Of a stretch of 64,000 bases of DNA, positions 1 to 64,000 are shown in pieces. The DNA is taken from the NCBI GenBank assembly GCA_902515565.1, contig CABXVR010000001.1, positions 1-64,000 of the forward strand. Reading direction: 5' to 3'. Both the position numbers and the translations under genes were made by a program. This stretch comes from an uncultured Bacteroidota bacterium. GTDB lineage: Bacteria; Bacteroidota; Bacteroidia; Flavobacteriales; Flavobacteriaceae. Positions within the stretch are counted from its first letter, which is position 1. Each line of letters starts with the position of its first letter. Below the pieces are notes generated by a model, which was not told the origin of the DNA, did no database searches, and saw nothing but the letters and a program-made list of their open reading frames with translations.

Positions 1-303
1 TCTATCTTTTCGACTGTAATAAACGTGAGCCATATGTTTAATATGTCTCCAAGATTTAGTTGTTTTCTTATATGGAAATAGGAATATGTTTCTGGTAATT
101 CCTTGGTTATTTGCCGAGTATTTTATAAAACATAAAAGCCCCACTAAAATAAAAATACCTCCAAAGATTGCATAATCGTTTTCAAATTTATTAAACAATA
201 CAAAACTTTTTTTAGGATCTGAAAAAATTAAATAGAAACCAGGGAATAGAGAATATCCCAGTAGCCATAATGGTTCAAACAATACTATACTTCTATCCCT
301 CAT
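1..303 (-). CDS. Hypothetical membrane protein, truncated by window edge (MRDRSIVLFEPLWLLGYSLFPGFYLIFSDPKK...)
   Basis: Open frame on minus strand from ATG at 303 to the window edge; the start codon is immediately preceded by a copy of the array repeat (CATATCCCTAATTTAC...). Confidence 0.7.
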   Translation of the reverse strand, partial: MRDRSIVLFEPLWLLGYSLFPGFYLIFSDPKKSFVLFNKFENDYAIFGGIFILVGLLCFIKYSANNQGITRNIFLFPYKKTTKSWRHIKHMAHVYYSRKDR

Positions 304-415
304 ATCCCTAATTTACAATATTTAGTTCATACTTAAACTAAATGTAATTACTTACTTTAGATTGGCTTTTTATTAAAATCATTATATTTAGTTTAAACTA
401 TTTGATAAGATTAAA

Positions 416-838
416 ATGATATTTAACTCTACATACACAGACAAAGAAAAAGAGTTAGAAGTTGAAAAATTGATAGGTAAAAAATATAACCTTTTCAGTT
501 CAATAAGACTTAATGGAGTCGGGTCAAAAAGATTAATAATTGAAGAAACTAGTCCTAAATTCAAAAAAATTATCATTCAAAAAAATGACTTGATTTACTC
601 AAATATTGAAATTAGATATAGAGGTATAATAGTATATATAGCCGAAGGATTAAATAGATTTTCGTGGATAATTCCTTATTACAAATTAGTTATATACAAA
701 ACTCCAAATTACAGTATACACTCAGACGGTAATTTTATTAGATTTAGCAATGATTTAAACTTTAAAGAAAATCTAAAATTTTTTAAAAAATTAATGAATC
801 ACAAATCGCTTAACAACGAACAACCAAATATTAAATGA
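416..838 (+). CDS. Hypothetical protein (140 aa), array cassette gene on + strand
   Basis: ORF; its upstream region (about 355-415) is similar to the upstream region of the + strand ORF at 7187. Confidence 0.65.
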   Translation: MIFNSTYTDKEKELEVEKLIGKKYNLFSSIRLNGVGSKRLIIEETSPKFKKIIIQKNDLIYSNIEIRYRGIIVYIAEGLNRFSWIIPYYKLVIYKTPNYSIHSDGNFIRFSNDLNFKENLKFFKKLMNHKSLNNEQPNIK

Positions 839-855
839 TTTACTCTTATTTTATA

Positions 856-1386
856 TTATTCAACAGCTATTGGTTTAGCTCTTTCGTAAACATAAAACAT
901 TTGAACTTTACCATTTACTATTAAAACATCACTAACCTGATGAACTTTAACTTCACTTCCCTCAACGTTAAGAGTCAAGTCGTTGCCTGAAGTTACCCAT
1001 TGTTGTAATACACCCTTTTCATCTGTATATTCATTTGCTATTAAATAGTTTATTTCCCATACAGGAGCGTTCTCAGCAAACCATTGTGTCAAAAACTCAA
1101 ACTGAGCGTCAGAACCTTCGATAACTTCTCCTCTGGGTCCATTTATTCTAAAGTTTTTCTCTGCATTCATATCACGAATAACATCAAAATCAGCATCATT
1201 GTGAGCTGCTATATAATTTTCCCATACTTCAACTGTAGACATTGAGCCTCCGTAAAGCGGCATTTTAGATCCGTCCTCATCAGAAATTTCGTGACCTATT
1301 ATCATTGGATCTGATTTGGCTTGATTAATGGAATCGCAAGAATATGTGAAAACTGTAATTAATAAGATTAAAATTGAATTTTTCAT
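856..1386 (-). CDS. SnoaL/NTF2-like lipoprotein
   Basis: Lipoprotein-type signal (LLITVFTYSC), SnoaL-like pattern (VWENYIAAHNDADFDVIRDMNAEKNFRINGPRGEVIEGSDAQFEFLTQWFAENAPVWEI). Confidence 0.75.
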   Translation of the reverse strand: MKNSILILLITVFTYSCDSINQAKSDPMIIGHEISDEDGSKMPLYGGSMSTVEVWENYIAAHNDADFDVIRDMNAEKNFRINGPRGEVIEGSDAQFEFLTQWFAENAPVWEINYLIANEYTDEKGVLQQWVTSGNDLTLNVEGSEVKVHQVSDVLIVNGKVQMFYVYERAKPIAVE

Positions 1387-1459
1387 AATATGTTTTTTTA
1401 ATTAATTTATATATTAAAGTAATTAATAATTTTAAATAAATTAAAAAAAATGCCAAGAA

Positions 1460-1505
1460 GTTAGTTTTTCTTAAACTATCTGAAGAAGATATGCCTATGG
1501 TTTAG
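1460..1505 (-). repeat. Array repeat copy A (hairpin part only)
   Basis: TTAGTTTTTCTTAAACTATCTGAAGAAGATATGCCTATGGTTTAG; shares core with the other copies. Confidence 0.85.
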
Positions 1506-1520
1506 GTGTCTTATTCTTAA

Positions 1521-2399
1521 CTATTCAAAAAAGCTTAAAATAAATTTTAACACTTCTTTTATAATGTTAAATATAAAATCAGCTATTGGGGTGTAAAAAA
1601 AGATGGTAATACCTATACACACAACAATGAAGTAAATAATTACTTCAATAAACTTTTCATTAAAACTATTAATTGTATGAATTTCACCTAAACCAGGTTT
1701 GATGAGGTTTTCATTCCAGCTAAACTTTATTTTTTCTTTAGAACTAAAGTGAAATACAAGAACAACCTTGTGTAATTGTATAACGCCCCAAATAACCACA
1801 GCAATAAAAACAAACGTAGTTAAATAAGGAATTTCTTGAGAAGATTGACAAAAATTATAAAAACCGTGAATTAAAAACGGTAAAAGAAAAGCCTCAAATG
1901 TACTTCTGTCTTTTAAAGAATATACATAACCCATTAAATAACCACAACAAGCGTGCATAGGAACAGCTGTAAATGCTCTAAGAACCCCAGTAGAGGCCCC
2001 TCGATTAAATACGTAAAGAATATTTTCTGATGTTGCAAAGCCTAAACTAATTGCAACGGCAAGCAAAATGTAGTGATATGTGTCTAGTTTTTTTAATATG
2101 TAATTCCCACTTTTAACTTCTTCTTGAACCCCTAACATAACCACAATTAACATAAGAAGCTTAACCCCTTCTTCAATTAACCCTGCAACTAAAAAAGATG
2201 TGGTAAAAGGAGTTGATTGTAATATGCTTTCAATTAAAAAAATCTCTAAATAATAAATTGGCACTGCCAATGCAGCCCCGACAAAAAACAGTTGATAAAC
2301 TACGGTATTGTTTCTATCTTTTTTGTCTGCTTCTAGAAGGCTATAACCAATATAAACCGATGGCAATGTTGCTAATGTTAAAAGTATGTATTGATTCAC
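1521..2399 (-). CDS. PrsW-family intramembrane metalloprotease-like membrane protein
   Basis: Multi-TM protein with AGLIEEGVKLLML, ATSENILYV and AVPMHACCGYLMG motifs typical of the PrsW family. Confidence 0.85.
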   Translation of the reverse strand: MNQYILLTLATLPSVYIGYSLLEADKKDRNNTVVYQLFFVGAALAVPIYYLEIFLIESILQSTPFTTSFLVAGLIEEGVKLLMLIVVMLGVQEEVKSGNYILKKLDTYHYILLAVAISLGFATSENILYVFNRGASTGVLRAFTAVPMHACCGYLMGYVYSLKDRSTFEAFLLPFLIHGFYNFCQSSQEIPYLTTFVFIAVVIWGVIQLHKVVLVFHFSSKEKIKFSWNENLIKPGLGEIHTINSFNEKFIEVIIYFIVVCIGITIFFYTPIADFIFNIIKEVLKFILSFFE

Positions 2400-2435
2400 T
2401 AAATGTTAATTAAATTATTGCAAGATTAAAAAATT

Positions 2436-2500
2436 CATAGCTGCAATTTACAAAATTTAACTTTTACTTAAACTATCTGAAGAAGATGAAAATGGTTTAG
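2436..2500 (-). repeat. Array repeat copy B
   Basis: CATAGCTGCAATTTACAAAATTTAACTTTTACTTAAACTATCTGAAGAAGATGAAAATGGTTTAG. Confidence 0.85.
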
Positions 2501-2503
2501 TGA

Positions 2504-2635
2504 TTAGCCAAAAATTAAGCCACCACCAATTAAGACTATAAAAATAACAGCAATAACAATAAGAATCGTTTTGCCTTGTTTAGAGGTTGTGTTGGTTTGG
2601 TTTGCGTTACTGCTATAATGATTAAAATTATCCAT
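2504..2635 (-). CDS. 43-aa single-TM small protein (MDNFNHYSSNANQTNTTSKQGKTILIVIAVIFIVLIGGGLIFG)
   Basis: Below the supplied ORF-track cutoff; start codon directly abuts repeat copy C and stop lies just before copy B, same organisation as the other cassettes. Confidence 0.6.
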   Translation of the reverse strand: MDNFNHYSSNANQTNTTSKQGKTILIVIAVIFIVLIGGGLIFG

Positions 2636-2700
2636 ACCCCCAATTTACAAAATTTAGTTTTTACATAAACTATCTGAAGAAGATATGGCTATGAATTAGG
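2633..2700 (-). repeat. Array repeat copy C (overlaps start codon of one gene and stop codon of the next)
   Basis: CATACCCCCAATTTACAAAATTTAGTTTTTACATAAACTATCTGAAGAAGATATGGCTATGAATTAGG. Confidence 0.9.
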
Positions 2701-3318
2701 GTATAACTCTTCCATTTCTTTAATTAAAGAATCAATCTCCAAAGCCTTGCTTTTTGGAATGTTCCCTGATAATGGAAATTCTGCAATAAACAAAATAACT
2801 ATTGTGAAAATTGGAATTAATACGAATAGAGCTATTGTTGGATAGTTTAAGCCGTCAACACCAAATATTTCTCCGATTGTCTTACCTTGTTGATTAAAAT
2901 AAGTATAAATAAAAATTGGGAGTGAACCTAAAGGAACACTAGTTATAATAAGTCTTTTGTTAAAACTTCTTATTTGATTTATTTTCTCTCGTATTGAAAC
3001 TAAATAATCATATGAGTTAGATTTATAGTCAATTTCTTTTATTGACGTTACTTGCTTTTTCCCAATTAAGAACCCAAAAAAACAAGGAATAGCACTAATA
3101 AATCCCCAAAAGATAGCATTTTCATTATCTAATATAATATTGAATATAAATATAAGTATTCCTAGTGGGATTAATAATAAGACCCCTTTTTTAAATTTAT
3201 TAATAATGCTTTCAACCAAGCTAATTGATTTTTGATTGTATAACGATTTAATCTTTGGGATTACTAAATCTTCATTTAAAAACCCGTTTTGCCATATTTG
3301 TTCTATTGATTTTTCCAT
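2689..3318 (-). CDS. Multi-TM protein co-encoded with ECF sigma factor (possible anti-sigma partner)
   Basis: Several hydrophobic segments; 3 nt downstream of the sigma factor ORF; short soluble N-terminus. Confidence 0.65.
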   Translation of the reverse strand: MEKSIEQIWQNGFLNEDLVIPKIKSLYNQKSISLVESIINKFKKGVLLLIPLGILIFIFNIILDNENAIFWGFISAIPCFFGFLIGKKQVTSIKEIDYKSNSYDYLVSIREKINQIRSFNKRLIITSVPLGSLPIFIYTYFNQQGKTIGEIFGVDGLNYPTIALFVLIPIFTIVILFIAEFPLSGNIPKSKALEIDSLIKEMEELYPNS

Positions 3319-3321
3319 TTT

Positions 3322-3816
3322 CTAAAATTTATTTTTTGTTAGTATTTTCTTTAATCGATTTTTTATTCTCTTAATTTTTACTCCGATATTGTTTGTGTTT
3401 GTACCAAGTATTTGTGCAATTTCTTTATAAGAAAGTTCTTCTAAATAAAGAGTGATTATTGCTCTGTCAACTTCTGATAATTGTTTAATACTCTCATACA
3501 ATTTACTCAAATCTTTATCTGTAAATGCTTGTTTGTCTTCAATAAATCTATCTGGTAAATTATTAGAATTAATATGTACAACTCTGTATTTGTCTTCTTT
3601 TTTGAGTAAGGTCAAGCAAACATTCAATGATAAACGATATATCCAAGTTGTTTTTTTCGAATTACCTTTAAAGTTGTTTCTACTTCTCCAAATTTGTAAA
3701 CAAACTTCTTGAAAGTAGTCCTCGAAGTCTTGTTGAGAATTACTATAAACTCTGCATATTTTTATAATAATAGCGGAGTATGGTAATATTGATGTTGTGT
3801 AGAAATCGTTGCTCAC
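3322..3816 (-). CDS. RNA polymerase ECF-type sigma-70 factor
   Basis: Region 2 (DYFQEVCLQIWRSRNNFKGNSKKTTWIYRLSLNVCL) and region 4 (DRAIITLYLEELSYKEIAQILGTNTNNIGVKIKRIKNRLKKIL). Confidence 0.92.
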   Translation of the reverse strand: MSNDFYTTSILPYSAIIIKICRVYSNSQQDFEDYFQEVCLQIWRSRNNFKGNSKKTTWIYRLSLNVCLTLLKKEDKYRVVHINSNNLPDRFIEDKQAFTDKDLSKLYESIKQLSEVDRAIITLYLEELSYKEIAQILGTNTNNIGVKIKRIKNRLKKILTKNKF

Positions 3817-3879
3817 GTTACTTTTTATTTAGTTAGTGGTTAAATTTTCAATTTATTACACCTTGATTACAAATAATTA

Positions 3880-3923
3880 TAAAACTATCTGAATTAAAAG
3901 AAGAAGATATCCCTATGGTTTAG
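3880..3923 (-). repeat. Array repeat copy D (long-loop variant)
   Basis: TAAAACTATCTGAATTAAAAGAAGAAGATATCCCTATGGTTTAG. Confidence 0.8.
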
Positions 3924-4089
3924 GATTTTTGTAAAAATGAATGCTAAATAAAATTATAGCAGTAACTATAAATAAAAGTTTAATAGGTCTTGGTGCAAAC
4001 GGCCCAACATCAAAAAAAACATCAAGGGCTCGTTCACTAATAAATAATATCGTTATTACTAACGCAATTGTGTACAACGGTTTTTTCAT
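3913..4089 (-). CDS. 58-aa small membrane protein (MKKPLYTIALVITILFISERALDVFFDVGPFAPRPIKLLFIVTAIILFSIHFYKNPKP)
   Basis: Below ORF-track cutoff; start abuts repeat copy E, stop TAG is supplied by repeat copy D. Confidence 0.6.
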   Translation of the reverse strand: MKKPLYTIALVITILFISERALDVFFDVGPFAPRPIKLLFIVTAIILFSIHFYKNPKP

Positions 4090-4151
4090 ACCCCCAATTT
4101 ACAACATTTAGTTTTTAATTAAAATATCAAAAGAAGATAGCTATGGTTTAG
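4087..4151 (-). repeat. Array repeat copy E
   Basis: CATACCCCCAATTTACAACATTTAGTTTTTAATTAAAATATCAAAAGAAGATAGCTATGGTTTAG. Confidence 0.9.
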
Positions 4152-4169
4152 TTATAAAACTTATTGGTT

Positions 4170-4397
4170 TTATGAAAAAAGGTAACTACATCCAGCTAAA
4201 ACAACAATGGCGGCCCAAATTAATAAGTTTGTCTGCAAGGTTTCAATCAGGTGGTTTCTGCCATTTGAACTAAATGAAATAAGCCCTATTATAATCCAAA
4301 TAAAACAAAAAAACCAAAAGACGGAGTGGTAATAAAACCCTGCAATAAAACAACCAACTATACAAGAAGGCCAGACTTTAAATAAATCGTAACGCAT
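4170..4397 (-). CDS. Hypothetical small membrane protein (MRYDLFKVWPSCIVGCFIAGFYYH...)
   Basis: ORF; internal ATG chosen because the track's upstream start overlaps the DUF2059-like gene. Confidence 0.5.
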   Translation of the reverse strand: MRYDLFKVWPSCIVGCFIAGFYYHSVFWFFCFIWIIIGLISFSSNGRNHLIETLQTNLLIWAAIVVLAGCSYLFS

Positions 4398-4432
4398 AAG
4401 CTTTAGATTAAACAATAAAATAAATAGTATTT

Positions 4433-4447
4433 CATACCCCCAATTTA
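4433..4447 (-). repeat. Partial array repeat copy F (start-codon end only)
   Basis: CATACCCCCAATTTA matches the gene-start end of the repeat; hairpin part missing. Confidence 0.6.
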
Positions 4448-4864
4448 TTATTGGACAATCATACCTTGAATTTTTTCTCCAATCTCCATACCCCACTCCA
4501 TTGAAAGCTTCATTGATTCTTGTGCAATTAAAGGTGTTTTCTCGGCAATTTTTCTGCCAATAGGTGTTTTAAACATTAAAATAGCTTCTTTTAAATCAGT
4601 TTCAGAAAGATGATTTTTATAAACAGGGACCATTTTAGCAACTAAACTTGAAATCATTTCGGTTTTAAATTCATTATACTTTTCTTCGTCTAGTTTGGCA
4701 CCAAACATATTAATCATCTGGCTAAATGTTGCATCGAATGTTTTTAAACTTCCTTGTATATTTAGATATTCCGTTAATAGACTTTTGTAATTGTCATCAT
4801 TAGTTTGTGAAAATCCTAGATTAATAAAAAGTAAAAATAATATAGCAAATACTGATTTTTTCAT
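4448..4864 (-). CDS. DUF2059-like secreted protein
   Basis: Signal peptide, then LMFKTPIGRKIAEKTPLIAQESMKLSMEWGMEIGEKI, typical of DUF2059. Confidence 0.7.
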   Translation of the reverse strand: MKKSVFAILFLLFINLGFSQTNDDNYKSLLTEYLNIQGSLKTFDATFSQMINMFGAKLDEEKYNEFKTEMISSLVAKMVPVYKNHLSETDLKEAILMFKTPIGRKIAEKTPLIAQESMKLSMEWGMEIGEKIQGMIVQ

Positions 4865-4965
4865 TTCTTGTTTTTTTAGTTAACATTTATAAAAATTAAT
4901 TATTAAAAATATGTCTTATAATTAACATCTCATAGACTAATTTGAGGAATTACAATATCTTGTAT

Positions 4966-5010
4966 TTAGAAATAGCTGAATTAAAAGAAGAAGATATGCC
5001 TATAGTTTAG
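4966..5010 (-). repeat. Array repeat copy G (long-loop variant)
   Basis: TAGAAATAGCTGAATTAAAAGAAGAAGATATGCCTATAGTTTAG, closest to copy D. Confidence 0.75.
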
Positions 5011-5493
5011 TTATCGTCTAACGTACCCGCCAATAGACTCTCTATATTCTATTTCAAACCCATTTTCTTTCGTAAATTTTTTGAATTCATCTGTTGCATT
5101 TCCTAATGTTAAAAATGATTCTATTTCAAAAATTTCAAAAAATCTATTAAAATTTGGACCATTAATGAAATCTATTCCGTGTTGGATGCCATCTTCACTA
5201 TTATTATACCTTTCAATTAAAGTAACTTTTTTACCGTTTTCAGAAATGAAATATCCGTAAACAGTTGATGGCTCTCTTTCAACAATAAAATTAGATAGTT
5301 CTTGAGTAAATGCCTCAACATCAACTATTGAGTTATTTTTGGTATTTAGTTCTAAAATAAAAGTAAGTTCAGAAGATTTAGAGTTATCTAAAACTTTAAG
5401 TTCTTTTGATGTCATATCAGTATTACAAGCAGCAAAAGTCAATGTGAACAAAAGTAGAAATAGTAGTTTTTTCATAATGTTAAGTTTTTTCAT
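5011..5493 (-). CDS. Hypothetical lipoprotein
   Basis: Lipobox FTLTFAACN; start codon is the ATG at the end of repeat copy H. Confidence 0.7.
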   Translation of the reverse strand: MKKLNIMKKLLFLLLFTLTFAACNTDMTSKELKVLDNSKSSELTFILELNTKNNSIVDVEAFTQELSNFIVEREPSTVYGYFISENGKKVTLIERYNNSEDGIQHGIDFINGPNFNRFFEIFEIESFLTLGNATDEFKKFTKENGFEIEYRESIGGYVRR

Positions 5494-5555
5494 ACCCCCA
5501 ATTTACAACATTTAGGTTTTACTTAAACTATCGGAAGAAGATAGCTATGGTTTAG
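5491..5555 (-). repeat. Array repeat copy H
   Basis: CATACCCCCAATTTACAACATTTAGGTTTTACTTAAACTATCGGAAGAAGATAGCTATGGTTTAG. Confidence 0.9.
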
Positions 5556-5590
5556 TTGGTTATATTTAAATACAAGTTTTAACTAAAGAC

Positions 5591-5899
5591 TTAAAACCAT
5601 AAATAACCTAAACACCCAAATAAAGTTAATGCGGTTATAATTATCATCATCGTTTGTGCTTCCCACTTTTTTGAAATCAATCCTACTAATGCATATAAAG
5701 GGGTTGCGAAAAAGATAATAAAAAACACAATACTGAAACAATAGCCTATAATATATCCAATCCCACCCGCTAATGAAGTTTCTAACTTTAAAGCAACAAC
5801 ATTATTAGTATTAGATACTGCCTTTAATGCGACTAATAAAAATAAAACTACCCACCAAAAAAGGAATTTTCTTTTAAATATTTTTAAAATATTTTTCAT
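5591..5899 (-). CDS. Hypothetical membrane protein
   Basis: ORF with hydrophobic segments, same strand as array. Confidence 0.6.
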   Translation of the reverse strand: MKNILKIFKRKFLFWWVVLFLLVALKAVSNTNNVVALKLETSLAGGIGYIIGYCFSIVFFIIFFATPLYALVGLISKKWEAQTMMIIITALTLFGCLGYLWF

Positions 5900-5975
5900 A
5901 AATACAATTTACATTAATTTTATTTCTAACACAAGACTGCTTTGAATAGTACAAAGAATAAAATATTCAAATTGT

Positions 5976-6443
5976 TTAAAATGAACCTGACCTAATGCCA
6001 TATTTAAACAAATCAATTATAATAAAGAAAATCCAAAACAAAATATAAGAAGCTATAATATTAATCTTTAATGGTTTAGACCAATTACTGTAAAAATTTT
6101 TAGGTCCGATTTTAAAGGCCCAATTAAAAGTAAGTAACAAAGCTGAAATCGAAAGAATAATTAGCGAAACAAATAAATAAGGAGAAATTATAAGGGCTGA
6201 AATCAGATATTCAAGACCTCCTAATAAACCGCCGCCCCTGTTAACCTCGTCTGAAAAAATTTCAAACCTTCGATTATAGAGTCTACTATTTAATAAATAG
6301 CGAACTAATATTGTTGTGAAAAATAGAATATGGAATAATTTAATGTTTTTTCTGTCAATGCTAAAGTTTTTCATTTTGCGGATAAAGACGAAATTAATTA
6401 CTAGAAAAACTATTAGTAAAAGTATATATAGTGTAGATGTCAT
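5976..6443 (-). CDS. Hypothetical membrane protein
   Basis: ORF with several TM-like segments, 3 nt downstream of the next ORF (operon-like). Confidence 0.65.
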   Translation of the reverse strand: MTSTLYILLLIVFLVINFVFIRKMKNFSIDRKNIKLFHILFFTTILVRYLLNSRLYNRRFEIFSDEVNRGGGLLGGLEYLISALIISPYLFVSLIILSISALLLTFNWAFKIGPKNFYSNWSKPLKINIIASYILFWIFFIIIDLFKYGIRSGSF

Positions 6444-6446
6444 TAT

Positions 6447-7076
6447 TTATAGTCTTGTGCTGTTAGCCATTATTTGTAATGCAGATTTAAATCTGTCGAA
6501 ATCCTCTGGATATGTGTTTAACGTTAGTGAAATTATATAATCTTTTTTAAAAAGAATTGCCGCAATTGTTTTTATCTGTCCAACATTTGCAACTGCTCCC
6601 TCATTAATTATATATAAGATTTGATTTTTTTTATCCATATAGTTCCCCAAATCATTATGGTCTGTTATAACTCCTTTCATTCCATCAAGTATCGTTAATG
6701 TTGAATTATTCAAAGTATTAATAAACATCTCTGCAAATTCATTAATTCCTAATTTAGTTATCTCATAATCTTTTTGAATAAGAACACTTATACTTGGGTA
6801 ACTATTAATTTCCGAATTTGACAAGGTTAATAAGTAATCGATATTTCCTTTGTACTGTGAGTTTTCAAATAAAGAATTAAGTAAAAAATTCTTATCAGAT
6901 TCCGCTAACACTTCCCAATTTACAGGGATATTAATTTTAACTTCTTCCTTTTTTATAAGATTTTCCTCAAAATCTCTGTTAATTTCAATGTTAATTGGAA
7001 GTGTTTTATTTTTGCTTTTATTGTCACAAGCTGATATCAAGATTAAGCCTAAAAATATATATAGTAGTTTTCTCAT
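6447..7076 (-). CDS. Hypothetical lipoprotein
   Basis: Lipobox LILISACDNK; start codon is the ATG at the end of repeat copy I. Confidence 0.7.
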   Translation of the reverse strand: MRKLLYIFLGLILISACDNKSKNKTLPINIEINRDFEENLIKKEEVKINIPVNWEVLAESDKNFLLNSLFENSQYKGNIDYLLTLSNSEINSYPSISVLIQKDYEITKLGINEFAEMFINTLNNSTLTILDGMKGVITDHNDLGNYMDKKNQILYIINEGAVANVGQIKTIAAILFKKDYIISLTLNTYPEDFDRFKSALQIMANSTRL

Positions 7077-7140
7077 ACCTACAATTTACAACATTTAGTT
7101 TTTACTTAAACTATCTGAAGTTACTTCACTTAGATTGGTT
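7074..7140 (-). repeat. Array repeat copy I; left arm of 67-bp inverted repeat
   Basis: CATACCTACAATTTACAACATTTAGTTTTTACTTAAACTATCTGAAGTTACTTCACTTAGATTGGTT; reverse complement of 7524-7590 with 2 mismatches. Confidence 0.95.
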
Positions 7141-7186
7141 TTTTAAAATCATTACATTTGGGTTAAATAACAAATACTTTAAAAAT

Positions 7187-7501
7187 ATGTTTGTAGTAAT
7201 TAAGCACTTTGGTTTTTTAGGCATCGCATTTATTTTTTGGTTTCCTATTATGTATATTTTTTTTCTTTTAAGATGTTTTATTAGAGGGATAAGTAGAACA
7301 AAAAATATGTATGGAACTGATGACTATGATTTTGTTATGGCTGCTCATTCAAAAATTGGGTTTGGAGTATTTATAATTTGGGCAATGATTTTAAATAACG
7401 CTGAACAGGGCACTACAGCATATGCAGTTTGTGGGGCAATATATGTTATTTGTGTAATTCTTTCTTGGATACCATTTCATTTAATATTTATCAAAAAATG
7501 A
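7187..7501 (+). CDS. Hypothetical membrane protein (MFVVIKHFGFLGIAFIFWFPIMYIFFLL...), cassette flanked by inverted repeats
   Basis: ORF; the ATG at 7187 is preferred over the track start at 6995, which overlaps the divergent lipoprotein gene. Confidence 0.6.
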   Translation: MFVVIKHFGFLGIAFIFWFPIMYIFFLLRCFIRGISRTKNMYGTDDYDFVMAAHSKIGFGVFIIWAMILNNAEQGTTAYAVCGAIYVICVILSWIPFHLIFIKK

Positions 7502-7523
7502 TATGAAAAAACTATTACTCCAA

Positions 7524-7590
7524 AACCAATCTAAGTGAAGTAACTTCAGATAGTTTAAGTAAAAACTAAATGTTGTAAATTGGGGGTATG
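7524..7590 (+). repeat. Array repeat copy J; right arm of 67-bp inverted repeat
   Basis: AACCAATCTAAGTGAAGTAACTTCAGATAGTTTAAGTAAAAACTAAATGTTGTAAATTGGGGGTATG. Confidence 0.95.
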
Positions 7591-7983
7591 AAAAAACTAT
7601 TTAACTTTTTTTCAGGCATAATAGGTTTAATCTCATTTTTAATGCCATACTTTTGGGATAGCCTGAAGAAGCAATTCAAATCAGGAATTAAAACTGATGA
7701 ATTTCCTTCTGGCAAAGGTAAATTTGGATTTGATGTAACAAACCCAATACCGTGCAAAGGTTTTTTAGGTCCAAATAAATATCTTCAAAAGATAGAGTTT
7801 GCTGATAAATCTTCATTTAGATTTGAAAGACATGGCTCTACAGGTGCAGAAAACATCAACGCTGAACATATAGATATCTATTCAATATATAAAAATGGTA
7901 AGAAACATAGTGATTTATACCTAGCACCATATCAAAAAAGAACAAGTCGAAAAGTTCCAGAGGGATTCATCTTTAAATCATAG
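7588..7983 (+). CDS. Hypothetical protein (131 aa), last cassette of the array
   Basis: ORF starting at the ATG that ends repeat copy J; stop TAG lies inside half-repeat K. Confidence 0.7.
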   Translation: MKKLFNFFSGIIGLISFLMPYFWDSLKKQFKSGIKTDEFPSGKGKFGFDVTNPIPCKGFLGPNKYLQKIEFADKSSFRFERHGSTGAENINAEHIDIYSIYKNGKKHSDLYLAPYQKRTSRKVPEGFIFKS

Positions 7984-7998
7984 GCATATCTGTAGAAA
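7974..7998 (+). repeat. Degenerate half copy K of the array repeat
   Basis: TTTAAATCATAGGCATATCT resembles ..TAAACCATAGGCATATCT.. of copy A read in gene orientation. Confidence 0.5.
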
Positions 7999-8029
7999 CT
8001 AGTATCATACTCATCTGCTAGTCTCTGGT

Positions 8030-8047
8030 TGTGTGTACATACACACA
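8030..8047. repeat. Short perfect inverted repeat TGTGTGTA-CA-TACACACA
   Basis: 8-bp arms, 2-nt centre, in the intergenic region upstream of the methyltransferase gene. Confidence 0.7.
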
Positions 8048-8309
8048 CTTTCTAGTCTAGTCTATTCGCTAGCATATAACCTCTAGTATATTCGACTTAT
8101 AAAGCTGTATACGCAATAGCTGTGTCTTGTCGAAAACCCTAACTATTTTTTATAAAAAACTGGTTAATTAATGTATATTTATAGTAAGTTAAAAAATAAT
8201 TGACAGTATACATATGGCTGCTAAAAATGTGCGGTACGTTAGGAAATTACCAAAGCCTCTGTGGTTAAATACCTGTTATGTGTAGTCAATTGATAATTAA
8301 ATCTAGATT

Positions 8310-9158
8310 ATGGAGTTATTTAAGATTTTCAAAAAATCTGTTAAAATACAAGGTAAGTCATTTTTAAGGTGGACTGGGGGGAAAAACTGGTTAGCGCCCA
8401 CTTTAAATAAACTAGCCAATAAAACTCAATTTAAAAGATATCACGAACCGTTTATTGGTGGAGGTTCGGTTTTTTTTAGTTTAAAAACAAGTAAGACGTC
8501 TTTTATTTCTGATTCAAATAAAGAACTAATAAATACTTATAAAGCAGTAAAGTCAAATCCAAAAAAGATTATTAATATTTTATCATCATTTGAACAAAGT
8601 GAGGAACAATACTACTTTTTACGAAGCAAAACATTTAAAAATAAGTTTGAAAAGGCAGCTAGATTTATTCATTTGAACAAAACATCTTTTAATGGTATAT
8701 ATAGAGTAAACGTCAAAGGTGAATATAATGTTCCTTATGGGAAAAAAGGATATGATCTTGATTTGCTTAGTGGTTTAATGTATTCTGCTTCTGAACAATT
8801 AAAAAATGTAACTATTAGAGAATCTGATTTTAAAGATAGTTTGTCAGAAATTAAAGATGGAGACTTGGTGTATTTAGATCCACCTTACACTATTACCCAT
8901 AATAATAATGGGTTCATAAAATACAATGAAAAACTATTTTCATATGAGGATCAGATTGATCTATGTAATTTTATTAGAGAAGTTAGGTTAAAAGGGGCTT
9001 ATTATATTTTGTCTAATGCTCATCATCCTGAAGTTGAGAAAGTTTATAACCAATTTAATGATAATATAGTTTCTTTAACGAGGGCTTCAACCATAAGCGG
9101 GTTGGCCAAATCAAGAGGAAAATATAAAGAATATTTATTTACTAATATAGAAATATGA
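8310..9158 (+). CDS. D12-class (Dam-like) DNA adenine-N6 methyltransferase
   Basis: FLRWTGGKNWLAPTL and YHEPFIGGGSVFFSL (SAM-binding region), DPPY catalytic motif at aa 190-193. Confidence 0.93.
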   Translation: MELFKIFKKSVKIQGKSFLRWTGGKNWLAPTLNKLANKTQFKRYHEPFIGGGSVFFSLKTSKTSFISDSNKELINTYKAVKSNPKKIINILSSFEQSEEQYYFLRSKTFKNKFEKAARFIHLNKTSFNGIYRVNVKGEYNVPYGKKGYDLDLLSGLMYSASEQLKNVTIRESDFKDSLSEIKDGDLVYLDPPYTITHNNNGFIKYNEKLFSYEDQIDLCNFIREVRLKGAYYILSNAHHPEVEKVYNQFNDNIVSLTRASTISGLAKSRGKYKEYLFTNIEI

Positions 9159-11572
9159 AACACTTAACAGAAGAAAAAAAAGCTGAACTGCTGGATTCTT
9201 TAGCAACAGATCATCGTTTTTTAGGGAGATTAAGAAGCAAACGAATTAACGAATATGAAGAAGAGACCATAGAAAGATTTGATCTAGAGGCATACGAGAA
9301 GGAAGGTTTTGTTGTTAAGCCGTCTAGACTTAAAAAAAAGATAAAGGTTATTAAAAACAAAGAGCACAGCGTCGCATTTGAAAACAAATGCTGGTGTCTT
9401 ATGTATGATTTGGGATTTAAAATATTAAACAAAAACGATAATTTTGTTCTTCCATATGGCCCTAATAAGGGTGAGTCTCAGCAAATCGATGTTATTGCAA
9501 TCAACGAAGATGTTGTTATTTTAATAGAGTGTAAGTCAAGTGAGAAATTAGGAAATAAAGACCATAGACCTTACATTGATACTTTAGGAAAAAAAATTGC
9601 AGGGTTTAGTCAAACAATAAAAGAGTTGTTTGGAGACAGAAAGGTTAAGTTTATGTTTGCAACAAACAATCAAAAACTAGGACCAACAAACATTGATATA
9701 CTTAAAAACAGTAATGTATTCAATTTGAATAATAGTTCTCAAACTTATATTAGAGGCCTAATTAACACTTACAAAAAGTCAGCGCATTATCAGTTTATGG
9801 GTATGATTTTTAAGGGTGAAATTATCAAAAAAGATAAAATCAGAATACCTGCTATTAAAGGAAAAATGGGTGGTAATACGTATTTTATGTTTTCAATTGA
9901 ACCAGAGACTTTGTTAAGAATTGGTTTTGTTCTTCATAGGGTAAAAGCCAATGCTGAAGATTTTCCAACATATCAAAGGCTGTTAAAAAAAGAGAGAATT
10001 AAATCTCTATCAAGTTTTATTTCTGAAGGCGGATATTTTCCAAATTCTATAATTTTAAACTTTGATACAAAAGGGGTGAAAAAGTCTAGAAGACTTGAGT
10101 GGGAAGATGCTGGGCAAAGGGACGACTCTCATTCAGAACACGGTATTTTAAAAATCCCTAATTCATTCGCTATAGCATATATAATTGATGGTCAACACAG
10201 GCTTTATGGGTATTCTTATGCAGAACAAACTGAATTTAACTCAACTCAAACAATCCCTGTTGTTGCGTTTGAAAACCTAAGCAATGAGCGACAGCTTCAA
10301 ATGTTTATGGATATAAACGAAAATCAAAAAGCTATAAGCAGAAACTTAAAGGAAACTTTAAAAGAAGATATATATTGGGGCTCTTCTAGTGCAAAATTAA
10401 GAATTCAAGCACTTATGTCTGGAATTAATAATTATATGGGGTCTGAAAATGGTTATAAAATCTCAAACTACTTGTCAATCGGTGAGGATAACAAGGAAAT
10501 TACAATGGGAACTGTAATTGACGGCATAAAAGATTCTAACTTTTTACCTATTGTTGAAAAAGGAGAGTTAATTGATGGCGACGGAGTTATTTATAAAATA
10601 GGGGTGCAAGAACATTTTAAAGAAATGAATAGAGTTAAGCTCCTTCTTGGAAATTTTTTATGTAAGGCCTTTGACTATGTAATAGAATCTTATGCTGATT
10701 TGTGGGATGAGAAAGGAGGGTTAATTAGATCCTCTAGAGGTGCTTATGCATATATTAGAACTCTTGGGGAGTTAAATGTTTACTTAACAAAAAAGGGGGA
10801 GTTAGACAAAATCGCGGATTTTAACATTAGAATAGACAAGATGAAAAAATATATAGATTCTTTGTTTAAAGGTTTAAGTGATACGCGTAATAATACTGCT
10901 GAATATGAGCGCACCTTAAAAGCTTATGGTGGGGGAAATAAGAAGGTTTGGAATCACCTATATACTTCTTTAATAAATAAAACTTTTAATGATTTTACAA
11001 CTCCTGATTATGTTATTTATCTTGAAACTCAAGATGATGATGTTCAGAATAAAGCAGAAGATCTGGTTGAGGCTATTGAGAAAATCATAAAAGAAAGAAC
11101 CCTTAATTATATTTATACTCAATGTGGAGGAAAGCAGAATTTTAAAAAAAAGTATTATACTTTGTTTGAGGAGTTAAGAAAAAGGGCTGAAACAAAAGAA
11201 ATTGATTATGAAAATAATTTTCCAGGAATGGTAAGGAAGTGGGATTGGGATGAGATGTTTTATATAGTAGACTATTTAGTATTAGCAGAAAATGGATGGG
11301 GTAAACCTCTTACAGAGCATAATATTGAGCGATTATCTAAAGTTTTATCAATGAGAATGGAAAAAGAGTCTTATGATTCTGAAAAAAACATTAAGTATTA
11401 TTCTTGCGGAAATGAACCCTCCTACAAGTTGGGGGCAAAATGGATGAGAAAATTTAATATGATTAGGTCTAATTCAGCTCATTCAGGTAGCCGAAATAAA
11501 GGAAATGGTGTAAATAAAGCAGAGTTAAATATGTTAACACTTATGCATAATGGGTTGCTTAAGGTTGGCTAA
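9155..11572 (+). CDS. DGQHR-motif protein with N-terminal PD-(D/E)XK-like nuclease motif (805 aa)
   Basis: QIDVIAINEDVVILIECKSSEK (D112...E125-C-K127) and IIDGQHRLYGY (DGQHR at aa 345-349); ATGA overlap with the methyltransferase gene. Confidence 0.8.
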   Translation: MKHLTEEKKAELLDSLATDHRFLGRLRSKRINEYEEETIERFDLEAYEKEGFVVKPSRLKKKIKVIKNKEHSVAFENKCWCLMYDLGFKILNKNDNFVLPYGPNKGESQQIDVIAINEDVVILIECKSSEKLGNKDHRPYIDTLGKKIAGFSQTIKELFGDRKVKFMFATNNQKLGPTNIDILKNSNVFNLNNSSQTYIRGLINTYKKSAHYQFMGMIFKGEIIKKDKIRIPAIKGKMGGNTYFMFSIEPETLLRIGFVLHRVKANAEDFPTYQRLLKKERIKSLSSFISEGGYFPNSIILNFDTKGVKKSRRLEWEDAGQRDDSHSEHGILKIPNSFAIAYIIDGQHRLYGYSYAEQTEFNSTQTIPVVAFENLSNERQLQMFMDINENQKAISRNLKETLKEDIYWGSSSAKLRIQALMSGINNYMGSENGYKISNYLSIGEDNKEITMGTVIDGIKDSNFLPIVEKGELIDGDGVIYKIGVQEHFKEMNRVKLLLGNFLCKAFDYVIESYADLWDEKGGLIRSSRGAYAYIRTLGELNVYLTKKGELDKIADFNIRIDKMKKYIDSLFKGLSDTRNNTAEYERTLKAYGGGNKKVWNHLYTSLINKTFNDFTTPDYVIYLETQDDDVQNKAEDLVEAIEKIIKERTLNYIYTQCGGKQNFKKKYYTLFEELRKRAETKEIDYENNFPGMVRKWDWDEMFYIVDYLVLAENGWGKPLTEHNIERLSKVLSMRMEKESYDSEKNIKYYSCGNEPSYKLGAKWMRKFNMIRSNSAHSGSRNKGNGVNKAELNMLTLMHNGLLKVG

Positions 11573-11652
11573 AAGAATCTTTAATTTTATATCTGTAAAC
11601 TACAAATACTAGAATCCTTTCGTTATATAGTTAGACTAACGTAAAATAACAT

Positions 11653-11910
11653 ATGGGATTCAATAGTGAAACAGCAAAACTAGCAGGTAAGAAATCTAGA
11701 CGGGGCAAGGCTAGACATTCTAGTGAAATAAGACAAACACTTAGCGACTTAGCCACAAAAACGTTAAACACCATAAACACAGAAGAGCTTAGCAATAGCG
11801 AGCGGATAGCGTTACTTCGGATACTAGTGAATTATACAGTTCCTAAGCTTCAGACTGAGCGTATAGAGACTAATCAGCATAAGCACTTTACGATAGAAGT
11901 CCTTAAGTAA
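11653..11910 (+). CDS. Small basic protein, hypothetical (phage/island-type)
   Basis: ORF MGFNSETAKLAGKKSRRGKARHSSEIRQTLSDLA...; composition resembles small phage/island DNA-binding proteins, no firm family. Confidence 0.5.
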   Translation: MGFNSETAKLAGKKSRRGKARHSSEIRQTLSDLATKTLNTINTEELSNSERIALLRILVNYTVPKLQTERIETNQHKHFTIEVLK

Positions 11911-11990
11911 TAGGCCAGTTGCCAAATAGTTGCCAAAAATTAGTACTTTAGCGTTGATAATTGCTAAGAATTATAGCCAGTCTACGGAAC

Positions 11991-12022
11991 AAAAAAAGGC
12001 TTACATCTCTGTAAACCTTTTT
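11991..12022 (-). terminator. Rho-independent-like hairpin downstream of tRNA-Asn
   Basis: AAAAAAAGGCTTACA-TCTC-TGTAAACCTTTTT: arms with one mismatch, T-run on the minus strand. Confidence 0.7.
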
Positions 12023-12023
12023 G

Positions 12024-12097
12024 CTCCTCCTCAAAGACTCGAACTTTGGACCCTCTGATTAACAGTCAGATGCTCTAACCAACTGAGCTAAGGAGGA
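12024..12097 (-). tRNA. tRNA-Asn (anticodon GTT)
   Basis: Reverse complement TCCTCCTTAGCTCAGTTGGTTAGAGCATCTGACTGTTAATCAGAGGGTCCAAAGTTCGAGTCTTTGAGGAGGAG folds as cloverleaf: acceptor TCCTCCT/AGGAGGA, anticodon loop CTGTTAA, T stem CAAAG/CTTTG. Confidence 0.96.
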
Positions 12098-12157
12098 ATA
12101 TCATTAAATAATGAGCGCAAATATATATATTATTTTTTAATCTTTAAAAATAATAAG

Positions 12158-13501
12158 CTAATTAAATATAGCTTTAAATATATCATTACCATTAGCGAAT
12201 ATAACTAATGAAATTAAAATTAAAAATCCTGTAACCTGAGCGTATTCCATAAACTTATCCGATGGCTTACTTCCTGTTGCCATTTCATATAACAAAAACA
12301 TCACATGTCCACCATCTAAAGCAGGAATAGGTAATAAATTAAGCACACCTAGCATTATAGATAAAAATGCAGTTATAGACCAAAAGTCTAACCAACTAAA
12401 AGACGAAGGAAATATATTTCCAATAGCTATAAATCCACCAAGGCCCTTATAAGCTCCAGTTTCTGGACTAAATATTGCCTTAAATTGACCTAAATAACTA
12501 CTAACGGTAGCGCTAAAAGTCGTAGCTCCAACTGAAATACTTTCGCTTAAACTATAAGTCTCTGTTACCAGTTCTATATAGCCATTGTCAATTAAATCTG
12601 CGGGTGATGCCCCAAACAGAACTCCAAGTTTTCCATTTTCGTCAACATTAAGTGTTTTTGAAAGTGACATTCCTTCTCTTAAAATACTTACTTCAATAGT
12701 TTGATTTTTATTCTTGGATAAAATTGATTCTATTTCATCTGCGTATGGGGTTTTGACACCATTAACAGATTCAATAATATCATTTTTTAATAAATTAAAA
12801 TTTTTATTTAATGACTCGTCAGTTACAGATTGAATAATAAGCGGAGATCTAAAATCAAACAAGCTTCTATCTTTACTTGTGCTTAATTTTCCTAAAAAAT
12901 CAACAGGTAATTTTATATCGATGGTTTGTCCATCTCTATCAACTTCGTATGTTTTAGCACTTATTATAGATTTTCTTAACTCTGAATAATTAACAAATTC
13001 TTGGTTGTTTATAGAAATAATTTTATCTCCAGTTTTAAAGCCAGCATCGGTTAAAATAGAGTTAGTTATTTTATACCCGCCTTTAACACTTTCGTTAGGA
13101 ATAAATTGTTTTCCGTTAGAATAAGCCAAACTAATATAAATAACAAGAGCTAAAATAAAGTTTACTGTTACTCCTCCAAGCATTATAATTAGTCTCTGCC
13201 ATGATGGTTTTGATCTAAACTCCCATGGTTGAGTAGGCTTTGACATTTGTTCTGTATCCATGCTCTCATCTATCATTCCAGCAATTTTAACATATCCTCC
13301 AAGTGGTAAAGCACCGATTCCGTATTCAGTGTCTCCAACTTTCTTTTTGAATAAAGAAAAAGGCCAGTCAAAAAACAAATAAAACTTTTCGACTTTTGTT
13401 TTAAATAATTTAGCTGGGATAAAGTGTCCTAACTCGTGGAGTACAACTAATATAGATAAACTCAGTAATAGTTGTGAAACTTTTATAATAATGTCAATCA
13501 T
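12158..13501 (-). CDS. rseP: RIP/site-2 metalloprotease RseP
   Basis: LHELGHFIPAKLF (HExxH), PDZ-like segment, LLPIPALDGGHVMF. Confidence 0.95.
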   Translation of the reverse strand: MIDIIIKVSQLLLSLSILVVLHELGHFIPAKLFKTKVEKFYLFFDWPFSLFKKKVGDTEYGIGALPLGGYVKIAGMIDESMDTEQMSKPTQPWEFRSKPSWQRLIIMLGGVTVNFILALVIYISLAYSNGKQFIPNESVKGGYKITNSILTDAGFKTGDKIISINNQEFVNYSELRKSIISAKTYEVDRDGQTIDIKLPVDFLGKLSTSKDRSLFDFRSPLIIQSVTDESLNKNFNLLKNDIIESVNGVKTPYADEIESILSKNKNQTIEVSILREGMSLSKTLNVDENGKLGVLFGASPADLIDNGYIELVTETYSLSESISVGATTFSATVSSYLGQFKAIFSPETGAYKGLGGFIAIGNIFPSSFSWLDFWSITAFLSIMLGVLNLLPIPALDGGHVMFLLYEMATGSKPSDKFMEYAQVTGFLILISLVIFANGNDIFKAIFN

Positions 13502-13570
13502 TGCATGTAATAATTATGAAGGGGCTAAAATAATGGAAACTAATATAAAAAAGAAGAAAAAAGACTTACT

Positions 13571-15499
13571 TTATCTTACAATTAAAGATTTATAAATATT
13601 ACCTGATTTAGAATCAAACTTTAAAAAATACTGTCCTTGATTTAAAATTCCAAGTTCTAAGTTTTTCGAATATACATATGTAGAAATTAATTGTCCATTA
13701 ATATTATATAGTTCGATATTATTTATTTTTAAATAATATGGTTTTTTGATTTCAATATTTGAACTAGTTGGGTTGGGATAAATAACTAATTTATTATTGA
13801 TTTCGGGAGTTTGTGAACTTAAGAGAACCAGATTATTTTTTGAAATTACGTCAAACTCTGGATTAACTTCAATAGATGAAACGTTAAAATCCATTTCATA
13901 TATAAATGTCTGATTATTATAATTATGATCTAATATTAAATCCAATTCTTCTCCAGAATCACCAAAAACTCTTATTGTAATTAAGCCTTCAAAAAAATCA
14001 ACTGATTCGTGACTTGATTCTTGACTTAATATTATCTGCAGTTCTGATGATGGCTGGCCCCATTCCGCTATATAACTTGGATATCCCTCGTTAAATAACC
14101 AATCATCAAAAAACTCTGATAATTCCATCTGAGTTGTTTGCTCTACTGAAGATATAAAATCATTAGAGTTTGCGTATCCATAAGAAAATTCAGGGTTCGA
14201 TAAATAGTTTTGTAAACTTTCATAAAATAAGTCTTCACCAATTTTTTTTCGAAGCATATGCAAAACCATAGATCCTTTATTATATGAAAGTCTCCCGCTA
14301 AAAACCCTATTAACAGTTAAAGTATCTTCAGCTGGAACATATACGGATCCAGATGTCTGACTTGTAATAGAATTAACCTTCTGTTGTTTCCATGATTTAA
14401 AAGAAGACTCTCCGTCTAAATGTTCAATGACTAATCCAGATAAATAAGTTGCAAAACCTTCATTTAGCCAAATGTCTTGCCAACTACCACAGGTGATTTT
14501 ATTTCCAAACCATTGGTGTGCTAATTCATGTGCAATCAAACCTCTACTAAAATTCCCCATGAATGAAACAGTAGTATGTTCCATTCCTCCTCCCCAACCA
14601 AATTGAGCATGACCATATTTTTCATCTGAAAAAGGATATTCCTCAAATTTTTCAGCGAAGAAATCCATAATATCAACAGTAACTAAGGTTTGTTCTTGGG
14701 CTGTAGAAAAATCTTCTGGGTAAACATAATTTACTATTTCAAATGGGTTTCCATTATTAGATACTTCATGGGAATATATTTCATAGTTTGTAACTGCTAC
14801 AGCTATAAGGTATGCTGGGATTGGATAATTATGTCTAAAATGAGTTGTTTTGATATTATCATTATAAATTTGACTAATTTCAAGACCATTTGATGCTGAA
14901 ATATATTCTTCATTATCAGAGTTATATATAGGAGTATTTATATATACATCAATAGAATCAATCTTATCATTTAAATCTTGTTTGCAAGGCCACCATCCTT
15001 TAGCTCCATAGGGTTCTGAAAGGGTCCAGACTATTGGGTCCCCATTGTGATATGATTGTTCAAAAGAGCCAAAACCAGAGCTTACAGGATTCCCAGAGTA
15101 AGTTACACTTAATGAATCGATAGTTCCTTGACTTTGTAATTCAGCAAGTTCAATTACTAATTCATCATCTGAATTTTGAGTATAGTTTAAGTTTGTGTTA
15201 GTAGACAAGTGGGTAACATTTTCAACTTGCATATTATCAGACAAATCAAAAGTTATTTGATTTAAATCATCCAAAGCTAGAAAGTGAGAAGTTATAGTTC
15301 CAGAAATAAAAGCTTCATCAGGATCTAAATTTATATCAAGTTTATGATACTTTAAATCATAATTAATTGTATTAACATTAATTTTTTGTGATAATATTTT
15401 TTTAGCTAACTCAGATTCAGAGTTTAATAAATCATCAATGTTGTTTTGTGAGAAAAATATTACCGGCCAAAGTAGGGCTAAAACTTTAATAAACTTCAT
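13571..15499 (-). CDS. M1-family aminopeptidase with C-terminal T9SS-type sorting domain
   Basis: GGGMEHTTVSFM, HELAHQWFGNKITCGSWQDIWLNEGFATY; C-terminus VIYPNPTSSNIEI...GQYFLKF. Confidence 0.95.
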   Translation of the reverse strand: MKFIKVLALLWPVIFFSQNNIDDLLNSESELAKKILSQKINVNTINYDLKYHKLDINLDPDEAFISGTITSHFLALDDLNQITFDLSDNMQVENVTHLSTNTNLNYTQNSDDELVIELAELQSQGTIDSLSVTYSGNPVSSGFGSFEQSYHNGDPIVWTLSEPYGAKGWWPCKQDLNDKIDSIDVYINTPIYNSDNEEYISASNGLEISQIYNDNIKTTHFRHNYPIPAYLIAVAVTNYEIYSHEVSNNGNPFEIVNYVYPEDFSTAQEQTLVTVDIMDFFAEKFEEYPFSDEKYGHAQFGWGGGMEHTTVSFMGNFSRGLIAHELAHQWFGNKITCGSWQDIWLNEGFATYLSGLVIEHLDGESSFKSWKQQKVNSITSQTSGSVYVPAEDTLTVNRVFSGRLSYNKGSMVLHMLRKKIGEDLFYESLQNYLSNPEFSYGYANSNDFISSVEQTTQMELSEFFDDWLFNEGYPSYIAEWGQPSSELQIILSQESSHESVDFFEGLITIRVFGDSGEELDLILDHNYNNQTFIYEMDFNVSSIEVNPEFDVISKNNLVLLSSQTPEINNKLVIYPNPTSSNIEIKKPYYLKINNIELYNINGQLISTYVYSKNLELGILNQGQYFLKFDSKSGNIYKSLIVR

Positions 15500-15583
15500 T
15501 AATGATTGTTTGAATATCAGTCAAAAATACTAATTAAATGCTAATTGTGTTGTATTTTTGTTTTCTCTTTAATTTTAATATCT

Positions 15584-16249
15584 ATGAAAGGAAGTTTTTC
15601 AAATTATAAGTGGATAGGACTGTCAATAATTATTTGGGGTATAATTTCGGTGAGTCTTTTTTACAGTATTTTAAAACCAGTAGAAAGTCTTCCAATTTAC
15701 CAACCAGCATCGGTTAACAGCGAATTAGTTGACACCACTATAATTCATAAAATAAATTATCATAAAATTTCTGATTTTAGCCTCACTAATCAAAATGGGG
15801 AAACAGTAACTCAAAGTAAATATGACAATAAAATTTATGTAGCAGATTTCTTTTTTACAACTTGCCAGTCTATTTGTCCAATAATGACAAAAAACATGAA
15901 AGACATTCAAGATAAATTAATTAAAGATTCCGAAGTTTTATTATTATCTCATACTGTATTTCCTGAAATTGACTCTGTTGAAGTTTTAAAAAAATATGCT
16001 CTTGAGAATCAAGTCATAGACTCTAAATGGGATTTAGTTACAGGTGATAAGAAAGAGATCTATGATTTAGCAAGAAAATCATATTTGGCCGCTAAAGACA
16101 ATATTTTTGGAGAGTATGAGATGATACACACAGAAAATTTTGTTTTAATCGATAAGAAAAAACAAATTCGAGGATTTTATGATGGAACTAATAAGGAAGA
16201 AATTGACAGACTTTATAAAGACATAAAAATTTTAAAAAACTCTAATTAA
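15584..16249 (+). CDS. SCO1/SenC family protein
   Basis: VADFFFTTCQSICPIMTKNM (CxxxC) and later conserved H region. Confidence 0.93.
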   Translation: MKGSFSNYKWIGLSIIIWGIISVSLFYSILKPVESLPIYQPASVNSELVDTTIIHKINYHKISDFSLTNQNGETVTQSKYDNKIYVADFFFTTCQSICPIMTKNMKDIQDKLIKDSEVLLLSHTVFPEIDSVEVLKKYALENQVIDSKWDLVTGDKKEIYDLARKSYLAAKDNIFGEYEMIHTENFVLIDKKKQIRGFYDGTNKEEIDRLYKDIKILKNSN

Positions 16250-16299
16250 ATCACTCCATATTAAAAATATTAATTTTTAATATCTAAAATAATAAACAC

Positions 16300-16851
16300 A
16301 TGAAAAACATATTTACGCTACTATGCTTATTAATATCAATTACAGTCTACTCGCAATCTGAAAAACCAGAATTAGTAATCGCAACAGAGAGGGTTGAGCC
16401 GGGCATTCTATTTATTTTTGAAGGAGCAATAAAGGATAATATATCTCCATCGTCAATGCATTTGTCGGAAAATGAAACAAACATTCACATTGAGGCTAGA
16501 GTTAATTGGGACACGGTTAATATCCCTAATGGAACCCCTGCAGGTGGGTTTGTACCGTATTTATATATCTCCGCACATGTTATAAATCAAAAAACTGGGC
16601 TAAGTACTTTTGTTGACTTACTGCCACATATTAATTTGGTTGATAATTTTCATTATGCCAGAAATATTTCTTTACCTGGATCAGTTGAAGATAAATATTC
16701 TGTTAAATTTAATATCACCAAGCCAAGTGGAACTGACTTAGCTTTGCATATGGATTGGTTGAAATCATATGGAAAGGAATTAATAGAAAATAAAACTTTT
16801 TCTTATGATAATGTAGATTTTTCTGCAGTTGCTAAAGCAAGTAGAAATTAA
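16300..16851 (+). CDS. P19/Tp34-like periplasmic metal-binding protein
   Basis: Signal peptide; IHIEARVNWD...GGFVPYLYISAHV...HYARNISLPG...LALHMDW pattern reminiscent of the P19/Tp34 family. Confidence 0.6.
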   Translation: MKNIFTLLCLLISITVYSQSEKPELVIATERVEPGILFIFEGAIKDNISPSSMHLSENETNIHIEARVNWDTVNIPNGTPAGGFVPYLYISAHVINQKTGLSTFVDLLPHINLVDNFHYARNISLPGSVEDKYSVKFNITKPSGTDLALHMDWLKSYGKELIENKTFSYDNVDFSAVAKASRN

Positions 16852-16855
16852 ATAA

Positions 16856-17677
16856 TTAGCCTAATGCAACGTCTAAAGACATCATAATTATAAAGCCGCC
16901 GATAAAGCCTAAGGTTGCAATATCTGTGTACTTATCTCTTTGAGTTTCAGGAATTACCTCTTCTACAACCACAAAAATCATAGCTCCAGCAGCAAATGCT
17001 AATGCATATGGTAATATTGGAATAAAAACTGTTACCGCTAAAGCACCTATAACTGCTGCTATTGGCTCAACAATTGCTGACATTTGACCATACCAAAAGC
17101 TTTTAAATTTACTAGCGCCATTTCTTCTCATCGGCATAGAAACTGCTAAACCTTCAGGAAAGTTTTGAATTCCAATTCCTAATGCTAATGCTACAGCACC
17201 ACCAATTGAAGCTTCAGGAATACCTGCAGCAACTCCTCCAAATAATACTCCTACCGCTAACCCCTCAGGGATATTATGTAATGCAATTGCTAATACTAAA
17301 AGGGTAGTACGATGCCAAGGGGTGTCTGGTCCTTCATTTTCATCATCTCCAAAATTAATATGTAAATGTGGTAATACTTTATCTAAGCCAAATATAAATA
17401 ATGCGCCCAGTCCAAAGCCTAAAGCCGCAGGAAACACAGATCCTCCACTCATTTCAATTGCAGGAGCAAGTAGACTCCAAAAACTTGCTGCAACCATAAC
17501 TCCACCTGTAAAACCCAACATTCCGTCTAACAAAGCTCTGTTCATGCCCTTAAAAAAGAACACTAATGAAGCTCCAGCTGCAGTAAGCCCCCATGTAAAT
17601 AACGATGCGTATAAAGCGCCAAGTACAGGGTCAATTGATTCAAAATAAATTACTACACTTTCTAAAAAAGACTCCAT
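16856..17677 (-). CDS. ZIP-family metal transporter
   Basis: ALHNIPEGLAVGVLFGG and ALGIGIQNFPEGLAVSMPMRR motifs; start placed at MESFLESV. Confidence 0.93.
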   Translation of the reverse strand: MESFLESVVIYFESIDPVLGALYASLFTWGLTAAGASLVFFFKGMNRALLDGMLGFTGGVMVAASFWSLLAPAIEMSGGSVFPAALGFGLGALFIFGLDKVLPHLHINFGDDENEGPDTPWHRTTLLVLAIALHNIPEGLAVGVLFGGVAAGIPEASIGGAVALALGIGIQNFPEGLAVSMPMRRNGASKFKSFWYGQMSAIVEPIAAVIGALAVTVFIPILPYALAFAAGAMIFVVVEEVIPETQRDKYTDIATLGFIGGFIIMMSLDVALG

Positions 17678-17755
17678 TAATATTTTTTTATGCAAATATA
17701 AATAATAAAATAGTTTTGCTTTGTATCTTTGCTTGATAACCAATAATATATTTAT

Positions 17756-18166
17756 ATGTATCCTGCAGAATTAGTTAAACCAATGAGAGAACAACTGACC
17801 GTTAATGGGTTTACAGAGATGTTTTCTGAAAAAGATGTAGATGATTTAATAGAAAAAAAAGGGACAACTTTAATCGTAGTTAACTCGGTCTGTGGTTGTG
17901 CAGCAGCGAATGCAAGACCTGGAGTTATTGCAAGTTTATCAAATTCTAAAACACCAGCTAATTTAGCAACAGTATTTGCAGGCGTTGATAGAGAGGCAAC
18001 CGATAAAGCCAGATATCATATGGCACCATTTCCACCAAGTTCTCCTTGTGTCGCATTATTTAAAGACGGAGAACTAGTTCACATGTTAGAAAGACATCAC
18101 ATTGAAGGCAGACCAGCAGAATTAATTTCTGAAAATTTACAAGATGCTTTTAACCAATACTGTTAA
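17756..18166 (+). CDS. BrxA/BrxB family bacilliredoxin (YphP/YqiW)
   Basis: MYPAELVKPMREQL..., NSVCGCAAANARPGV, HMLERHHIEGR. Confidence 0.95.
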   Translation: MYPAELVKPMREQLTVNGFTEMFSEKDVDDLIEKKGTTLIVVNSVCGCAAANARPGVIASLSNSKTPANLATVFAGVDREATDKARYHMAPFPPSSPCVALFKDGELVHMLERHHIEGRPAELISENLQDAFNQYC

Positions 18167-20268
18167 TTATAAAATAACTTATCTAAAGTTAATTTTTGAG
18201 ACAATCTATTTAAGTTAATCACACTGGTTTTACTAATTTCATTATCTCTTCCATAGTTTTTATATACTGTGTATTTTAAAAATGTAGGATTAATATCTGA
18301 CTCTATACTATAAGTGTCAATATTGATAAGCCATTCTCCTTTTTGAGAATCATCAATTATAAATTCTTCTGTATTGTAACCAAATTTGATTTCATCTACT
18401 AATTGATCTTTGTTTTCAAACTTAGTGTGAGACCAATTAAAGAATTTTTTTGAAGGACTAACAAACTGAACGTTAAACTCAATATTAGAATCACTCCAGT
18501 CAAAAACAACTCTATAATCGTAACCAAAGTTTTTTTGAGCGACAAATGAATTTTTTTTAATATTTAGGTCTAAATCAGGAAGTATTTTTTTTAATACATC
18601 AATAGGGAAATTTTTAAAATCTATTTTATCTCTATGATTAGTGTATAGGTGATAAGCTTCATTTGCAATTGTTTTTTGAAGACCCAAAACTTCAACTTCA
18701 TCAATCTCATTTAAAAGAATTTTTTTATAAATATCGGCAGCCAAAACATACTTTTTGTTTTTAGAATATATTAAAGCTAAATCCCTATAAGATTGCTCAT
18801 GATAAGGTCTTATTTTAAGTAAGTGCTCATAGACTAATTCAGCATCTGTATTTCTATCAATTGACTCCATTTTATACGCTAATGCTTTTAAAGCTTTTGG
18901 ATTACTTTTGGCAGATATAACTGCATCAGTCAGAATATAAAAAGCAAAATCATCATTCCATCTTTTAAAGTAATCATAACAATCAAAATAGTATGGTAGA
19001 GATTTAAATTCTAAATTAGAAGTCTGTCTTGAATATATTTCTTTGGCATTTTCAAAAGAAAATGCTTCTTCAAGTTCCTTTATGTATTGAGAGTTATTTT
19101 CAAAACTAATCATCCCCAATTCTTCTTCATAATCGTTGCCCTTAATTAAGGCCGAATCGAGAGTTTGAGAAGATCCTTTGTACAAGTTATTCATTCTAAT
19201 TACAAAAACTCCTCCTCTTCCAACACTTCCGTATCTATTTGTAGCACCATAAGATTTTAATATGGTGATACTTTCAATTTGTTGAGCATTTATAAAGTTT
19301 GGAAAGTCCTCAAATATTAATCCATCAACATCGTAAATTGCATAGGCAGGGGTGTTCATTGATCCTGTCCCACCACGAATTATAATTCTGGGATTATCAA
19401 AGCCTTCTATTTGAACTCCTGCAAATTTTCCTCTAATTACATCGACCAATGTAGTCGCCCCTGCTGAAATATCTTTTTTTGTAATTGTTGAATTAGAAAA
19501 TCCTACCGCGTCTTTATTTTTTCTGCCATAGCCAGTATCCACTAAATTATCATCATTTTTATTTGTTGAAGATAAAACCACCTCATCTAAAATTTGTGCT
19601 TCAGTTTTTAATAGTACATATAAATCATCAAAATCTTCTACGACTGTTTGTTTTTCTGTCATTCCTAAATAGTTAACTATTAGAATATCTCCAACTTGAG
19701 CGTCTATATTAAAATAACCATCAAAATCAGATTGAGCTTCTACAAGTGAGTTTTTAATCCTAACTGTAGCACCTTGAATTGGTCCCGAAACACTGAACAC
19801 TTTTCCAAATAAATTAGGTCCAGATTCATCTATTGTACTAAGTGATAAATCGTTAAACCAGCTATTGGAGTTTTCATCACGTTCTAAGTAAAATTTATTT
19901 GTGTTTCTTAAAAACTTATATAATTGTGAAACTTTTATCTCTATAGTTTTAAACCCTTTTGCGTTAATCACAAAGATATCATCATCTTTAATAAGCTTTT
20001 CATCATAATTTAAATTAAAAACACCCGCATTGGTAGTAAAAGCACCAATTTTAGTATACTTAAAATTTACATTTGCCAAACTTATAGGCTTACTAGTCTT
20101 TTTGTCTAGGACTGAAGCTTTTATCTTAATTTCGTATTGAGAAAAAATTAAATTACAACAAAGAAAAAATAATAAAAATATATGTTTTTTCATTTTTTTA
20201 AATTTTTTATAAATATAATCAGTATGTTTTTTCAAGCCCGTTAATTCCTTGTTAAATGATTCATTCAT
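18163..20268 (-). CDS. Carboxypeptidase-regulatory-like plus TonB plug-domain protein with TPR-like C-terminus, no evident beta-barrel
   Basis: SGPIQGATVRIKNSLVEAQSDFDGYFNIDAQVGDILIVNYLGM; DVIRGKFAGVQIEG...IIIRGGTGSM...AIYDVDGL plug; TPR-like AELVYEHLLKIRPYHEQSYRDLALIYSKNKKYVLAADIYKKIL. Confidence 0.8.
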   Translation of the reverse strand: MNESFNKELTGLKKHTDYIYKKFKKMKKHIFLLFFLCCNLIFSQYEIKIKASVLDKKTSKPISLANVNFKYTKIGAFTTNAGVFNLNYDEKLIKDDDIFVINAKGFKTIEIKVSQLYKFLRNTNKFYLERDENSNSWFNDLSLSTIDESGPNLFGKVFSVSGPIQGATVRIKNSLVEAQSDFDGYFNIDAQVGDILIVNYLGMTEKQTVVEDFDDLYVLLKTEAQILDEVVLSSTNKNDDNLVDTGYGRKNKDAVGFSNSTITKKDISAGATTLVDVIRGKFAGVQIEGFDNPRIIIRGGTGSMNTPAYAIYDVDGLIFEDFPNFINAQQIESITILKSYGATNRYGSVGRGGVFVIRMNNLYKGSSQTLDSALIKGNDYEEELGMISFENNSQYIKELEEAFSFENAKEIYSRQTSNLEFKSLPYYFDCYDYFKRWNDDFAFYILTDAVISAKSNPKALKALAYKMESIDRNTDAELVYEHLLKIRPYHEQSYRDLALIYSKNKKYVLAADIYKKILLNEIDEVEVLGLQKTIANEAYHLYTNHRDKIDFKNFPIDVLKKILPDLDLNIKKNSFVAQKNFGYDYRVVFDWSDSNIEFNVQFVSPSKKFFNWSHTKFENKDQLVDEIKFGYNTEEFIIDDSQKGEWLINIDTYSIESDINPTFLKYTVYKNYGRDNEISKTSVINLNRLSQKLTLDKLFYN

Positions 20269-20302
20269 TTAGTTAGAAATATTTAATAAGATTTAGGGGG
20301 TA

Positions 20303-21079
20303 CTATTTAAAATTTGCTTTTCGTTTTTTTAGAAATGCATTAGTGCCTTCAATAAAATCTTCAGACTGAAAACAATTACTAAACTCACTTATTTCTGTAA
20401 GGTAACCATTTTCACCGTCTTTAAAATTAGAGTTAACACATTTTATTGAAGCTGCAATAGCACTTGATGAATTAGAAATTATTTTTTTTGCTAAATCTGT
20501 GCTAAACGAAAGTAGGTTTTCTTGAGATGTTATGTGATTTAAAAGACCTACTTTTTGTCCTCTTTCTGCATTAATCATATTGGCACTTAATATCAATTCC
20601 ATGGCAATTCCTTTACCAACTAATTGTGGTAATCTTTGCGTACCACCATAACCAGGAGTTACCCCTAAAGACACTTCAGGAAGTCCCATTAAAGTATTTT
20701 CACTAGCTATTCTTATATGACATGCCATAGCTAACTCTAACCCTCCGCCTAATGCATATCCGTTAATTGCAGCAATAACAGGTTTTGGGTAATTTTCTAT
20801 GAAATCAAAAAGTTTAGTTTGTCCACCCGAAGATAAGTCATGAGCTTGATCTTTAGAGAATTTATAAAATTCGCTAATATCTGCTCCTGCAACAAAGGCT
20901 TTATTTCCTGAGCCAGTAATAATTATAATTTTACAAGACTTATCATTTGATAAATTATCTAATGCAATATGTAACTCTTTTATGGTTGATATATTTAGTG
21001 CATTTAATTTATTTGGTCTATTAATAGTAATTGTGGTAACTCTATCATTTGTATTCACTAATATGTTCTCAAATTTCAT
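20303..21079 (-). CDS. Enoyl-CoA hydratase/isomerase (crotonase) family
   Basis: NKAFVAGADISEF, PVIAAINGYALGGGLELAMACHIRIA. Confidence 0.95.
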   Translation of the reverse strand: MKFENILVNTNDRVTTITINRPNKLNALNISTIKELHIALDNLSNDKSCKIIIITGSGNKAFVAGADISEFYKFSKDQAHDLSSGGQTKLFDFIENYPKPVIAAINGYALGGGLELAMACHIRIASENTLMGLPEVSLGVTPGYGGTQRLPQLVGKGIAMELILSANMINAERGQKVGLLNHITSQENLLSFSTDLAKKIISNSSSAIAASIKCVNSNFKDGENGYLTEISEFSNCFQSEDFIEGTNAFLKKRKANFK

Positions 21080-21081
21080 AT

Positions 21082-22536
21082 TTAATTTTTTGGTAAAGTT
21101 ATAGTAAAAGTAGTCCCTATATTCATTTTAGTTTCAAATTCAATGGTTCCTCCAAAAGATTTAATAATATTACTTATAATTGATAAACCTAACCCCATAC
21201 CGCTTGATTTGGTCGTAAATCTTGGTTCGAATATTTTTAATTTTATCTCTTCATCAATTCCAGATCCATTGTCACTTATTTTAATAATTGCATGTGTTGT
21301 TGTGTTTGATAAAAAAACATCAATAATCGGGTCTCGTTCTTTTGGAACTGACTGAATTGCATTTTTAACTAGGTTAGTTAAAACTCTAATAAGTTGAGAT
21401 TTATCCAAATTTGCAAGCACTTCATTAGAATCATAAGAAAAATTAATAAACTGCTTATCAAAAATATCAAGTGCAGTCTCTATAAGTTCATTTAAATTTA
21501 ATAATTCTTTTTTCTGTTCTGGCATTTTTGCAAAATCTGAAAATGCACCAGCAATTGAACTCATTACATCGATTTGTTGAATTAGAGATTTAGAGAATTC
21601 ATCAACTTTAATGTTGACATTTTTATTTTCAATATTGAAATTCTTTTGAAAAGATTGAATAGTTAGTCTCATTGGGGTCAATGGATTTTTTATCTCGTGA
21701 GCAACTTGTTTTGCCATTTCTCTCCAAGCACTCTCCCTCTCTCCTTTTGCAAGCTTTAAAGCACTATCTTCCAACTCATCAATCATTAAATTATAAGAAT
21801 TAACTAGTTCTGCAAGTTCTTTGGGGGGATTCTTTAGTATTATTTTATTATCGGTTTGAGATAATTTTGTCAACTTTAATCTGCTACTTATTTGAAATAA
21901 TGGCTTAGTTATATATCTGGATAAAAAATAAGCGAAAAATGTAGAAATAATTATAATATTAAACAGAACAAACCCTAAGCTATATAGTATTGAATTTAAC
22001 TTATCATCATTTAAAAAATCAAACTCAAAATAAGGAATGTACAAAATACCAATTGGCTTGTTGTTTTGGTCTTTTAATATGTCATAAGCTACTTTATAAT
22101 TTTTAACGTCAATATTATTTTCTACGAATCTATCTATGTTTTCATTTTTGAATTTCTCAACTATATAACTAGGTATTTTTAGCTCTACTAAATCTATAGT
22201 TGATTCTAAATCTGAATTTTTTAACAGATTTCCATCAAGATCATATAATTTAAATTCAATATTTTGAATTATGGAAATTTCATCTATTTTACTATCAGAA
22301 ATGTTTTTAATAATATCACTATTGTCAAAAGGTGAATTCTCTATAACATAATTAAGACTTAGTATTAATTGTTTCTCTTTTCTCTCTAGTCTATCGTTGT
22401 GATAGTATTCTGACTGGAAGTTGTATTCAATCAAAGTAAGGGTTGCTAAAAGTATTGATGAAACAGCAACCATTAAAATCATAAAAATGAATATTCTAAA
22501 ACGGAGTGAAATTCCTTTTATTTTCATCTTATTCAT
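21082..22536 (-). CDS. NtrY-like sensor histidine kinase
   Basis: AHEIKNPLTPMRLTIQSFQ (H box), NLVKNAIQSVP (N box), DNGSGIDEEI, GMGLGLSII. Confidence 0.93.
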   Translation of the reverse strand: MNKMKIKGISLRFRIFIFMILMVAVSSILLATLTLIEYNFQSEYYHNDRLERKEKQLILSLNYVIENSPFDNSDIIKNISDSKIDEISIIQNIEFKLYDLDGNLLKNSDLESTIDLVELKIPSYIVEKFKNENIDRFVENNIDVKNYKVAYDILKDQNNKPIGILYIPYFEFDFLNDDKLNSILYSLGFVLFNIIIISTFFAYFLSRYITKPLFQISSRLKLTKLSQTDNKIILKNPPKELAELVNSYNLMIDELEDSALKLAKGERESAWREMAKQVAHEIKNPLTPMRLTIQSFQKNFNIENKNVNIKVDEFSKSLIQQIDVMSSIAGAFSDFAKMPEQKKELLNLNELIETALDIFDKQFINFSYDSNEVLANLDKSQLIRVLTNLVKNAIQSVPKERDPIIDVFLSNTTTHAIIKISDNGSGIDEEIKLKIFEPRFTTKSSGMGLGLSIISNIIKSFGGTIEFETKMNIGTTFTITLPKN

Positions 22537-23065
22537 TTCTTAGTTTCTTATATAATTTTATGCCTAAAATTAAAATTACTGACAAAGATATTATACCTAA
22601 AACACCAAATATCCAACTTGTTGAACTCTTTAAAGTTATTAGAAAAATTACTGCAAACAGTATAATTGTTGCTCCTTCGTTCCAGTAGCGCATAAAGTTT
22701 GAAGAATAGTTAATTATATCGCTCTGTAGTTCTTTATAAATCATGTGCGTTTTGATATGATATAATATAAGTATAAAAACAAAAACTAGTTTAACTTTCA
22801 TCCATTCAAAATTTATTAACCCTGGATTTAATACAAATAAAAATATAGCGAACCCTGTAGCCAAAATAGCAGAAGGCCATGTAATTATTAGCCAAAGCCT
22901 TTTTGTCATAATTTTAAATTGATTTATTAGGATTTCTTTTTCAGTTTGTGGTTTTGTGTTTGCTTCAATATGATAAATGAAAAGCCTTGGAATATAAAAC
23001 AGTCCTGCAAACCATGTTATGACAAAAATCAAGTGTAATGCTTTTATGTAATTATAGTATTCCAT
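22529..23065 (-). CDS. hemJ: HemJ-like protoporphyrinogen oxidase
   Basis: KALHLIFVITWFAGLFYIPRLFIYH...MKVKLVFVFILILYHI...FMRYWNEGATIILF typical of HemJ. Confidence 0.88.
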   Translation of the reverse strand: MEYYNYIKALHLIFVITWFAGLFYIPRLFIYHIEANTKPQTEKEILINQFKIMTKRLWLIITWPSAILATGFAIFLFVLNPGLINFEWMKVKLVFVFILILYHIKTHMIYKELQSDIINYSSNFMRYWNEGATIILFAVIFLITLKSSTSWIFGVLGIISLSVILILGIKLYKKLRNE

Positions 23066-23068
23066 GAC

Positions 23069-26000
23069 TTATTCAATAGAAATTAGATAATTTAATTTAT
23101 TGTTGTTAAATAATTCATTAAAACTTTTTACTTCTTCAATCATTAATTTATCAAAAATTTCAAGATTTGTGTTTATCTGATCTGTTAAATATTCTTTAAC
23201 TGCAATATCTTGTTCAGTTGGAGAAAAATCACCCATTGACACTAAAGAATTTAAGTGTCCTAACTTATTTGTAAGTCTAATAGGAAAATTTAACGGGTCT
23301 TGACCACTTCTGTTTTGAGTTTGGTATAAAGCTTTTTCAATTTTTGATAAATCATCACTTAGCGCAGTTGCTTTTTCTTTTAACATGGCTAAGTTATCTT
23401 GATTATATGTTGAGGTAAATTTTAATAATTGACTTTTTATACTTCTAATAGTTTTAATAGACTTATGTGCCTTGTCCATTGTTTTATTGATCGAATTAAT
23501 AAAATCAAATTGCTCTTGCATTGATTTAATTGAACTTTCAGATCTTGGATCAATATTGATTTTAAAAGGTTTCTGATGAACAACTCCATTAACATTTAGC
23601 TCAACAAAATAATCTCCAGGAACTGCTTTAGGCCCATTTAAACTAGCCCACCACAAAACCATTCCATCAAAATCACTTGCTCCGTCATAATACATGTCCC
23701 ATGTAAATTTATTAGAGCCTTTTTTAATTTTTAATTTCTTCTCTCCTGATGCTTTATTATTTAGTGAAATTATAGTGTCTTTATTGTTATTCAAATAAGT
23801 CAAAGACACATTATCTTGTTCAGAGTATTTAAAAAGGTTAAAGTAAGTTATAACACCATTTTCAAGGTTTTGACCAGCAGTTAGGCTTTTTCTTGAGCTA
23901 CTTCTGCCAGACATCCTATAAGAACTTTTTGGTATAAATAGCTCAACGTTATGTAAATCGTGGTTTGGAAGTAATTTACGATCTAAAGAATTTATATAGG
24001 ATTGGTGAATAACTGTTAAATCATCTAAAACCCATAAGCTTCTGCCTTGGGTGGCGACAACTAAACTATTGTTTTTTATAGTTAAATCAGTAATTGGCAC
24101 GATTGGTAAATTAAGTTGAAAACTCTGCCAATTTTGACCTGCATCCAACGAAATATACATCCCCGTTTCAGTTCCTGAATATAAAATATTTTTGTTTTCT
24201 GGGTCTTCTCTAACTACTCTTGTAAAATGTTCTTCGTTAATTCCATTAGTAATTTTTTTCCAAGTTTTACCAAAATCTGTTGTTTTATAAATGTATGGTT
24301 TAAAATCTCCTGTTTTATACTTTGTGCCTGCGATGTAGCAAGTCCCTTCATCGAACGAGCTAGGTTCGATACTGTTTATCATCATCCACTCGGGCATTTT
24401 TTTTGGAGTTATATTATCCCATGTTTTTCCTGCATTTTTAGTTAAGTGTACTAACCCGTCATCACTGCCAACCCAAATTAACCCCTCTTTAAGCGGAGAT
24501 TCTTGAGCGGCAAAAATTGTACAATAATATTCGACAGAAGTATTATCTTGAGTTATTGGTCCACCTGAGGATTTTAATTTATTAGGATCATTTCTTGTCA
24601 AATCTGGGCTAATTATATCCCAAGATTGGCCTTCATTTTCGGTTACGTGTACTTGATTTGAAAATGTATAAAGTTTTTTTGGATTATGTTTTGAAAATAT
24701 AATAGGAAAATTCCATTGAAATCTATATTTCATCCCTTCAGCGCCGTGCCCCATGGGGTTATCTGGCCAAACATTAATTGCTCTTACGGATCCAGATTCG
24801 TGATTTACACGTGTCAAAAAGCCATCGTAACTACCTCCATAAATAACTTCATTATTTAAAGGGTCAACAGCAATGTGTGCCGATTCACCTCCAGCAGTGG
24901 GCTCCCAATCTGATTCTGTTATTGATCCATTTGAAGATCTGTGATTAATTCTAATCGTTGAATTATCTTGTTGTGCGGCATAAATTCTAAAGGGGAAACT
25001 ATTATCAGTAGTTACTCTATAAAATTGCGATGTTGGTTGGTTCATATAAGTACTCCAACTTTCACCTCTATCGTATGAAACCTGAGCCCCGCCATCATCT
25101 CCAATAATCATTCTTTTTGGGTCTTCAGGGGAAATCCATAGGTCGTGATGATCACCATGAGGAGCATTATAAGTTTTAAAACTTTTACCTGAATCTGTAC
25201 TTTTATGATATCTAACGTTTAACACATAGACTAAGTTTTCATCTTGTGTGTCAGCATACACTCTTGTATAGTACCAGGCTCTTTGTCTTAGTTTTCTTTC
25301 ATTGTTTATTAATTTCCAGCTTTGTCCTCCATCATTACTTAAATACAAACCTCCTTTGTCCTTATTTTCAACTATGGCCCATACCTTTTCGTTATTAACA
25401 GGTGAAACGGTAACACCAATTATCCCTAATGTAGAATCAGGAAATCCTTTGTTAAGAGATATCTCCTTCCAAGTATTTCCGCTGTCTTCACTTTTCCATA
25501 ATGCAGAACCCTCTCCACCAGAACTTAAACTGTATGGGGTTCTTCTCACATTCCAAGTAGAAGCATATATGATTCTGGAATTTGTAGGATCAATTATTAA
25601 ATCAACTACTCCAGAATCTTCATTAGCATACAAGATTTTATTCCAATTTTTCCCGCCATCAACACTTTTATAAAGTCCTCTTTCATCACTTGGCTTATAT
25701 ATATTTCCTAAAACTCCTGCATACACAATGTCATGATTATTTGGGTCAATGGATATTCTTGGAATATGTCTTGAATTCTTTAATCCTGAAAATTTCCATG
25801 TTTTTCCTGCATCTAAACTCTTCCATACACCATATCCAGAAGAAACATTTCCTCTTACTGTTTTTTCTCCTCCTCCAACATATATAACATTGGGGTCGCT
25901 TTTAGCTACGCTTACAGAACCAATACTGCCGCCAAAAAAACCATCAGAGATGTTTTCCCATTTATTTCCGCCATCTTGTGTTTTCCAAACTCCTCCACCT

Positions 26001-26215
26001 GTAGCTCCAAAATAATAAAGATTCGGTTTGTTTGGTACACCTGTTACCGCAGCACTTCTACCTCCTCTAAATGGTCCAATTAGTCTGTACTCTAATGCTC
26101 CAAATTCACTTTCGTGTTTGTCAAAATCAATGTTGGACTTATTAACTGCATTTGCATTTAAACTAAAAAAAATAAATGTCGAACTTATTATAAAAAATAA
26201 ATATAGTTTATTCAT
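23069..26215 (-). CDS. VPS10/BNR-repeat (WD40/YVTN-like) secreted protein
   Basis: Repeated SxDGGxxW-type motifs (TQDGGNKWENIS, SLDAGKTWKF, SVDGGKNWNKI, SNDGGQSWKLI). Confidence 0.92.
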   Translation of the reverse strand: MNKLYLFFIISSTFIFFSLNANAVNKSNIDFDKHESEFGALEYRLIGPFRGGRSAAVTGVPNKPNLYYFGATGGGVWKTQDGGNKWENISDGFFGGSIGSVSVAKSDPNVIYVGGGEKTVRGNVSSGYGVWKSLDAGKTWKFSGLKNSRHIPRISIDPNNHDIVYAGVLGNIYKPSDERGLYKSVDGGKNWNKILYANEDSGVVDLIIDPTNSRIIYASTWNVRRTPYSLSSGGEGSALWKSEDSGNTWKEISLNKGFPDSTLGIIGVTVSPVNNEKVWAIVENKDKGGLYLSNDGGQSWKLINNERKLRQRAWYYTRVYADTQDENLVYVLNVRYHKSTDSGKSFKTYNAPHGDHHDLWISPEDPKRMIIGDDGGAQVSYDRGESWSTYMNQPTSQFYRVTTDNSFPFRIYAAQQDNSTIRINHRSSNGSITESDWEPTAGGESAHIAVDPLNNEVIYGGSYDGFLTRVNHESGSVRAINVWPDNPMGHGAEGMKYRFQWNFPIIFSKHNPKKLYTFSNQVHVTENEGQSWDIISPDLTRNDPNKLKSSGGPITQDNTSVEYYCTIFAAQESPLKEGLIWVGSDDGLVHLTKNAGKTWDNITPKKMPEWMMINSIEPSSFDEGTCYIAGTKYKTGDFKPYIYKTTDFGKTWKKITNGINEEHFTRVVREDPENKNILYSGTETGMYISLDAGQNWQSFQLNLPIVPITDLTIKNNSLVVATQGRSLWVLDDLTVIHQSYINSLDRKLLPNHDLHNVELFIPKSSYRMSGRSSSRKSLTAGQNLENGVITYFNLFKYSEQDNVSLTYLNNNKDTIISLNNKASGEKKLKIKKGSNKFTWDMYYDGASDFDGMVLWWASLNGPKAVPGDYFVELNVNGVVHQKPFKINIDPRSESSIKSMQEQFDFINSINKTMDKAHKSIKTIRSIKSQLLKFTSTYNQDNLAMLKEKATALSDDLSKIEKALYQTQNRSGQDPLNFPIRLTNKLGHLNSLVSMGDFSPTEQDIAVKEYLTDQINTNLEIFDKLMIEEVKSFNELFNNNKLNYLISIE

Positions 26216-26257
26216 GTTGAGTCAATTTTTATTAATTCTAAAAATAAGAATTATTTA

Positions 26258-27598
26258 TTACACTAATCTTTTTTTTACTTCTCTGATTAAAACTACGCCA
26301 GTTATTATTGTGGCAAGAATATCTGAAATTGGAAATGAAATCCATGCTCCCATTTCACCAAAAAATAAAGGTAAGATTAATATTAAAGGGACAAATAAAA
26401 TTCCTTGACGAAGCAATGCTAAAATTAATCCTGTTTTTGCCTTTCCAATTCCTTGAAAATACGCCGCACCTATTAGCTGAATTGCAATAATTGGAGTTGC
26501 TAAAAATACCCAACGCATTGCAGCAGGAGTTTCTCTGATTACATCGGCATCTGAGGTAAATACTTTAGTTATTTCCTCTGGAAAAATCATTAAAACTAAA
26601 AACACAAGAGTTGCAAAAAAAGAGGCATATTTAATTGCTAAATAAATAACTTCTTTAACACGTTTAAAATTCTTTGCTCCAAAATTGTAACCAGCAATAG
26701 GTAAAAAACCTTGAGTTATTCCATAAACTGGAAATAAAGAAAACATCATCATTCTTCCAACAATTGCATAAGCGGTCACTGAAACTTCTCCGCCATAATT
26801 ATATAATATATTATTCATTAATAAATATGTGATACTTACTGTAGCCTGTCTAGCTAAAGTTATAGATCCTAATGAAGTTATCTCTTTTACAATAGGTTTT
26901 TTTAAAGATAAATGATGAGTTTTAATTTTAAGTTCAGATTTGTCAGAAGCAAAAAACCAAAAAATAAAGATAAAACAAAGTACATATGACCCAGTGGTTG
27001 CCCATGCCGCTCCAGCCATTCCCATATTTAAATATTTAATAAAAACGATGTCTAAAACTATATTTCCTATTGATGGTATCATTAAAGCATACATTGCAAA
27101 TTTTGGTTTTCCTTCTGCTCGAATAACACTATTACCCATCATGGATAAAGCTAAAAAAGGGACTCCATAAAGGACTATGGTATAATATATTTTTGATGGT
27201 TCGTAAATCCCACCCTTACCTCCAAATAAGGGAATAATCGATTCAATAAAGTAAAGGCCTATAAAAACAAAACTAACAGTAATTAGTATTGTAAGGGTAA
27301 TTTGATTAGCAAATGTATATCTGGCTTTTTGAATATTATCTGAGCCTAAAGATCTTGAAATAATCGAAGATCCTCCAATTCCTATAGCCATACCCAAAGC
27401 AGCAATAAAAAAAGAAACAGGTAATACTACATTAATAGCTGCTATGGCTATTGAGCCTATCCATTGACCAACAAATATCGTGTCAATTAAAATATTTAAT
27501 GACATTACTAATATACCTATCGAGGCTGGTAATGCTTGCTTAAATAAAAGTTTTGAGATTGGTTCTATTCCAAGATTTGATGAATTTGTTTTGTTCAT
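26258..27598 (-). CDS. MATE-family efflux transporter
   Basis: 12-TM pattern, LFKQALPASIGILVMSLNILIDTIFVGQWIG, YNFGAKNFKRVKEVI. Confidence 0.95.
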   Translation of the reverse strand: MNKTNSSNLGIEPISKLLFKQALPASIGILVMSLNILIDTIFVGQWIGSIAIAAINVVLPVSFFIAALGMAIGIGGSSIISRSLGSDNIQKARYTFANQITLTILITVSFVFIGLYFIESIIPLFGGKGGIYEPSKIYYTIVLYGVPFLALSMMGNSVIRAEGKPKFAMYALMIPSIGNIVLDIVFIKYLNMGMAGAAWATTGSYVLCFIFIFWFFASDKSELKIKTHHLSLKKPIVKEITSLGSITLARQATVSITYLLMNNILYNYGGEVSVTAYAIVGRMMMFSLFPVYGITQGFLPIAGYNFGAKNFKRVKEVIYLAIKYASFFATLVFLVLMIFPEEITKVFTSDADVIRETPAAMRWVFLATPIIAIQLIGAAYFQGIGKAKTGLILALLRQGILFVPLILILPLFFGEMGAWISFPISDILATIITGVVLIREVKKRLV

Positions 27599-28624
27599 CT
27601 AGAAGCATTTCCCATTATCTTTCCAATTGTCAACCCAATTAGAAATTAAGTTCACCCAATCATTGTTATCATTTAAACATGGAATGGTTGTGAATTCATC
27701 ACCTCCGACTTCTTCAAATATTTCTTTACCTTCCATGGCAATTTCTTCAAGAGTTTCTAAACAATCACTAACAAACGCGGGTGTTACAATTGCCATTCTC
27801 TTTGTTCCCGATTTTCCTAATCTTTCAATTGTTCTGTCGGTATATGGCTGAAGCCATGGGTCAAAACCTAACCTAGACTGAAATGAAGTTGAGTAGTTTT
27901 TTAATTTTAATTTTTTAGCTACTAATTTTGTTACCTCTTTACATTGATGGCTATAGCAAAATTCGTGTGCTATTGAAGGAGTATCACAACAAGTCCCATC
28001 AACTTTACAATGTGATTTAGTGATGTCACTTTTTCTTATATGGCGCTCTGGAATGCCATGGTAAGAAAATAATAAATGATCGATTTGATCAAGATCAATA
28101 CTGCTTTCAATAGATTTTGACAGCACATTTATATAGTCTTGATTATTGTAAAATGGACTTATTTCTTCAATTATTAAGTCTGGAAAATGCTGAGTACAAA
28201 TTTCTTTAACTAGCACACTTATAGTTTCTGTAGTTGCCATTGCAAATTGAGGATATAGCGGAAATAATAATATTTTCTCTACGCCTTGATCAACTAATTC
28301 TTGAATTCCTTTAAAAATCGTCATACTGCCATATCTCATAGCAAGGCCAACTGGAATAGTTGACTTTGTTTGGAGTTTCTTTTGCAATCTTTTTGAGAGA
28401 ACAATTAATGGAGAGCCTTCTTTCCACCAAATTTTCTTGTAAGCCTTTGCTGAAGTTTTTGGTCTAGTGTTTAATATTATTCCTTTTACCAGAATAGTTC
28501 TAGCCCATTTTGGAACGTCAATAACTCTTTCGTCCATTAGAAACTCTCCCAAATATTTTTTTACGTCCTTGGGTTCTGGAGAATCAGGAGAGCCTAAGTT
28601 TACTAGTAGTACACCTTTTTTCAT
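27599..28624 (-). CDS. hemH: Ferrochelatase
   Basis: VLLVNLGSPDSPEPKDVKKYLGEFLMD, LLFSYHGIPERHIRKSD, SRLGFDPWLQPYTD. Confidence 0.97.
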   Translation of the reverse strand: MKKGVLLVNLGSPDSPEPKDVKKYLGEFLMDERVIDVPKWARTILVKGIILNTRPKTSAKAYKKIWWKEGSPLIVLSKRLQKKLQTKSTIPVGLAMRYGSMTIFKGIQELVDQGVEKILLFPLYPQFAMATTETISVLVKEICTQHFPDLIIEEISPFYNNQDYINVLSKSIESSIDLDQIDHLLFSYHGIPERHIRKSDITKSHCKVDGTCCDTPSIAHEFCYSHQCKEVTKLVAKKLKLKNYSTSFQSRLGFDPWLQPYTDRTIERLGKSGTKRMAIVTPAFVSDCLETLEEIAMEGKEIFEEVGGDEFTTIPCLNDNNDWVNLISNWVDNWKDNGKCF

Positions 28625-28633
28625 TTATTATAA

Positions 28634-29557
28634 TTAGGATGATAGTGAAATGAAATATTTTTTTGGAGTAACTCCATATTTTTTTTTAAATGCTGCTATG
28701 AAGTGGCTTGACGTACTATATCCAATTTTTAGTCCAACCTCGTTAACATTATAATCACCCGATTCTAATAATTTTCTAGCAACCTCCATTTTGTAATCTA
28801 TTAAAAAACTATATACTGAATCTCCATAAATTTGCTTGAATCCTTCCTTTAGTTTCTTTAAACTCAATCCTATCTCATCTGCTAAATCATTTAAACTCGG
28901 TGGCTCGGCTAATCGATTAATTATTATATCCTTAGCTAATTTTATTTTATTCACGTTTGATTCACTTACTAGAAATGGACATTGATCCAAATTTGTTTCA
29001 TCGCTTTTATTAAAATACAAGCTAAGAAGTTCAAAGGTTTTAGCTTTAAAGTATAATGGTTTGACTGAGTTATTTAAATTGAAGTTTAAAAGCTGAGTAA
29101 GAACAATTGACATAGATGGTGATATGTTTTCTTCAGTATAGTATTTTTTTAAAATATTTTCCTTGCTTAAAAAAGTTATATAACTAGCTTCATCTGAAAA
29201 AAGTAAATGAAATTTTTTAATCGATATTAAAATTGTTATTATGCTAGAACCTACTTGATTTGATAAATTAATCGGAAGGGTTCGTTGGGGATTGTATAAT
29301 AGTAGTGACTTTCCTTTTGTTAAATTTAATTTATATGAGCCTTCGTTAAACACAAGTTCAGAACTGCCTTTTAAACAAAAATGAAACTGTATAAAATCTT
29401 TACTAACTTCTTTGTTAAATTTCTGTAGCTGGTTTGTATTATTTTGATGAATAGTTATGAAAATTTCTTTGTCAACAACTATTTCAGATGAGGGACCTAT
29501 ATCGACACTTTCTAAAAAACTTTTTGATTGATTTTTTTTCTCTTTATTTAGAATCAT
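28634..29557 (-). CDS. AraC-family transcriptional regulator
   Basis: C-terminal double HTH: LNDLADEIGLSLKKLKEGFKQIYGDSVYSFLIDYKMEVARKLLESGDYNVNEVGLKIGYSTSSHFIAAFKKKYGVTPKKY. Confidence 0.95.
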   Translation of the reverse strand: MILNKEKKNQSKSFLESVDIGPSSEIVVDKEIFITIHQNNTNQLQKFNKEVSKDFIQFHFCLKGSSELVFNEGSYKLNLTKGKSLLLYNPQRTLPINLSNQVGSSIITILISIKKFHLLFSDEASYITFLSKENILKKYYTEENISPSMSIVLTQLLNFNLNNSVKPLYFKAKTFELLSLYFNKSDETNLDQCPFLVSESNVNKIKLAKDIIINRLAEPPSLNDLADEIGLSLKKLKEGFKQIYGDSVYSFLIDYKMEVARKLLESGDYNVNEVGLKIGYSTSSHFIAAFKKKYGVTPKKYFISLSS

Positions 29558-29723
29558 TATAAATTAATTAAGTCATTTATCTCTGTAATATTTAACAAAA
29601 ATAAGTTAAATTATAAAATAAAAAAATTGATTTATGAAAAAACTACTATCGTTATAAAAAGTTCTTTTAGCGTTGTTTTTTAAATAAAAGCATACTTATT
29701 TTTGCAAAAAACAATTATACTTA

Positions 29724-30965
29724 ATGCAAATCCAAGCAACAAGTTTTTTTATTATTGGAATAAGTTATAAAAATGCAGATGCGGAGATTCGTGGGAACTA
29801 TAGTTTAGATCCTAAATCCAAACTATCTCTATTAACAAAAGCAAAAGAGTCAGGGCTTGAAAGTGTCATGGCTATATCCACTTGTAATAGAACAGAAGTT
29901 ATCGGGTTGGTAAATGACCCTGAAATACTGATAAATCTATTGTGTGACACAACCAATTCTTCAAAAGAAGAATTTAAAAAATACTCATATACCTTAAGTG
30001 AAAATGAAGCTATAAATCACCTTTTTAAAGTTGGCTCAGGTTTAGAAAGTCAAATTTTAGGGGATTTTGAAATTATTGGACAGTTAAAACATAGCGCGGC
30101 AACCTCAAAAAAGGCAGGGCTATTAAACACCTACTTAGATAGGTTAATTTCATTAGTTATTAGAGCCAGCAAAAGGATTAAGACTGAAACAAGTTTGTCA
30201 ACTGGAGCAACTTCTGTTTCATTTGCTTCTGTGCAGTATATATGTAATAATGTGGAAGATGTTAACAATAAAAATATCTTACTTTTTGGGACAGGTAAAA
30301 TTGGAAGAAATACTTGTGAAAATCTAATTAAACAAACAAAAAATAGCAAAATAACTCTAATCAACAGGACAAAAGATAAGGCTGAAAAAATAGCTGGAAA
30401 GTTCAATTTAAAAGTTGAGGACATCTCTGATTTAAGTAATGAAATTAGTAAAGCTGATGTTCTGGTAGTTGCTACTGGAGCATTAGAAACTACAGTCGAT
30501 AAAAGCTTAATAAAAACGAAATCACCACTTCTTGTATTAGATTTATCAATTCCCAAAAATGTTTCAAATGATGTAACTGAATTAGATAATGTTAATTTGA
30601 TTCACCTTGACGATCTTTCTAAAATTACTGATAAGACATTAGAGTCTAGAGAAAAAGAGATTCCAAATGCTATAAAAATTATTGAGTCAGTAATAAGGGA
30701 ATTTGAAGAATGGGTTGAGAATAGAAAGTTTGCTCCAACGATAAGAGCTCTAAAAAGCAAATTAACGAGTTTTAAAAAATTAGAATTAGAAAATTTAAAA
30801 AAGAAGAAAAACGACTTTAATTTTGAACATGCAGAGCTAATTAGTGATAATTTAATTCAAAAAATTACCAACCATTTTGCAAATCATTTAATTAATGAAA
30901 ACATTGCAGCAAACAAAAGTGAAGAGTTAATAAAAAAAGTGTTTAACCTTGAAAAGACACTTTAG
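29724..30965 (+). CDS. hemA: Glutamyl-tRNA reductase
   Basis: AISTCNRTEV, GSGLESQILGDFEIIGQLK. Confidence 0.97.
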   Translation: MQIQATSFFIIGISYKNADAEIRGNYSLDPKSKLSLLTKAKESGLESVMAISTCNRTEVIGLVNDPEILINLLCDTTNSSKEEFKKYSYTLSENEAINHLFKVGSGLESQILGDFEIIGQLKHSAATSKKAGLLNTYLDRLISLVIRASKRIKTETSLSTGATSVSFASVQYICNNVEDVNNKNILLFGTGKIGRNTCENLIKQTKNSKITLINRTKDKAEKIAGKFNLKVEDISDLSNEISKADVLVVATGALETTVDKSLIKTKSPLLVLDLSIPKNVSNDVTELDNVNLIHLDDLSKITDKTLESREKEIPNAIKIIESVIREFEEWVENRKFAPTIRALKSKLTSFKKLELENLKKKKNDFNFEHAELISDNLIQKITNHFANHLINENIAANKSEELIKKVFNLEKTL

Positions 30966-31862
30966 ATGGATAATATTAGAATTGGGACAAGAGCTAGCAA
31001 ATTAGCTGTTTGGCAAGCTGAACAAGTTCAGAGCCTATTACAAACAATAAACATTTCGTCGTCAATAATCAAAATCAAATCAAGTGGGGATAAAGATTTA
31101 TCTAAACCCGTTTATGAGCTAGGAATTACAGGAGTATTTACTAAAGAAATAGATTTAGCATTATTAAATAATGAGATAGATATTGCGGTTCATAGCCTTA
31201 AAGATGTTCCTACAAAATTACCGTTAGGTGTGATGCAAGGAGCGGTACTACAAAGAGGGTCTGAGTTAGATGTTATTATCCCCAATAAAGCTTTAAAATC
31301 AAAAGGAAATACAATAGCGACGGGAAGTTTAAGACGAAAAGCTCAATGGCTTAACAAATTTAATACAGACAACATTGTAGAGATCAGAGGAAATGTTCAA
31401 ACCAGACTTAGGAAACTAGACGAAAACAATTGGAATGGAACTATAATGGCGAAAGCTGGTTTAGAGAGACTAGACATATTACCTAAAGATTATCAAGATT
31501 TAAGCTGGATGATTCCCGCTCCGGCACAAGGTGCAATTTCCGTTCAAAATTTAACCATAAATTCTTCGATTACCGAAGTGCTAAAACAAATAAATCATGT
31601 TGAAACAGAGCTTTGTACAAATATTGAGAGAAGTTTTTTGAATAAATTAGAGGGAGGTTGTACAGCTCCAATTGGTGCGCATGCAAAAATAGTTGATAAC
31701 TCTGTTGTTTTTAGAGGTGTTTTACTATCAGTTGATGGAAAGGAAAAAATAGAAGTAAACGAAGTTCACAAATTAGATAAAATTGAGGATTTGGGAGAGA
31801 AGCTGGCAAAAAAAATTATTTCCCTTGGTGGGGATAGAATATTAAATTCTTTAAAAAGGTAG
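30966..31862 (+). CDS. hemC: Hydroxymethylbilane synthase
   Basis: IRIGTRASKLAVWQAEQV, AVHSLKDVPT, RSFLNKLEGGCTAPIGAHA. Confidence 0.98.
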   Translation: MDNIRIGTRASKLAVWQAEQVQSLLQTINISSSIIKIKSSGDKDLSKPVYELGITGVFTKEIDLALLNNEIDIAVHSLKDVPTKLPLGVMQGAVLQRGSELDVIIPNKALKSKGNTIATGSLRRKAQWLNKFNTDNIVEIRGNVQTRLRKLDENNWNGTIMAKAGLERLDILPKDYQDLSWMIPAPAQGAISVQNLTINSSITEVLKQINHVETELCTNIERSFLNKLEGGCTAPIGAHAKIVDNSVVFRGVLLSVDGKEKIEVNEVHKLDKIEDLGEKLAKKIISLGGDRILNSLKR

Positions 31863-31865
31863 ATT

Positions 31866-32522
31866 ATGACAAAATTATTATCTACCAAAGTACTTAGCTC
31901 AAAAAATCATAAAAAAATTAGTGATTCAAGTATAAAAATTAGTGATTATAATGCAATAAAAATTGAAAAAATAGACTTCAATGTTAGTCAGAGAATTGAA
32001 AATGCAATTTTCACAAGTAAGAATTCTGTAAAGGCTATTTTAAACAAAAAGTTAGAGATAAAGAATTGTTATTGTGTGGGTAAAAAAACAGAATCATTAC
32101 TTTTAAAAAATGGCGAAAAAGTAATAAAAAGTGAAGAAAATGCTCAAAAATTGGCTGATTTTATAGTAAAATCGCTAAAAAATGACATTTTTGTCTTTTT
32201 TTGCGGAAATATGAAAAGAGATGAATTACCCAAAATTTTAACTAAAAATGATATAAAATTTTCGGTAGTTGAAGTCTATAAAACAAGTTTGATTTACAAG
32301 AAAATAGATGAAGCTTTTGACGGTATTTTATTTTTCAGTCCAAGCGCTGTAAGGAGTTATTGTTATTACAATAAAATTGAAGATGAAACGCTATTTACAA
32401 TAGGACAAACAACTACAAATGAAGCTAAAACTTTTTCTAACAAAATTATAACATCGGACATTAGCAGTATAGATCAGGTTGTTGATAATGCCATTAAATA
32501 TTTTACTTATGATAAAAAATGA
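31866..32522 (+). CDS. hemD: Uroporphyrinogen-III synthase
   Basis: Divergent HemD-like sequence ([39 protein letters not shown]) between hemC and hemE. Confidence 0.88.
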
Positions 32523-33538
32523 CTTATTACTTAGAGCTCTAAAAGGAGAGGTTGTTGAAAGGCCTCCTGTGTGGATGATGCGTCAGGCTGGAAGGTACTT
32601 GCCAGAATTTATAGAAATCAGAAAAAAGTATGACTTTTTTACAAGATGTCAAACCCCTGAATTAGCCAGTGAAATTACGGTCCAACCAATTAGAAGATAT
32701 GGAATGGACGCAGCTATATTGTTTAGTGATATTTTGGTAATTCCACAAGCAATGAATATTGAAGTCTTAATGAAGCCAGATTTTGGTCCACTTGTACCTA
32801 ACCCAATTCGAAGTGCAAAAGAACTTAAAGAGGTAATAGTCCCTGATGTAAACGAATCATTAAACTACGTATTTGATGCTATTAAAATGACCAAAGAAAT
32901 TTTAAACAATGATATTCCATTAATTGGGTTTGCTGGATCGCCATGGACAATACTATGCTATGTAGTACAAGGACAGGGAAGCAAAACATTTGATAAAGCC
33001 AAAGAGTTCTGTTTCAAAAACCCAATTTTAGCTCATGAGCTCTTAAGTAAAATAACAGCAACCACTATAGCCTATTTAAAGCAAAAGGTTATTGCTGGGG
33101 TAGATGTTTTACAAATATTTGATTCTTGGGGGGGGGCTTCTTTCACCAAATGATTATAGTGAATTTTCATGGCAATATATAAACCAAATTATAGAGGAGT
33201 TAAAAGATTTCGCCCCAGTTGTTGTCTTTGGCAAAGGATGTTGGTTTGCATTAAATGAAATGAGTAAAAGTAATGCATCTGCTCTTGGTGTTGATTGGAC
33301 AATCACAGCTAGGAATGCAAGGTATTTAAGTGGAGGGAATATTACATTACAAGGGAATTTAGATCCTTCGAGACTACTTTCTAGTAAATCAAAAATTAAA
33401 GACTTGGTCAATAATATGATAAATGATTTTGGGAAAGATAGATATATAGTTAATCTAGGTCATGGCATACTGCCTAATATCCCATTAGAAAACGTCGAGG
33501 TATTTATAAATACTGTGAAAGAATATAAAGCATAATGA
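32509..33538 (+). pseudogene. hemE: Uroporphyrinogen decarboxylase, split by frameshift at a G9 tract
   Basis: ORF 1 ([17 protein letters not shown]...[10 protein letters not shown]) ends after the G-run 33128-33136; ORF 2 resumes in another frame ([16 protein letters not shown]...[19 protein letters not shown]). Sequence or assembly error possible. Confidence 0.85.
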
Positions 33539-34437
33539 AGACTAAATTCTACAACCATATTGTACAATTACAAAAAGCCATATGTGATGAATTTGAAAAA
33601 ATTGATGGAAAAGCTAGGTTTTTTGAAGACAAATGGACAAGAGACGGAGGTGGCGGTGGTATCACTAAAATAATTGAAGATGGGGAAGTCATAGAAAAAG
33701 GTGGAGTAAATATATCAAAGGTCTTTGGTGTCCTGCCACAAAGCATGCAAAAACAACTTAATACAAAGTCTAATAAATTTTTTGCCTGTGGACTTAGCTT
33801 AGTAATTCACCCTAAAAACCCGATGGTTCCTACTGTTCACGCAAATTGGAGATATTTTGAAATGTATGACGATGATGGAAATATTGCCGACTCTTGGTTT
33901 GGAGGGGGGCAGGATTTAACTCCTTATTACATATTTGAGGACGATATCCAGCATTTTCACAATGAATGTAAAACTATTTGTGATAAACACAACCCAAGTT
34001 TTTATATTAAATTTAAAGAAAATTGTGACAAATATTTTTACAATTCCCATCGAAGTGAAGCTAGAGGCGTAGGAGGTTTATTCTTTGATTATTGCAAACA
34101 AACCTCTACAACAAGCATGTCGGACTGGTATAATTTTATTATAGAAATTAGTAATAATTTTATGAAGTGCTACGCTCCCATAATAAATAGTAAAAAGCTA
34201 TTTGCTTATTCTAAATCACATAAAGAATGGCAAGAAATTAGAAGAGGAAGGTATGTAGAATTCAACTTAGTTCACGACAAAGGAACTCTATTTGGATTAA
34301 AGACTAATGGTCGAATTGAAAGTATTCTTATGAGCTTACCACCAAAAGTAAGCTGGAAATATAATTTTGTGCCTGTTAAAAATAGTGAAGAGGCCAAGCT
34401 TTTAGAAATATTAAAAAATCCCGTCAAATGGATTTAA
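33535..34437 (+). CDS. hemF: Oxygen-dependent coproporphyrinogen III oxidase
   Basis: VHANWRYFEMYD, SWFGGGQDLTPYY, FNLVHDKGTLFGL. Confidence 0.97.
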   Translation: MKTKFYNHIVQLQKAICDEFEKIDGKARFFEDKWTRDGGGGGITKIIEDGEVIEKGGVNISKVFGVLPQSMQKQLNTKSNKFFACGLSLVIHPKNPMVPTVHANWRYFEMYDDDGNIADSWFGGGQDLTPYYIFEDDIQHFHNECKTICDKHNPSFYIKFKENCDKYFYNSHRSEARGVGGLFFDYCKQTSTTSMSDWYNFIIEISNNFMKCYAPIINSKKLFAYSKSHKEWQEIRRGRYVEFNLVHDKGTLFGLKTNGRIESILMSLPPKVSWKYNFVPVKNSEEAKLLEILKNPVKWI

Positions 34438-34450
34438 TAAACAATGAAAT

Positions 34451-35425
34451 ATGTATCCAATAAATAGAAATAGAAGACTTAGAACTAGTGAGACATTAAG
34501 AAATTTAATTAGAGAGAACACTATAAGTGCTAACGATTTTTTAGTCCCATTATTTGTTATTGAAGGTGAAAATAAAAAACAAGAAATCCAATCTATGCCT
34601 AATTATTTTAAAATGAGTATCGATCTCATATTAAAAGAAATTAAACTTTTACATACCTTAGGATTAAAATCTGTTTTACTATTTGCTCAAGTTGAAGAAA
34701 ATCTTAAAGATAATTACGGCACAGAAGCTATTAATAAAAATGGTCTAATGCAAAGAGCAATAAAAAGCATAAAAAACAAATTTCCAGATATTCTTATAAT
34801 GTCAGATGTCGCATTGGACCCTTATTCCTCTTATGGTCATGATGGTGTTGTAGAAAACGGACTAATTGTTAATGATATTACAAATGACATACTATCAAAG
34901 ATGAGTCTTTCTCATGTTGAAGCTGGAGCAGATTTTGTAGCTCCAAGTGATATGATGGATGGAAGAGTGAAATCGATTAGGACGATTTTAGAAAATGAAG
35001 GTCACTATGATGCAGGAATTATGAGTTATAGTGCTAAATATGCCTCATCATTTTATGGCCCTTTTAGAGATGCTTTAAACTCTAAGCCTGGATTTGGTGA
35101 TAAAAAGACTTATCAAATGGATGTAGGAAATCGAGAAGAGGCAATAAATGAAGTAAGGAATGACATTGAAGAAGGTGCAGATATCGTTATGATTAAACCT
35201 GGGATTTCGTATCTTGATATAATTAGAGATATAAAAAACAATTTTAACATCCCAATTTCTGCTTACCAAGTCAGTGGTGAGTATGCAATGATAAAGGCTG
35301 CTTCAAAAAATGGTTGGATTGACGAAAACCAAACAATTTTAGAAACATCGATTGCATTCAAAAGAGCAGGGGCTAGTTTTATAGCTAGTTACTTTGCTAA
35401 AGATGTCATAACATTAATTTCTTAA
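34451..35425 (+). CDS. hemB: Porphobilinogen synthase
   Basis: RNRRLRTSETLRNLIRE, MSDVALDPYSSYGHDGVV, AYQVSGEYAMIKAA. Confidence 0.97.
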   Translation: MYPINRNRRLRTSETLRNLIRENTISANDFLVPLFVIEGENKKQEIQSMPNYFKMSIDLILKEIKLLHTLGLKSVLLFAQVEENLKDNYGTEAINKNGLMQRAIKSIKNKFPDILIMSDVALDPYSSYGHDGVVENGLIVNDITNDILSKMSLSHVEAGADFVAPSDMMDGRVKSIRTILENEGHYDAGIMSYSAKYASSFYGPFRDALNSKPGFGDKKTYQMDVGNREEAINEVRNDIEEGADIVMIKPGISYLDIIRDIKNNFNIPISAYQVSGEYAMIKAASKNGWIDENQTILETSIAFKRAGASFIASYFAKDVITLIS

Positions 35426-35427
35426 AT

Positions 35428-36564
35428 ATGTCAAAGAAAAAAACAGGACTAATATTTATTACTGCGCTAATTACATGTTTTTATTTTTTTGATCTTGGCT
35501 ATTTAATTAAGGCTGTAAAAGTTGGGTACCTAAAAGGCTACACTACAGCATATTTATCAGACTATGTCCACTTTGACAATGATATCATTGAAACTGGTGT
35601 TCATCAACCATGGTTAATTAGCGATAACTATAATAGCAAAGTAGAATCTAAAAACTTAATTGATATTAATAAGTTAAAAGAAACAACTTCATACTTAATT
35701 ATACAAAACGATAGTATTGTTTTTGAAAAATATTACTTAGGTTATGACCAAGATTCTATTTCAAATTCATTTTCTATGGCAAAAAGTTTTGTTAGTGCTA
35801 TGTTGGGGAAGGCCATAATGGATGGATCCATAAAGGGGCTTGACCAGCCAGTTTCTGATTACTTTAAGGAGTTTCGCGAAGGAAAAGCTGCTAAGCTAAC
35901 AGTTGGTGATCTTTCAACAATGTCTTCTGGATTAAATTATGTAGAAAAATATTATAGCCCTTTTTCACTGACTGCTAGAAGCTATTTTACCTCAGATTTG
36001 AAATCTTTAATTCTAGACTTAGAAGTTGTTGAAGAACCCGGACAGAGATATAAATATCTTAGTAGTGACACCCAATTATTGGGAATGATTCTTGAAAAAG
36101 CAACTGGTAAAAATCTTTCTGATTATTTAAGTGAATCTTTTTGGAAGCCAATGGGGGCTAAAATTGCTTCTCCATGGCAAGTAGATAGTAAAGAAAATAA
36201 TCTTGTAAAAGCATTTTGTTGTATCGCTAGTAGCGCCAGAGACTTCGCTAGGCTAGGTAAACTCTATAAGCAGCACGGAAAGTGGAAAGGACATCAGCTT
36301 TTAGACTCTACTTTTATAGCAAAATCTTTAACTCCAAAGTTTGCGAATGCTCCTTTCTATGGTTATGGATGGTGGTTAGACAAATACAAGGGCAAAGAAA
36401 TCTTTTATTCAAGAGGACATCTTGGGCAATTAACTATCGTGGTCCCAGAAGATGACTTAATTATTGTAAGATTAGGGAATTTAATTACAAAGGAAGAACA
36501 AGGCAGTGCGCATTCAAAAGACTTTTACACCTATATTGATGAAGCTTACAATATAATTAATTAA
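35428..36564 (+). CDS. Beta-lactamase-family serine hydrolase
   Basis: SMAKSFVSAMLGKA (SxxK), YKYLSSDTQLLG, YGYGWWLD. Confidence 0.92.
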   Translation: MSKKKTGLIFITALITCFYFFDLGYLIKAVKVGYLKGYTTAYLSDYVHFDNDIIETGVHQPWLISDNYNSKVESKNLIDINKLKETTSYLIIQNDSIVFEKYYLGYDQDSISNSFSMAKSFVSAMLGKAIMDGSIKGLDQPVSDYFKEFREGKAAKLTVGDLSTMSSGLNYVEKYYSPFSLTARSYFTSDLKSLILDLEVVEEPGQRYKYLSSDTQLLGMILEKATGKNLSDYLSESFWKPMGAKIASPWQVDSKENNLVKAFCCIASSARDFARLGKLYKQHGKWKGHQLLDSTFIAKSLTPKFANAPFYGYGWWLDKYKGKEIFYSRGHLGQLTIVVPEDDLIIVRLGNLITKEEQGSAHSKDFYTYIDEAYNIIN

Positions 36565-36575
36565 ATGTTTTTATT

Positions 36576-38273
36576 TTGATCAAAGCATCTAGTAAACCTC
36601 TTATTTCAATAAAAAATTTAAGTATTAGTTTTCTTAAAAAAAATGAAGTTGTTAATGTAGTTAACAATATTAGTTTTAATTTATTAAAAGATGAGGTGTT
36701 GGGAATTGTCGGCGAATCTGGTAGCGGTAAGTCTGTAACTGCATTATCAATATTAAAGTTATTACCTAAAAATAAAACTATTTCTAAAGGAGAGGTGATT
36801 TTTAATAATACAAATCTATTAGAGTTACAAGAAGCGACTATAAGGCAAGTTAGGGAAAAAGATATATCTATAATATTTCAAGAGCCTATGTCTGTGCTAA
36901 ATCCAACCATGAAATGTGTTGATCAACTACGTGAATGTTTTGACATAGAAAAAATTGACAAAAAAGATATTGAAAATGAAATAAGCTTATTGACAAAAAA
37001 AGTTAAACTAGGAAAAGTTGATAATTTTAACTCCAAATATCCACATCAACTCTCCGGTGGACAAAAGCAAAGATTAATGATTGCTATGGCTATAGCTTGT
37101 AAGCCAAAATTACTTATAGCTGATGAGCCAACCACTGCGCTTGATGTTACTGTTCAAAAAGAGATCATTGAATTACTTTTAAAAATTAAAAGAACTGAAG
37201 GGTTAAGTATAATTTTTATTTCTCACGATCTAGCACTAGTTTCTGAAATTGCAGATAGGTTAATTGTAATGTTTAAGGGAAAAATAATTGAAAAAGGTAA
37301 GGCTGCAAAAATATTTTCAAATCCTATTGAAAATTACACTAAAGGTTTACTCTACTCAAGGCCGAACAATAAAGTTAAGTTAAGCAAACTACCAACTGTG
37401 TCTGATTATATAAATAACTCTGTTAATAACACAATTGTTAACGACAAAGAAATTGAAATTAGTCGTCAAAAGATTTATTCAAACAGCCCTATTCTAGAAA
37501 TTAAAAATTTAGATAAATATTATATTCAAAATAAAGTTTGGTTTAAGAAAAAGGAGGTTTTTAAAGCTCTTGATGGAATTAATTTAAAGTTATTTAAAGG
37601 TGAAACACTTGGTTTGGTTGGAGAATCAGGGTGCGGCAAATCTACATTAGTAAAAACAATTGTTCAAATTGAAAAGGCTAGTAATGGATCTATCTTTTAT
37701 AAAAGTGTAGATATTACAAAACTATCTAAGTCTGAATTAAATCATTATAGAAAAGATGTTCAGTTAATTTTTCAAGATCCAGACTCCTCTTTAAATCCGA
37801 AAAAAACAATTGGATCGTTAATAATGGAGCCAATGATTGTTCATAAAATTGTCAAAAAAGACAAATCTTATAAAACTTTGTGTATTAATTTACTTAAAGA
37901 TGTTGGCCTTAAAAAAAGTGACTTTTATAAATACCCCCACGAGCTATCTGGTGGTCAAAAACAAAGAGTAGGAATCGCAAGAGCGATCAGTGTTGGGCCT
38001 AAAATACTAATTTGCGATGAGTCTGTATCTGCTTTAGATGTTTCTGTTCAGGCTCAAGTGTTAAACTTATTAAATCATTTGAAGAAAAAGCTAAAACTTA
38101 CGTACATATTTATTTCTCATGACTTATCAGTAGTGAAATATATGGCTGACAAAATTGTTGTGATGAAGGAAGGAGTTTTTAAAGAAATAGGTTTTTCAGA
38201 AGATATCTATAACAATCCTAAAATGGAATACACTAAAAAACTAATTGAGGCCATTCCAAAAGGAGTTAGCTAA
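36576..38273 (+). CDS. Dipeptide/oligopeptide-type ABC transporter ATP-binding protein with two fused ATPase domains
   Basis: Two Walker A (GESGSGKS, GESGCGKS) and two signature motifs (LSGGQKQR); TTG start. Confidence 0.95.
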   Translation: MIKASSKPLISIKNLSISFLKKNEVVNVVNNISFNLLKDEVLGIVGESGSGKSVTALSILKLLPKNKTISKGEVIFNNTNLLELQEATIRQVREKDISIIFQEPMSVLNPTMKCVDQLRECFDIEKIDKKDIENEISLLTKKVKLGKVDNFNSKYPHQLSGGQKQRLMIAMAIACKPKLLIADEPTTALDVTVQKEIIELLLKIKRTEGLSIIFISHDLALVSEIADRLIVMFKGKIIEKGKAAKIFSNPIENYTKGLLYSRPNNKVKLSKLPTVSDYINNSVNNTIVNDKEIEISRQKIYSNSPILEIKNLDKYYIQNKVWFKKKEVFKALDGINLKLFKGETLGLVGESGCGKSTLVKTIVQIEKASNGSIFYKSVDITKLSKSELNHYRKDVQLIFQDPDSSLNPKKTIGSLIMEPMIVHKIVKKDKSYKTLCINLLKDVGLKKSDFYKYPHELSGGQKQRVGIARAISVGPKILICDESVSALDVSVQAQVLNLLNHLKKKLKLTYIFISHDLSVVKYMADKIVVMKEGVFKEIGFSEDIYNNPKMEYTKKLIEAIPKGVS

Positions 38274-38922
38274 TGCTAATTTCTGGAACTTCGCAATCAA
38301 CAATTAAATTACCTACAGTAGATTCTTTTATTTTTTGAACACTAACTCCAGGTGCTCTTTCAAGTAATTTAAACCCCTCTTTGGTGACCTCTAGCACAGC
38401 TAAATCGGTTACTATTTTTTTTACACACCCAAGACCTGTTAAAGGTAGCGAGCATCTTTTTAATAATTTAGACTCTCCTTTTTTGTTTGTATGCATCATG
38501 GCTACTATAATGTTTTCTGCACTAGCTACTAAATCCATAGCTCCACCCATTCCTTTTACCATTTTTCCTGGAATTTTCCAATTTGCTATGTCTCCGTTTT
38601 CGGAGACTTCCATTGCTCCTAAAATGGTTAAATCAACATGTTTTCCTCTAATCATAGAAAAACTCATCGCTGAATCGAAAAAACTAGCTCCAGGTAATGT
38701 TGTTATTGTTTGCTTTCCTGCATTAATTATATCTGCATCTACATCATCATCAAAAGGGAAGGGTCCCATTCCAAGAACTCCATTTTCACTTTGAAACTCT
38801 ACGCTTAAATCTTTATTAACATAATTTGCTACTAAAGTAGGAATCCCTATTCCTAAATTAACATAATACCCATCTTTAACCTCTTTTGCAATTCTTTTAG
38901 CAATTCCATTTTTGTCTAGCAT
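38266..38922 (-). CDS. 3-oxoacid CoA-transferase subunit B
   Basis: GYYVNLGIGIPTLVANYV, FQSENGVLGMGPFP. Confidence 0.94.
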   Translation of the reverse strand: MLDKNGIAKRIAKEVKDGYYVNLGIGIPTLVANYVNKDLSVEFQSENGVLGMGPFPFDDDVDADIINAGKQTITTLPGASFFDSAMSFSMIRGKHVDLTILGAMEVSENGDIANWKIPGKMVKGMGGAMDLVASAENIIVAMMHTNKKGESKLLKRCSLPLTGLGCVKKIVTDLAVLEVTKEGFKLLERAPGVSVQKIKESTVGNLIVDCEVPEISIS

Positions 38923-39620
38923 TATCTTTGTGTTATGGTTCTTTGTTCAATTCTTTTTTGGTAATTTTCTCCCTTAAATATTCGCTGAATAAAAATCCCT
39001 GGTATATGAATTTCATTTGGATCAAGAACTCCTGCAGGGTATAACTCTTCAACCTCTGCAACTGTTACAGTCGCTGCGCCACACATATTTGGATTAAAAT
39101 TTCTTGCTGTTCCTTTAAAAATTAGGTTTCCTGCTTCATCTCCTTTCCAAGCTTTAACAATCGAAAAGTCTGCATTAAAAGCATGTTCCAAAATATACAT
39201 TTTTCCGTTGAACTCCCGAGATTCTTTACCCTCTGCAACTTCAGTTCCAAAACCCGCTGGAGTGTATACTGCAGGAAAGCCAGCTTGAGCTGCTCTACAT
39301 AATTCAGCTAGAGTTCCTTGAGGCAATAATTCAACTTCAAGCTCTCCAGACAGCATTTGTCTTTCAAATTCATTGTTTTCTCCTACATATGAAGAAATCA
39401 TTTTTTTTATTTGGTGATCTTTTAATAATAGTCCTAAGCCAAAGTCATCGACTCCAGCATTATTTGAAATGCATGTTAGCCCCTTAACTTTTAATTTAAC
39501 AAGTTCGTCAATTGATTTTTCAGGAATACCACATAATCCAAATCCTCCTAACATAACAGTCATATTGTCTTTAATACCAGCGAGAGCGGTAGTTACATCA
39601 AGTACTTTTTTGTTTATCAT
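38922..39620 (-). CDS. 3-oxoacid CoA-transferase subunit A
   Basis: [36 protein letters not shown]. Confidence 0.94.
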
Positions 39621-39630
39621 AATAAATATT

Positions 39631-41958
39631 TTAAAAATCTATATCTAATAACTTCTTGTTATTATTTTTAATTGTATTTAATGAATCATTTTTAAAGTTA
39701 TTACAATCTAATTCGATGGATAATTTTTCTGGCTTAAAGAAAGATTCCTTAGAAATATTTAAAATAGTGTCCTGGTAACAACTCTTCATGTATACTCCCC
39801 ATATTGGTAAAGCCATTGATGCGCCTTGTCCATAATCGATAGTTTCAAAATGAATAGACCTATCTTCAGCTCCAACCCATACTCCGGTTACTAAATTCGG
39901 TACCATACCCATAAACCATCCGTCACTTTGATTTTGAGTTGTTCCTGTCTTGCCTGCAATTGGATTGTCAAATTCATAGGGATAGCCTGTGACAACGGAC
40001 TCATAAGCATTATTAGTAGCGCCTGTTGTTCTTAGTCTTATACCAGACCCTGCTTGAGTAACTCCTTCAAGTAAGTTAACAGTTACATAAGCTGCTTCTT
40101 CGCTTAAGACATCTCTTGTTTCACGTTTGTACTCAAACAGGATAGTACCATTTTTGTCCTCAATTTTTTCAATTAATATAGGCTTAGTATATACTCCTTT
40201 ATTTGCAAATGCTGAATAAGCAGCAACCATTTCATAAACGCTAATATCTGGAGTTCCTAATGCAATTGAAGGAACTGGTAGTATTTTCTGTTCAATACCT
40301 AAGTTTTTAGCTAGTTTTATCACTGGTTTTGGACCAATTTTATCCATTAATCTTGCGGTTACAGTATTAATAGAATTAGCTAAGGCATTCTTTAAAGTCC
40401 GTGTTCTTCCGTATTTATCTCCAGAATTTCTTGGACACCATTTTTCAGGATTACCAAATTTATTTTTTTCTATACAATATTGACTATCAGGAAAAGTATC
40501 ACAAGGAGACAATTTTAGCTGATCAATAGCTGCGGCATAAACAAAAGGTTTAAATGTCGAGCCAATTTGACGCTTACCTTTTTTAACCATATCATATTGA
40601 AAGTGTTTATAATCCATTCCTCCAGCCCAAGCTTTAACAAAGCCAGTGTTTGGGTCCATAGACATCATTCCTGGTCTTAAAAAAGATTTATAATAAATCA
40701 TAGAGTCCCAAGGTTTCATTATTGTATCAATTTCACCTTGCCATGAAAAAACAGTCATTTTTACAGGTATTTGAAAGGATTTTTTTATTTCCTCATCTGA
40801 TTTTTTTAAATCATATTTCATTTTTCTCCATCTTTCAGATCTTTTCATTGCCCGCCTAAGTAGAGTGTCTATTGCCCCTTCTGTTAATTCACTAAATGGA
40901 GCTGTTGGGTTATCCTCAATCTTGTTTTGTTTAAAAAATTCTTTTTGAAGTCTAGGCATGTGCTGATTAATTGCGTCCTCAGCATAAACTTGCATCTTGT
41001 AGTTTATAGTGGTGTGAATTTTTAATCCATCTGTATTTATATTATACTTTGACCCATCTGGTTTTCTGTTTTTTTCATCCTTTACCCAATCTTTCATATA
41101 TGTTCGCAAATATTCTCTAAAATAAGGAGCAATTCCATCTCGGTGAGATTCTGGAGTGTAGTTTAATTTTAAATCTTTATTTTGAAGTGAGTCTTTCATC
41201 ACTTTATCTATAAATCCGTATTTATACATTTGTGCCAAAACTACATTTCTTCTATTTTTAACACCAACAGGATTTCTACTAGGCCTAGGGTTATATAGTG
41301 AAGAGTTTTTTAACATTCCAACTAGCATTGCAGATTCACTGATATCTAAGTCAAGAGGTTCTTTCCCAAAATAAATTCTTGAAGCGCTTCTAATACCATC
41401 CCCATTATTGCCAAAATCATAGATGTTTAAATATTGTGCGATAATTTCATTTTTAGTATACTGCTTTTCTAATCTGATTGATATAATATATTCCTTAATT
41501 TTCTGATTAATTCTTTCCAATATATCTCTAGATCCTTCTCCAGTAAATAGCTGTTTAGCTAATTGTTGAGTAATTGTACTCCCCCCTCCATCTTTTCCTA
41601 ATTTTACAATCGCTCTTAAGGTAGATATCCAGTCAATTCCTGAATGATTATAAAAACGTATATCTTCTGTTGCTAGTAAAGCGTTTACTAAATGTTGAGG
41701 GAATTCTGAAAAACTTACAGGTGTTCGGTTGTCATTAAAATAAAATTTAGCGATAGTTTTTCCATCTTCGGAAAGTATTTCGCTTGCTAAATTTGTCTTA
41801 GGGTTTTCTAATACCTTTAAATCAGGCATTTCACCAAGACCTCCAATTGATGCAAAATAAAAAATCCCAAAAACTGATGAAACTAAGGCTATAAAAAGCG
41901 CCCAAATAGTTACAATATGTTTATTAAAATTATTTTTCTTTTTCAATTCTGTATCCAA
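39631..41958 (-). CDS. Penicillin-binding protein 1A
   Basis: [58 protein letters not shown]. Confidence 0.97.
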
Positions 41959-42400
41959 TATTAATTATTCCGTCTAATAACTTTAAACCATTAATCTGAT
42001 TAATCTTTCTCATAGCATGCTGAATGGTAACCAAATATTTTCCGCTTTCAAATTTAGTACTTTCTTTGTGTACTAACTTATTTTGAAAAGTATTTAGAAA
42101 TTTTTTTCCTAGTAATTTTCCATTTGAATTAGCCATTTTGTATTCAAGGGTGTCTTTCATTATTGTTTTTACAGAATCTTCAACAGTGACTATTAAAAAC
42201 AAATTATTGAACCTATAACTTTGGTCAGTTCTGACATTTATAAACGTATTGTACGAACTTGATTTTAAGTCAACCTCAAAAATAATCAAGCTATCTTTGT
42301 CCCATTGATTTTGAATAGTTGTATAGTTGTCAAATATCCTGTCTTGGTCACATGAAAAAAAACTTAATGTAATTAATACTATTAATCCTCTAATTAACAT
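41930..42400 (-). CDS. gldH: Gliding motility lipoprotein GldH
   Basis: Lipobox LSFFSCDQD; sequence and PBP1A-gldH-ricT neighbourhood. Confidence 0.88.
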   Translation of the reverse strand: MLIRGLIVLITLSFFSCDQDRIFDNYTTIQNQWDKDSLIIFEVDLKSSSYNTFINVRTDQSYRFNNLFLIVTVEDSVKTIMKDTLEYKMANSNGKLLGKKFLNTFQNKLVHKESTKFESGKYLVTIQHAMRKINQINGLKLLDGIINIGYRIEKEK

Positions 42401-43532
42401 GTTTTTTCGCTTTTCTTCTTTTATGATTTTTTTTCTTTCTTGGTTTATCAAACCTTGTTAAACTATCTTGACCAACAACATTCTCAAACATATTTTCTTC
42501 TACAGGATTGTTTTCTGTTGTATATTCTTCCAAACTTGAAACTAACTTGTTTGATTTATTTTCATTAATAATTGCATTAGCTTGATCAACAGAAAGTAGG
42601 AACCAATTGTTCCACTCACCAACGTATGCATACCACAACTGTTTTTTAAAAATGTCTGTTTTTTGACACACGGCTGTTCCTTTTTCTGTCTTAAGCTTAG
42701 TCTCTTTCTTTGGGAAATTTTTTAAGGCATCCATATAAGATCCTAATTCATAATTTAAACAGCACTTTAATTTGCCGCACTGACCTGCTAATTTTTGAGG
42801 ATTGAGAGAAAGTTGTTGGTACCTAGCAGCAGAGGTGCTAACAGACCTAAAGTCAGTAAGCCAAGTTGAGCAACACAATTCTCTACCACAAGATCCTATT
42901 CCGCCAAGTCGTGCAGCTTCCTGTCTCAAACCAACTTGTTTCATTTCAATTTTAGTTCTAAACTCTCTAGCATAGATCTTTATTAACTCTCTGAAATCTA
43001 CTCTTTCGTCAGCTGTGTAGTAGAAAGTTATTTTAGTGCCATCTGCTTGATATTCAATATCAGATATTTTCATTTTTAATCTCAAATCAATTGCAAACTT
43101 TCTAGCTTTAACTTTTATTGACTCCTCTTTATCTCTAAGCAACGACCACTTGTCTATTTCAATTTGTGATGCTTTTCTATAAATAATCTTTGATTCCTCT
43201 TGTAAGTAGCTGATTTTTTTCTTGTCCATTTGAACTCTTACGAGCTCCCCAGTAAGTGTTACTATTCCTATATCATACCCACTATCAGCTTGAGTAGCGG
43301 CAATATCTCCAATAGAAAGAGAAAGTGAGTTTTTGTTTAAAAAATAATCTTTTCTCCCGTTTTTAAATCTAATTTCTATGTACAAAAATTCTGATTGACC
43401 TGAGGGTAAAGACATGTTTGATAGCCAATCAAAGACAGTAAACTTATTGCAACTATCTGTTCCGCATGTTCCATTGTTTTTACATCCTTTTGGAGAGCTA
43501 TTAGATTTAGAGCTACAAGTTTTACAAGACAT
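42390..43532 (-). CDS. PSP1-domain protein RicT
   Basis: RLGGIGSCGRELCCSTWLTDF, KLAGQCGKLKCCLNYEL. Confidence 0.92.
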   Translation of the reverse strand: MSCKTCSSKSNSSPKGCKNNGTCGTDSCNKFTVFDWLSNMSLPSGQSEFLYIEIRFKNGRKDYFLNKNSLSLSIGDIAATQADSGYDIGIVTLTGELVRVQMDKKKISYLQEESKIIYRKASQIEIDKWSLLRDKEESIKVKARKFAIDLRLKMKISDIEYQADGTKITFYYTADERVDFRELIKIYAREFRTKIEMKQVGLRQEAARLGGIGSCGRELCCSTWLTDFRSVSTSAARYQQLSLNPQKLAGQCGKLKCCLNYELGSYMDALKNFPKKETKLKTEKGTAVCQKTDIFKKQLWYAYVGEWNNWFLLSVDQANAIINENKSNKLVSSLEEYTTENNPVEENMFENVVGQDSLTRFDKPRKKKNHKRRKAKKHVN

Positions 43533-43567
43533 TGATTGAATATTTTATTAAATATAATATATACTTT

Positions 43568-44620
43568 TTACAAATCTTCTATTTGATTAGTTTGATTTAT
43601 AGAAAGGTTTTTTCCTCGTCCTTTTTTGAAAATATCATTACTGTTTTTTTGTCCTTTCCTTAGTTTCTTTTGTTCTTCAAAAGGTAAGCTCTGAATTTCC
43701 TTGCAATCGTAACTACAGCAATTATTCATTTTCTTTTTACATTTATCGCATTGAATAAATAGTAAGTGACAGGCATCATTTGCACAATTTGTATGAATGT
43801 CAAAATCTGCCCCACACTGATGGCACTGCGCAATAACATCATCGCTAATTTTTTCTGCCCGTCTATCGTCAAAAACAAAATTTTTACCTATAAAATTATT
43901 TTTTAATTTTTGCTCATTAACTTGTTTAGTGTATTCAATGATGCCGCCCTTAAGTTGAAAAACATTTTTAAATCCTTTATGCTTAAAGTAAGCACTAGCT
44001 TTTTCACATCGGATGCCTCCTGTACAATACATTATTAAATTCTTATCTTCTTTATGACTTTTTAGATCCTCTTCAATTAAATCAAGAGATTCTCTAAAAG
44101 TATCGACATCTGGCTTAATTGCATTTTTAAAATGTCCTATTTCACTTTCGTAATGATTTCTCATATCCACAACAATAGAGTTTTCTTGCTCAACTAGTTT
44201 ATTGTAATCCAGAGCATTTAAATGAACACCTGTATTTGTAACATCAAATGTGTTATCATTTAAACCATCAGCAACTATTTTGTCTCTGATTTTTATTTTA
44301 AGCTTTAAAAAAGATTTATTGTTGTGTTCTACAGCAATATTTAAAGACGTGTGTTCTAAAAATGAAATTGATTTAAGGTGAAGTTTAAATTTTTCAAAAT
44401 TATCTTTTGGAATTGATAATTGTGCGTTAATTCCTTCATGGGCTACATATATTCTTCCTAAAATTTCTAATGAATTCCATTTAATAAATAGCTGATCTCT
44501 AAAGGACTTAAGGTCAACAATTTTAGCGTATTGATAAAAAGAAAGGGTTATTCTTTCTTTATTAGACTTGTCTATTAAAGCTGCTCTTTCTTTAGAGCTT
44601 AACTTATTGTACAGTTGCAT
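43568..44620 (-). CDS. trhO: Rhodanese-type tRNA uridine(34) hydroxylase TrhO
   Basis: YVAHEGINAQLSIP, MYCTGGIRCEKASAYFKHKGF; start placed at MQLYNKLS. Confidence 0.93.
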   Translation of the reverse strand: MQLYNKLSSKERAALIDKSNKERITLSFYQYAKIVDLKSFRDQLFIKWNSLEILGRIYVAHEGINAQLSIPKDNFEKFKLHLKSISFLEHTSLNIAVEHNNKSFLKLKIKIRDKIVADGLNDNTFDVTNTGVHLNALDYNKLVEQENSIVVDMRNHYESEIGHFKNAIKPDVDTFRESLDLIEEDLKSHKEDKNLIMYCTGGIRCEKASAYFKHKGFKNVFQLKGGIIEYTKQVNEQKLKNNFIGKNFVFDDRRAEKISDDVIAQCHQCGADFDIHTNCANDACHLLFIQCDKCKKKMNNCCSYDCKEIQSLPFEEQKKLRKGQKNSNDIFKKGRGKNLSINQTNQIEDL

Positions 44621-44769
44621 TCTATACTTGTTTATTAGTTCTGTAGCTGCAAAAATAATATTTATAAAATTAATACTAAAAAAAACTAATAAAACGAGTG
44701 ACAATAAAATTGTATTGTCATTAAAGTTATATTAAATTAGCAATAGAATAAATTTCAAATCTACACAAA

Positions 44770-45771
44770 ATGGGGAACAACAAAGAAGACAAATTAAAGG
44801 CGCTAAAACTAACACTAGACAAGTTAGACAAGACATATGGAAAAGGAACAGTAATGAAAATGAGTGATGCCCCAGTTGCCGATGTTGATGCGACATCTTC
44901 TGGATCTTTAGGTTTAGACTTGGCCTTAGGTGTGGGAGGATATCCAAGAGGTAGAGTTATTGAAATATACGGTCCTGAATCTTCAGGAAAAACAACTCTA
45001 ACACTTCATGCAATAGCTGAATGTCAAAAAAAAGGAGGGATTGCAGCATTTATTGATGCTGAGCATGCTTTTGACAGATACTATGCCCAAAACTTAGGGG
45101 TAGATATTGATAATTTAATCATCTCTCAGCCAGACCACGGAGAGCAAGCACTAGAAATTGCAGATAACTTGATTAGATCTGGAGCTATTGATATGGTAGT
45201 TATAGATTCCGTTGCAGCATTAACTCCAAAAAGTGAAATTGAAGGTGAAATGGGTGACTCTAAAATGGGCTTACATGCGAGACTAATGTCACAAGCTCTT
45301 AGAAAATTAACAGGCTCAATTAGTAAAACAAATTGTACAGTAATGTTTATAAACCAATTAAGAGAAAAGATTGGTGTGATGTTTGGAAATCCTGAAACTA
45401 CTACTGGAGGAAATGCGCTAAAATTCTATGCATCTATCAGGCTTGACATCAGAAGGTCAACCCAGATTAAAGACAGTAATGGGTCTGTATTGGGTAACAA
45501 AACAAGGGTAAAAGTGGTTAAAAATAAAGTTGCACCTCCCTTTAAATTAGCTGAATTTGATATTATGTATGGACAAGGAATCTCAAAAGTTGGTGAAATC
45601 CTTGATATCGCTGTTGAATCTAATATAATTCAAAAAAGTGGATCCTGGTTTAGTTATGATGAAACCAAATTAGGTCAAGGAAGAGATGCGGTAAAAACCA
45701 TGATAAAAGATAATCCTGAATTAATGGAAGAGTTGGAGAATAAAGTCAAAGCTTTAGTTGCTGAGAATTAA
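44770..45771 (+). CDS. recA: Recombinase RecA
   Basis: [48 protein letters not shown]. Confidence 0.99.
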
Positions 45772-46496
45772 GATAAATCTTCTAATATTAAATTTCTAAA
45801 ACGATCACTTGTAATCGAAACTTCTGATTGAGTTAGCCCAAAAGTACTTTGAGGCTTGTGATATTTTACCCTTAATCGCCCAGGTTTACCGCTAAAAAAT
45901 GCAAAAGGAAATCGTTTTTTATTATCTAAAAAAGTTAAACAAACTATTGGTATTTGATGTTCAATAGCAATTTTAAACGCCCCTTTTTTAAATTTATCTA
46001 GAGCTACAGACGGGTCGGGAACTCCACCCTCTGGATAAATACAAATACTAAGCCCATCTGCTAATCTTCTTTGGGTATAAAAAAATACTGATTTTCGACT
46101 TTCTGGACTAGATCTATCAACTAAAATACATGCTCTTTTGTATATAACCCCAAAGAAAGGGATTTTTGAAAGTTCAGCCTTTCCAACAAAAACAAAAGGA
46201 TGATCTTTAAATATGGATATCATACACATTATATCCAACATGGAGGTGTGATTACTTATAAACATATAGTTTTTACCCTTTTCTAATATAGGTGTTTGAT
46301 TTATCCTCCAATACATACCCATAAGAAGTAAAACTATGTTTGACCATAAAGTTGCAAGCTTGAATACTTTGGGATACCAAGATTCTTTTAAGCTGAAAAC
46401 AAATAAAAGTGGGAAAAGAATAATCCAGCTTATACTACTGATTAAATAAAACCAAATCCTATATATTGTCCAAAAAAAATAGTTGAATAAAATCAT
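45768..46496 (-). CDS. 1-acyl-sn-glycerol-3-phosphate acyltransferase
   Basis: [11 protein letters not shown] (HxxxxD), [11 protein letters not shown]. Confidence 0.93.
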
Positions 46497-46570
46497 GTTT
46501 TCAAAACTAATTAAATTAATTGAGGTATTTAAATAAAAAATTTAACTTTGTAATCTAAAGATTATAAGTA

Positions 46571-47542
46571 GTGAGTAGAATTTTGACTGGTATACAAAGT
46601 ACAGGAACACCGCATTTAGGTAATCTACTAGGCGCTATTATTCCTGCTATAAAAATGGCAAATGATTCAAAAAATGAATCTTATTTGTTTATAGCTGATA
46701 TGCACTCAGTCACACAAATAAAAGACGCAGAACAATTGCGATTAAACACATACTCTACAGCTGCATGCTGGTTAGCCTTTGGGTTAAATTATGATAAAAC
46801 CATTTTTTACAGACAAAGCGATGTCCCTCAGGTTACGGAGCTTGCCTGGTATTTAAATTGTTATTTTCCATACCAAAGATTAACATTAGCGCATAGTTTT
46901 AAAGACAAATCAAATAGTTTAGAAGATATTAATGCCGGACTGTTTACTTATCCAATGTTAATGGCTGCCGATATATTATTGTATGACGCTGACATAGTTC
47001 CTGTTGGAAAAGACCAGCTCCAACATCTTGAAATTACTAGAAGTGTGGGGAATAAATTTAATCATCAAAATGGAGAAACATTTATAATACCTGAATCCAA
47101 AGTTGATGAAGAATCAATGCTTATTACAGGAACCGATGGGGAAAAAATGAGTAAAAGTAAAAATAATGTGATAGATATTTTCTTAGATGAAAAGCCTCTT
47201 AAAAAACAGATTTCGGCTATTAAAACAGATAGTCTTCCTTTAGAAGCTTCTAAGGACTGGAAAAACTGTAATTTATTTAAACTTTATAAATTACTGTCTA
47301 CTGAAAAGCAAGCAGAAACAATGAAAACTAACTACATAAAAGGTGGATATGGTTATGGTCATGCTAAAACTGACTTATTAAATTTAATTCTTACTAAATA
47401 TAAATCTGAAAGGGAAAAATATAACTTTTATATGTGCAATTTAGACAAGTTAGATAGCATCTTAAAGGCCGGCGCAGTACAGGCTTCTAAAACAGCTGAC
47501 GAGGTTCTTAATAGAGTTAGAATAAAAGTTGGGTTTAATTAA
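46571..47542 (+). CDS. trpS: Tryptophanyl-tRNA synthetase
   Basis: GIQSTGTPHLGNLLGAI, PVGKDQLQHLEITRSV, GEKMSKSKNN; GTG start. Confidence 0.97.
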   Translation: MSRILTGIQSTGTPHLGNLLGAIIPAIKMANDSKNESYLFIADMHSVTQIKDAEQLRLNTYSTAACWLAFGLNYDKTIFYRQSDVPQVTELAWYLNCYFPYQRLTLAHSFKDKSNSLEDINAGLFTYPMLMAADILLYDADIVPVGKDQLQHLEITRSVGNKFNHQNGETFIIPESKVDEESMLITGTDGEKMSKSKNNVIDIFLDEKPLKKQISAIKTDSLPLEASKDWKNCNLFKLYKLLSTEKQAETMKTNYIKGGYGYGHAKTDLLNLILTKYKSEREKYNFYMCNLDKLDSILKAGAVQASKTADEVLNRVRIKVGFN

Positions 47543-47580
47543 AAAGATTACTAACTTTAATAACTATAAACATTCATAAA

Positions 47581-48456
47581 ATGAACTTAGACAAATATAT
47601 AGAAGACTTACTTTACAGAAATGAATGCGTTGTAATCCCTGATTTTGGAGCTTTTATCACTTCAATTAATTCAGCCAATATAAATAGTGAAGGCATATTC
47701 ACTCCTCCTTCTAAGTCAGTTTCATTTAATAAAAAAATTAAAAAGAATGATGGTATTTTAGCCACTTACATTGCTGATTTAAATAATATTTCATTTGATG
47801 AAGCAATGAAATTAATTAAGCTAAATGTTTCTAACTTTAATAATGACATACTTAACAAAAAAGATATTGTATTTAAAAAAGTTGGGGTAATATCATTCAA
47901 AAACGAAGTGACGGAGTTTAGCTCCTACAACAGCGTAAATTACTTAAAAAAATCTTACGGACTTTCAAGCGTATCAAGTTCGTCAATTAAAAGAAACAAG
48001 AAAAAAGTTGCTTTTTCCAGCTTTTCAAAGTATGCTGCAGCTCTAATAATTGGACTTGTAATATCTAGTCTTGTTTATAATAATGAGCTTAATAAAACAG
48101 CACAAAAAAACATTATTGCTTACCAGCAAGCTGATCTTTTGATTGAAAAAGAAATACAAAAAGCAACCTTTGTAATTGAAAACCCTCTTCCACTTGTAAA
48201 AATGATAGTAAAAGAAAATATTGGAGCTTTTCACGTTGTAGCTGGATCTTTTAGTATTGAGGAAAATAGTTTTACTAGAGTAAATCAATTAAAAAACAAA
48301 GGATACAAAGCCAGAAAAATTGGTCAAAACAAGTATGGGTTATATCAGGTTGCATATTCCAGTTTTCAAACTAGAGCTGAGGCTGATATAGCTTTAGAGC
48401 AAATACGCGTTTTAGATAATCAAGCTGCCTGGATATTAAATAAAGAAATAAACTAA
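47581..48456 (+). CDS. HU-CCDC81-like and SPOR domain protein
   Basis: N-terminal HU-like LYRNECVVIPDFGAFI, TM segment, C-terminal SPOR-like GAFHVVAGSFSIEENSFTRVNQLKNKGYKA. Confidence 0.88.
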   Translation: MNLDKYIEDLLYRNECVVIPDFGAFITSINSANINSEGIFTPPSKSVSFNKKIKKNDGILATYIADLNNISFDEAMKLIKLNVSNFNNDILNKKDIVFKKVGVISFKNEVTEFSSYNSVNYLKKSYGLSSVSSSSIKRNKKKVAFSSFSKYAAALIIGLVISSLVYNNELNKTAQKNIIAYQQADLLIEKEIQKATFVIENPLPLVKMIVKENIGAFHVVAGSFSIEENSFTRVNQLKNKGYKARKIGQNKYGLYQVAYSSFQTRAEADIALEQIRVLDNQAAWILNKEIN

Positions 48457-48459
48457 ATA

Positions 48460-48978
48460 ATGCCATTAAAAACAGCTATGTCATCATTAACTGTGATGAC
48501 AGATTTAGTCCTTCCAAGTGAAACCAATGCAATTAATAACTTATTTGGAGGCGAATTACTAGCAAGAATGGATAGAGCTGGTTGTATAGCTGCAAGAAGA
48601 CACTCTGGTGAAATAGTTGTTACAACCTCTGTTAATCATGTAGCATTTAATAAAGCTATTCCTTTGGGTAGCATTGTAACTATTGAGGCTAAAGTTTCCA
48701 GAGCATTCAAAACCTCAATGGAGGTATACCTAGATGTCTGGATAAATTTTGATGGAGGAGAAAAGATTAAGTCAAATGAGGCTATTTATACTTTCGTAGC
48801 AGTTGACAAAAATGGTAAACCAACATCAATCCCCGAAATAACTCCTGAATCTAAATTAGAGACTGAAAGATACAACGGAGCTTTAAGAAGGCGTCAACTT
48901 AGCCTTGTGTTAGCTGGTAAATTAAAAGCGCAGGAAGCAACAGAGTTAAAAGCTTTATTTCTTGCCAATCCAAAGTAA
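48460..48978 (+). CDS. Acyl-CoA thioesterase (hotdog fold)
   Basis: TNAINNLFGGELLARMDRAGCIAARRHSG. Confidence 0.92.
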   Translation: MPLKTAMSSLTVMTDLVLPSETNAINNLFGGELLARMDRAGCIAARRHSGEIVVTTSVNHVAFNKAIPLGSIVTIEAKVSRAFKTSMEVYLDVWINFDGGEKIKSNEAIYTFVAVDKNGKPTSIPEITPESKLETERYNGALRRRQLSLVLAGKLKAQEATELKALFLANPK

Positions 48979-50172
48979 GGGGTTTTCAGTCTTATTATCC
49001 CTAAATAAACTGAAGCTTAATATTGTCTGACCTGAACTTTTATTTGTAATAATTTGACCTAATTCTTGTTTTGTTGAAACCTTATCTCCTTTTTTTACAT
49101 AAATATCTGAAAGATTTTTATATACAGTGAAAAAATTACCATGTTGAATTAGTAAAGTTTTAGATCCATTTTTTGAACTTATAATTCTATACACCGTTCC
49201 ATTAAATATAGTTCTAGCCTTTTGAAATGAAGCAGTAATTATTCTTATTCCATTACTTTGAATTGTTGCTGTTTTAACTATTGGATGGGGTTGCTTTCCG
49301 TATTTTAGAGAAATATATCCTTTTTCAACTGGCCACGGAAGTTTTCCTTTATTTGAGATAAAATTATTTGACAATATTTTAGCTTCGGGTGTTAGAGCAA
49401 AGAGTTTAGATGAAGTATTTTTCTTTCTGTTTGACTCAGCTATTGCTTTAGCGATAATCTTTTCAATTTCTTTATCAATTTTTGCTGTTTTTTGTTGTTT
49501 CAACTTAATCTCTCTAAGGTATTTAGTTTGATTATTAGAAATAAAATTTAAAAGATTGTTTTTCTTTGAAATTTCTAAATTGATGTTATTCTTTATTTTT
49601 TTATTATCACTTACTAACTTTAATTGAAGATTTTTGTCATTGTTCAATTTATTAGCTAGTGATTTAAGCTCTTTAGTATTAACAGCTATTTTTTGTAATT
49701 GATTGTTTTGAAACTCTGAATATTGTTTAAAATATTGAATTCGTTTTAAAGCCTGTTGAAAATTAACAGAAGAAAAAATAAACATCAACTTTCCTGTTTT
49801 AGATCTAGTTTTATATGATTTCAATATCATTTCTGAATATTGAGACTTTAAAATTTGTTGTGACTTTTGAAGCTGATTTATTGATTCTTGATTATTTCGA
49901 ATTGAAACAGAAATTATATTAAGTTCATTATTAGTGATTTTTATAATCTCATTTTGAAGATCTAGTTTATAATTTAGATTTTCTATGTTCTCTAAAACAA
50001 GTTTTTTTTCATCTTTAGAATTGTTAATTAACTTTTGAATATTCTTTATTTCGTTTACTAGACTAATTCTTTTGAGCTCTAAATCTTTTTGAGTTAAGTT
50101 TTGGGCGTAACAAGATGTGCTATACAAAATCAATGTTGTTAGTAAAAAGATGAATTTTAGTCTATTGAACAT
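48955..50172 (-). CDS. EnvC-like murein hydrolase activator (M23 domain)
   Basis: Long coiled coil and C-terminal degenerate M23 domain (GNFFTVYKNLSDIYVKKGDKVSTKQELGQI). Confidence 0.93.
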   Translation of the reverse strand: MFNRLKFIFLLTTLILYSTSCYAQNLTQKDLELKRISLVNEIKNIQKLINNSKDEKKLVLENIENLNYKLDLQNEIIKITNNELNIISVSIRNNQESINQLQKSQQILKSQYSEMILKSYKTRSKTGKLMFIFSSVNFQQALKRIQYFKQYSEFQNNQLQKIAVNTKELKSLANKLNNDKNLQLKLVSDNKKIKNNINLEISKKNNLLNFISNNQTKYLREIKLKQQKTAKIDKEIEKIIAKAIAESNRKKNTSSKLFALTPEAKILSNNFISNKGKLPWPVEKGYISLKYGKQPHPIVKTATIQSNGIRIITASFQKARTIFNGTVYRIISSKNGSKTLLIQHGNFFTVYKNLSDIYVKKGDKVSTKQELGQIITNKSSGQTILSFSLFRDNKTENPLLWIGKK

Positions 50173-51031
50173 CGATTAAAATTTTTTTATAATCCCCTGG
50201 AATTTTAAATGGAAGTTTAAATTTATTGTTGAGTTTAATAGACTTAAATTCTAAATTGATTTGATCCATTAAAACACCTTCATAATTATCTAGATTTAGT
50301 GTCACTGAATTTTCTTGTTCTATATCCTGTACTTCAAAATTAGTTTTATATAACTTAATTTTTGAAGGAAAAGTCATATTATCAACTTCAGTAAAGTCAA
50401 AATATGACAGCTCATAAAGATTAAAATTATTTCTACCCTGTTTAATTTTAAACGAATATTGATTTATTTTAAAATTATTTGAGTTTATAAAATAACTTCC
50501 TTCAAATACATTTTTATTTATTTGAGAAGAGTTTGAAATAATACTCCAATTAAATATATAAGGGTCACCTTTGCTATTAAAAGAATCATTAAAGTCGGAT
50601 TTATTGATTTTTTCAACTGGCTCAGATATTAATAAGCTTTCAATAGTTTCATAACTCAATTTCAATCCTAAAATTTCATCAATGTTACTAAAGCTTGATT
50701 TTAAATAGTTTTTTTGAAGCTTATTATAATAAAATAAGCTGTCTTTGGTAATCAAAACTCTAACAATACCTGCCGTAGAGCTTAACCATATTGCCTTGTC
50801 TTTTATAATTCTAATATTCGCAGAATAGCTTTTACTTTTTCCTTTATTATTTAACTTTATTTTTAATTTAGACTGAAAAGATCTGAATTTTGATTTTGAC
50901 TTTGAAACTTTTCTAATTACTTGTTTTGCGTTTAACCTCTCAGTATCTAAGTTTGTTGACCTGGTTATATCCTTAGTAGGCTTGCAAGAAGATATTATTA
51001 TTAGAACAAAAAAGTATTTTAAAAATCTCAT
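50162..51031 (-). CDS. DUF4292-like lipoprotein
   Basis: Lipobox IIISSCKPTKD; position between envC and dut. Confidence 0.8.
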   Translation of the reverse strand: MRFLKYFFVLIIISSCKPTKDITRSTNLDTERLNAKQVIRKVSKSKSKFRSFQSKLKIKLNNKGKSKSYSANIRIIKDKAIWLSSTAGIVRVLITKDSLFYYNKLQKNYLKSSFSNIDEILGLKLSYETIESLLISEPVEKINKSDFNDSFNSKGDPYIFNWSIISNSSQINKNVFEGSYFINSNNFKINQYSFKIKQGRNNFNLYELSYFDFTEVDNMTFPSKIKLYKTNFEVQDIEQENSVTLNLDNYEGVLMDQINLEFKSIKLNNKFKLPFKIPGDYKKILIDVQ

Positions 51032-51035
51032 AATC

Positions 51036-51470
51036 TTAATTAATTCCTGTGCTTCCAAAACCGTTAACTCCTCTGACAGTTTTGGGCAGTTCATTTACCT
51101 CAATCCATTGTGCTTGCTCATGACTTGCAATTACTAATTGAGCTATTCTGTCTCCATTATTTATAGTATAGGGCTCTTGTGATAAATTAATTAATATTAT
51201 TCCAACTTCTCCTCTGTAATCAGCATCTATTGTTCCAGGTGAATTTAGTACACACAATCCGTGTTTTATGGAGAGGCCACTTCTAGATCTTACCTGTGCT
51301 TCAAAACCTTTAGGTAAAGAAATATAAAGACCTGTTTTAATTATTTTTCTTTCTAAAGAATTAAGTATTACAGGTTTATCTATAAAAGCCTTAAGGTCCA
51401 TCCCAGCTGAAGAAGTAGTTTCATAGTGGGGAAGATTATGATTAGATTTATTTATTATCTCAATTTTCAT
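51036..51470 (-). CDS. dut: dUTP diphosphatase
   Basis: [42 protein letters not shown]. Confidence 0.98.
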
Positions 51471-52920
51471 TATTTATAAGTTTAATTGTGTTCTTTTCAA
51501 ATTTAATTATGACTAGTCCAAGTAAAATTAATATTCCAATTCCAAAATAATAATTTCCTGGAAAAACATAAAAAGAAGTAAAAGCAAAAAATGTACTTAG
51601 CGCTATATATGTACATATTTTAGGAAGGTTATAAGGAATTGGATAATGACGTTGACCTATAAAATAAGATATTATTGCCATTATAAAATAAGCAAGAAAT
51701 GTTGCTACTGCTGATCCTAGATATCCGTAAAAGGGAATTAAAGCAATGTTTACAGAAAGTGTAATTACAGCACCAAAGGTAGAGATATATGCTCCAAATT
51801 TTGTTTTGTCTGTTACTTTATACCAAACGGATAAGTTTTGATATATCCCTAGAAATAAGTTAGCCATAAGAATAATAGGTACTATGTATAAAGCTTCCCA
51901 ATATGCTGAATCACCAATAAAAAGAAATTTTAAAATATCTATGAATACCACAACTGTAATAAGAATAAAAGAGCCTAATATTACAAACACCTCTAAAATT
52001 AATGCATATGCTTTTTCAGGTGAATTATTTTTGGCAGAACTAAAAATAAATGGTTCAATACCTAATTTGAAGGCCGTTGAAAAAAGAGTAATAAACAGGG
52101 CTAGTTTATAACAAGCTGCATACATTCCTATTTGTGCTTTATCAACATCAAAATAATCTAATAAAATTTTATCAAAACTTTCATTTATTGAAAATGCTAA
52201 TCCGGCAATCAAAATTGGGGCAGAGTATTTAAGCATTTTCTTTAGTAATTTAAAATCTATTTTATATTGAATGTTTAAATAGAAATTAATCATTAGCAGA
52301 AAAGTTAATGCACTTGAAATAAGTAAAGAAATAAAAATATAATTAATTTCAAAGTTCTCAAGGTATATATAATCCAGCGAAGAACTTTTAGTGTGATTAT
52401 TTTTAAGAAAAATTAAAAAGAAAATATTTAATGAAATATTCACAATAACATTAAATATTTTAATCACTGTATATTTAATTGCCTTATTATTTAATCGCAA
52501 ATAAGCAAATGGAATTACAACTAATGAATCTAAAACTAAAATCCATATAACCAAATACAGATAATCTGAACGAATTCCTATAAAATCAGATATTTGATCT
52601 GTAAAAGTAAGCCCTAAAGCCAAAAACACCAATGAAGTTAAAATTATGGAGATAGAAGAAGTGCTTACTACATTTGATTTCTTTGAATAGGAATTAAAAA
52701 ACCTAAAAAAGGCTGTTTCTAAACCATAAGATAAAAGAACATTCAGTAAAATTATATAGGAGAAAATAATTGACAAATCTCCGTACTCGGCAATATTTTC
52801 AAGTACAGATTTATCGGTATGCAATCTGACCAGTAAAACACTAACTATTCTAGGGAAAACAGTAGCTATTCCATAAACAATAGCTTGTTTAAAAGCTGAC
52901 TTTAATTTGTTCAAGTTCAA
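51460..52920 (-). CDS. Polysaccharide flippase-like membrane protein
   Basis: Multi-TM MOP-superfamily pattern ([20 protein letters not shown]...). Confidence 0.9.
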
Positions 52921-52982
52921 ATATTTATACTAAAAGTAAGCTTTTAATCAAAGTTATCAAAGTAACTTCAATTTTAGAGATG

Positions 52983-53837
52983 CTAATTATTAAGAGCTTC
53001 GGCACCCCCAACTATTTCTAAGATTTCATTTGTAATTGCTGCTTGTCTAGCTTGATTATAAGCTAACTTAAGCTGATCTCTTAGTTCAGTTGCATTATCG
53101 GTGGCTTTATGCATAGCGGTCATTCTGGCTCCATGTTCACTTGCCCATGAATCTCTAATGGCTTTGAATAGTTGATTTTTCAAAGACTTTGGTATTAACT
53201 CTTCAATTATTTCCTTTTTGGAAGGCTCAAAGATGTAATCAGAATTATTATTGGAATTATCTTCAACATCTGATATCGGTAAAAACTGCTCACTTACAAC
53301 AACTTGTGTAGCAGCATTTTTAAACTTGTTATATACAATATCAATTTTATCAAAATCTTCATTAATAAACATTTCCATAAGTGATTCAGCAATTAAAGAG
53401 ACGTTTTCCATGTTTAGATTGTCAAAAATATCAATGTGATTTGATTCCACATTAAAGCTTTTTTGAAGAAAATCATTTCCTTTTTTACCAATAGCAACAA
53501 ATGATACATCCGAATCATTGTAAATAGAATTTGCTAGCTCTGTAGATTTTTTGAAAATATTAGAATTAAATCCACCACACAGTCCTCTATTTGATGTAAT
53601 AGAAACTATTAGAACCTTTTTTACATCACGCTTTTGAGCATATTTGTTGTCACTGTCAATTGAAGAACTTAAACTTTGTAGAATTTCTGTTAATTTATTT
53701 GAATATGGTCTCATTGCTGTAATAGCGTCTTGAGCCTTTTTTAACTTTGCAGCAGAAACCATTTTCATGGCACTTGTGATCTGCATAGTAGAAGATACTG
53801 ATGAAATTCTATTTCTTATTTCCTTTAAATTAGCCAT
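52983..53837 (-). CDS. atpG: ATP synthase subunit gamma
   Basis: MANLKEIRNRISSVSSTMQITSAMKMVSAAKL. Confidence 0.98.
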   Translation of the reverse strand: MANLKEIRNRISSVSSTMQITSAMKMVSAAKLKKAQDAITAMRPYSNKLTEILQSLSSSIDSDNKYAQKRDVKKVLIVSITSNRGLCGGFNSNIFKKSTELANSIYNDSDVSFVAIGKKGNDFLQKSFNVESNHIDIFDNLNMENVSLIAESLMEMFINEDFDKIDIVYNKFKNAATQVVVSEQFLPISDVEDNSNNNSDYIFEPSKKEIIEELIPKSLKNQLFKAIRDSWASEHGARMTAMHKATDNATELRDQLKLAYNQARQAAITNEILEIVGGAEALNN

Positions 53838-53846
53838 TGTTACGGA

Positions 53847-55421
53847 TTAATATTTATCAGATAAATCTTTACAAACTGACTCTAAAGTGTTTACCACTTC
53901 ATCAGTTAGCTTTCCTTGTTTTAAGCTATCTAATACTCCTACATGCTTAGTTCTAAGAATTGTTAAATATTCGTTTTCAAATTCTTTTATTTTTTCAACG
54001 GGAACATTTCTGAGTAAATTTTTAGACCCTGCATAAATTATTGCAACCTGATCTTCAACTGTAAATGGATCATTTTGAGCTTGTTTTAATATCTCAACAT
54101 TTCTCTTACCTTTTTCAATAACATTTAATGTAGCGGCATCTAAATCTGATCCAAACTTTGCAAAAGCTTCAAGCTCTCTAAATTGTGCTTGATCTAATTT
54201 TAGAGTACCTGCAACTTTTTTCATTGACTTTATTTGAGCCGAACCACCAACTCTTGATACTGATATTCCCACATTAATTGCAGGTCTAACACCTGAGTTA
54301 AATAAATCTGATTCTAAAAATATTTGACCGTCAGTAATTGATATAACATTTGTCGGAATATAAGCTGACACGTCTCCCGCTTGAGTTTCAATAATCGGCA
54401 AAGCTGTCAATGAACCCCCTCCTTTAACTAGAGGAACTAATGAAGCAGGTAAATCATTCATCTCTTTTGCAATATTGTCATCTGCAATTACCTTTGCAGA
54501 TCTTTCCAATAGTCTTGAGTGAAGATAAAACACATCACCTGGGTAGGCCTCACGTCCTGGAGGTCTTCTAAGTAATAATGAAACCTCACGATAGGCAACT
54601 GCTTGCTTAGATAAATCATCATATACAATTAAAGCTGGTCTTCCGGTATCTCTAAAGTATTCTCCAATTGAAGCCCCTGTGAAAGGAGCATATACTTGCA
54701 TTGCTGCAGGATCAGATGCGTTTGCAGCAACAATTGTTGTATAAGCTAAGGCTCCTTTATCTTCTAAAACTTTTGCTATTGCAGCAACTGTAGACGCTTT
54801 TTGACCGATAGCAACATAAATACAATATACAGGCTCACCTGCATCGTAAAATTCCTTTTGGTTTAATATGGTATCAATACAAACCGTTGTTTTTCCTGTT
54901 TGTCTGTCTCCAATGACCAACTCTCTCTGCCCTCTTCCCACTGGTATCATTGCATCAATAGATTTAATCCCAGTTTGTAGTGGTTCATTAACAGGTTGGC
55001 GATATATAACTCCAGGAGCTTTTCTTTCCAAAGGCATTTCATACAAATCACCTTGAATTGAGCCCTTACCGTCTATAGGTTGTCCAAGAGTGTTAACTAC
55101 TCTTCCTACAATACCTTCTCCAACATTAATAGAAGCAATTCTTGTAGTTCTTTTTACTGTGTCTCCTTCTTTAATTTCGTTGGAGGCCCCCAATAATACA
55201 ACTCCTACATTATCTTCCTCAAGGTTCAAAACTATTCCTTCAATACCGTTTGAAAACTCAACAAGTTCTCCATATTGAACATTGGACAGTCCGTACACAC
55301 GTGCAATTCCATCTCCAATTGTTAGTACTGTTCCTGTTTCATCAAAAGATATATTAGCGTCATGATTTGAAAGCTGTTGTTTTAAAATTGCTGATATTTC
55401 AGCTGGATTTACTTCTGCCAT
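53847..55421 (-). CDS. atpA: ATP synthase subunit alpha
   Basis: GDRQTGKT Walker [26 protein letters not shown]. Confidence 0.99.
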
Positions 55422-55445
55422 TGTAATGTATTTGGTTAATAACCT

Positions 55446-55976
55446 TTATATAAGTTCTTTTTTTATTTTTTGTAGTTTGTTTGATAGGCTTGCATTATAC
55501 TCTTTGCCGTCATAGCGCAGTATAAATCCACCTAATATATTTTTATCTATAATATTATTAATTTCAACTTTTTTACTTGAAATTGAATTGATTTTTAACA
55601 GTGCAGCTTCCCTTATGTTGTCAGTTATTGGTAAAGCTGTTACAACAATAGCTTTAGTCATATTGTTAGCCTTTTCGTAAAGAGACTTGTAGGCATTACA
55701 AACGTCAACTAGTATTGAAAGTCTTTTGTTAGAAATTAACAAACCGATTAAGTTTTTTGAAAGAGCTGAAGTGTTATTATTCAAAGACAATATAATATCA
55801 TGTTTAGATTTTGTATTGATAACAGAGTTAGCTAACATTTCAGAAAAAGATTTTTCGTTAGATGACAAGTCAATGTAAAACAGCATGTCTTCATAAACTC
55901 TAAAAGACATATCACTTTCGTTTGCTAACGAAAAAATTGCTTTTGCGTATCTTATTGCTGCTCTAGATTCTTTCAT
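55446..55976 (-). CDS. atpH: ATP synthase subunit delta
   Basis: Sequence and operon position; GGFILRYDGKEYNASLSNKLQKIKKEL. Confidence 0.95.
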   Translation of the reverse strand: MKESRAAIRYAKAIFSLANESDMSFRVYEDMLFYIDLSSNEKSFSEMLANSVINTKSKHDIILSLNNNTSALSKNLIGLLISNKRLSILVDVCNAYKSLYEKANNMTKAIVVTALPITDNIREAALLKINSISSKKVEINNIIDKNILGGFILRYDGKEYNASLSNKLQKIKKELI

Positions 55977-55977
55977 T

Positions 55978-56475
55978 TTAATTATTTAACGATGCGTCAT
56001 TTAACATATTTTCGACAACCTTTAGCTGCTTGTTTTTATCCTCTAATTCAGATGATATAACTTTTTCTGCGATCCCAACTGAAAGTTCTACTACAGTTTG
56101 TTTTAGCTCGTTCATTGCCGAGTTTTTTTCATTTTGAATCGCTAGTTGTGCTGACTCAATCAGCTTAGACGCTTGTTCTTTAGCTTGGTTTTCTGCATCA
56201 GAAATTAATTTTGTCTTAATTTCTCTGGCATCTTTCAACATGTTTTCTCTCTCAATTTTAGCTTCTTTCAAAATCTTTTCATTGTCAGATTTAAGATTTT
56301 CCATTTCTTTTTTAGCATTTTCTGCTGCTAAAAGAGCTTCACGGATAGAATCTTCTCTATCATTAACAGAGCCTAGTATAGGTTTCCAGGCGAATTTTTT
56401 TAATAAAAAGTATAAGATAGCAAAAGAACAAAAAGTCCAAAACAACAATCCCACGTCGGGTGTAACTAAATCCAT
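55978..56475 (-). CDS. atpF: ATP synthase subunit b
   Basis: N-terminal TM and long amphipathic helix; operon position. Confidence 0.96.
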   Translation of the reverse strand: MDLVTPDVGLLFWTFCSFAILYFLLKKFAWKPILGSVNDREDSIREALLAAENAKKEMENLKSDNEKILKEAKIERENMLKDAREIKTKLISDAENQAKEQASKLIESAQLAIQNEKNSAMNELKQTVVELSVGIAEKVISSELEDKNKQLKVVENMLNDASLNN

Positions 56476-56543
56476 AATTTAAGTTTTTAAAATATTATAA
56501 TAAATAATAAGTGCAGTGCACAAAGCAGCTGCACTTATTTTAT

Positions 56544-56786
<243 letters not shown>

Positions 56787-56804
56787 TTAAAATTTAAAAA
56801 TTAA

Positions 56805-57878
56805 TTAATGTTCATGTTCTTCCATTGCTGACCCGATATATAAAGCGGATAGCATGGTAAATATATATGCCTGTATGGCTACTACTAAAATTTCTATTAG
56901 ACTAATAAACACTGTAAATCCTACAGAAAGAGGTGCGATCCAAACTGTTTCAGCTATAAAAATTAAAGATATTAAACTCAATACAATAATATGCCCTGCT
57001 GAAATATTAGCAAAAAGCCTAATCATTAATGAGATTGGTTTTATAAATATCCCCAAAAACTCAATTGGGGCTAAAAATAATTTCATTGGAACTGGAAGAC
57101 CTGGCATCCAAAATATGTGTTTCCAATAGTCTTTAGTTCCCGCTAATGTTGTGATTCCGAAAGTAATCACAGCAAGGACAGCGGTAAATGCTATGTTTCC
57201 AGTTAGATTAGCGCTGAATGGAAAAAAGGGAATAAGGCCCATTAAATTATTAATCCATATAAAGAAAAATAAGGTTAATAAATATGGCATGTATTTTTTA
57301 TAATTTTTTTCACCAATATTTGGAATTGCAACTTCATCCCTAATAAATAAAATTAATGGTTCTGTAAATTTTGCAATTCCCGACGGAACTCCTTTACTAG
57401 ATTTTGAATAGTTTTTTGCGGATATACCAAAAATCAAAACTAATAATATCATCGAAAGAAACATTGAAAAAACAAGTTTAGTAATTGAGAAATCTAATGG
57501 CTTTAAATTTGTTGGATAACTGTTTTTGTCTAAACTAAGGAATTGTCCAGAAGAATTAGATTCTGAGCTTGCATAATAAATTTCTTCGTGAAACTTAACA
57601 AACGATAACCCTTTTTTAGTAACCACCTCAGTTCCTTCATCATCATGATGAAATTCAGACGAAGAAAAAGTAACTAAACCGTTATCAGTCCAAAGTATTA
57701 TTGGTAGCGGAATTGACACTCCCTTTCCATTCCAGTCTAAAATATGGAATTCATGAGAGTCTTTAATGTGATGCATAATCATGTCAGTAACATTAAAATC
57801 CTTAGAGTCAGTTTCTGATGAGGAAGAAAAACTTACAGAAAATGAAAAAAAGAAAACTAAAAAAAGTAAATTTTTCAA
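56805..57878 (-). CDS. atpB: ATP synthase subunit a
   Basis: KPISLMIRLFANISAGHIIVLSLI. Confidence 0.97.
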   Translation of the reverse strand: MKNLLFLVFFFSFSVSFSSSSETDSKDFNVTDMIMHHIKDSHEFHILDWNGKGVSIPLPIILWTDNGLVTFSSSEFHHDDEGTEVVTKKGLSFVKFHEEIYYASSESNSSGQFLSLDKNSYPTNLKPLDFSITKLVFSMFLSMILLVLIFGISAKNYSKSSKGVPSGIAKFTEPLILFIRDEVAIPNIGEKNYKKYMPYLLTLFFFIWINNLMGLIPFFPFSANLTGNIAFTAVLAVITFGITTLAGTKDYWKHIFWMPGLPVPMKLFLAPIEFLGIFIKPISLMIRLFANISAGHIIVLSLISLIFIAETVWIAPLSVGFTVFISLIEILVVAIQAYIFTMLSALYIGSAMEEHEH

Positions 57879-57979
57879 ATTAATACTATGGTTTTAAGTG
57901 TTACTATAATTATACTCTAAATTCGGTTGCAAATGTACATACATATATTTATATTTCAAATAAAAAAACAACAATGATT

Positions 57980-58354
57980 TTATCTATCAAATACTTTTTG
58001 AAAAGATTTGATTTCAAAAAATAAAAAAATAAAATATATTATAAAAAAAGTTACTATTAATCCTTGTTTATCTCCATCAAAATGAATTATTGGATAAACA
58101 AACAAAATTGTTAAAAGCATTTTATTTATTGATGCGATTATAAAAGAAAACAAGAGGTTTAGCTTTGTTTTTGTTAGTAGTTTAATTGTCCAGAAAGTTA
58201 TAAGAACTAAAACTGTGTTAAATGCGTATATTTTCCAAAGAGGGATTATGAAATATATATCAAAAATCATGCTGTTAAAAACAAGATTTGTTAAGTATAA
58301 TGTTGTTGAAAAGATGCCTAACTGAAAATAGAAATTTCTTTTAATATGCATCAC
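57980..58354 (-). CDS. Hypothetical membrane protein upstream of atpB
   Basis: ORF with about four TM segments in ATP synthase operon. Confidence 0.75.
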   Translation of the reverse strand: MMHIKRNFYFQLGIFSTTLYLTNLVFNSMIFDIYFIIPLWKIYAFNTVLVLITFWTIKLLTKTKLNLLFSFIIASINKMLLTILFVYPIIHFDGDKQGLIVTFFIIYFIFLFFEIKSFQKVFDR

Positions 58355-58584
58355 TTTTCTTTTTCTTTTGTTTGCTGAATAACATACACCAAAGCAATTG
58401 CAATTGAAAAAAGAGAGAAAACTATTGTGAAAACACTATTTTCCACTTCAAAATATAAGTCTAATTTATAACCTATAAAGGATCCAATAGAAATAGTTGT
58501 TACCATTTGGAAGGCTATTCCAGAGAAACGAGCTAACCTGTTAAGCTGTTTTTTCTGATTTGGATATGATTTTTTGTTGCTCAC
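58351..58584 (-). CDS. AtpZ/AtpI-like protein
   Basis: Two TM segments, ISIGSFIGYKLDLYF. Confidence 0.8.
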   Translation of the reverse strand: MSNKKSYPNQKKQLNRLARFSGIAFQMVTTISIGSFIGYKLDLYFEVENSVFTIVFSLFSIAIALVYVIQQTKEKEK

Positions 58585-58963
58585 CTTTGTTTAGTTCTTT
58601 GACCCCGCCTTTCATACTACAATTTGCATTAAAAGTAGCTCCAGGCTCAACTGCCAGTTTAACCACCTCAACCTCACCTTCAACATAAGCAGATGCTTTT
58701 AATGTCAATGTGCCACTAAGTTTTAGTTTGCCAGAAAATCCGCCTTCAAAATCTGCATTAACCCCCTCTAAAGTTCCGTTAATTACACCTGTCTTCCCTA
58801 CAACTACTTTTCCGGAGGTTTTGATTGTTCCGTTAACATTTCCTTCAATTCTAAAGCCTGCTTCACTAATTAAATCACCTACAAAAGAGGTTCCCTGGGT
58901 AATCATGTTTTGTTGATTGGACGACGACGACATAGTTTTTTGTTTTTTAGATTCTGTAAACAT
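58541..58963 (-). CDS. Bactofilin (polymer-forming cytoskeletal protein)
   Basis: Beta-helical repeats: GTSFVGDLISEAGFRIEGNVNGTIKTSGKVVVGKTGVINGTLEG. Confidence 0.95.
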   Translation of the reverse strand: MFTESKKQKTMSSSSNQQNMITQGTSFVGDLISEAGFRIEGNVNGTIKTSGKVVVGKTGVINGTLEGVNADFEGGFSGKLKLSGTLTLKASAYVEGEVEVVKLAVEPGATFNANCSMKGGVKELNKGEQQKIISKSEKTA

Positions 58964-58967
58964 AAAT

Positions 58968-61475
58968 TTATAAATTTTTATTTAGATACACGCTCAAATT
59001 TTTATGCATTTGTAAAGTTTGATAATTCTCTGAAGAAATAACAAAAGAAGATTTATTGAAAAAAGCATTGTTTCTTTCTAAGATAATACTTAACCCTTTT
59101 GCTCCATCATAACTTTTAAGCCCGTGTAACACAACAAATGTACTATTATTATCATAAATATCTGTAGATGAGTTTAATTGAATATTATTTAATTCACTGA
59201 TTGCCAAATTCAAACTCTTTTTAAAATCTTCAATTTTTTTATAATTATCTTTTGGGAAATAATAAATTAATTTAAAGTTGTCTCCATTTTCAACTTGTTT
59301 AAAATTTGTATTTTCAACTAACGGGATAACTTCTTCTAATAAAACCTCTGCCTCATCGCCTTCAATTGAGTTCGGATAATTTTTAACTATAAATTCTAAA
59401 GCTGTTTTATAATTTTCAAAGCCTTCAATTCTTGCTATAGCGGCAGCTTTCAGTAATTGCATTTTTGGAGCTAATGGGTGAGTTTCAAATGAAGAAATAA
59501 GCTTTTCTAAACCTAAAATTGTTTTTGAGTAATCTTGATTTTGAAAATCGTCAAATAATTTAGCATAAAGCTCATTTACATTGTCAACATTAGAAGAGAT
59601 ATTTGATTCAGGATTGTTTAATATCTCTGCATATTTTGATTCTGGAAAATTTAATATAATATCAGATTTTATAATCTCTGCTTCATCTAATAAACCTAAA
59701 ATTATACAATTTTTATAGTTTAAATATTTTGCTGATAATACAAACTCAGGTTTATTTCTGTCGAATTCAATATTTTGTATTTTACTATTTGATAGTTCAT
59801 ATTCTAAAAACTTGGCACTATAAATAGACGCTAATTGAAAGTAGGAGTAATCTAATTGTTTGTATATACTGTCAATAGAAGTTGAGGAGCTAGGAATCGA
59901 TTTTAAATACCCTCCCAAGTCTAGGTTAGCGCTTATTTTTGAATTTTCTTTTCCGATTACTATCAATGACTTGGGTTTGGATTGGTTTTCTCCATTTCTC
60001 CAATTATCCGTAAGCTTTATGTCTCCCCATAATTTATTAAACTCGTTTTTTCCATAAGCCAAAGTAGTGGGGTTATAAAAATAAAATATAGCGTTTTCGG
60101 CTAAAAAATTGTTGTTTTTAAAAGAACCTAAGTTGGTTTCGTTTTTAATGTTAATAATATCTTTTTCTTTATCGAGCTTCTTTTTTTGTTTTTCAATATA
60201 ATCCATAAAGTAGGCCGTCCTTTCTTCATCTGACATTTTAACTAAACTTAAAATACTATCATTAGTTTTAACAGACAATTCATAATATATAACATCTTCC
60301 AAACTTTCTCTTCTTTTTGAGATTTTCCTAAACAGTTTTTTATCATTTTTAATTTGGGTAAGCGTACTGTCATAATATGCGGCAGATTTTAAATATTTGT
60401 TATTATCAAAAAAATAATCAGCAAGTATGTTGTAATTTTTAAGACCAACTAAATCGTCTTTTCCGGGGTTTCTTAAAGATTTATTATAGTATTTAATAGC
60501 TAGACTATCGTTGTTTGTCTCAAAATTAAGGTTAGCTATTTGATGATATATAATATTTAAATAAGCTTTGTTTTCAATGTCTTTTTCTAACTCAATTAGC
60601 TCAGATATGCCTAGGTTTTTGTCGGTGTAATTTTTTGACTTTTCAACAAACGAATAAATGTAGTATTCTCTTGGAATTTTTCTGTAAAGCTTAATAACTC
60701 TGTCATAAACCATATTTGAACTGTCTAACTTATTGAGTTTTTTGTATAGTTGCCCTAGGATAAATAGATATCTTGATTTCTTGTTTAAGTCTTGTGTAGT
60801 TTTAGAAGCAATTTCAAGATGTATTATTGCAGAATCAATTTTTTTAGAATTTAAATACGCCTGAGTAAGAACAACTTTTAAATCTATTAATTCATCCTTA
60901 GATAATTTTCCTCTACTTTCAATTTCATTTAAGTTTTCAATAGCTAGCACATTATAGTTTTGTTGAGCATTAATCTTTTCTCTCCAAATTTTTACTTTAT
61001 TTACCAGCTCACTTGTAGGGTATTTAAACAAAATATAGTTAAAAGCTTCTAATGAAGGAATAAATCTTTGATCATAATATCTAGATTGACCTAAAAGAAA
61101 GTATGCCTCATCCATTTGTGGGTTTTTTTCTTTTCCTGAAATATTCATGGCGTGTTTTTGAATAGCCAAAACTGCTTTCTCTTCAGACTGAGCAAATAAG
61201 CTAGCGCTCTGCTCTTCTTTAATTTTTAACTTAGTTTGTTCTTCTGTAAACTGTGTTTTTTCAGTAGGAAGTATCTCCCAAAAATTATCAAAAACATTCT
61301 CATTAATTTCAAATTTTCCTTGATTTAATAAGTTGTTTCCATTATATAGATAATTATATTTTGTGGTCATCGAATGAAACCCTCTATTTAAGAACTTATC
61401 TTTTTTTCTTGAGCAACCGCTAAGAATTAAAGCAGCAAGTACCAATAAATTTAAACTTCTATAAGAAACCTTCAC
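58968..61475 (-). CDS. TPR lipoprotein, SprE/PorW-like (T9SS/gliding)
   Basis: Lipobox ALILSGCSRKKDKFLNRGFHSMTTKYNYLYNGNNLL...FWEILP; TPR arrays; bactofilin/ATP synthase neighbourhood. Confidence 0.88.
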   Translation of the reverse strand: MKVSYRSLNLLVLAALILSGCSRKKDKFLNRGFHSMTTKYNYLYNGNNLLNQGKFEINENVFDNFWEILPTEKTQFTEEQTKLKIKEEQSASLFAQSEEKAVLAIQKHAMNISGKEKNPQMDEAYFLLGQSRYYDQRFIPSLEAFNYILFKYPTSELVNKVKIWREKINAQQNYNVLAIENLNEIESRGKLSKDELIDLKVVLTQAYLNSKKIDSAIIHLEIASKTTQDLNKKSRYLFILGQLYKKLNKLDSSNMVYDRVIKLYRKIPREYYIYSFVEKSKNYTDKNLGISELIELEKDIENKAYLNIIYHQIANLNFETNNDSLAIKYYNKSLRNPGKDDLVGLKNYNILADYFFDNNKYLKSAAYYDSTLTQIKNDKKLFRKISKRRESLEDVIYYELSVKTNDSILSLVKMSDEERTAYFMDYIEKQKKKLDKEKDIINIKNETNLGSFKNNNFLAENAIFYFYNPTTLAYGKNEFNKLWGDIKLTDNWRNGENQSKPKSLIVIGKENSKISANLDLGGYLKSIPSSSTSIDSIYKQLDYSYFQLASIYSAKFLEYELSNSKIQNIEFDRNKPEFVLSAKYLNYKNCIILGLLDEAEIIKSDIILNFPESKYAEILNNPESNISSNVDNVNELYAKLFDDFQNQDYSKTILGLEKLISSFETHPLAPKMQLLKAAAIARIEGFENYKTALEFIVKNYPNSIEGDEAEVLLEEVIPLVENTNFKQVENGDNFKLIYYFPKDNYKKIEDFKKSLNLAISELNNIQLNSSTDIYDNNSTFVVLHGLKSYDGAKGLSIILERNNAFFNKSSFVISSENYQTLQMHKNLSVYLNKNL

Positions 61476-61601
61476 TTGATTTTTTTAATTGTAATATAAC
61501 AACGTATAATATATGTTTATTGTATATAATCACGCTAAATTAATTATTATTTTATATAATTAGTTCAATATCTTTGTTTCTTAATTTTATAATAAGCGTT
61601 A

Positions 61602-62642
61602 ATGGCGAACTTTCATAATTTAGATATTAAAAATATTGTTAGAGAAACTTCTGACTCAGTTGTGATTTCTTTTGAAGTCCCAAAAGCATTAATAAAAAAA
61701 TATACCTATTCTGCAGGGCAATACACTAGTTTAAAGCTTAATATTGATGGTATTGAAGTAATTCGAGATTATTCTATTTGTTCTCATGTTGATGAGGACT
61801 TGTCAATTGGTGTAAAAAAGCTTGAAAAAGGGCTAATGTCTTCGTTTTTAAATTCATCAGTAAAAATTGGAGACTCGATAAAAGTGTCAGAGCCAAGAGG
61901 AAGATTTACAATTCAAGATAATTTTAATAGTATTATTGCTGTAGCGGCAGGAAGCGGAATTACTCCGATAATGTCAATGTTAAAACAGATTTTGTTCAAT
62001 ACTGATAAAAATTTTTATTTAATTTATTCAAACAAATCTGAAGAAACTACTATGTTTCTTAGTCAGATTAATGAGCTAAAAGATCGATTTCAGTCTAGAT
62101 TTTTTGTTAAGCTTGTTTTCACTTCTACAAAGATAGCTTCTCACCAATTTGGAAGAATAACAGAGTCTAATATTTTTAGCCTTTTAGAGTTTCCTGAAAA
62201 CAAATTTAAACCTCAGCAAAGCTCATTATACATTTGTGGTCCTGAAAAAATGCTAAACAGTGTATCGTCAGCACTTGAAAAAAATGGGTATTTAAAAGAA
62301 AATATTTTCTATGAGCTGTTTTCAAGCTCTAAGCAGGACAGTTTTGTTTCGTCTGAAAGTGGGGATGTTATAATCTCATTCACTGTTGATGGTTTTACTT
62401 CCAAAGTTAAATCAAGCAAGAACAAAACCGTTTTAGACTCTGCCTTATATAATGATATTGATGCTCCTTACTCGTGTAATGGAGGTGTTTGTGGTAGCTG
62501 TATTGGTAAACTCAATAAAGGTGAAGTCAAAATGTTAAATAATACTGTTTTATCTGAGTCTGAAATAGAAGATGGTTTAATTTTAGCATGCCAAGCTGTA
62601 GCAATATCAGACGAGTTGGATATTGATTTTGATGACGTTTAA
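61602..62642 (+). CDS. Ferredoxin-NADP reductase-type flavoprotein with C-terminal 2Fe-2S domain (PaaE-like)
   Basis: RDYSICS, AVAAGSGITPIMSMLKQIL, PYSCNGGVCGSCIGKL. Confidence 0.95.
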   Translation: MANFHNLDIKNIVRETSDSVVISFEVPKALIKKYTYSAGQYTSLKLNIDGIEVIRDYSICSHVDEDLSIGVKKLEKGLMSSFLNSSVKIGDSIKVSEPRGRFTIQDNFNSIIAVAAGSGITPIMSMLKQILFNTDKNFYLIYSNKSEETTMFLSQINELKDRFQSRFFVKLVFTSTKIASHQFGRITESNIFSLLEFPENKFKPQQSSLYICGPEKMLNSVSSALEKNGYLKENIFYELFSSSKQDSFVSSESGDVIISFTVDGFTSKVKSSKNKTVLDSALYNDIDAPYSCNGGVCGSCIGKLNKGEVKMLNNTVLSESEIEDGLILACQAVAISDELDIDFDDV

Positions 62643-63646
62643 ACCAAGGTTCTCAATTTTGAAATAATTTCTTTTGGAGAAATTGAAGAAATAGCCTTTT
62701 CATACCCGTTTGGAAATTTCTCTCCATAAATAGAAGTAGGTATTTTTGGGAATTGCAATCTGTTAACCAAAATATTATTTTTATCTGTTTGTCCGTAAGG
62801 TGAAAATCCTGCAAAAGGGTGAGTTACTCCCCAAATTGTTAAAACTTTAATTCCCATTAAAGCTGCAATGTGCCCATTAGCAGAGTCCATGGAAAGCATT
62901 ATGCTAAGATTAGAAATCACATCCATTTCTTGATCTAAAGAAAATTTGTTAGCGATATTAATTACGTTTGAATGCTTGCCTGCTAAATCGTCTAAAATAA
63001 ACTCTTCTTTTTTTCCACCACCAAATAAAATCACATTAAAGTCTTTATTAATTTCTTTTATTACCTCTTCCATTTGCGCTATTGGGTACTCTTTACCTTT
63101 ATGTGCAGCAAAAGGAGCAATACCAATTAATAATTTATTGTTTTTTGGAATTAATTTTAAATCTGAGATGTCTACTCTATGTATTTGAGTTTTTGATAAT
63201 GGTTTGATTGAAATCCCAATTTTTTCAAAAACATCTCTATATCTTTGATGAGTGCTTTTTAATGGAGCGAATATTTTTCCTGAAACCAAGTTTTGTTTTT
63301 CATCTCTTCCTTTGTCTATTTGGTAAAAAGGAACCTTTAAGACTGCTTTTAAAAAGTTAGTTCTAAGCACTTCGTGTAAATCAACAACATAATCTAAATC
63401 AAGTTTTTTAATTTCTTTAAAAAGTCGAAACATTCCAAGCAGTCCTTTATGTTGTTTTTTCTTATCAAACGGTATTAAATTAACACCATTAAAGGCTCTA
63501 AAAAAAGGAAAAAACTGAAAGTTCGTCAACAATGAAATTTTATAATTTTTATTATTCTCTAACAGCTCTTTTAAAACAGGTGAAACCATGGCTACATCTC
63601 CCATTGAAGAAAGCCTGATAATAAGAATATGTTTTCTAAGTTTCAT
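62639..63646 (-). CDS. Glycosyltransferase family 9 (heptosyltransferase-like)
   Basis: ILIIRLSSMGDVAMVSPVLKEL; LSMDSANGHIAALMGIKVLTIWG. Confidence 0.94.
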   Translation of the reverse strand: MKLRKHILIIRLSSMGDVAMVSPVLKELLENNKNYKISLLTNFQFFPFFRAFNGVNLIPFDKKKQHKGLLGMFRLFKEIKKLDLDYVVDLHEVLRTNFLKAVLKVPFYQIDKGRDEKQNLVSGKIFAPLKSTHQRYRDVFEKIGISIKPLSKTQIHRVDISDLKLIPKNNKLLIGIAPFAAHKGKEYPIAQMEEVIKEINKDFNVILFGGGKKEEFILDDLAGKHSNVINIANKFSLDQEMDVISNLSIMLSMDSANGHIAALMGIKVLTIWGVTHPFAGFSPYGQTDKNNILVNRLQFPKIPTSIYGEKFPNGYEKAISSISPKEIISKLRTLV

Positions 63647-63652
63647 GTGTGG

Positions 63653-64000
63653 TTAAGAATAATCTTCATATGATTTTTCTTCAATTACTCCGGAATTTGT
63701 TAATATGTTAATTTCTTTTTTTAACTCAGACCTAACATCGTTAGTAAAATATACGTCTCTTGCAAGTTTCACGAACTTGGTGCCGAAATTCTTGTCTTTT
63801 TCGCACTGTCTAATATCGTCTTCAATAACCCAAAGTTTTCCATTGATTTCGGCAAGCTTAATATACAGCTTGTTAACAGCAGGGTTATATTTTTTAAATA
63901 ACTTTTGAACCAGCGGGTTTAGTTCATTAAACTCAACCTTTATATTGATTAGCTTTTTAGAGTCGGTAATGTTTTTTAATTTAAGTTCTAAAATGGAAAG
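63653..64000 (-). CDS. Conserved hypothetical protein, DUF6165-like, truncated by window edge
   Basis: Minus-strand frame ...LSILELKLKNITDSKKLINIKVEFNEL...NGKLWVIEDDIRQCEKDKNFGTKFVKLARDVYFTNDVRSELKKEINILTNSGVIEEKSYEDYS*. Confidence 0.7.
   Translation of the reverse strand, partial: LSILELKLKNITDSKKLINIKVEFNELNPLVQKLFKKYNPAVNKLYIKLAEINGKLWVIEDDIRQCEKDKNFGTKFVKLARDVYFTNDVRSELKKEINILTNSGVIEEKSYEDYS

What the first reader, a model, noticed from the sequence alone, without database searches (positions are those of the whole stretch)
301..7998. Integron-like array of small gene cassettes separated by a repeat that joins stop codons to start codons
Seen directly: about 11-12 copies of one repeat (approx. 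301, 1460, 2436, 2633, 3880, 4087, 4433 partial, 4966, 5491, 7074, 7524, 7974 half). In gene orientation the full form is CTAAACCATAGCTATCTTCTTCAGATAGTTTAAGTAAAAACTAAATGTTGTAAATTGGGGGTATG. Its first bases contain or follow the stop codon of one gene, and in several copies its last three bases are the start codon of the next. The genes between copies are unrelated (PrsW-like, ECF sigma, DUF2059-like, SnoaL-like, lipoproteins, 43- and 58-aa membrane proteins). Short unrelated genes, mostly in one direction, with a common boundary element is the layout of integron cassette arrays. None of the boundary copies resembles a promoterless insertion-sequence scar.
Basis: partly seen in the sequence, partly recalled or inferred. 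Interest (0 to 1): 0.85.

Follow-up and report, generated by a model that had tools for sequence, protein, structure and literature searches.

The report
Gene-cassette array using recombinase's own tail
Marine flavobacteria carry rows of small, swappable gene cassettes joined by a short DNA site that is the tail end of a recombinase gene; this works like the integrons that spread resistance genes but uses an unrelated enzyme and a different kind of site.

Summary
The repeat array is real. It is integron-like in behaviour but it is not an integron. The shared part of the repeat, YTAAACCATAGGCATATCTTCTTC plus a variable extension, is the antisense of the last 24-72 nt of a roughly 348-aa tyrosine recombinase gene (C-terminus ...NVSLTYLRGLEIAELKEEDMPMV*). 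The gene occurs in 18 of 398 sampled Flavobacteriaceae species. A 21-mer of the site hits at least 114 stretches of GTDB contigs, nearly all marine Flavobacteriales, and none in IMG/VR.

In complete arrays the recombinase sits at one end. Its 3' end is the first site, and cassettes of about 0.7 kb follow, mostly one gene each and often with their own TAnnTTTG promoter. Some cassettes are shared between genera or families at 87-98% DNA identity, with the match running from site to site and no flanking homology.

The recombinase fails the IntI models, and the site does not fold like attC. The window's genome (65% complete) has no intact recombinase. It does have a fossil of one beside a window-type site, and the window contig breaks on the side where the recombinase should lie.

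Not shown: excision or integration activity, the exact crossover base, and how cassettes are born. I found no description in the open-access literature.

The parts
301..345 (-). leader half of the repeat (start-side) with a diverged variant stop-side half
856..1386 (-). cassette gene, SnoaL-like lipoprotein; 53% aa identity to a gene in G043 near rseP
1461..1505 (-). site, stop-side core plus partial leader; hit by a model built from recombinase genes only (21.8 bits, E 8e-6)
1521..2399 (-). cassette gene, PrsW-type intramembrane protease
2436..2500 (-). full site plus leader (diverged core CATTTTCATC)
2504..2635 (-). 43-aa membrane-protein cassette; the same gene (83% DNA, ATG to stop) lies between sites in G154 (L085)
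2633..2699 (-). full site plus leader ending in ATG
2689..3318 (-). cassette gene, 209-aa membrane protein
3322..3816 (-). cassette gene, ECF sigma factor (same cassette as 2689-3318)
3880..3923 (-). site with the long core (CTTCTTTTAATTCAG); recombinase-only model 31.6 bits, E 7e-9
3913..4089 (-). 58-aa membrane-protein cassette whose stop codon is supplied by the site; 95% DNA identity (169/177) to a cassette of another genus (L260)
4087..4151 (-). full site plus leader ending in ATG
4433..4447 (-). leader-only remnant (TTGGGGGTATG)
4448..4864 (-). cassette gene, DUF2059
4959..5011 (-). site closest to the recombinase 3' end (antisense reads LEIAELKEEDMPIV*); recombinase-only model 39.9 bits, E 2e-11
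5011..5493 (-). cassette gene, 160-aa lipoprotein
5491..5555 (-). full site plus leader (best match to consensus, 97%)
5591..7076 (-). multi-gene unit (102-, 155- and 209-aa proteins)
7067..7141 (-). leader with the variant stop-side half; inverted partner of 7522-7622
7187..7501 (+). gene (about 104 aa) between the inverted pair
7524..7590 (+). leader with the variant stop-side half, ending in ATG
7588..7983 (+). cassette gene, 131 aa
7974..7993 (+). half site CATAGGCATATCTG at the stop codon of 7588-7983
8310..11572 (+). dam-like methylase plus DndB-domain protein; homologous pair (72% and 40% aa) sits directly at the recombinase-end site in single-cell genome contig L159
11653..11910 (+). 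85-aa small GKKSKRG protein, often found at array edges
12023..12097 (-). tRNA-Asn bounding the region (then rseP); the same tRNA-Asn/rseP border flanks an array in another genus (L084)

Best explanation
This is a gene-cassette array of a site-specific recombination system that is functionally like an integron but built on an unrelated tyrosine recombinase. The recombinase gene's last 24-72 nt are themselves the recombination site. Cassettes insert just after the recombinase's stop codon, pointing toward it. Each cassette is a gene plus a copy of the site (a piece of the recombinase 3' end) and usually its own promoter. Cassettes then move as non-autonomous units from site to site between genomes. 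Shown here by comparison: the identity of the site, the array anatomy, and unit-wise cassette exchange with exact site boundaries. Inferred: that this recombinase catalyses the exchange; that exchange happens in double-stranded DNA within about 10 bp at ATGCC/TATGGTTTAR, next to the recombinase stop codon; and that new cassettes arise when an internal deletion fuses a recombinase 3' stub to a neighbouring gene. In the window the recombinase is missing because the contig ends on the side where it should lie, or because it has decayed as at C1:111.8 kb. The window array is therefore a cluster of sites without an adjacent recombinase.
For: The 21-mer lies at the 3' end of recombinase genes in many loci, and every intact copy found has the site as its last codons, mostly exactly. 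A model built from recombinase 3' ends alone hits window sites at 39.9, 31.6 and 21.8 bits; the best of 20 shuffled windows is 11.7. Over 182 distinct copies, conservation has a sharp edge at YTAAACC and decays raggedly on the recombinase side. Recombinase and exact 16-mer co-occur in 9 genomes against 0.86 expected, p=6e-9. Arrays run recombinase-site-gene-site-gene. Cassettes are shared with exact site borders: L168/G365 98.3% over 471 nt, L107/L167 87% over 517 nt, L142/G330 92% over 361 nt; the window 58-aa cassette is 95% identical in another genus. Cassette sites carry a coding signature: 61% synonymous against 26% expected, p=3e-34, and 76 of 95 long copies keep the frame open. TAnnTTTG follows the site in 46 windows against 20.4 +/- 4.3 in shuffles. 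A recombinase fossil lies beside a window-type site and tRNA-Met in the window's own genome.
Against: There is no direct evidence of excision or integration. The window's genome has no intact recombinase. Sites in this genus are diverged (some score only 5-10 bits with the recombinase model) and use a different leader. Gene orientation relative to the site is not uniform: 73 the same, 34 opposite. Some genomes have sites scattered over several loci. Some of the 18 recombinase genomes have no exact 16-mer. Orthologous flanks with and without a cassette in the same species were not available.
Confidence: 0.8

Rival explanations
1. Accretion and decay: whole integrative elements, each carrying its own recombinase gene, integrated one behind another at the 3' end of an older copy. 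The repeats are merely the leftover 3' ends of dead recombinase genes, and the genes between them are what remains of element cargo. They do not move as single cassettes.
For: Recombinase remnants of many lengths sit at the sites: of 228 sites, 15 are intact genes and about 15 carry 150-500 nt. The repeat edge is ragged on the recombinase side. Sites keep a coding signature. Arrays often lie near tRNA genes.
Against: Single units of 340-450 bp with no recombinase are shared site to site between different genomes with no homology on either side. Most units are one gene with a promoter right after a short site.
Confidence: 0.12
2. A dispersed MITE/REP-like repeat derived from the recombinase gene that lands near gene ends and is not a recombination site now.
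For: Several loci per genome (G138 has 16 exact 16-mers on several contigs); MITEs typically derive from recombinase or transposase ends (general knowledge).
Against: Repeats are arranged as same-orientation boundaries of single genes, and cassette identity blocks stop exactly at the repeats. A MITE inserts into genes or between them; it does not carry them.
Confidence: 0.06
3. A true integron (IntI plus attC) whose integrase lies off the contig.
For: Layout of cassettes; one IntI-like truncated recombinase exists in G043 (L090) next to umuDC, away from the arrays.
Against: The site has no hairpin (mean folding z about 0 or positive). The site is part of a different recombinase gene, which scores 22 bits on TIGR02249 against a 265 cut-off. 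No Rfam hit to the repeats. No IntI above cut-off in the own genome.
Confidence: 0.02

Closest known systems
Integrons (IntI / attI / attC), including CALINs
   Same: Tandem arrays of mostly single-gene cassettes bounded by a common recombination site, recombinase gene at one end, cassettes shared between unrelated genomes, recombinase-less clusters common
   Different: Recombinase of another branch (IntI models far below cut-off); the site is the recombinase gene's own 3' coding end, not attI plus folded attC; no hairpin; cassette genes point toward the recombinase, with the site on their promoter side and their own promoters
SCC elements at the 3' end of rlmH (Ccr recombinases; from general knowledge)
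   Same: Tandem accretion at the 3' coding end of a gene whose end is rebuilt at each insertion
   Different: Large elements, serine recombinases, the site is in a housekeeping gene; here single-gene units and the site is in the recombinase gene itself
SSV-type archaeal virus integrases (attP inside int; from general knowledge)
   Same: Attachment site lies inside the recombinase coding sequence
   Different: SSV integration splits the int gene; here the gene stays whole (only its stop codon and last residues change) and many cassettes accumulate
MITE-type non-autonomous derivatives of mobile elements (general knowledge)
   Same: Non-autonomous units that keep only the recognition end of the autonomous element
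   Different: Each unit carries a complete gene and promoter, and units are stacked in ordered arrays

Membership tests
Integron | IntI-type integrase (TIGR02249 / PRK15417 above cut-off) | tested here: not met
   22.3 bits against 265; PRK15417 13 against 435. IntI4 2a3v E=0.6 by sequence. Own genome: none over cut-off.
Integron | attC: imperfect palindrome folding into a hairpin, R'' and R' boxes | tested here: not met
   mean folding z +0.7 (45 nt) and +0.1 (72 nt) on both strands, MFE of printed examples -3 kcal/mol or weaker; no attC-type Rfam hit.
Integron | attI upstream of and divergent from the integrase gene | tested here: not met
   the first site is the 3' end of the recombinase gene, and cassettes lie downstream of it.
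Integron | Array of gene cassettes exchanged as units at the common site | tested here: met
Integron | Recombinase-catalysed excision and integration of circular cassettes | not testable with these tools
   Needs bench work or read-level data.
Tyrosine recombinase superfamily | PF00589 catalytic domain with R-K-(H/Y)-R-H-Y residues | tested here: met
   all 6 members, best 5e-13; invariant R208, K236, Y296/R299, H322, Y331 (first His of HxxR is Tyr). Foldseek best matches XerA, Tn1549 Int, IntI4, Cre (low-confidence model).
Arm-binding-domain (ICE/phage-type) tyrosine recombinases | N-terminal three-strand sheet plus helix | tested here: inconclusive
   predicted b-b-b-a at residues 10-69, block pLDDT about 84-93, but no Pfam arm-binding match and mean pLDDT 68.
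REP/MITE repeat | Short palindromic intergenic repeat not carrying genes | tested here: not met
   No palindrome; genes move with the repeat.
Phage or plasmid element | Recombinase or site present in phages or plasmids | tested here: not met
   Site 21-mer: 0 in IMG/VR. Recombinase: no match in 50,697 phage or 72,556 plasmid records.

The most novel reading that the evidence does not exclude
An independently evolved integron analogue in marine Bacteroidota in which the attachment site and the recombinase's C-terminal coding sequence (last ~24 codons, starting just before the catalytic tyrosine) are one and the same DNA. Cassette sites repeatedly pass through, or are copied from, the recombinase gene; this would explain why they still look protein-coding. 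The recombinase gene itself can behave as the autonomous cassette.
Probability: 0.55. Interest if true: 0.92.

Novelty: categorically new. Interest (0 to 1): 0.86.

Why it matters
Integrons are usually presented as the one bacterial device for stockpiling single-gene cassettes; complete integrons are almost unknown in Bacteroidetes (PMC9024848 names one, in Salinibacter ruber). This would be a second, convergent solution, widespread in abundant small-genome marine flavobacteria. Attachment-site scans built on attC would miss it. It offers a testable answer to where cassettes come from: the site is a stub of the recombinase gene. It also defines a large unstudied pool of mobile genes, many of them lipoproteins, secreted or membrane proteins, in ocean bacteria.

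Tried and rejected
IntI in the own genome: only XerD (C25) and XerC-like (C46) with ordinary neighbours. Rfam: nothing at the repeats, only a tRNA. The idea that the repeat is the 3' end of a housekeeping gene: a 26-aa antisense query found only short frames; the parent turned out to be the recombinase. G043 recombinases: XerC, XerD, a second XerC next to an HPF paralogue, and a truncated IntI-like gene beside umuDC, none next to an array. attC-like hairpin: no. Structure model: low confidence (mean pLDDT 68, pTM 0.33), so Foldseek supports only the fold class. IMG/VR, phage and plasmid searches: no hits. Literature: no paper found linking such arrays to flavobacteria; subscription papers and preprints are not covered. 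The crossover base could not be fixed: recombinase genes without the usual cassette end differ after ATGCC, which places exchange at or after that point.

Full report
Observation. The window is the left end of a 167-kb contig of a 1.27-Mb, 65%-complete flavobacterial genome. In gene orientation each full copy has a stop-side half, CTAAACCATAGgcATATCTTCTTC, and a start-side leader ending in ATG; both also occur alone. Further copies lie on contigs C45 and C34 and in three of four other species of the genus, mostly on short contigs or near contig ends.

What the repeat is. Copies in another genus (G043) extend further and read, antisense, as NVSLTYLRGLEIAELKEEDMPMV*. In many loci the 21-mer is the 3' end of a tyrosine recombinase gene of about 348 aa. 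All six aligned members match PF00589; none comes near the cut-off of any NCBIfam recombinase model, IntI included. A model built only from recombinase 3' ends, with no window sequence, finds window sites at 39.9, 31.6 and 21.8 bits; 20 shuffled windows reach at most 11.7. The window's A-type sites are therefore diverged members of the same family.

Shape of the site. Aligned on an internal anchor, 182 distinct copies have a sharp edge at YTAAACC, with no information upstream of about 8 nt before the anchor, and a ragged decay on the recombinase side out to about +66. The 21-mer pattern fixed part of this stretch in advance; the edge positions -5 and -6 and everything past +16 lie outside it. 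Cassette sites, not only recombinase genes, carry a coding signature. In the stretch 18-36 nt from the edge 166 of 274 changes are synonymous (61%, 26% expected, p=3e-34); in 36-72 nt 190 of 382 (50%, 28% expected). In the core (3-18 nt) there is no such excess, so the core looks conserved as DNA. Of 95 long cassette sites, 76 keep the recombinase frame open, against 16 and 0 in the other two frames. The sites therefore descend from functional recombinase genes. The site does not fold.

Arrays. Where the recombinase is intact, its 3' end is the first site and the cassettes lie beyond it: G134, G138, G330, G320, G347. Arrays without an adjacent recombinase have the same layout (L260, L263). Over 110 units the median length is 737 bp and the median longest ORF 161 aa; 73 ORFs point toward the recombinase side and 34 away. 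TAnnTTTG, the flavobacterial -7 promoter motif (general knowledge), follows the site in 46 of 182 windows (20.4 +/- 4.3 in shuffles; antisense 8), peaking 60-80 nt from the edge. The recombinase was found in 18 of 398 Flavobacteriaceae species, and in 2 of 396 phylum-wide genomes as distant homologues only. The exact 16-mer is in 19 of the 398; 9 genomes have both, 0.86 expected, p=6e-9.

Movement. A 452-bp cassette is 98% identical in L168 and G365; the alignment starts at the site edge, ends 18 nt into the next site, and the flanks share nothing at that level. L107/L167 (87%, 517 nt) and L142/G330 (92%, 361 nt) behave the same way; L141, titled Cryomorphaceae, carries the same cassette as L142. 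The window's 58-aa cassette is 95% identical in DNA to one in another genus, and its 43-aa cassette is 83% identical in G154. A C45 cassette of the own genome is 96% identical in G200 over 1.28 kb.

The window in this light. Sites and most genes are on the minus strand, so the recombinase end is to the left, where the contig stops. On the right is tRNA-Asn then rseP; in G043 an array lies beside the same tRNA-Asn/rseP border with almost wholly different genes. At C1:111.8 kb of the own genome a 30-aa recombinase fossil (87% identical) lies beside a window-type site and tRNA-Met. The window array is thus best seen as a recombinase-less (or recombinase-cut) cluster.

Mechanism. Inferred: the recombinase joins a cassette circle to its own 3' end at or just before its stop codon. 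Recombinase tails differ only from the last few residues onward (MPMV*, MPMVY*, MPMVLGLY..., MPTIL*, MPNIL*), as expected if the stop codon is donated by whatever lies downstream. Cassette birth by internal deletion of a recombinase-bearing unit would explain the ragged edge, the coding signature and the range of stub lengths. Repeated passage of sites through the recombinase position is the alternative. Neither is shown.

Novelty. It works like an integron but fails three of its defining features (IntI, folded attC, attI placement). PMC9024848 names a single complete integron in Bacteroidetes, and PMC8138268 places integron integrases among simple recombinases. No paper in the searched open-access library describes this system; subscription literature was not searchable.

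Noticed in passing
window 8310-11572: dam-like methylase followed by an 805-aa protein with a DndB domain; the same pair abuts a recombinase-end site in single-cell genome contig L159, so it probably travels as a two-gene cassette (defence- or modification-like).
   Followed up: partly
window 11653-11910; L084 10447-10764; L031 6282-6533; L050 3200-3466; L239 18131-18454: Small 80-110-aa protein family (G-K-K-S-K-R-G / GGRKKGTPNK start, no Pfam) recurrently at array edges or next to the recombinase; possible accessory factor.
   Followed up: partly
window 7042-7622: Inverted pair (89% complementary, 101 nt) flanking one gene; these copies carry a different stop-side half CCAATCTAAGTGAAGTAACTTC with an internal palindrome, not found in any other genome fetched here.
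   Followed up: partly
window leaders before ATG at 2633, 4087, 5491, 7074, 7590; L153, L158: The leader TTGTAAATTGnrGGTATG is shared by unrelated cassette genes across genera and ends exactly at the start codon; homology of shared cassettes to relatives also starts exactly at ATG, as if leaders were swapped.
   Followed up: no
window 32479-33535: Uroporphyrinogen decarboxylase (hemE) appears split into two overlapping frames: frameshift or assembly error.
   Followed up: no
L090 1556-2221 (G043:C1): Truncated IntI-like tyrosine recombinase (C-terminus ...ITSPLDQL) beside umuDC in G043, away from the arrays.
   Followed up: no
L141 2857-3490 versus L147 985-1764: The same cassette body (89%) sits in opposite orientation relative to the flanking sites in two genomes.
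   Followed up: no
L031 5118-6185: Degenerate repeats flank a single gene inside a polysaccharide-synthesis locus of the same genome, i.e. a solitary cassette outside the main array.
   Followed up: partly
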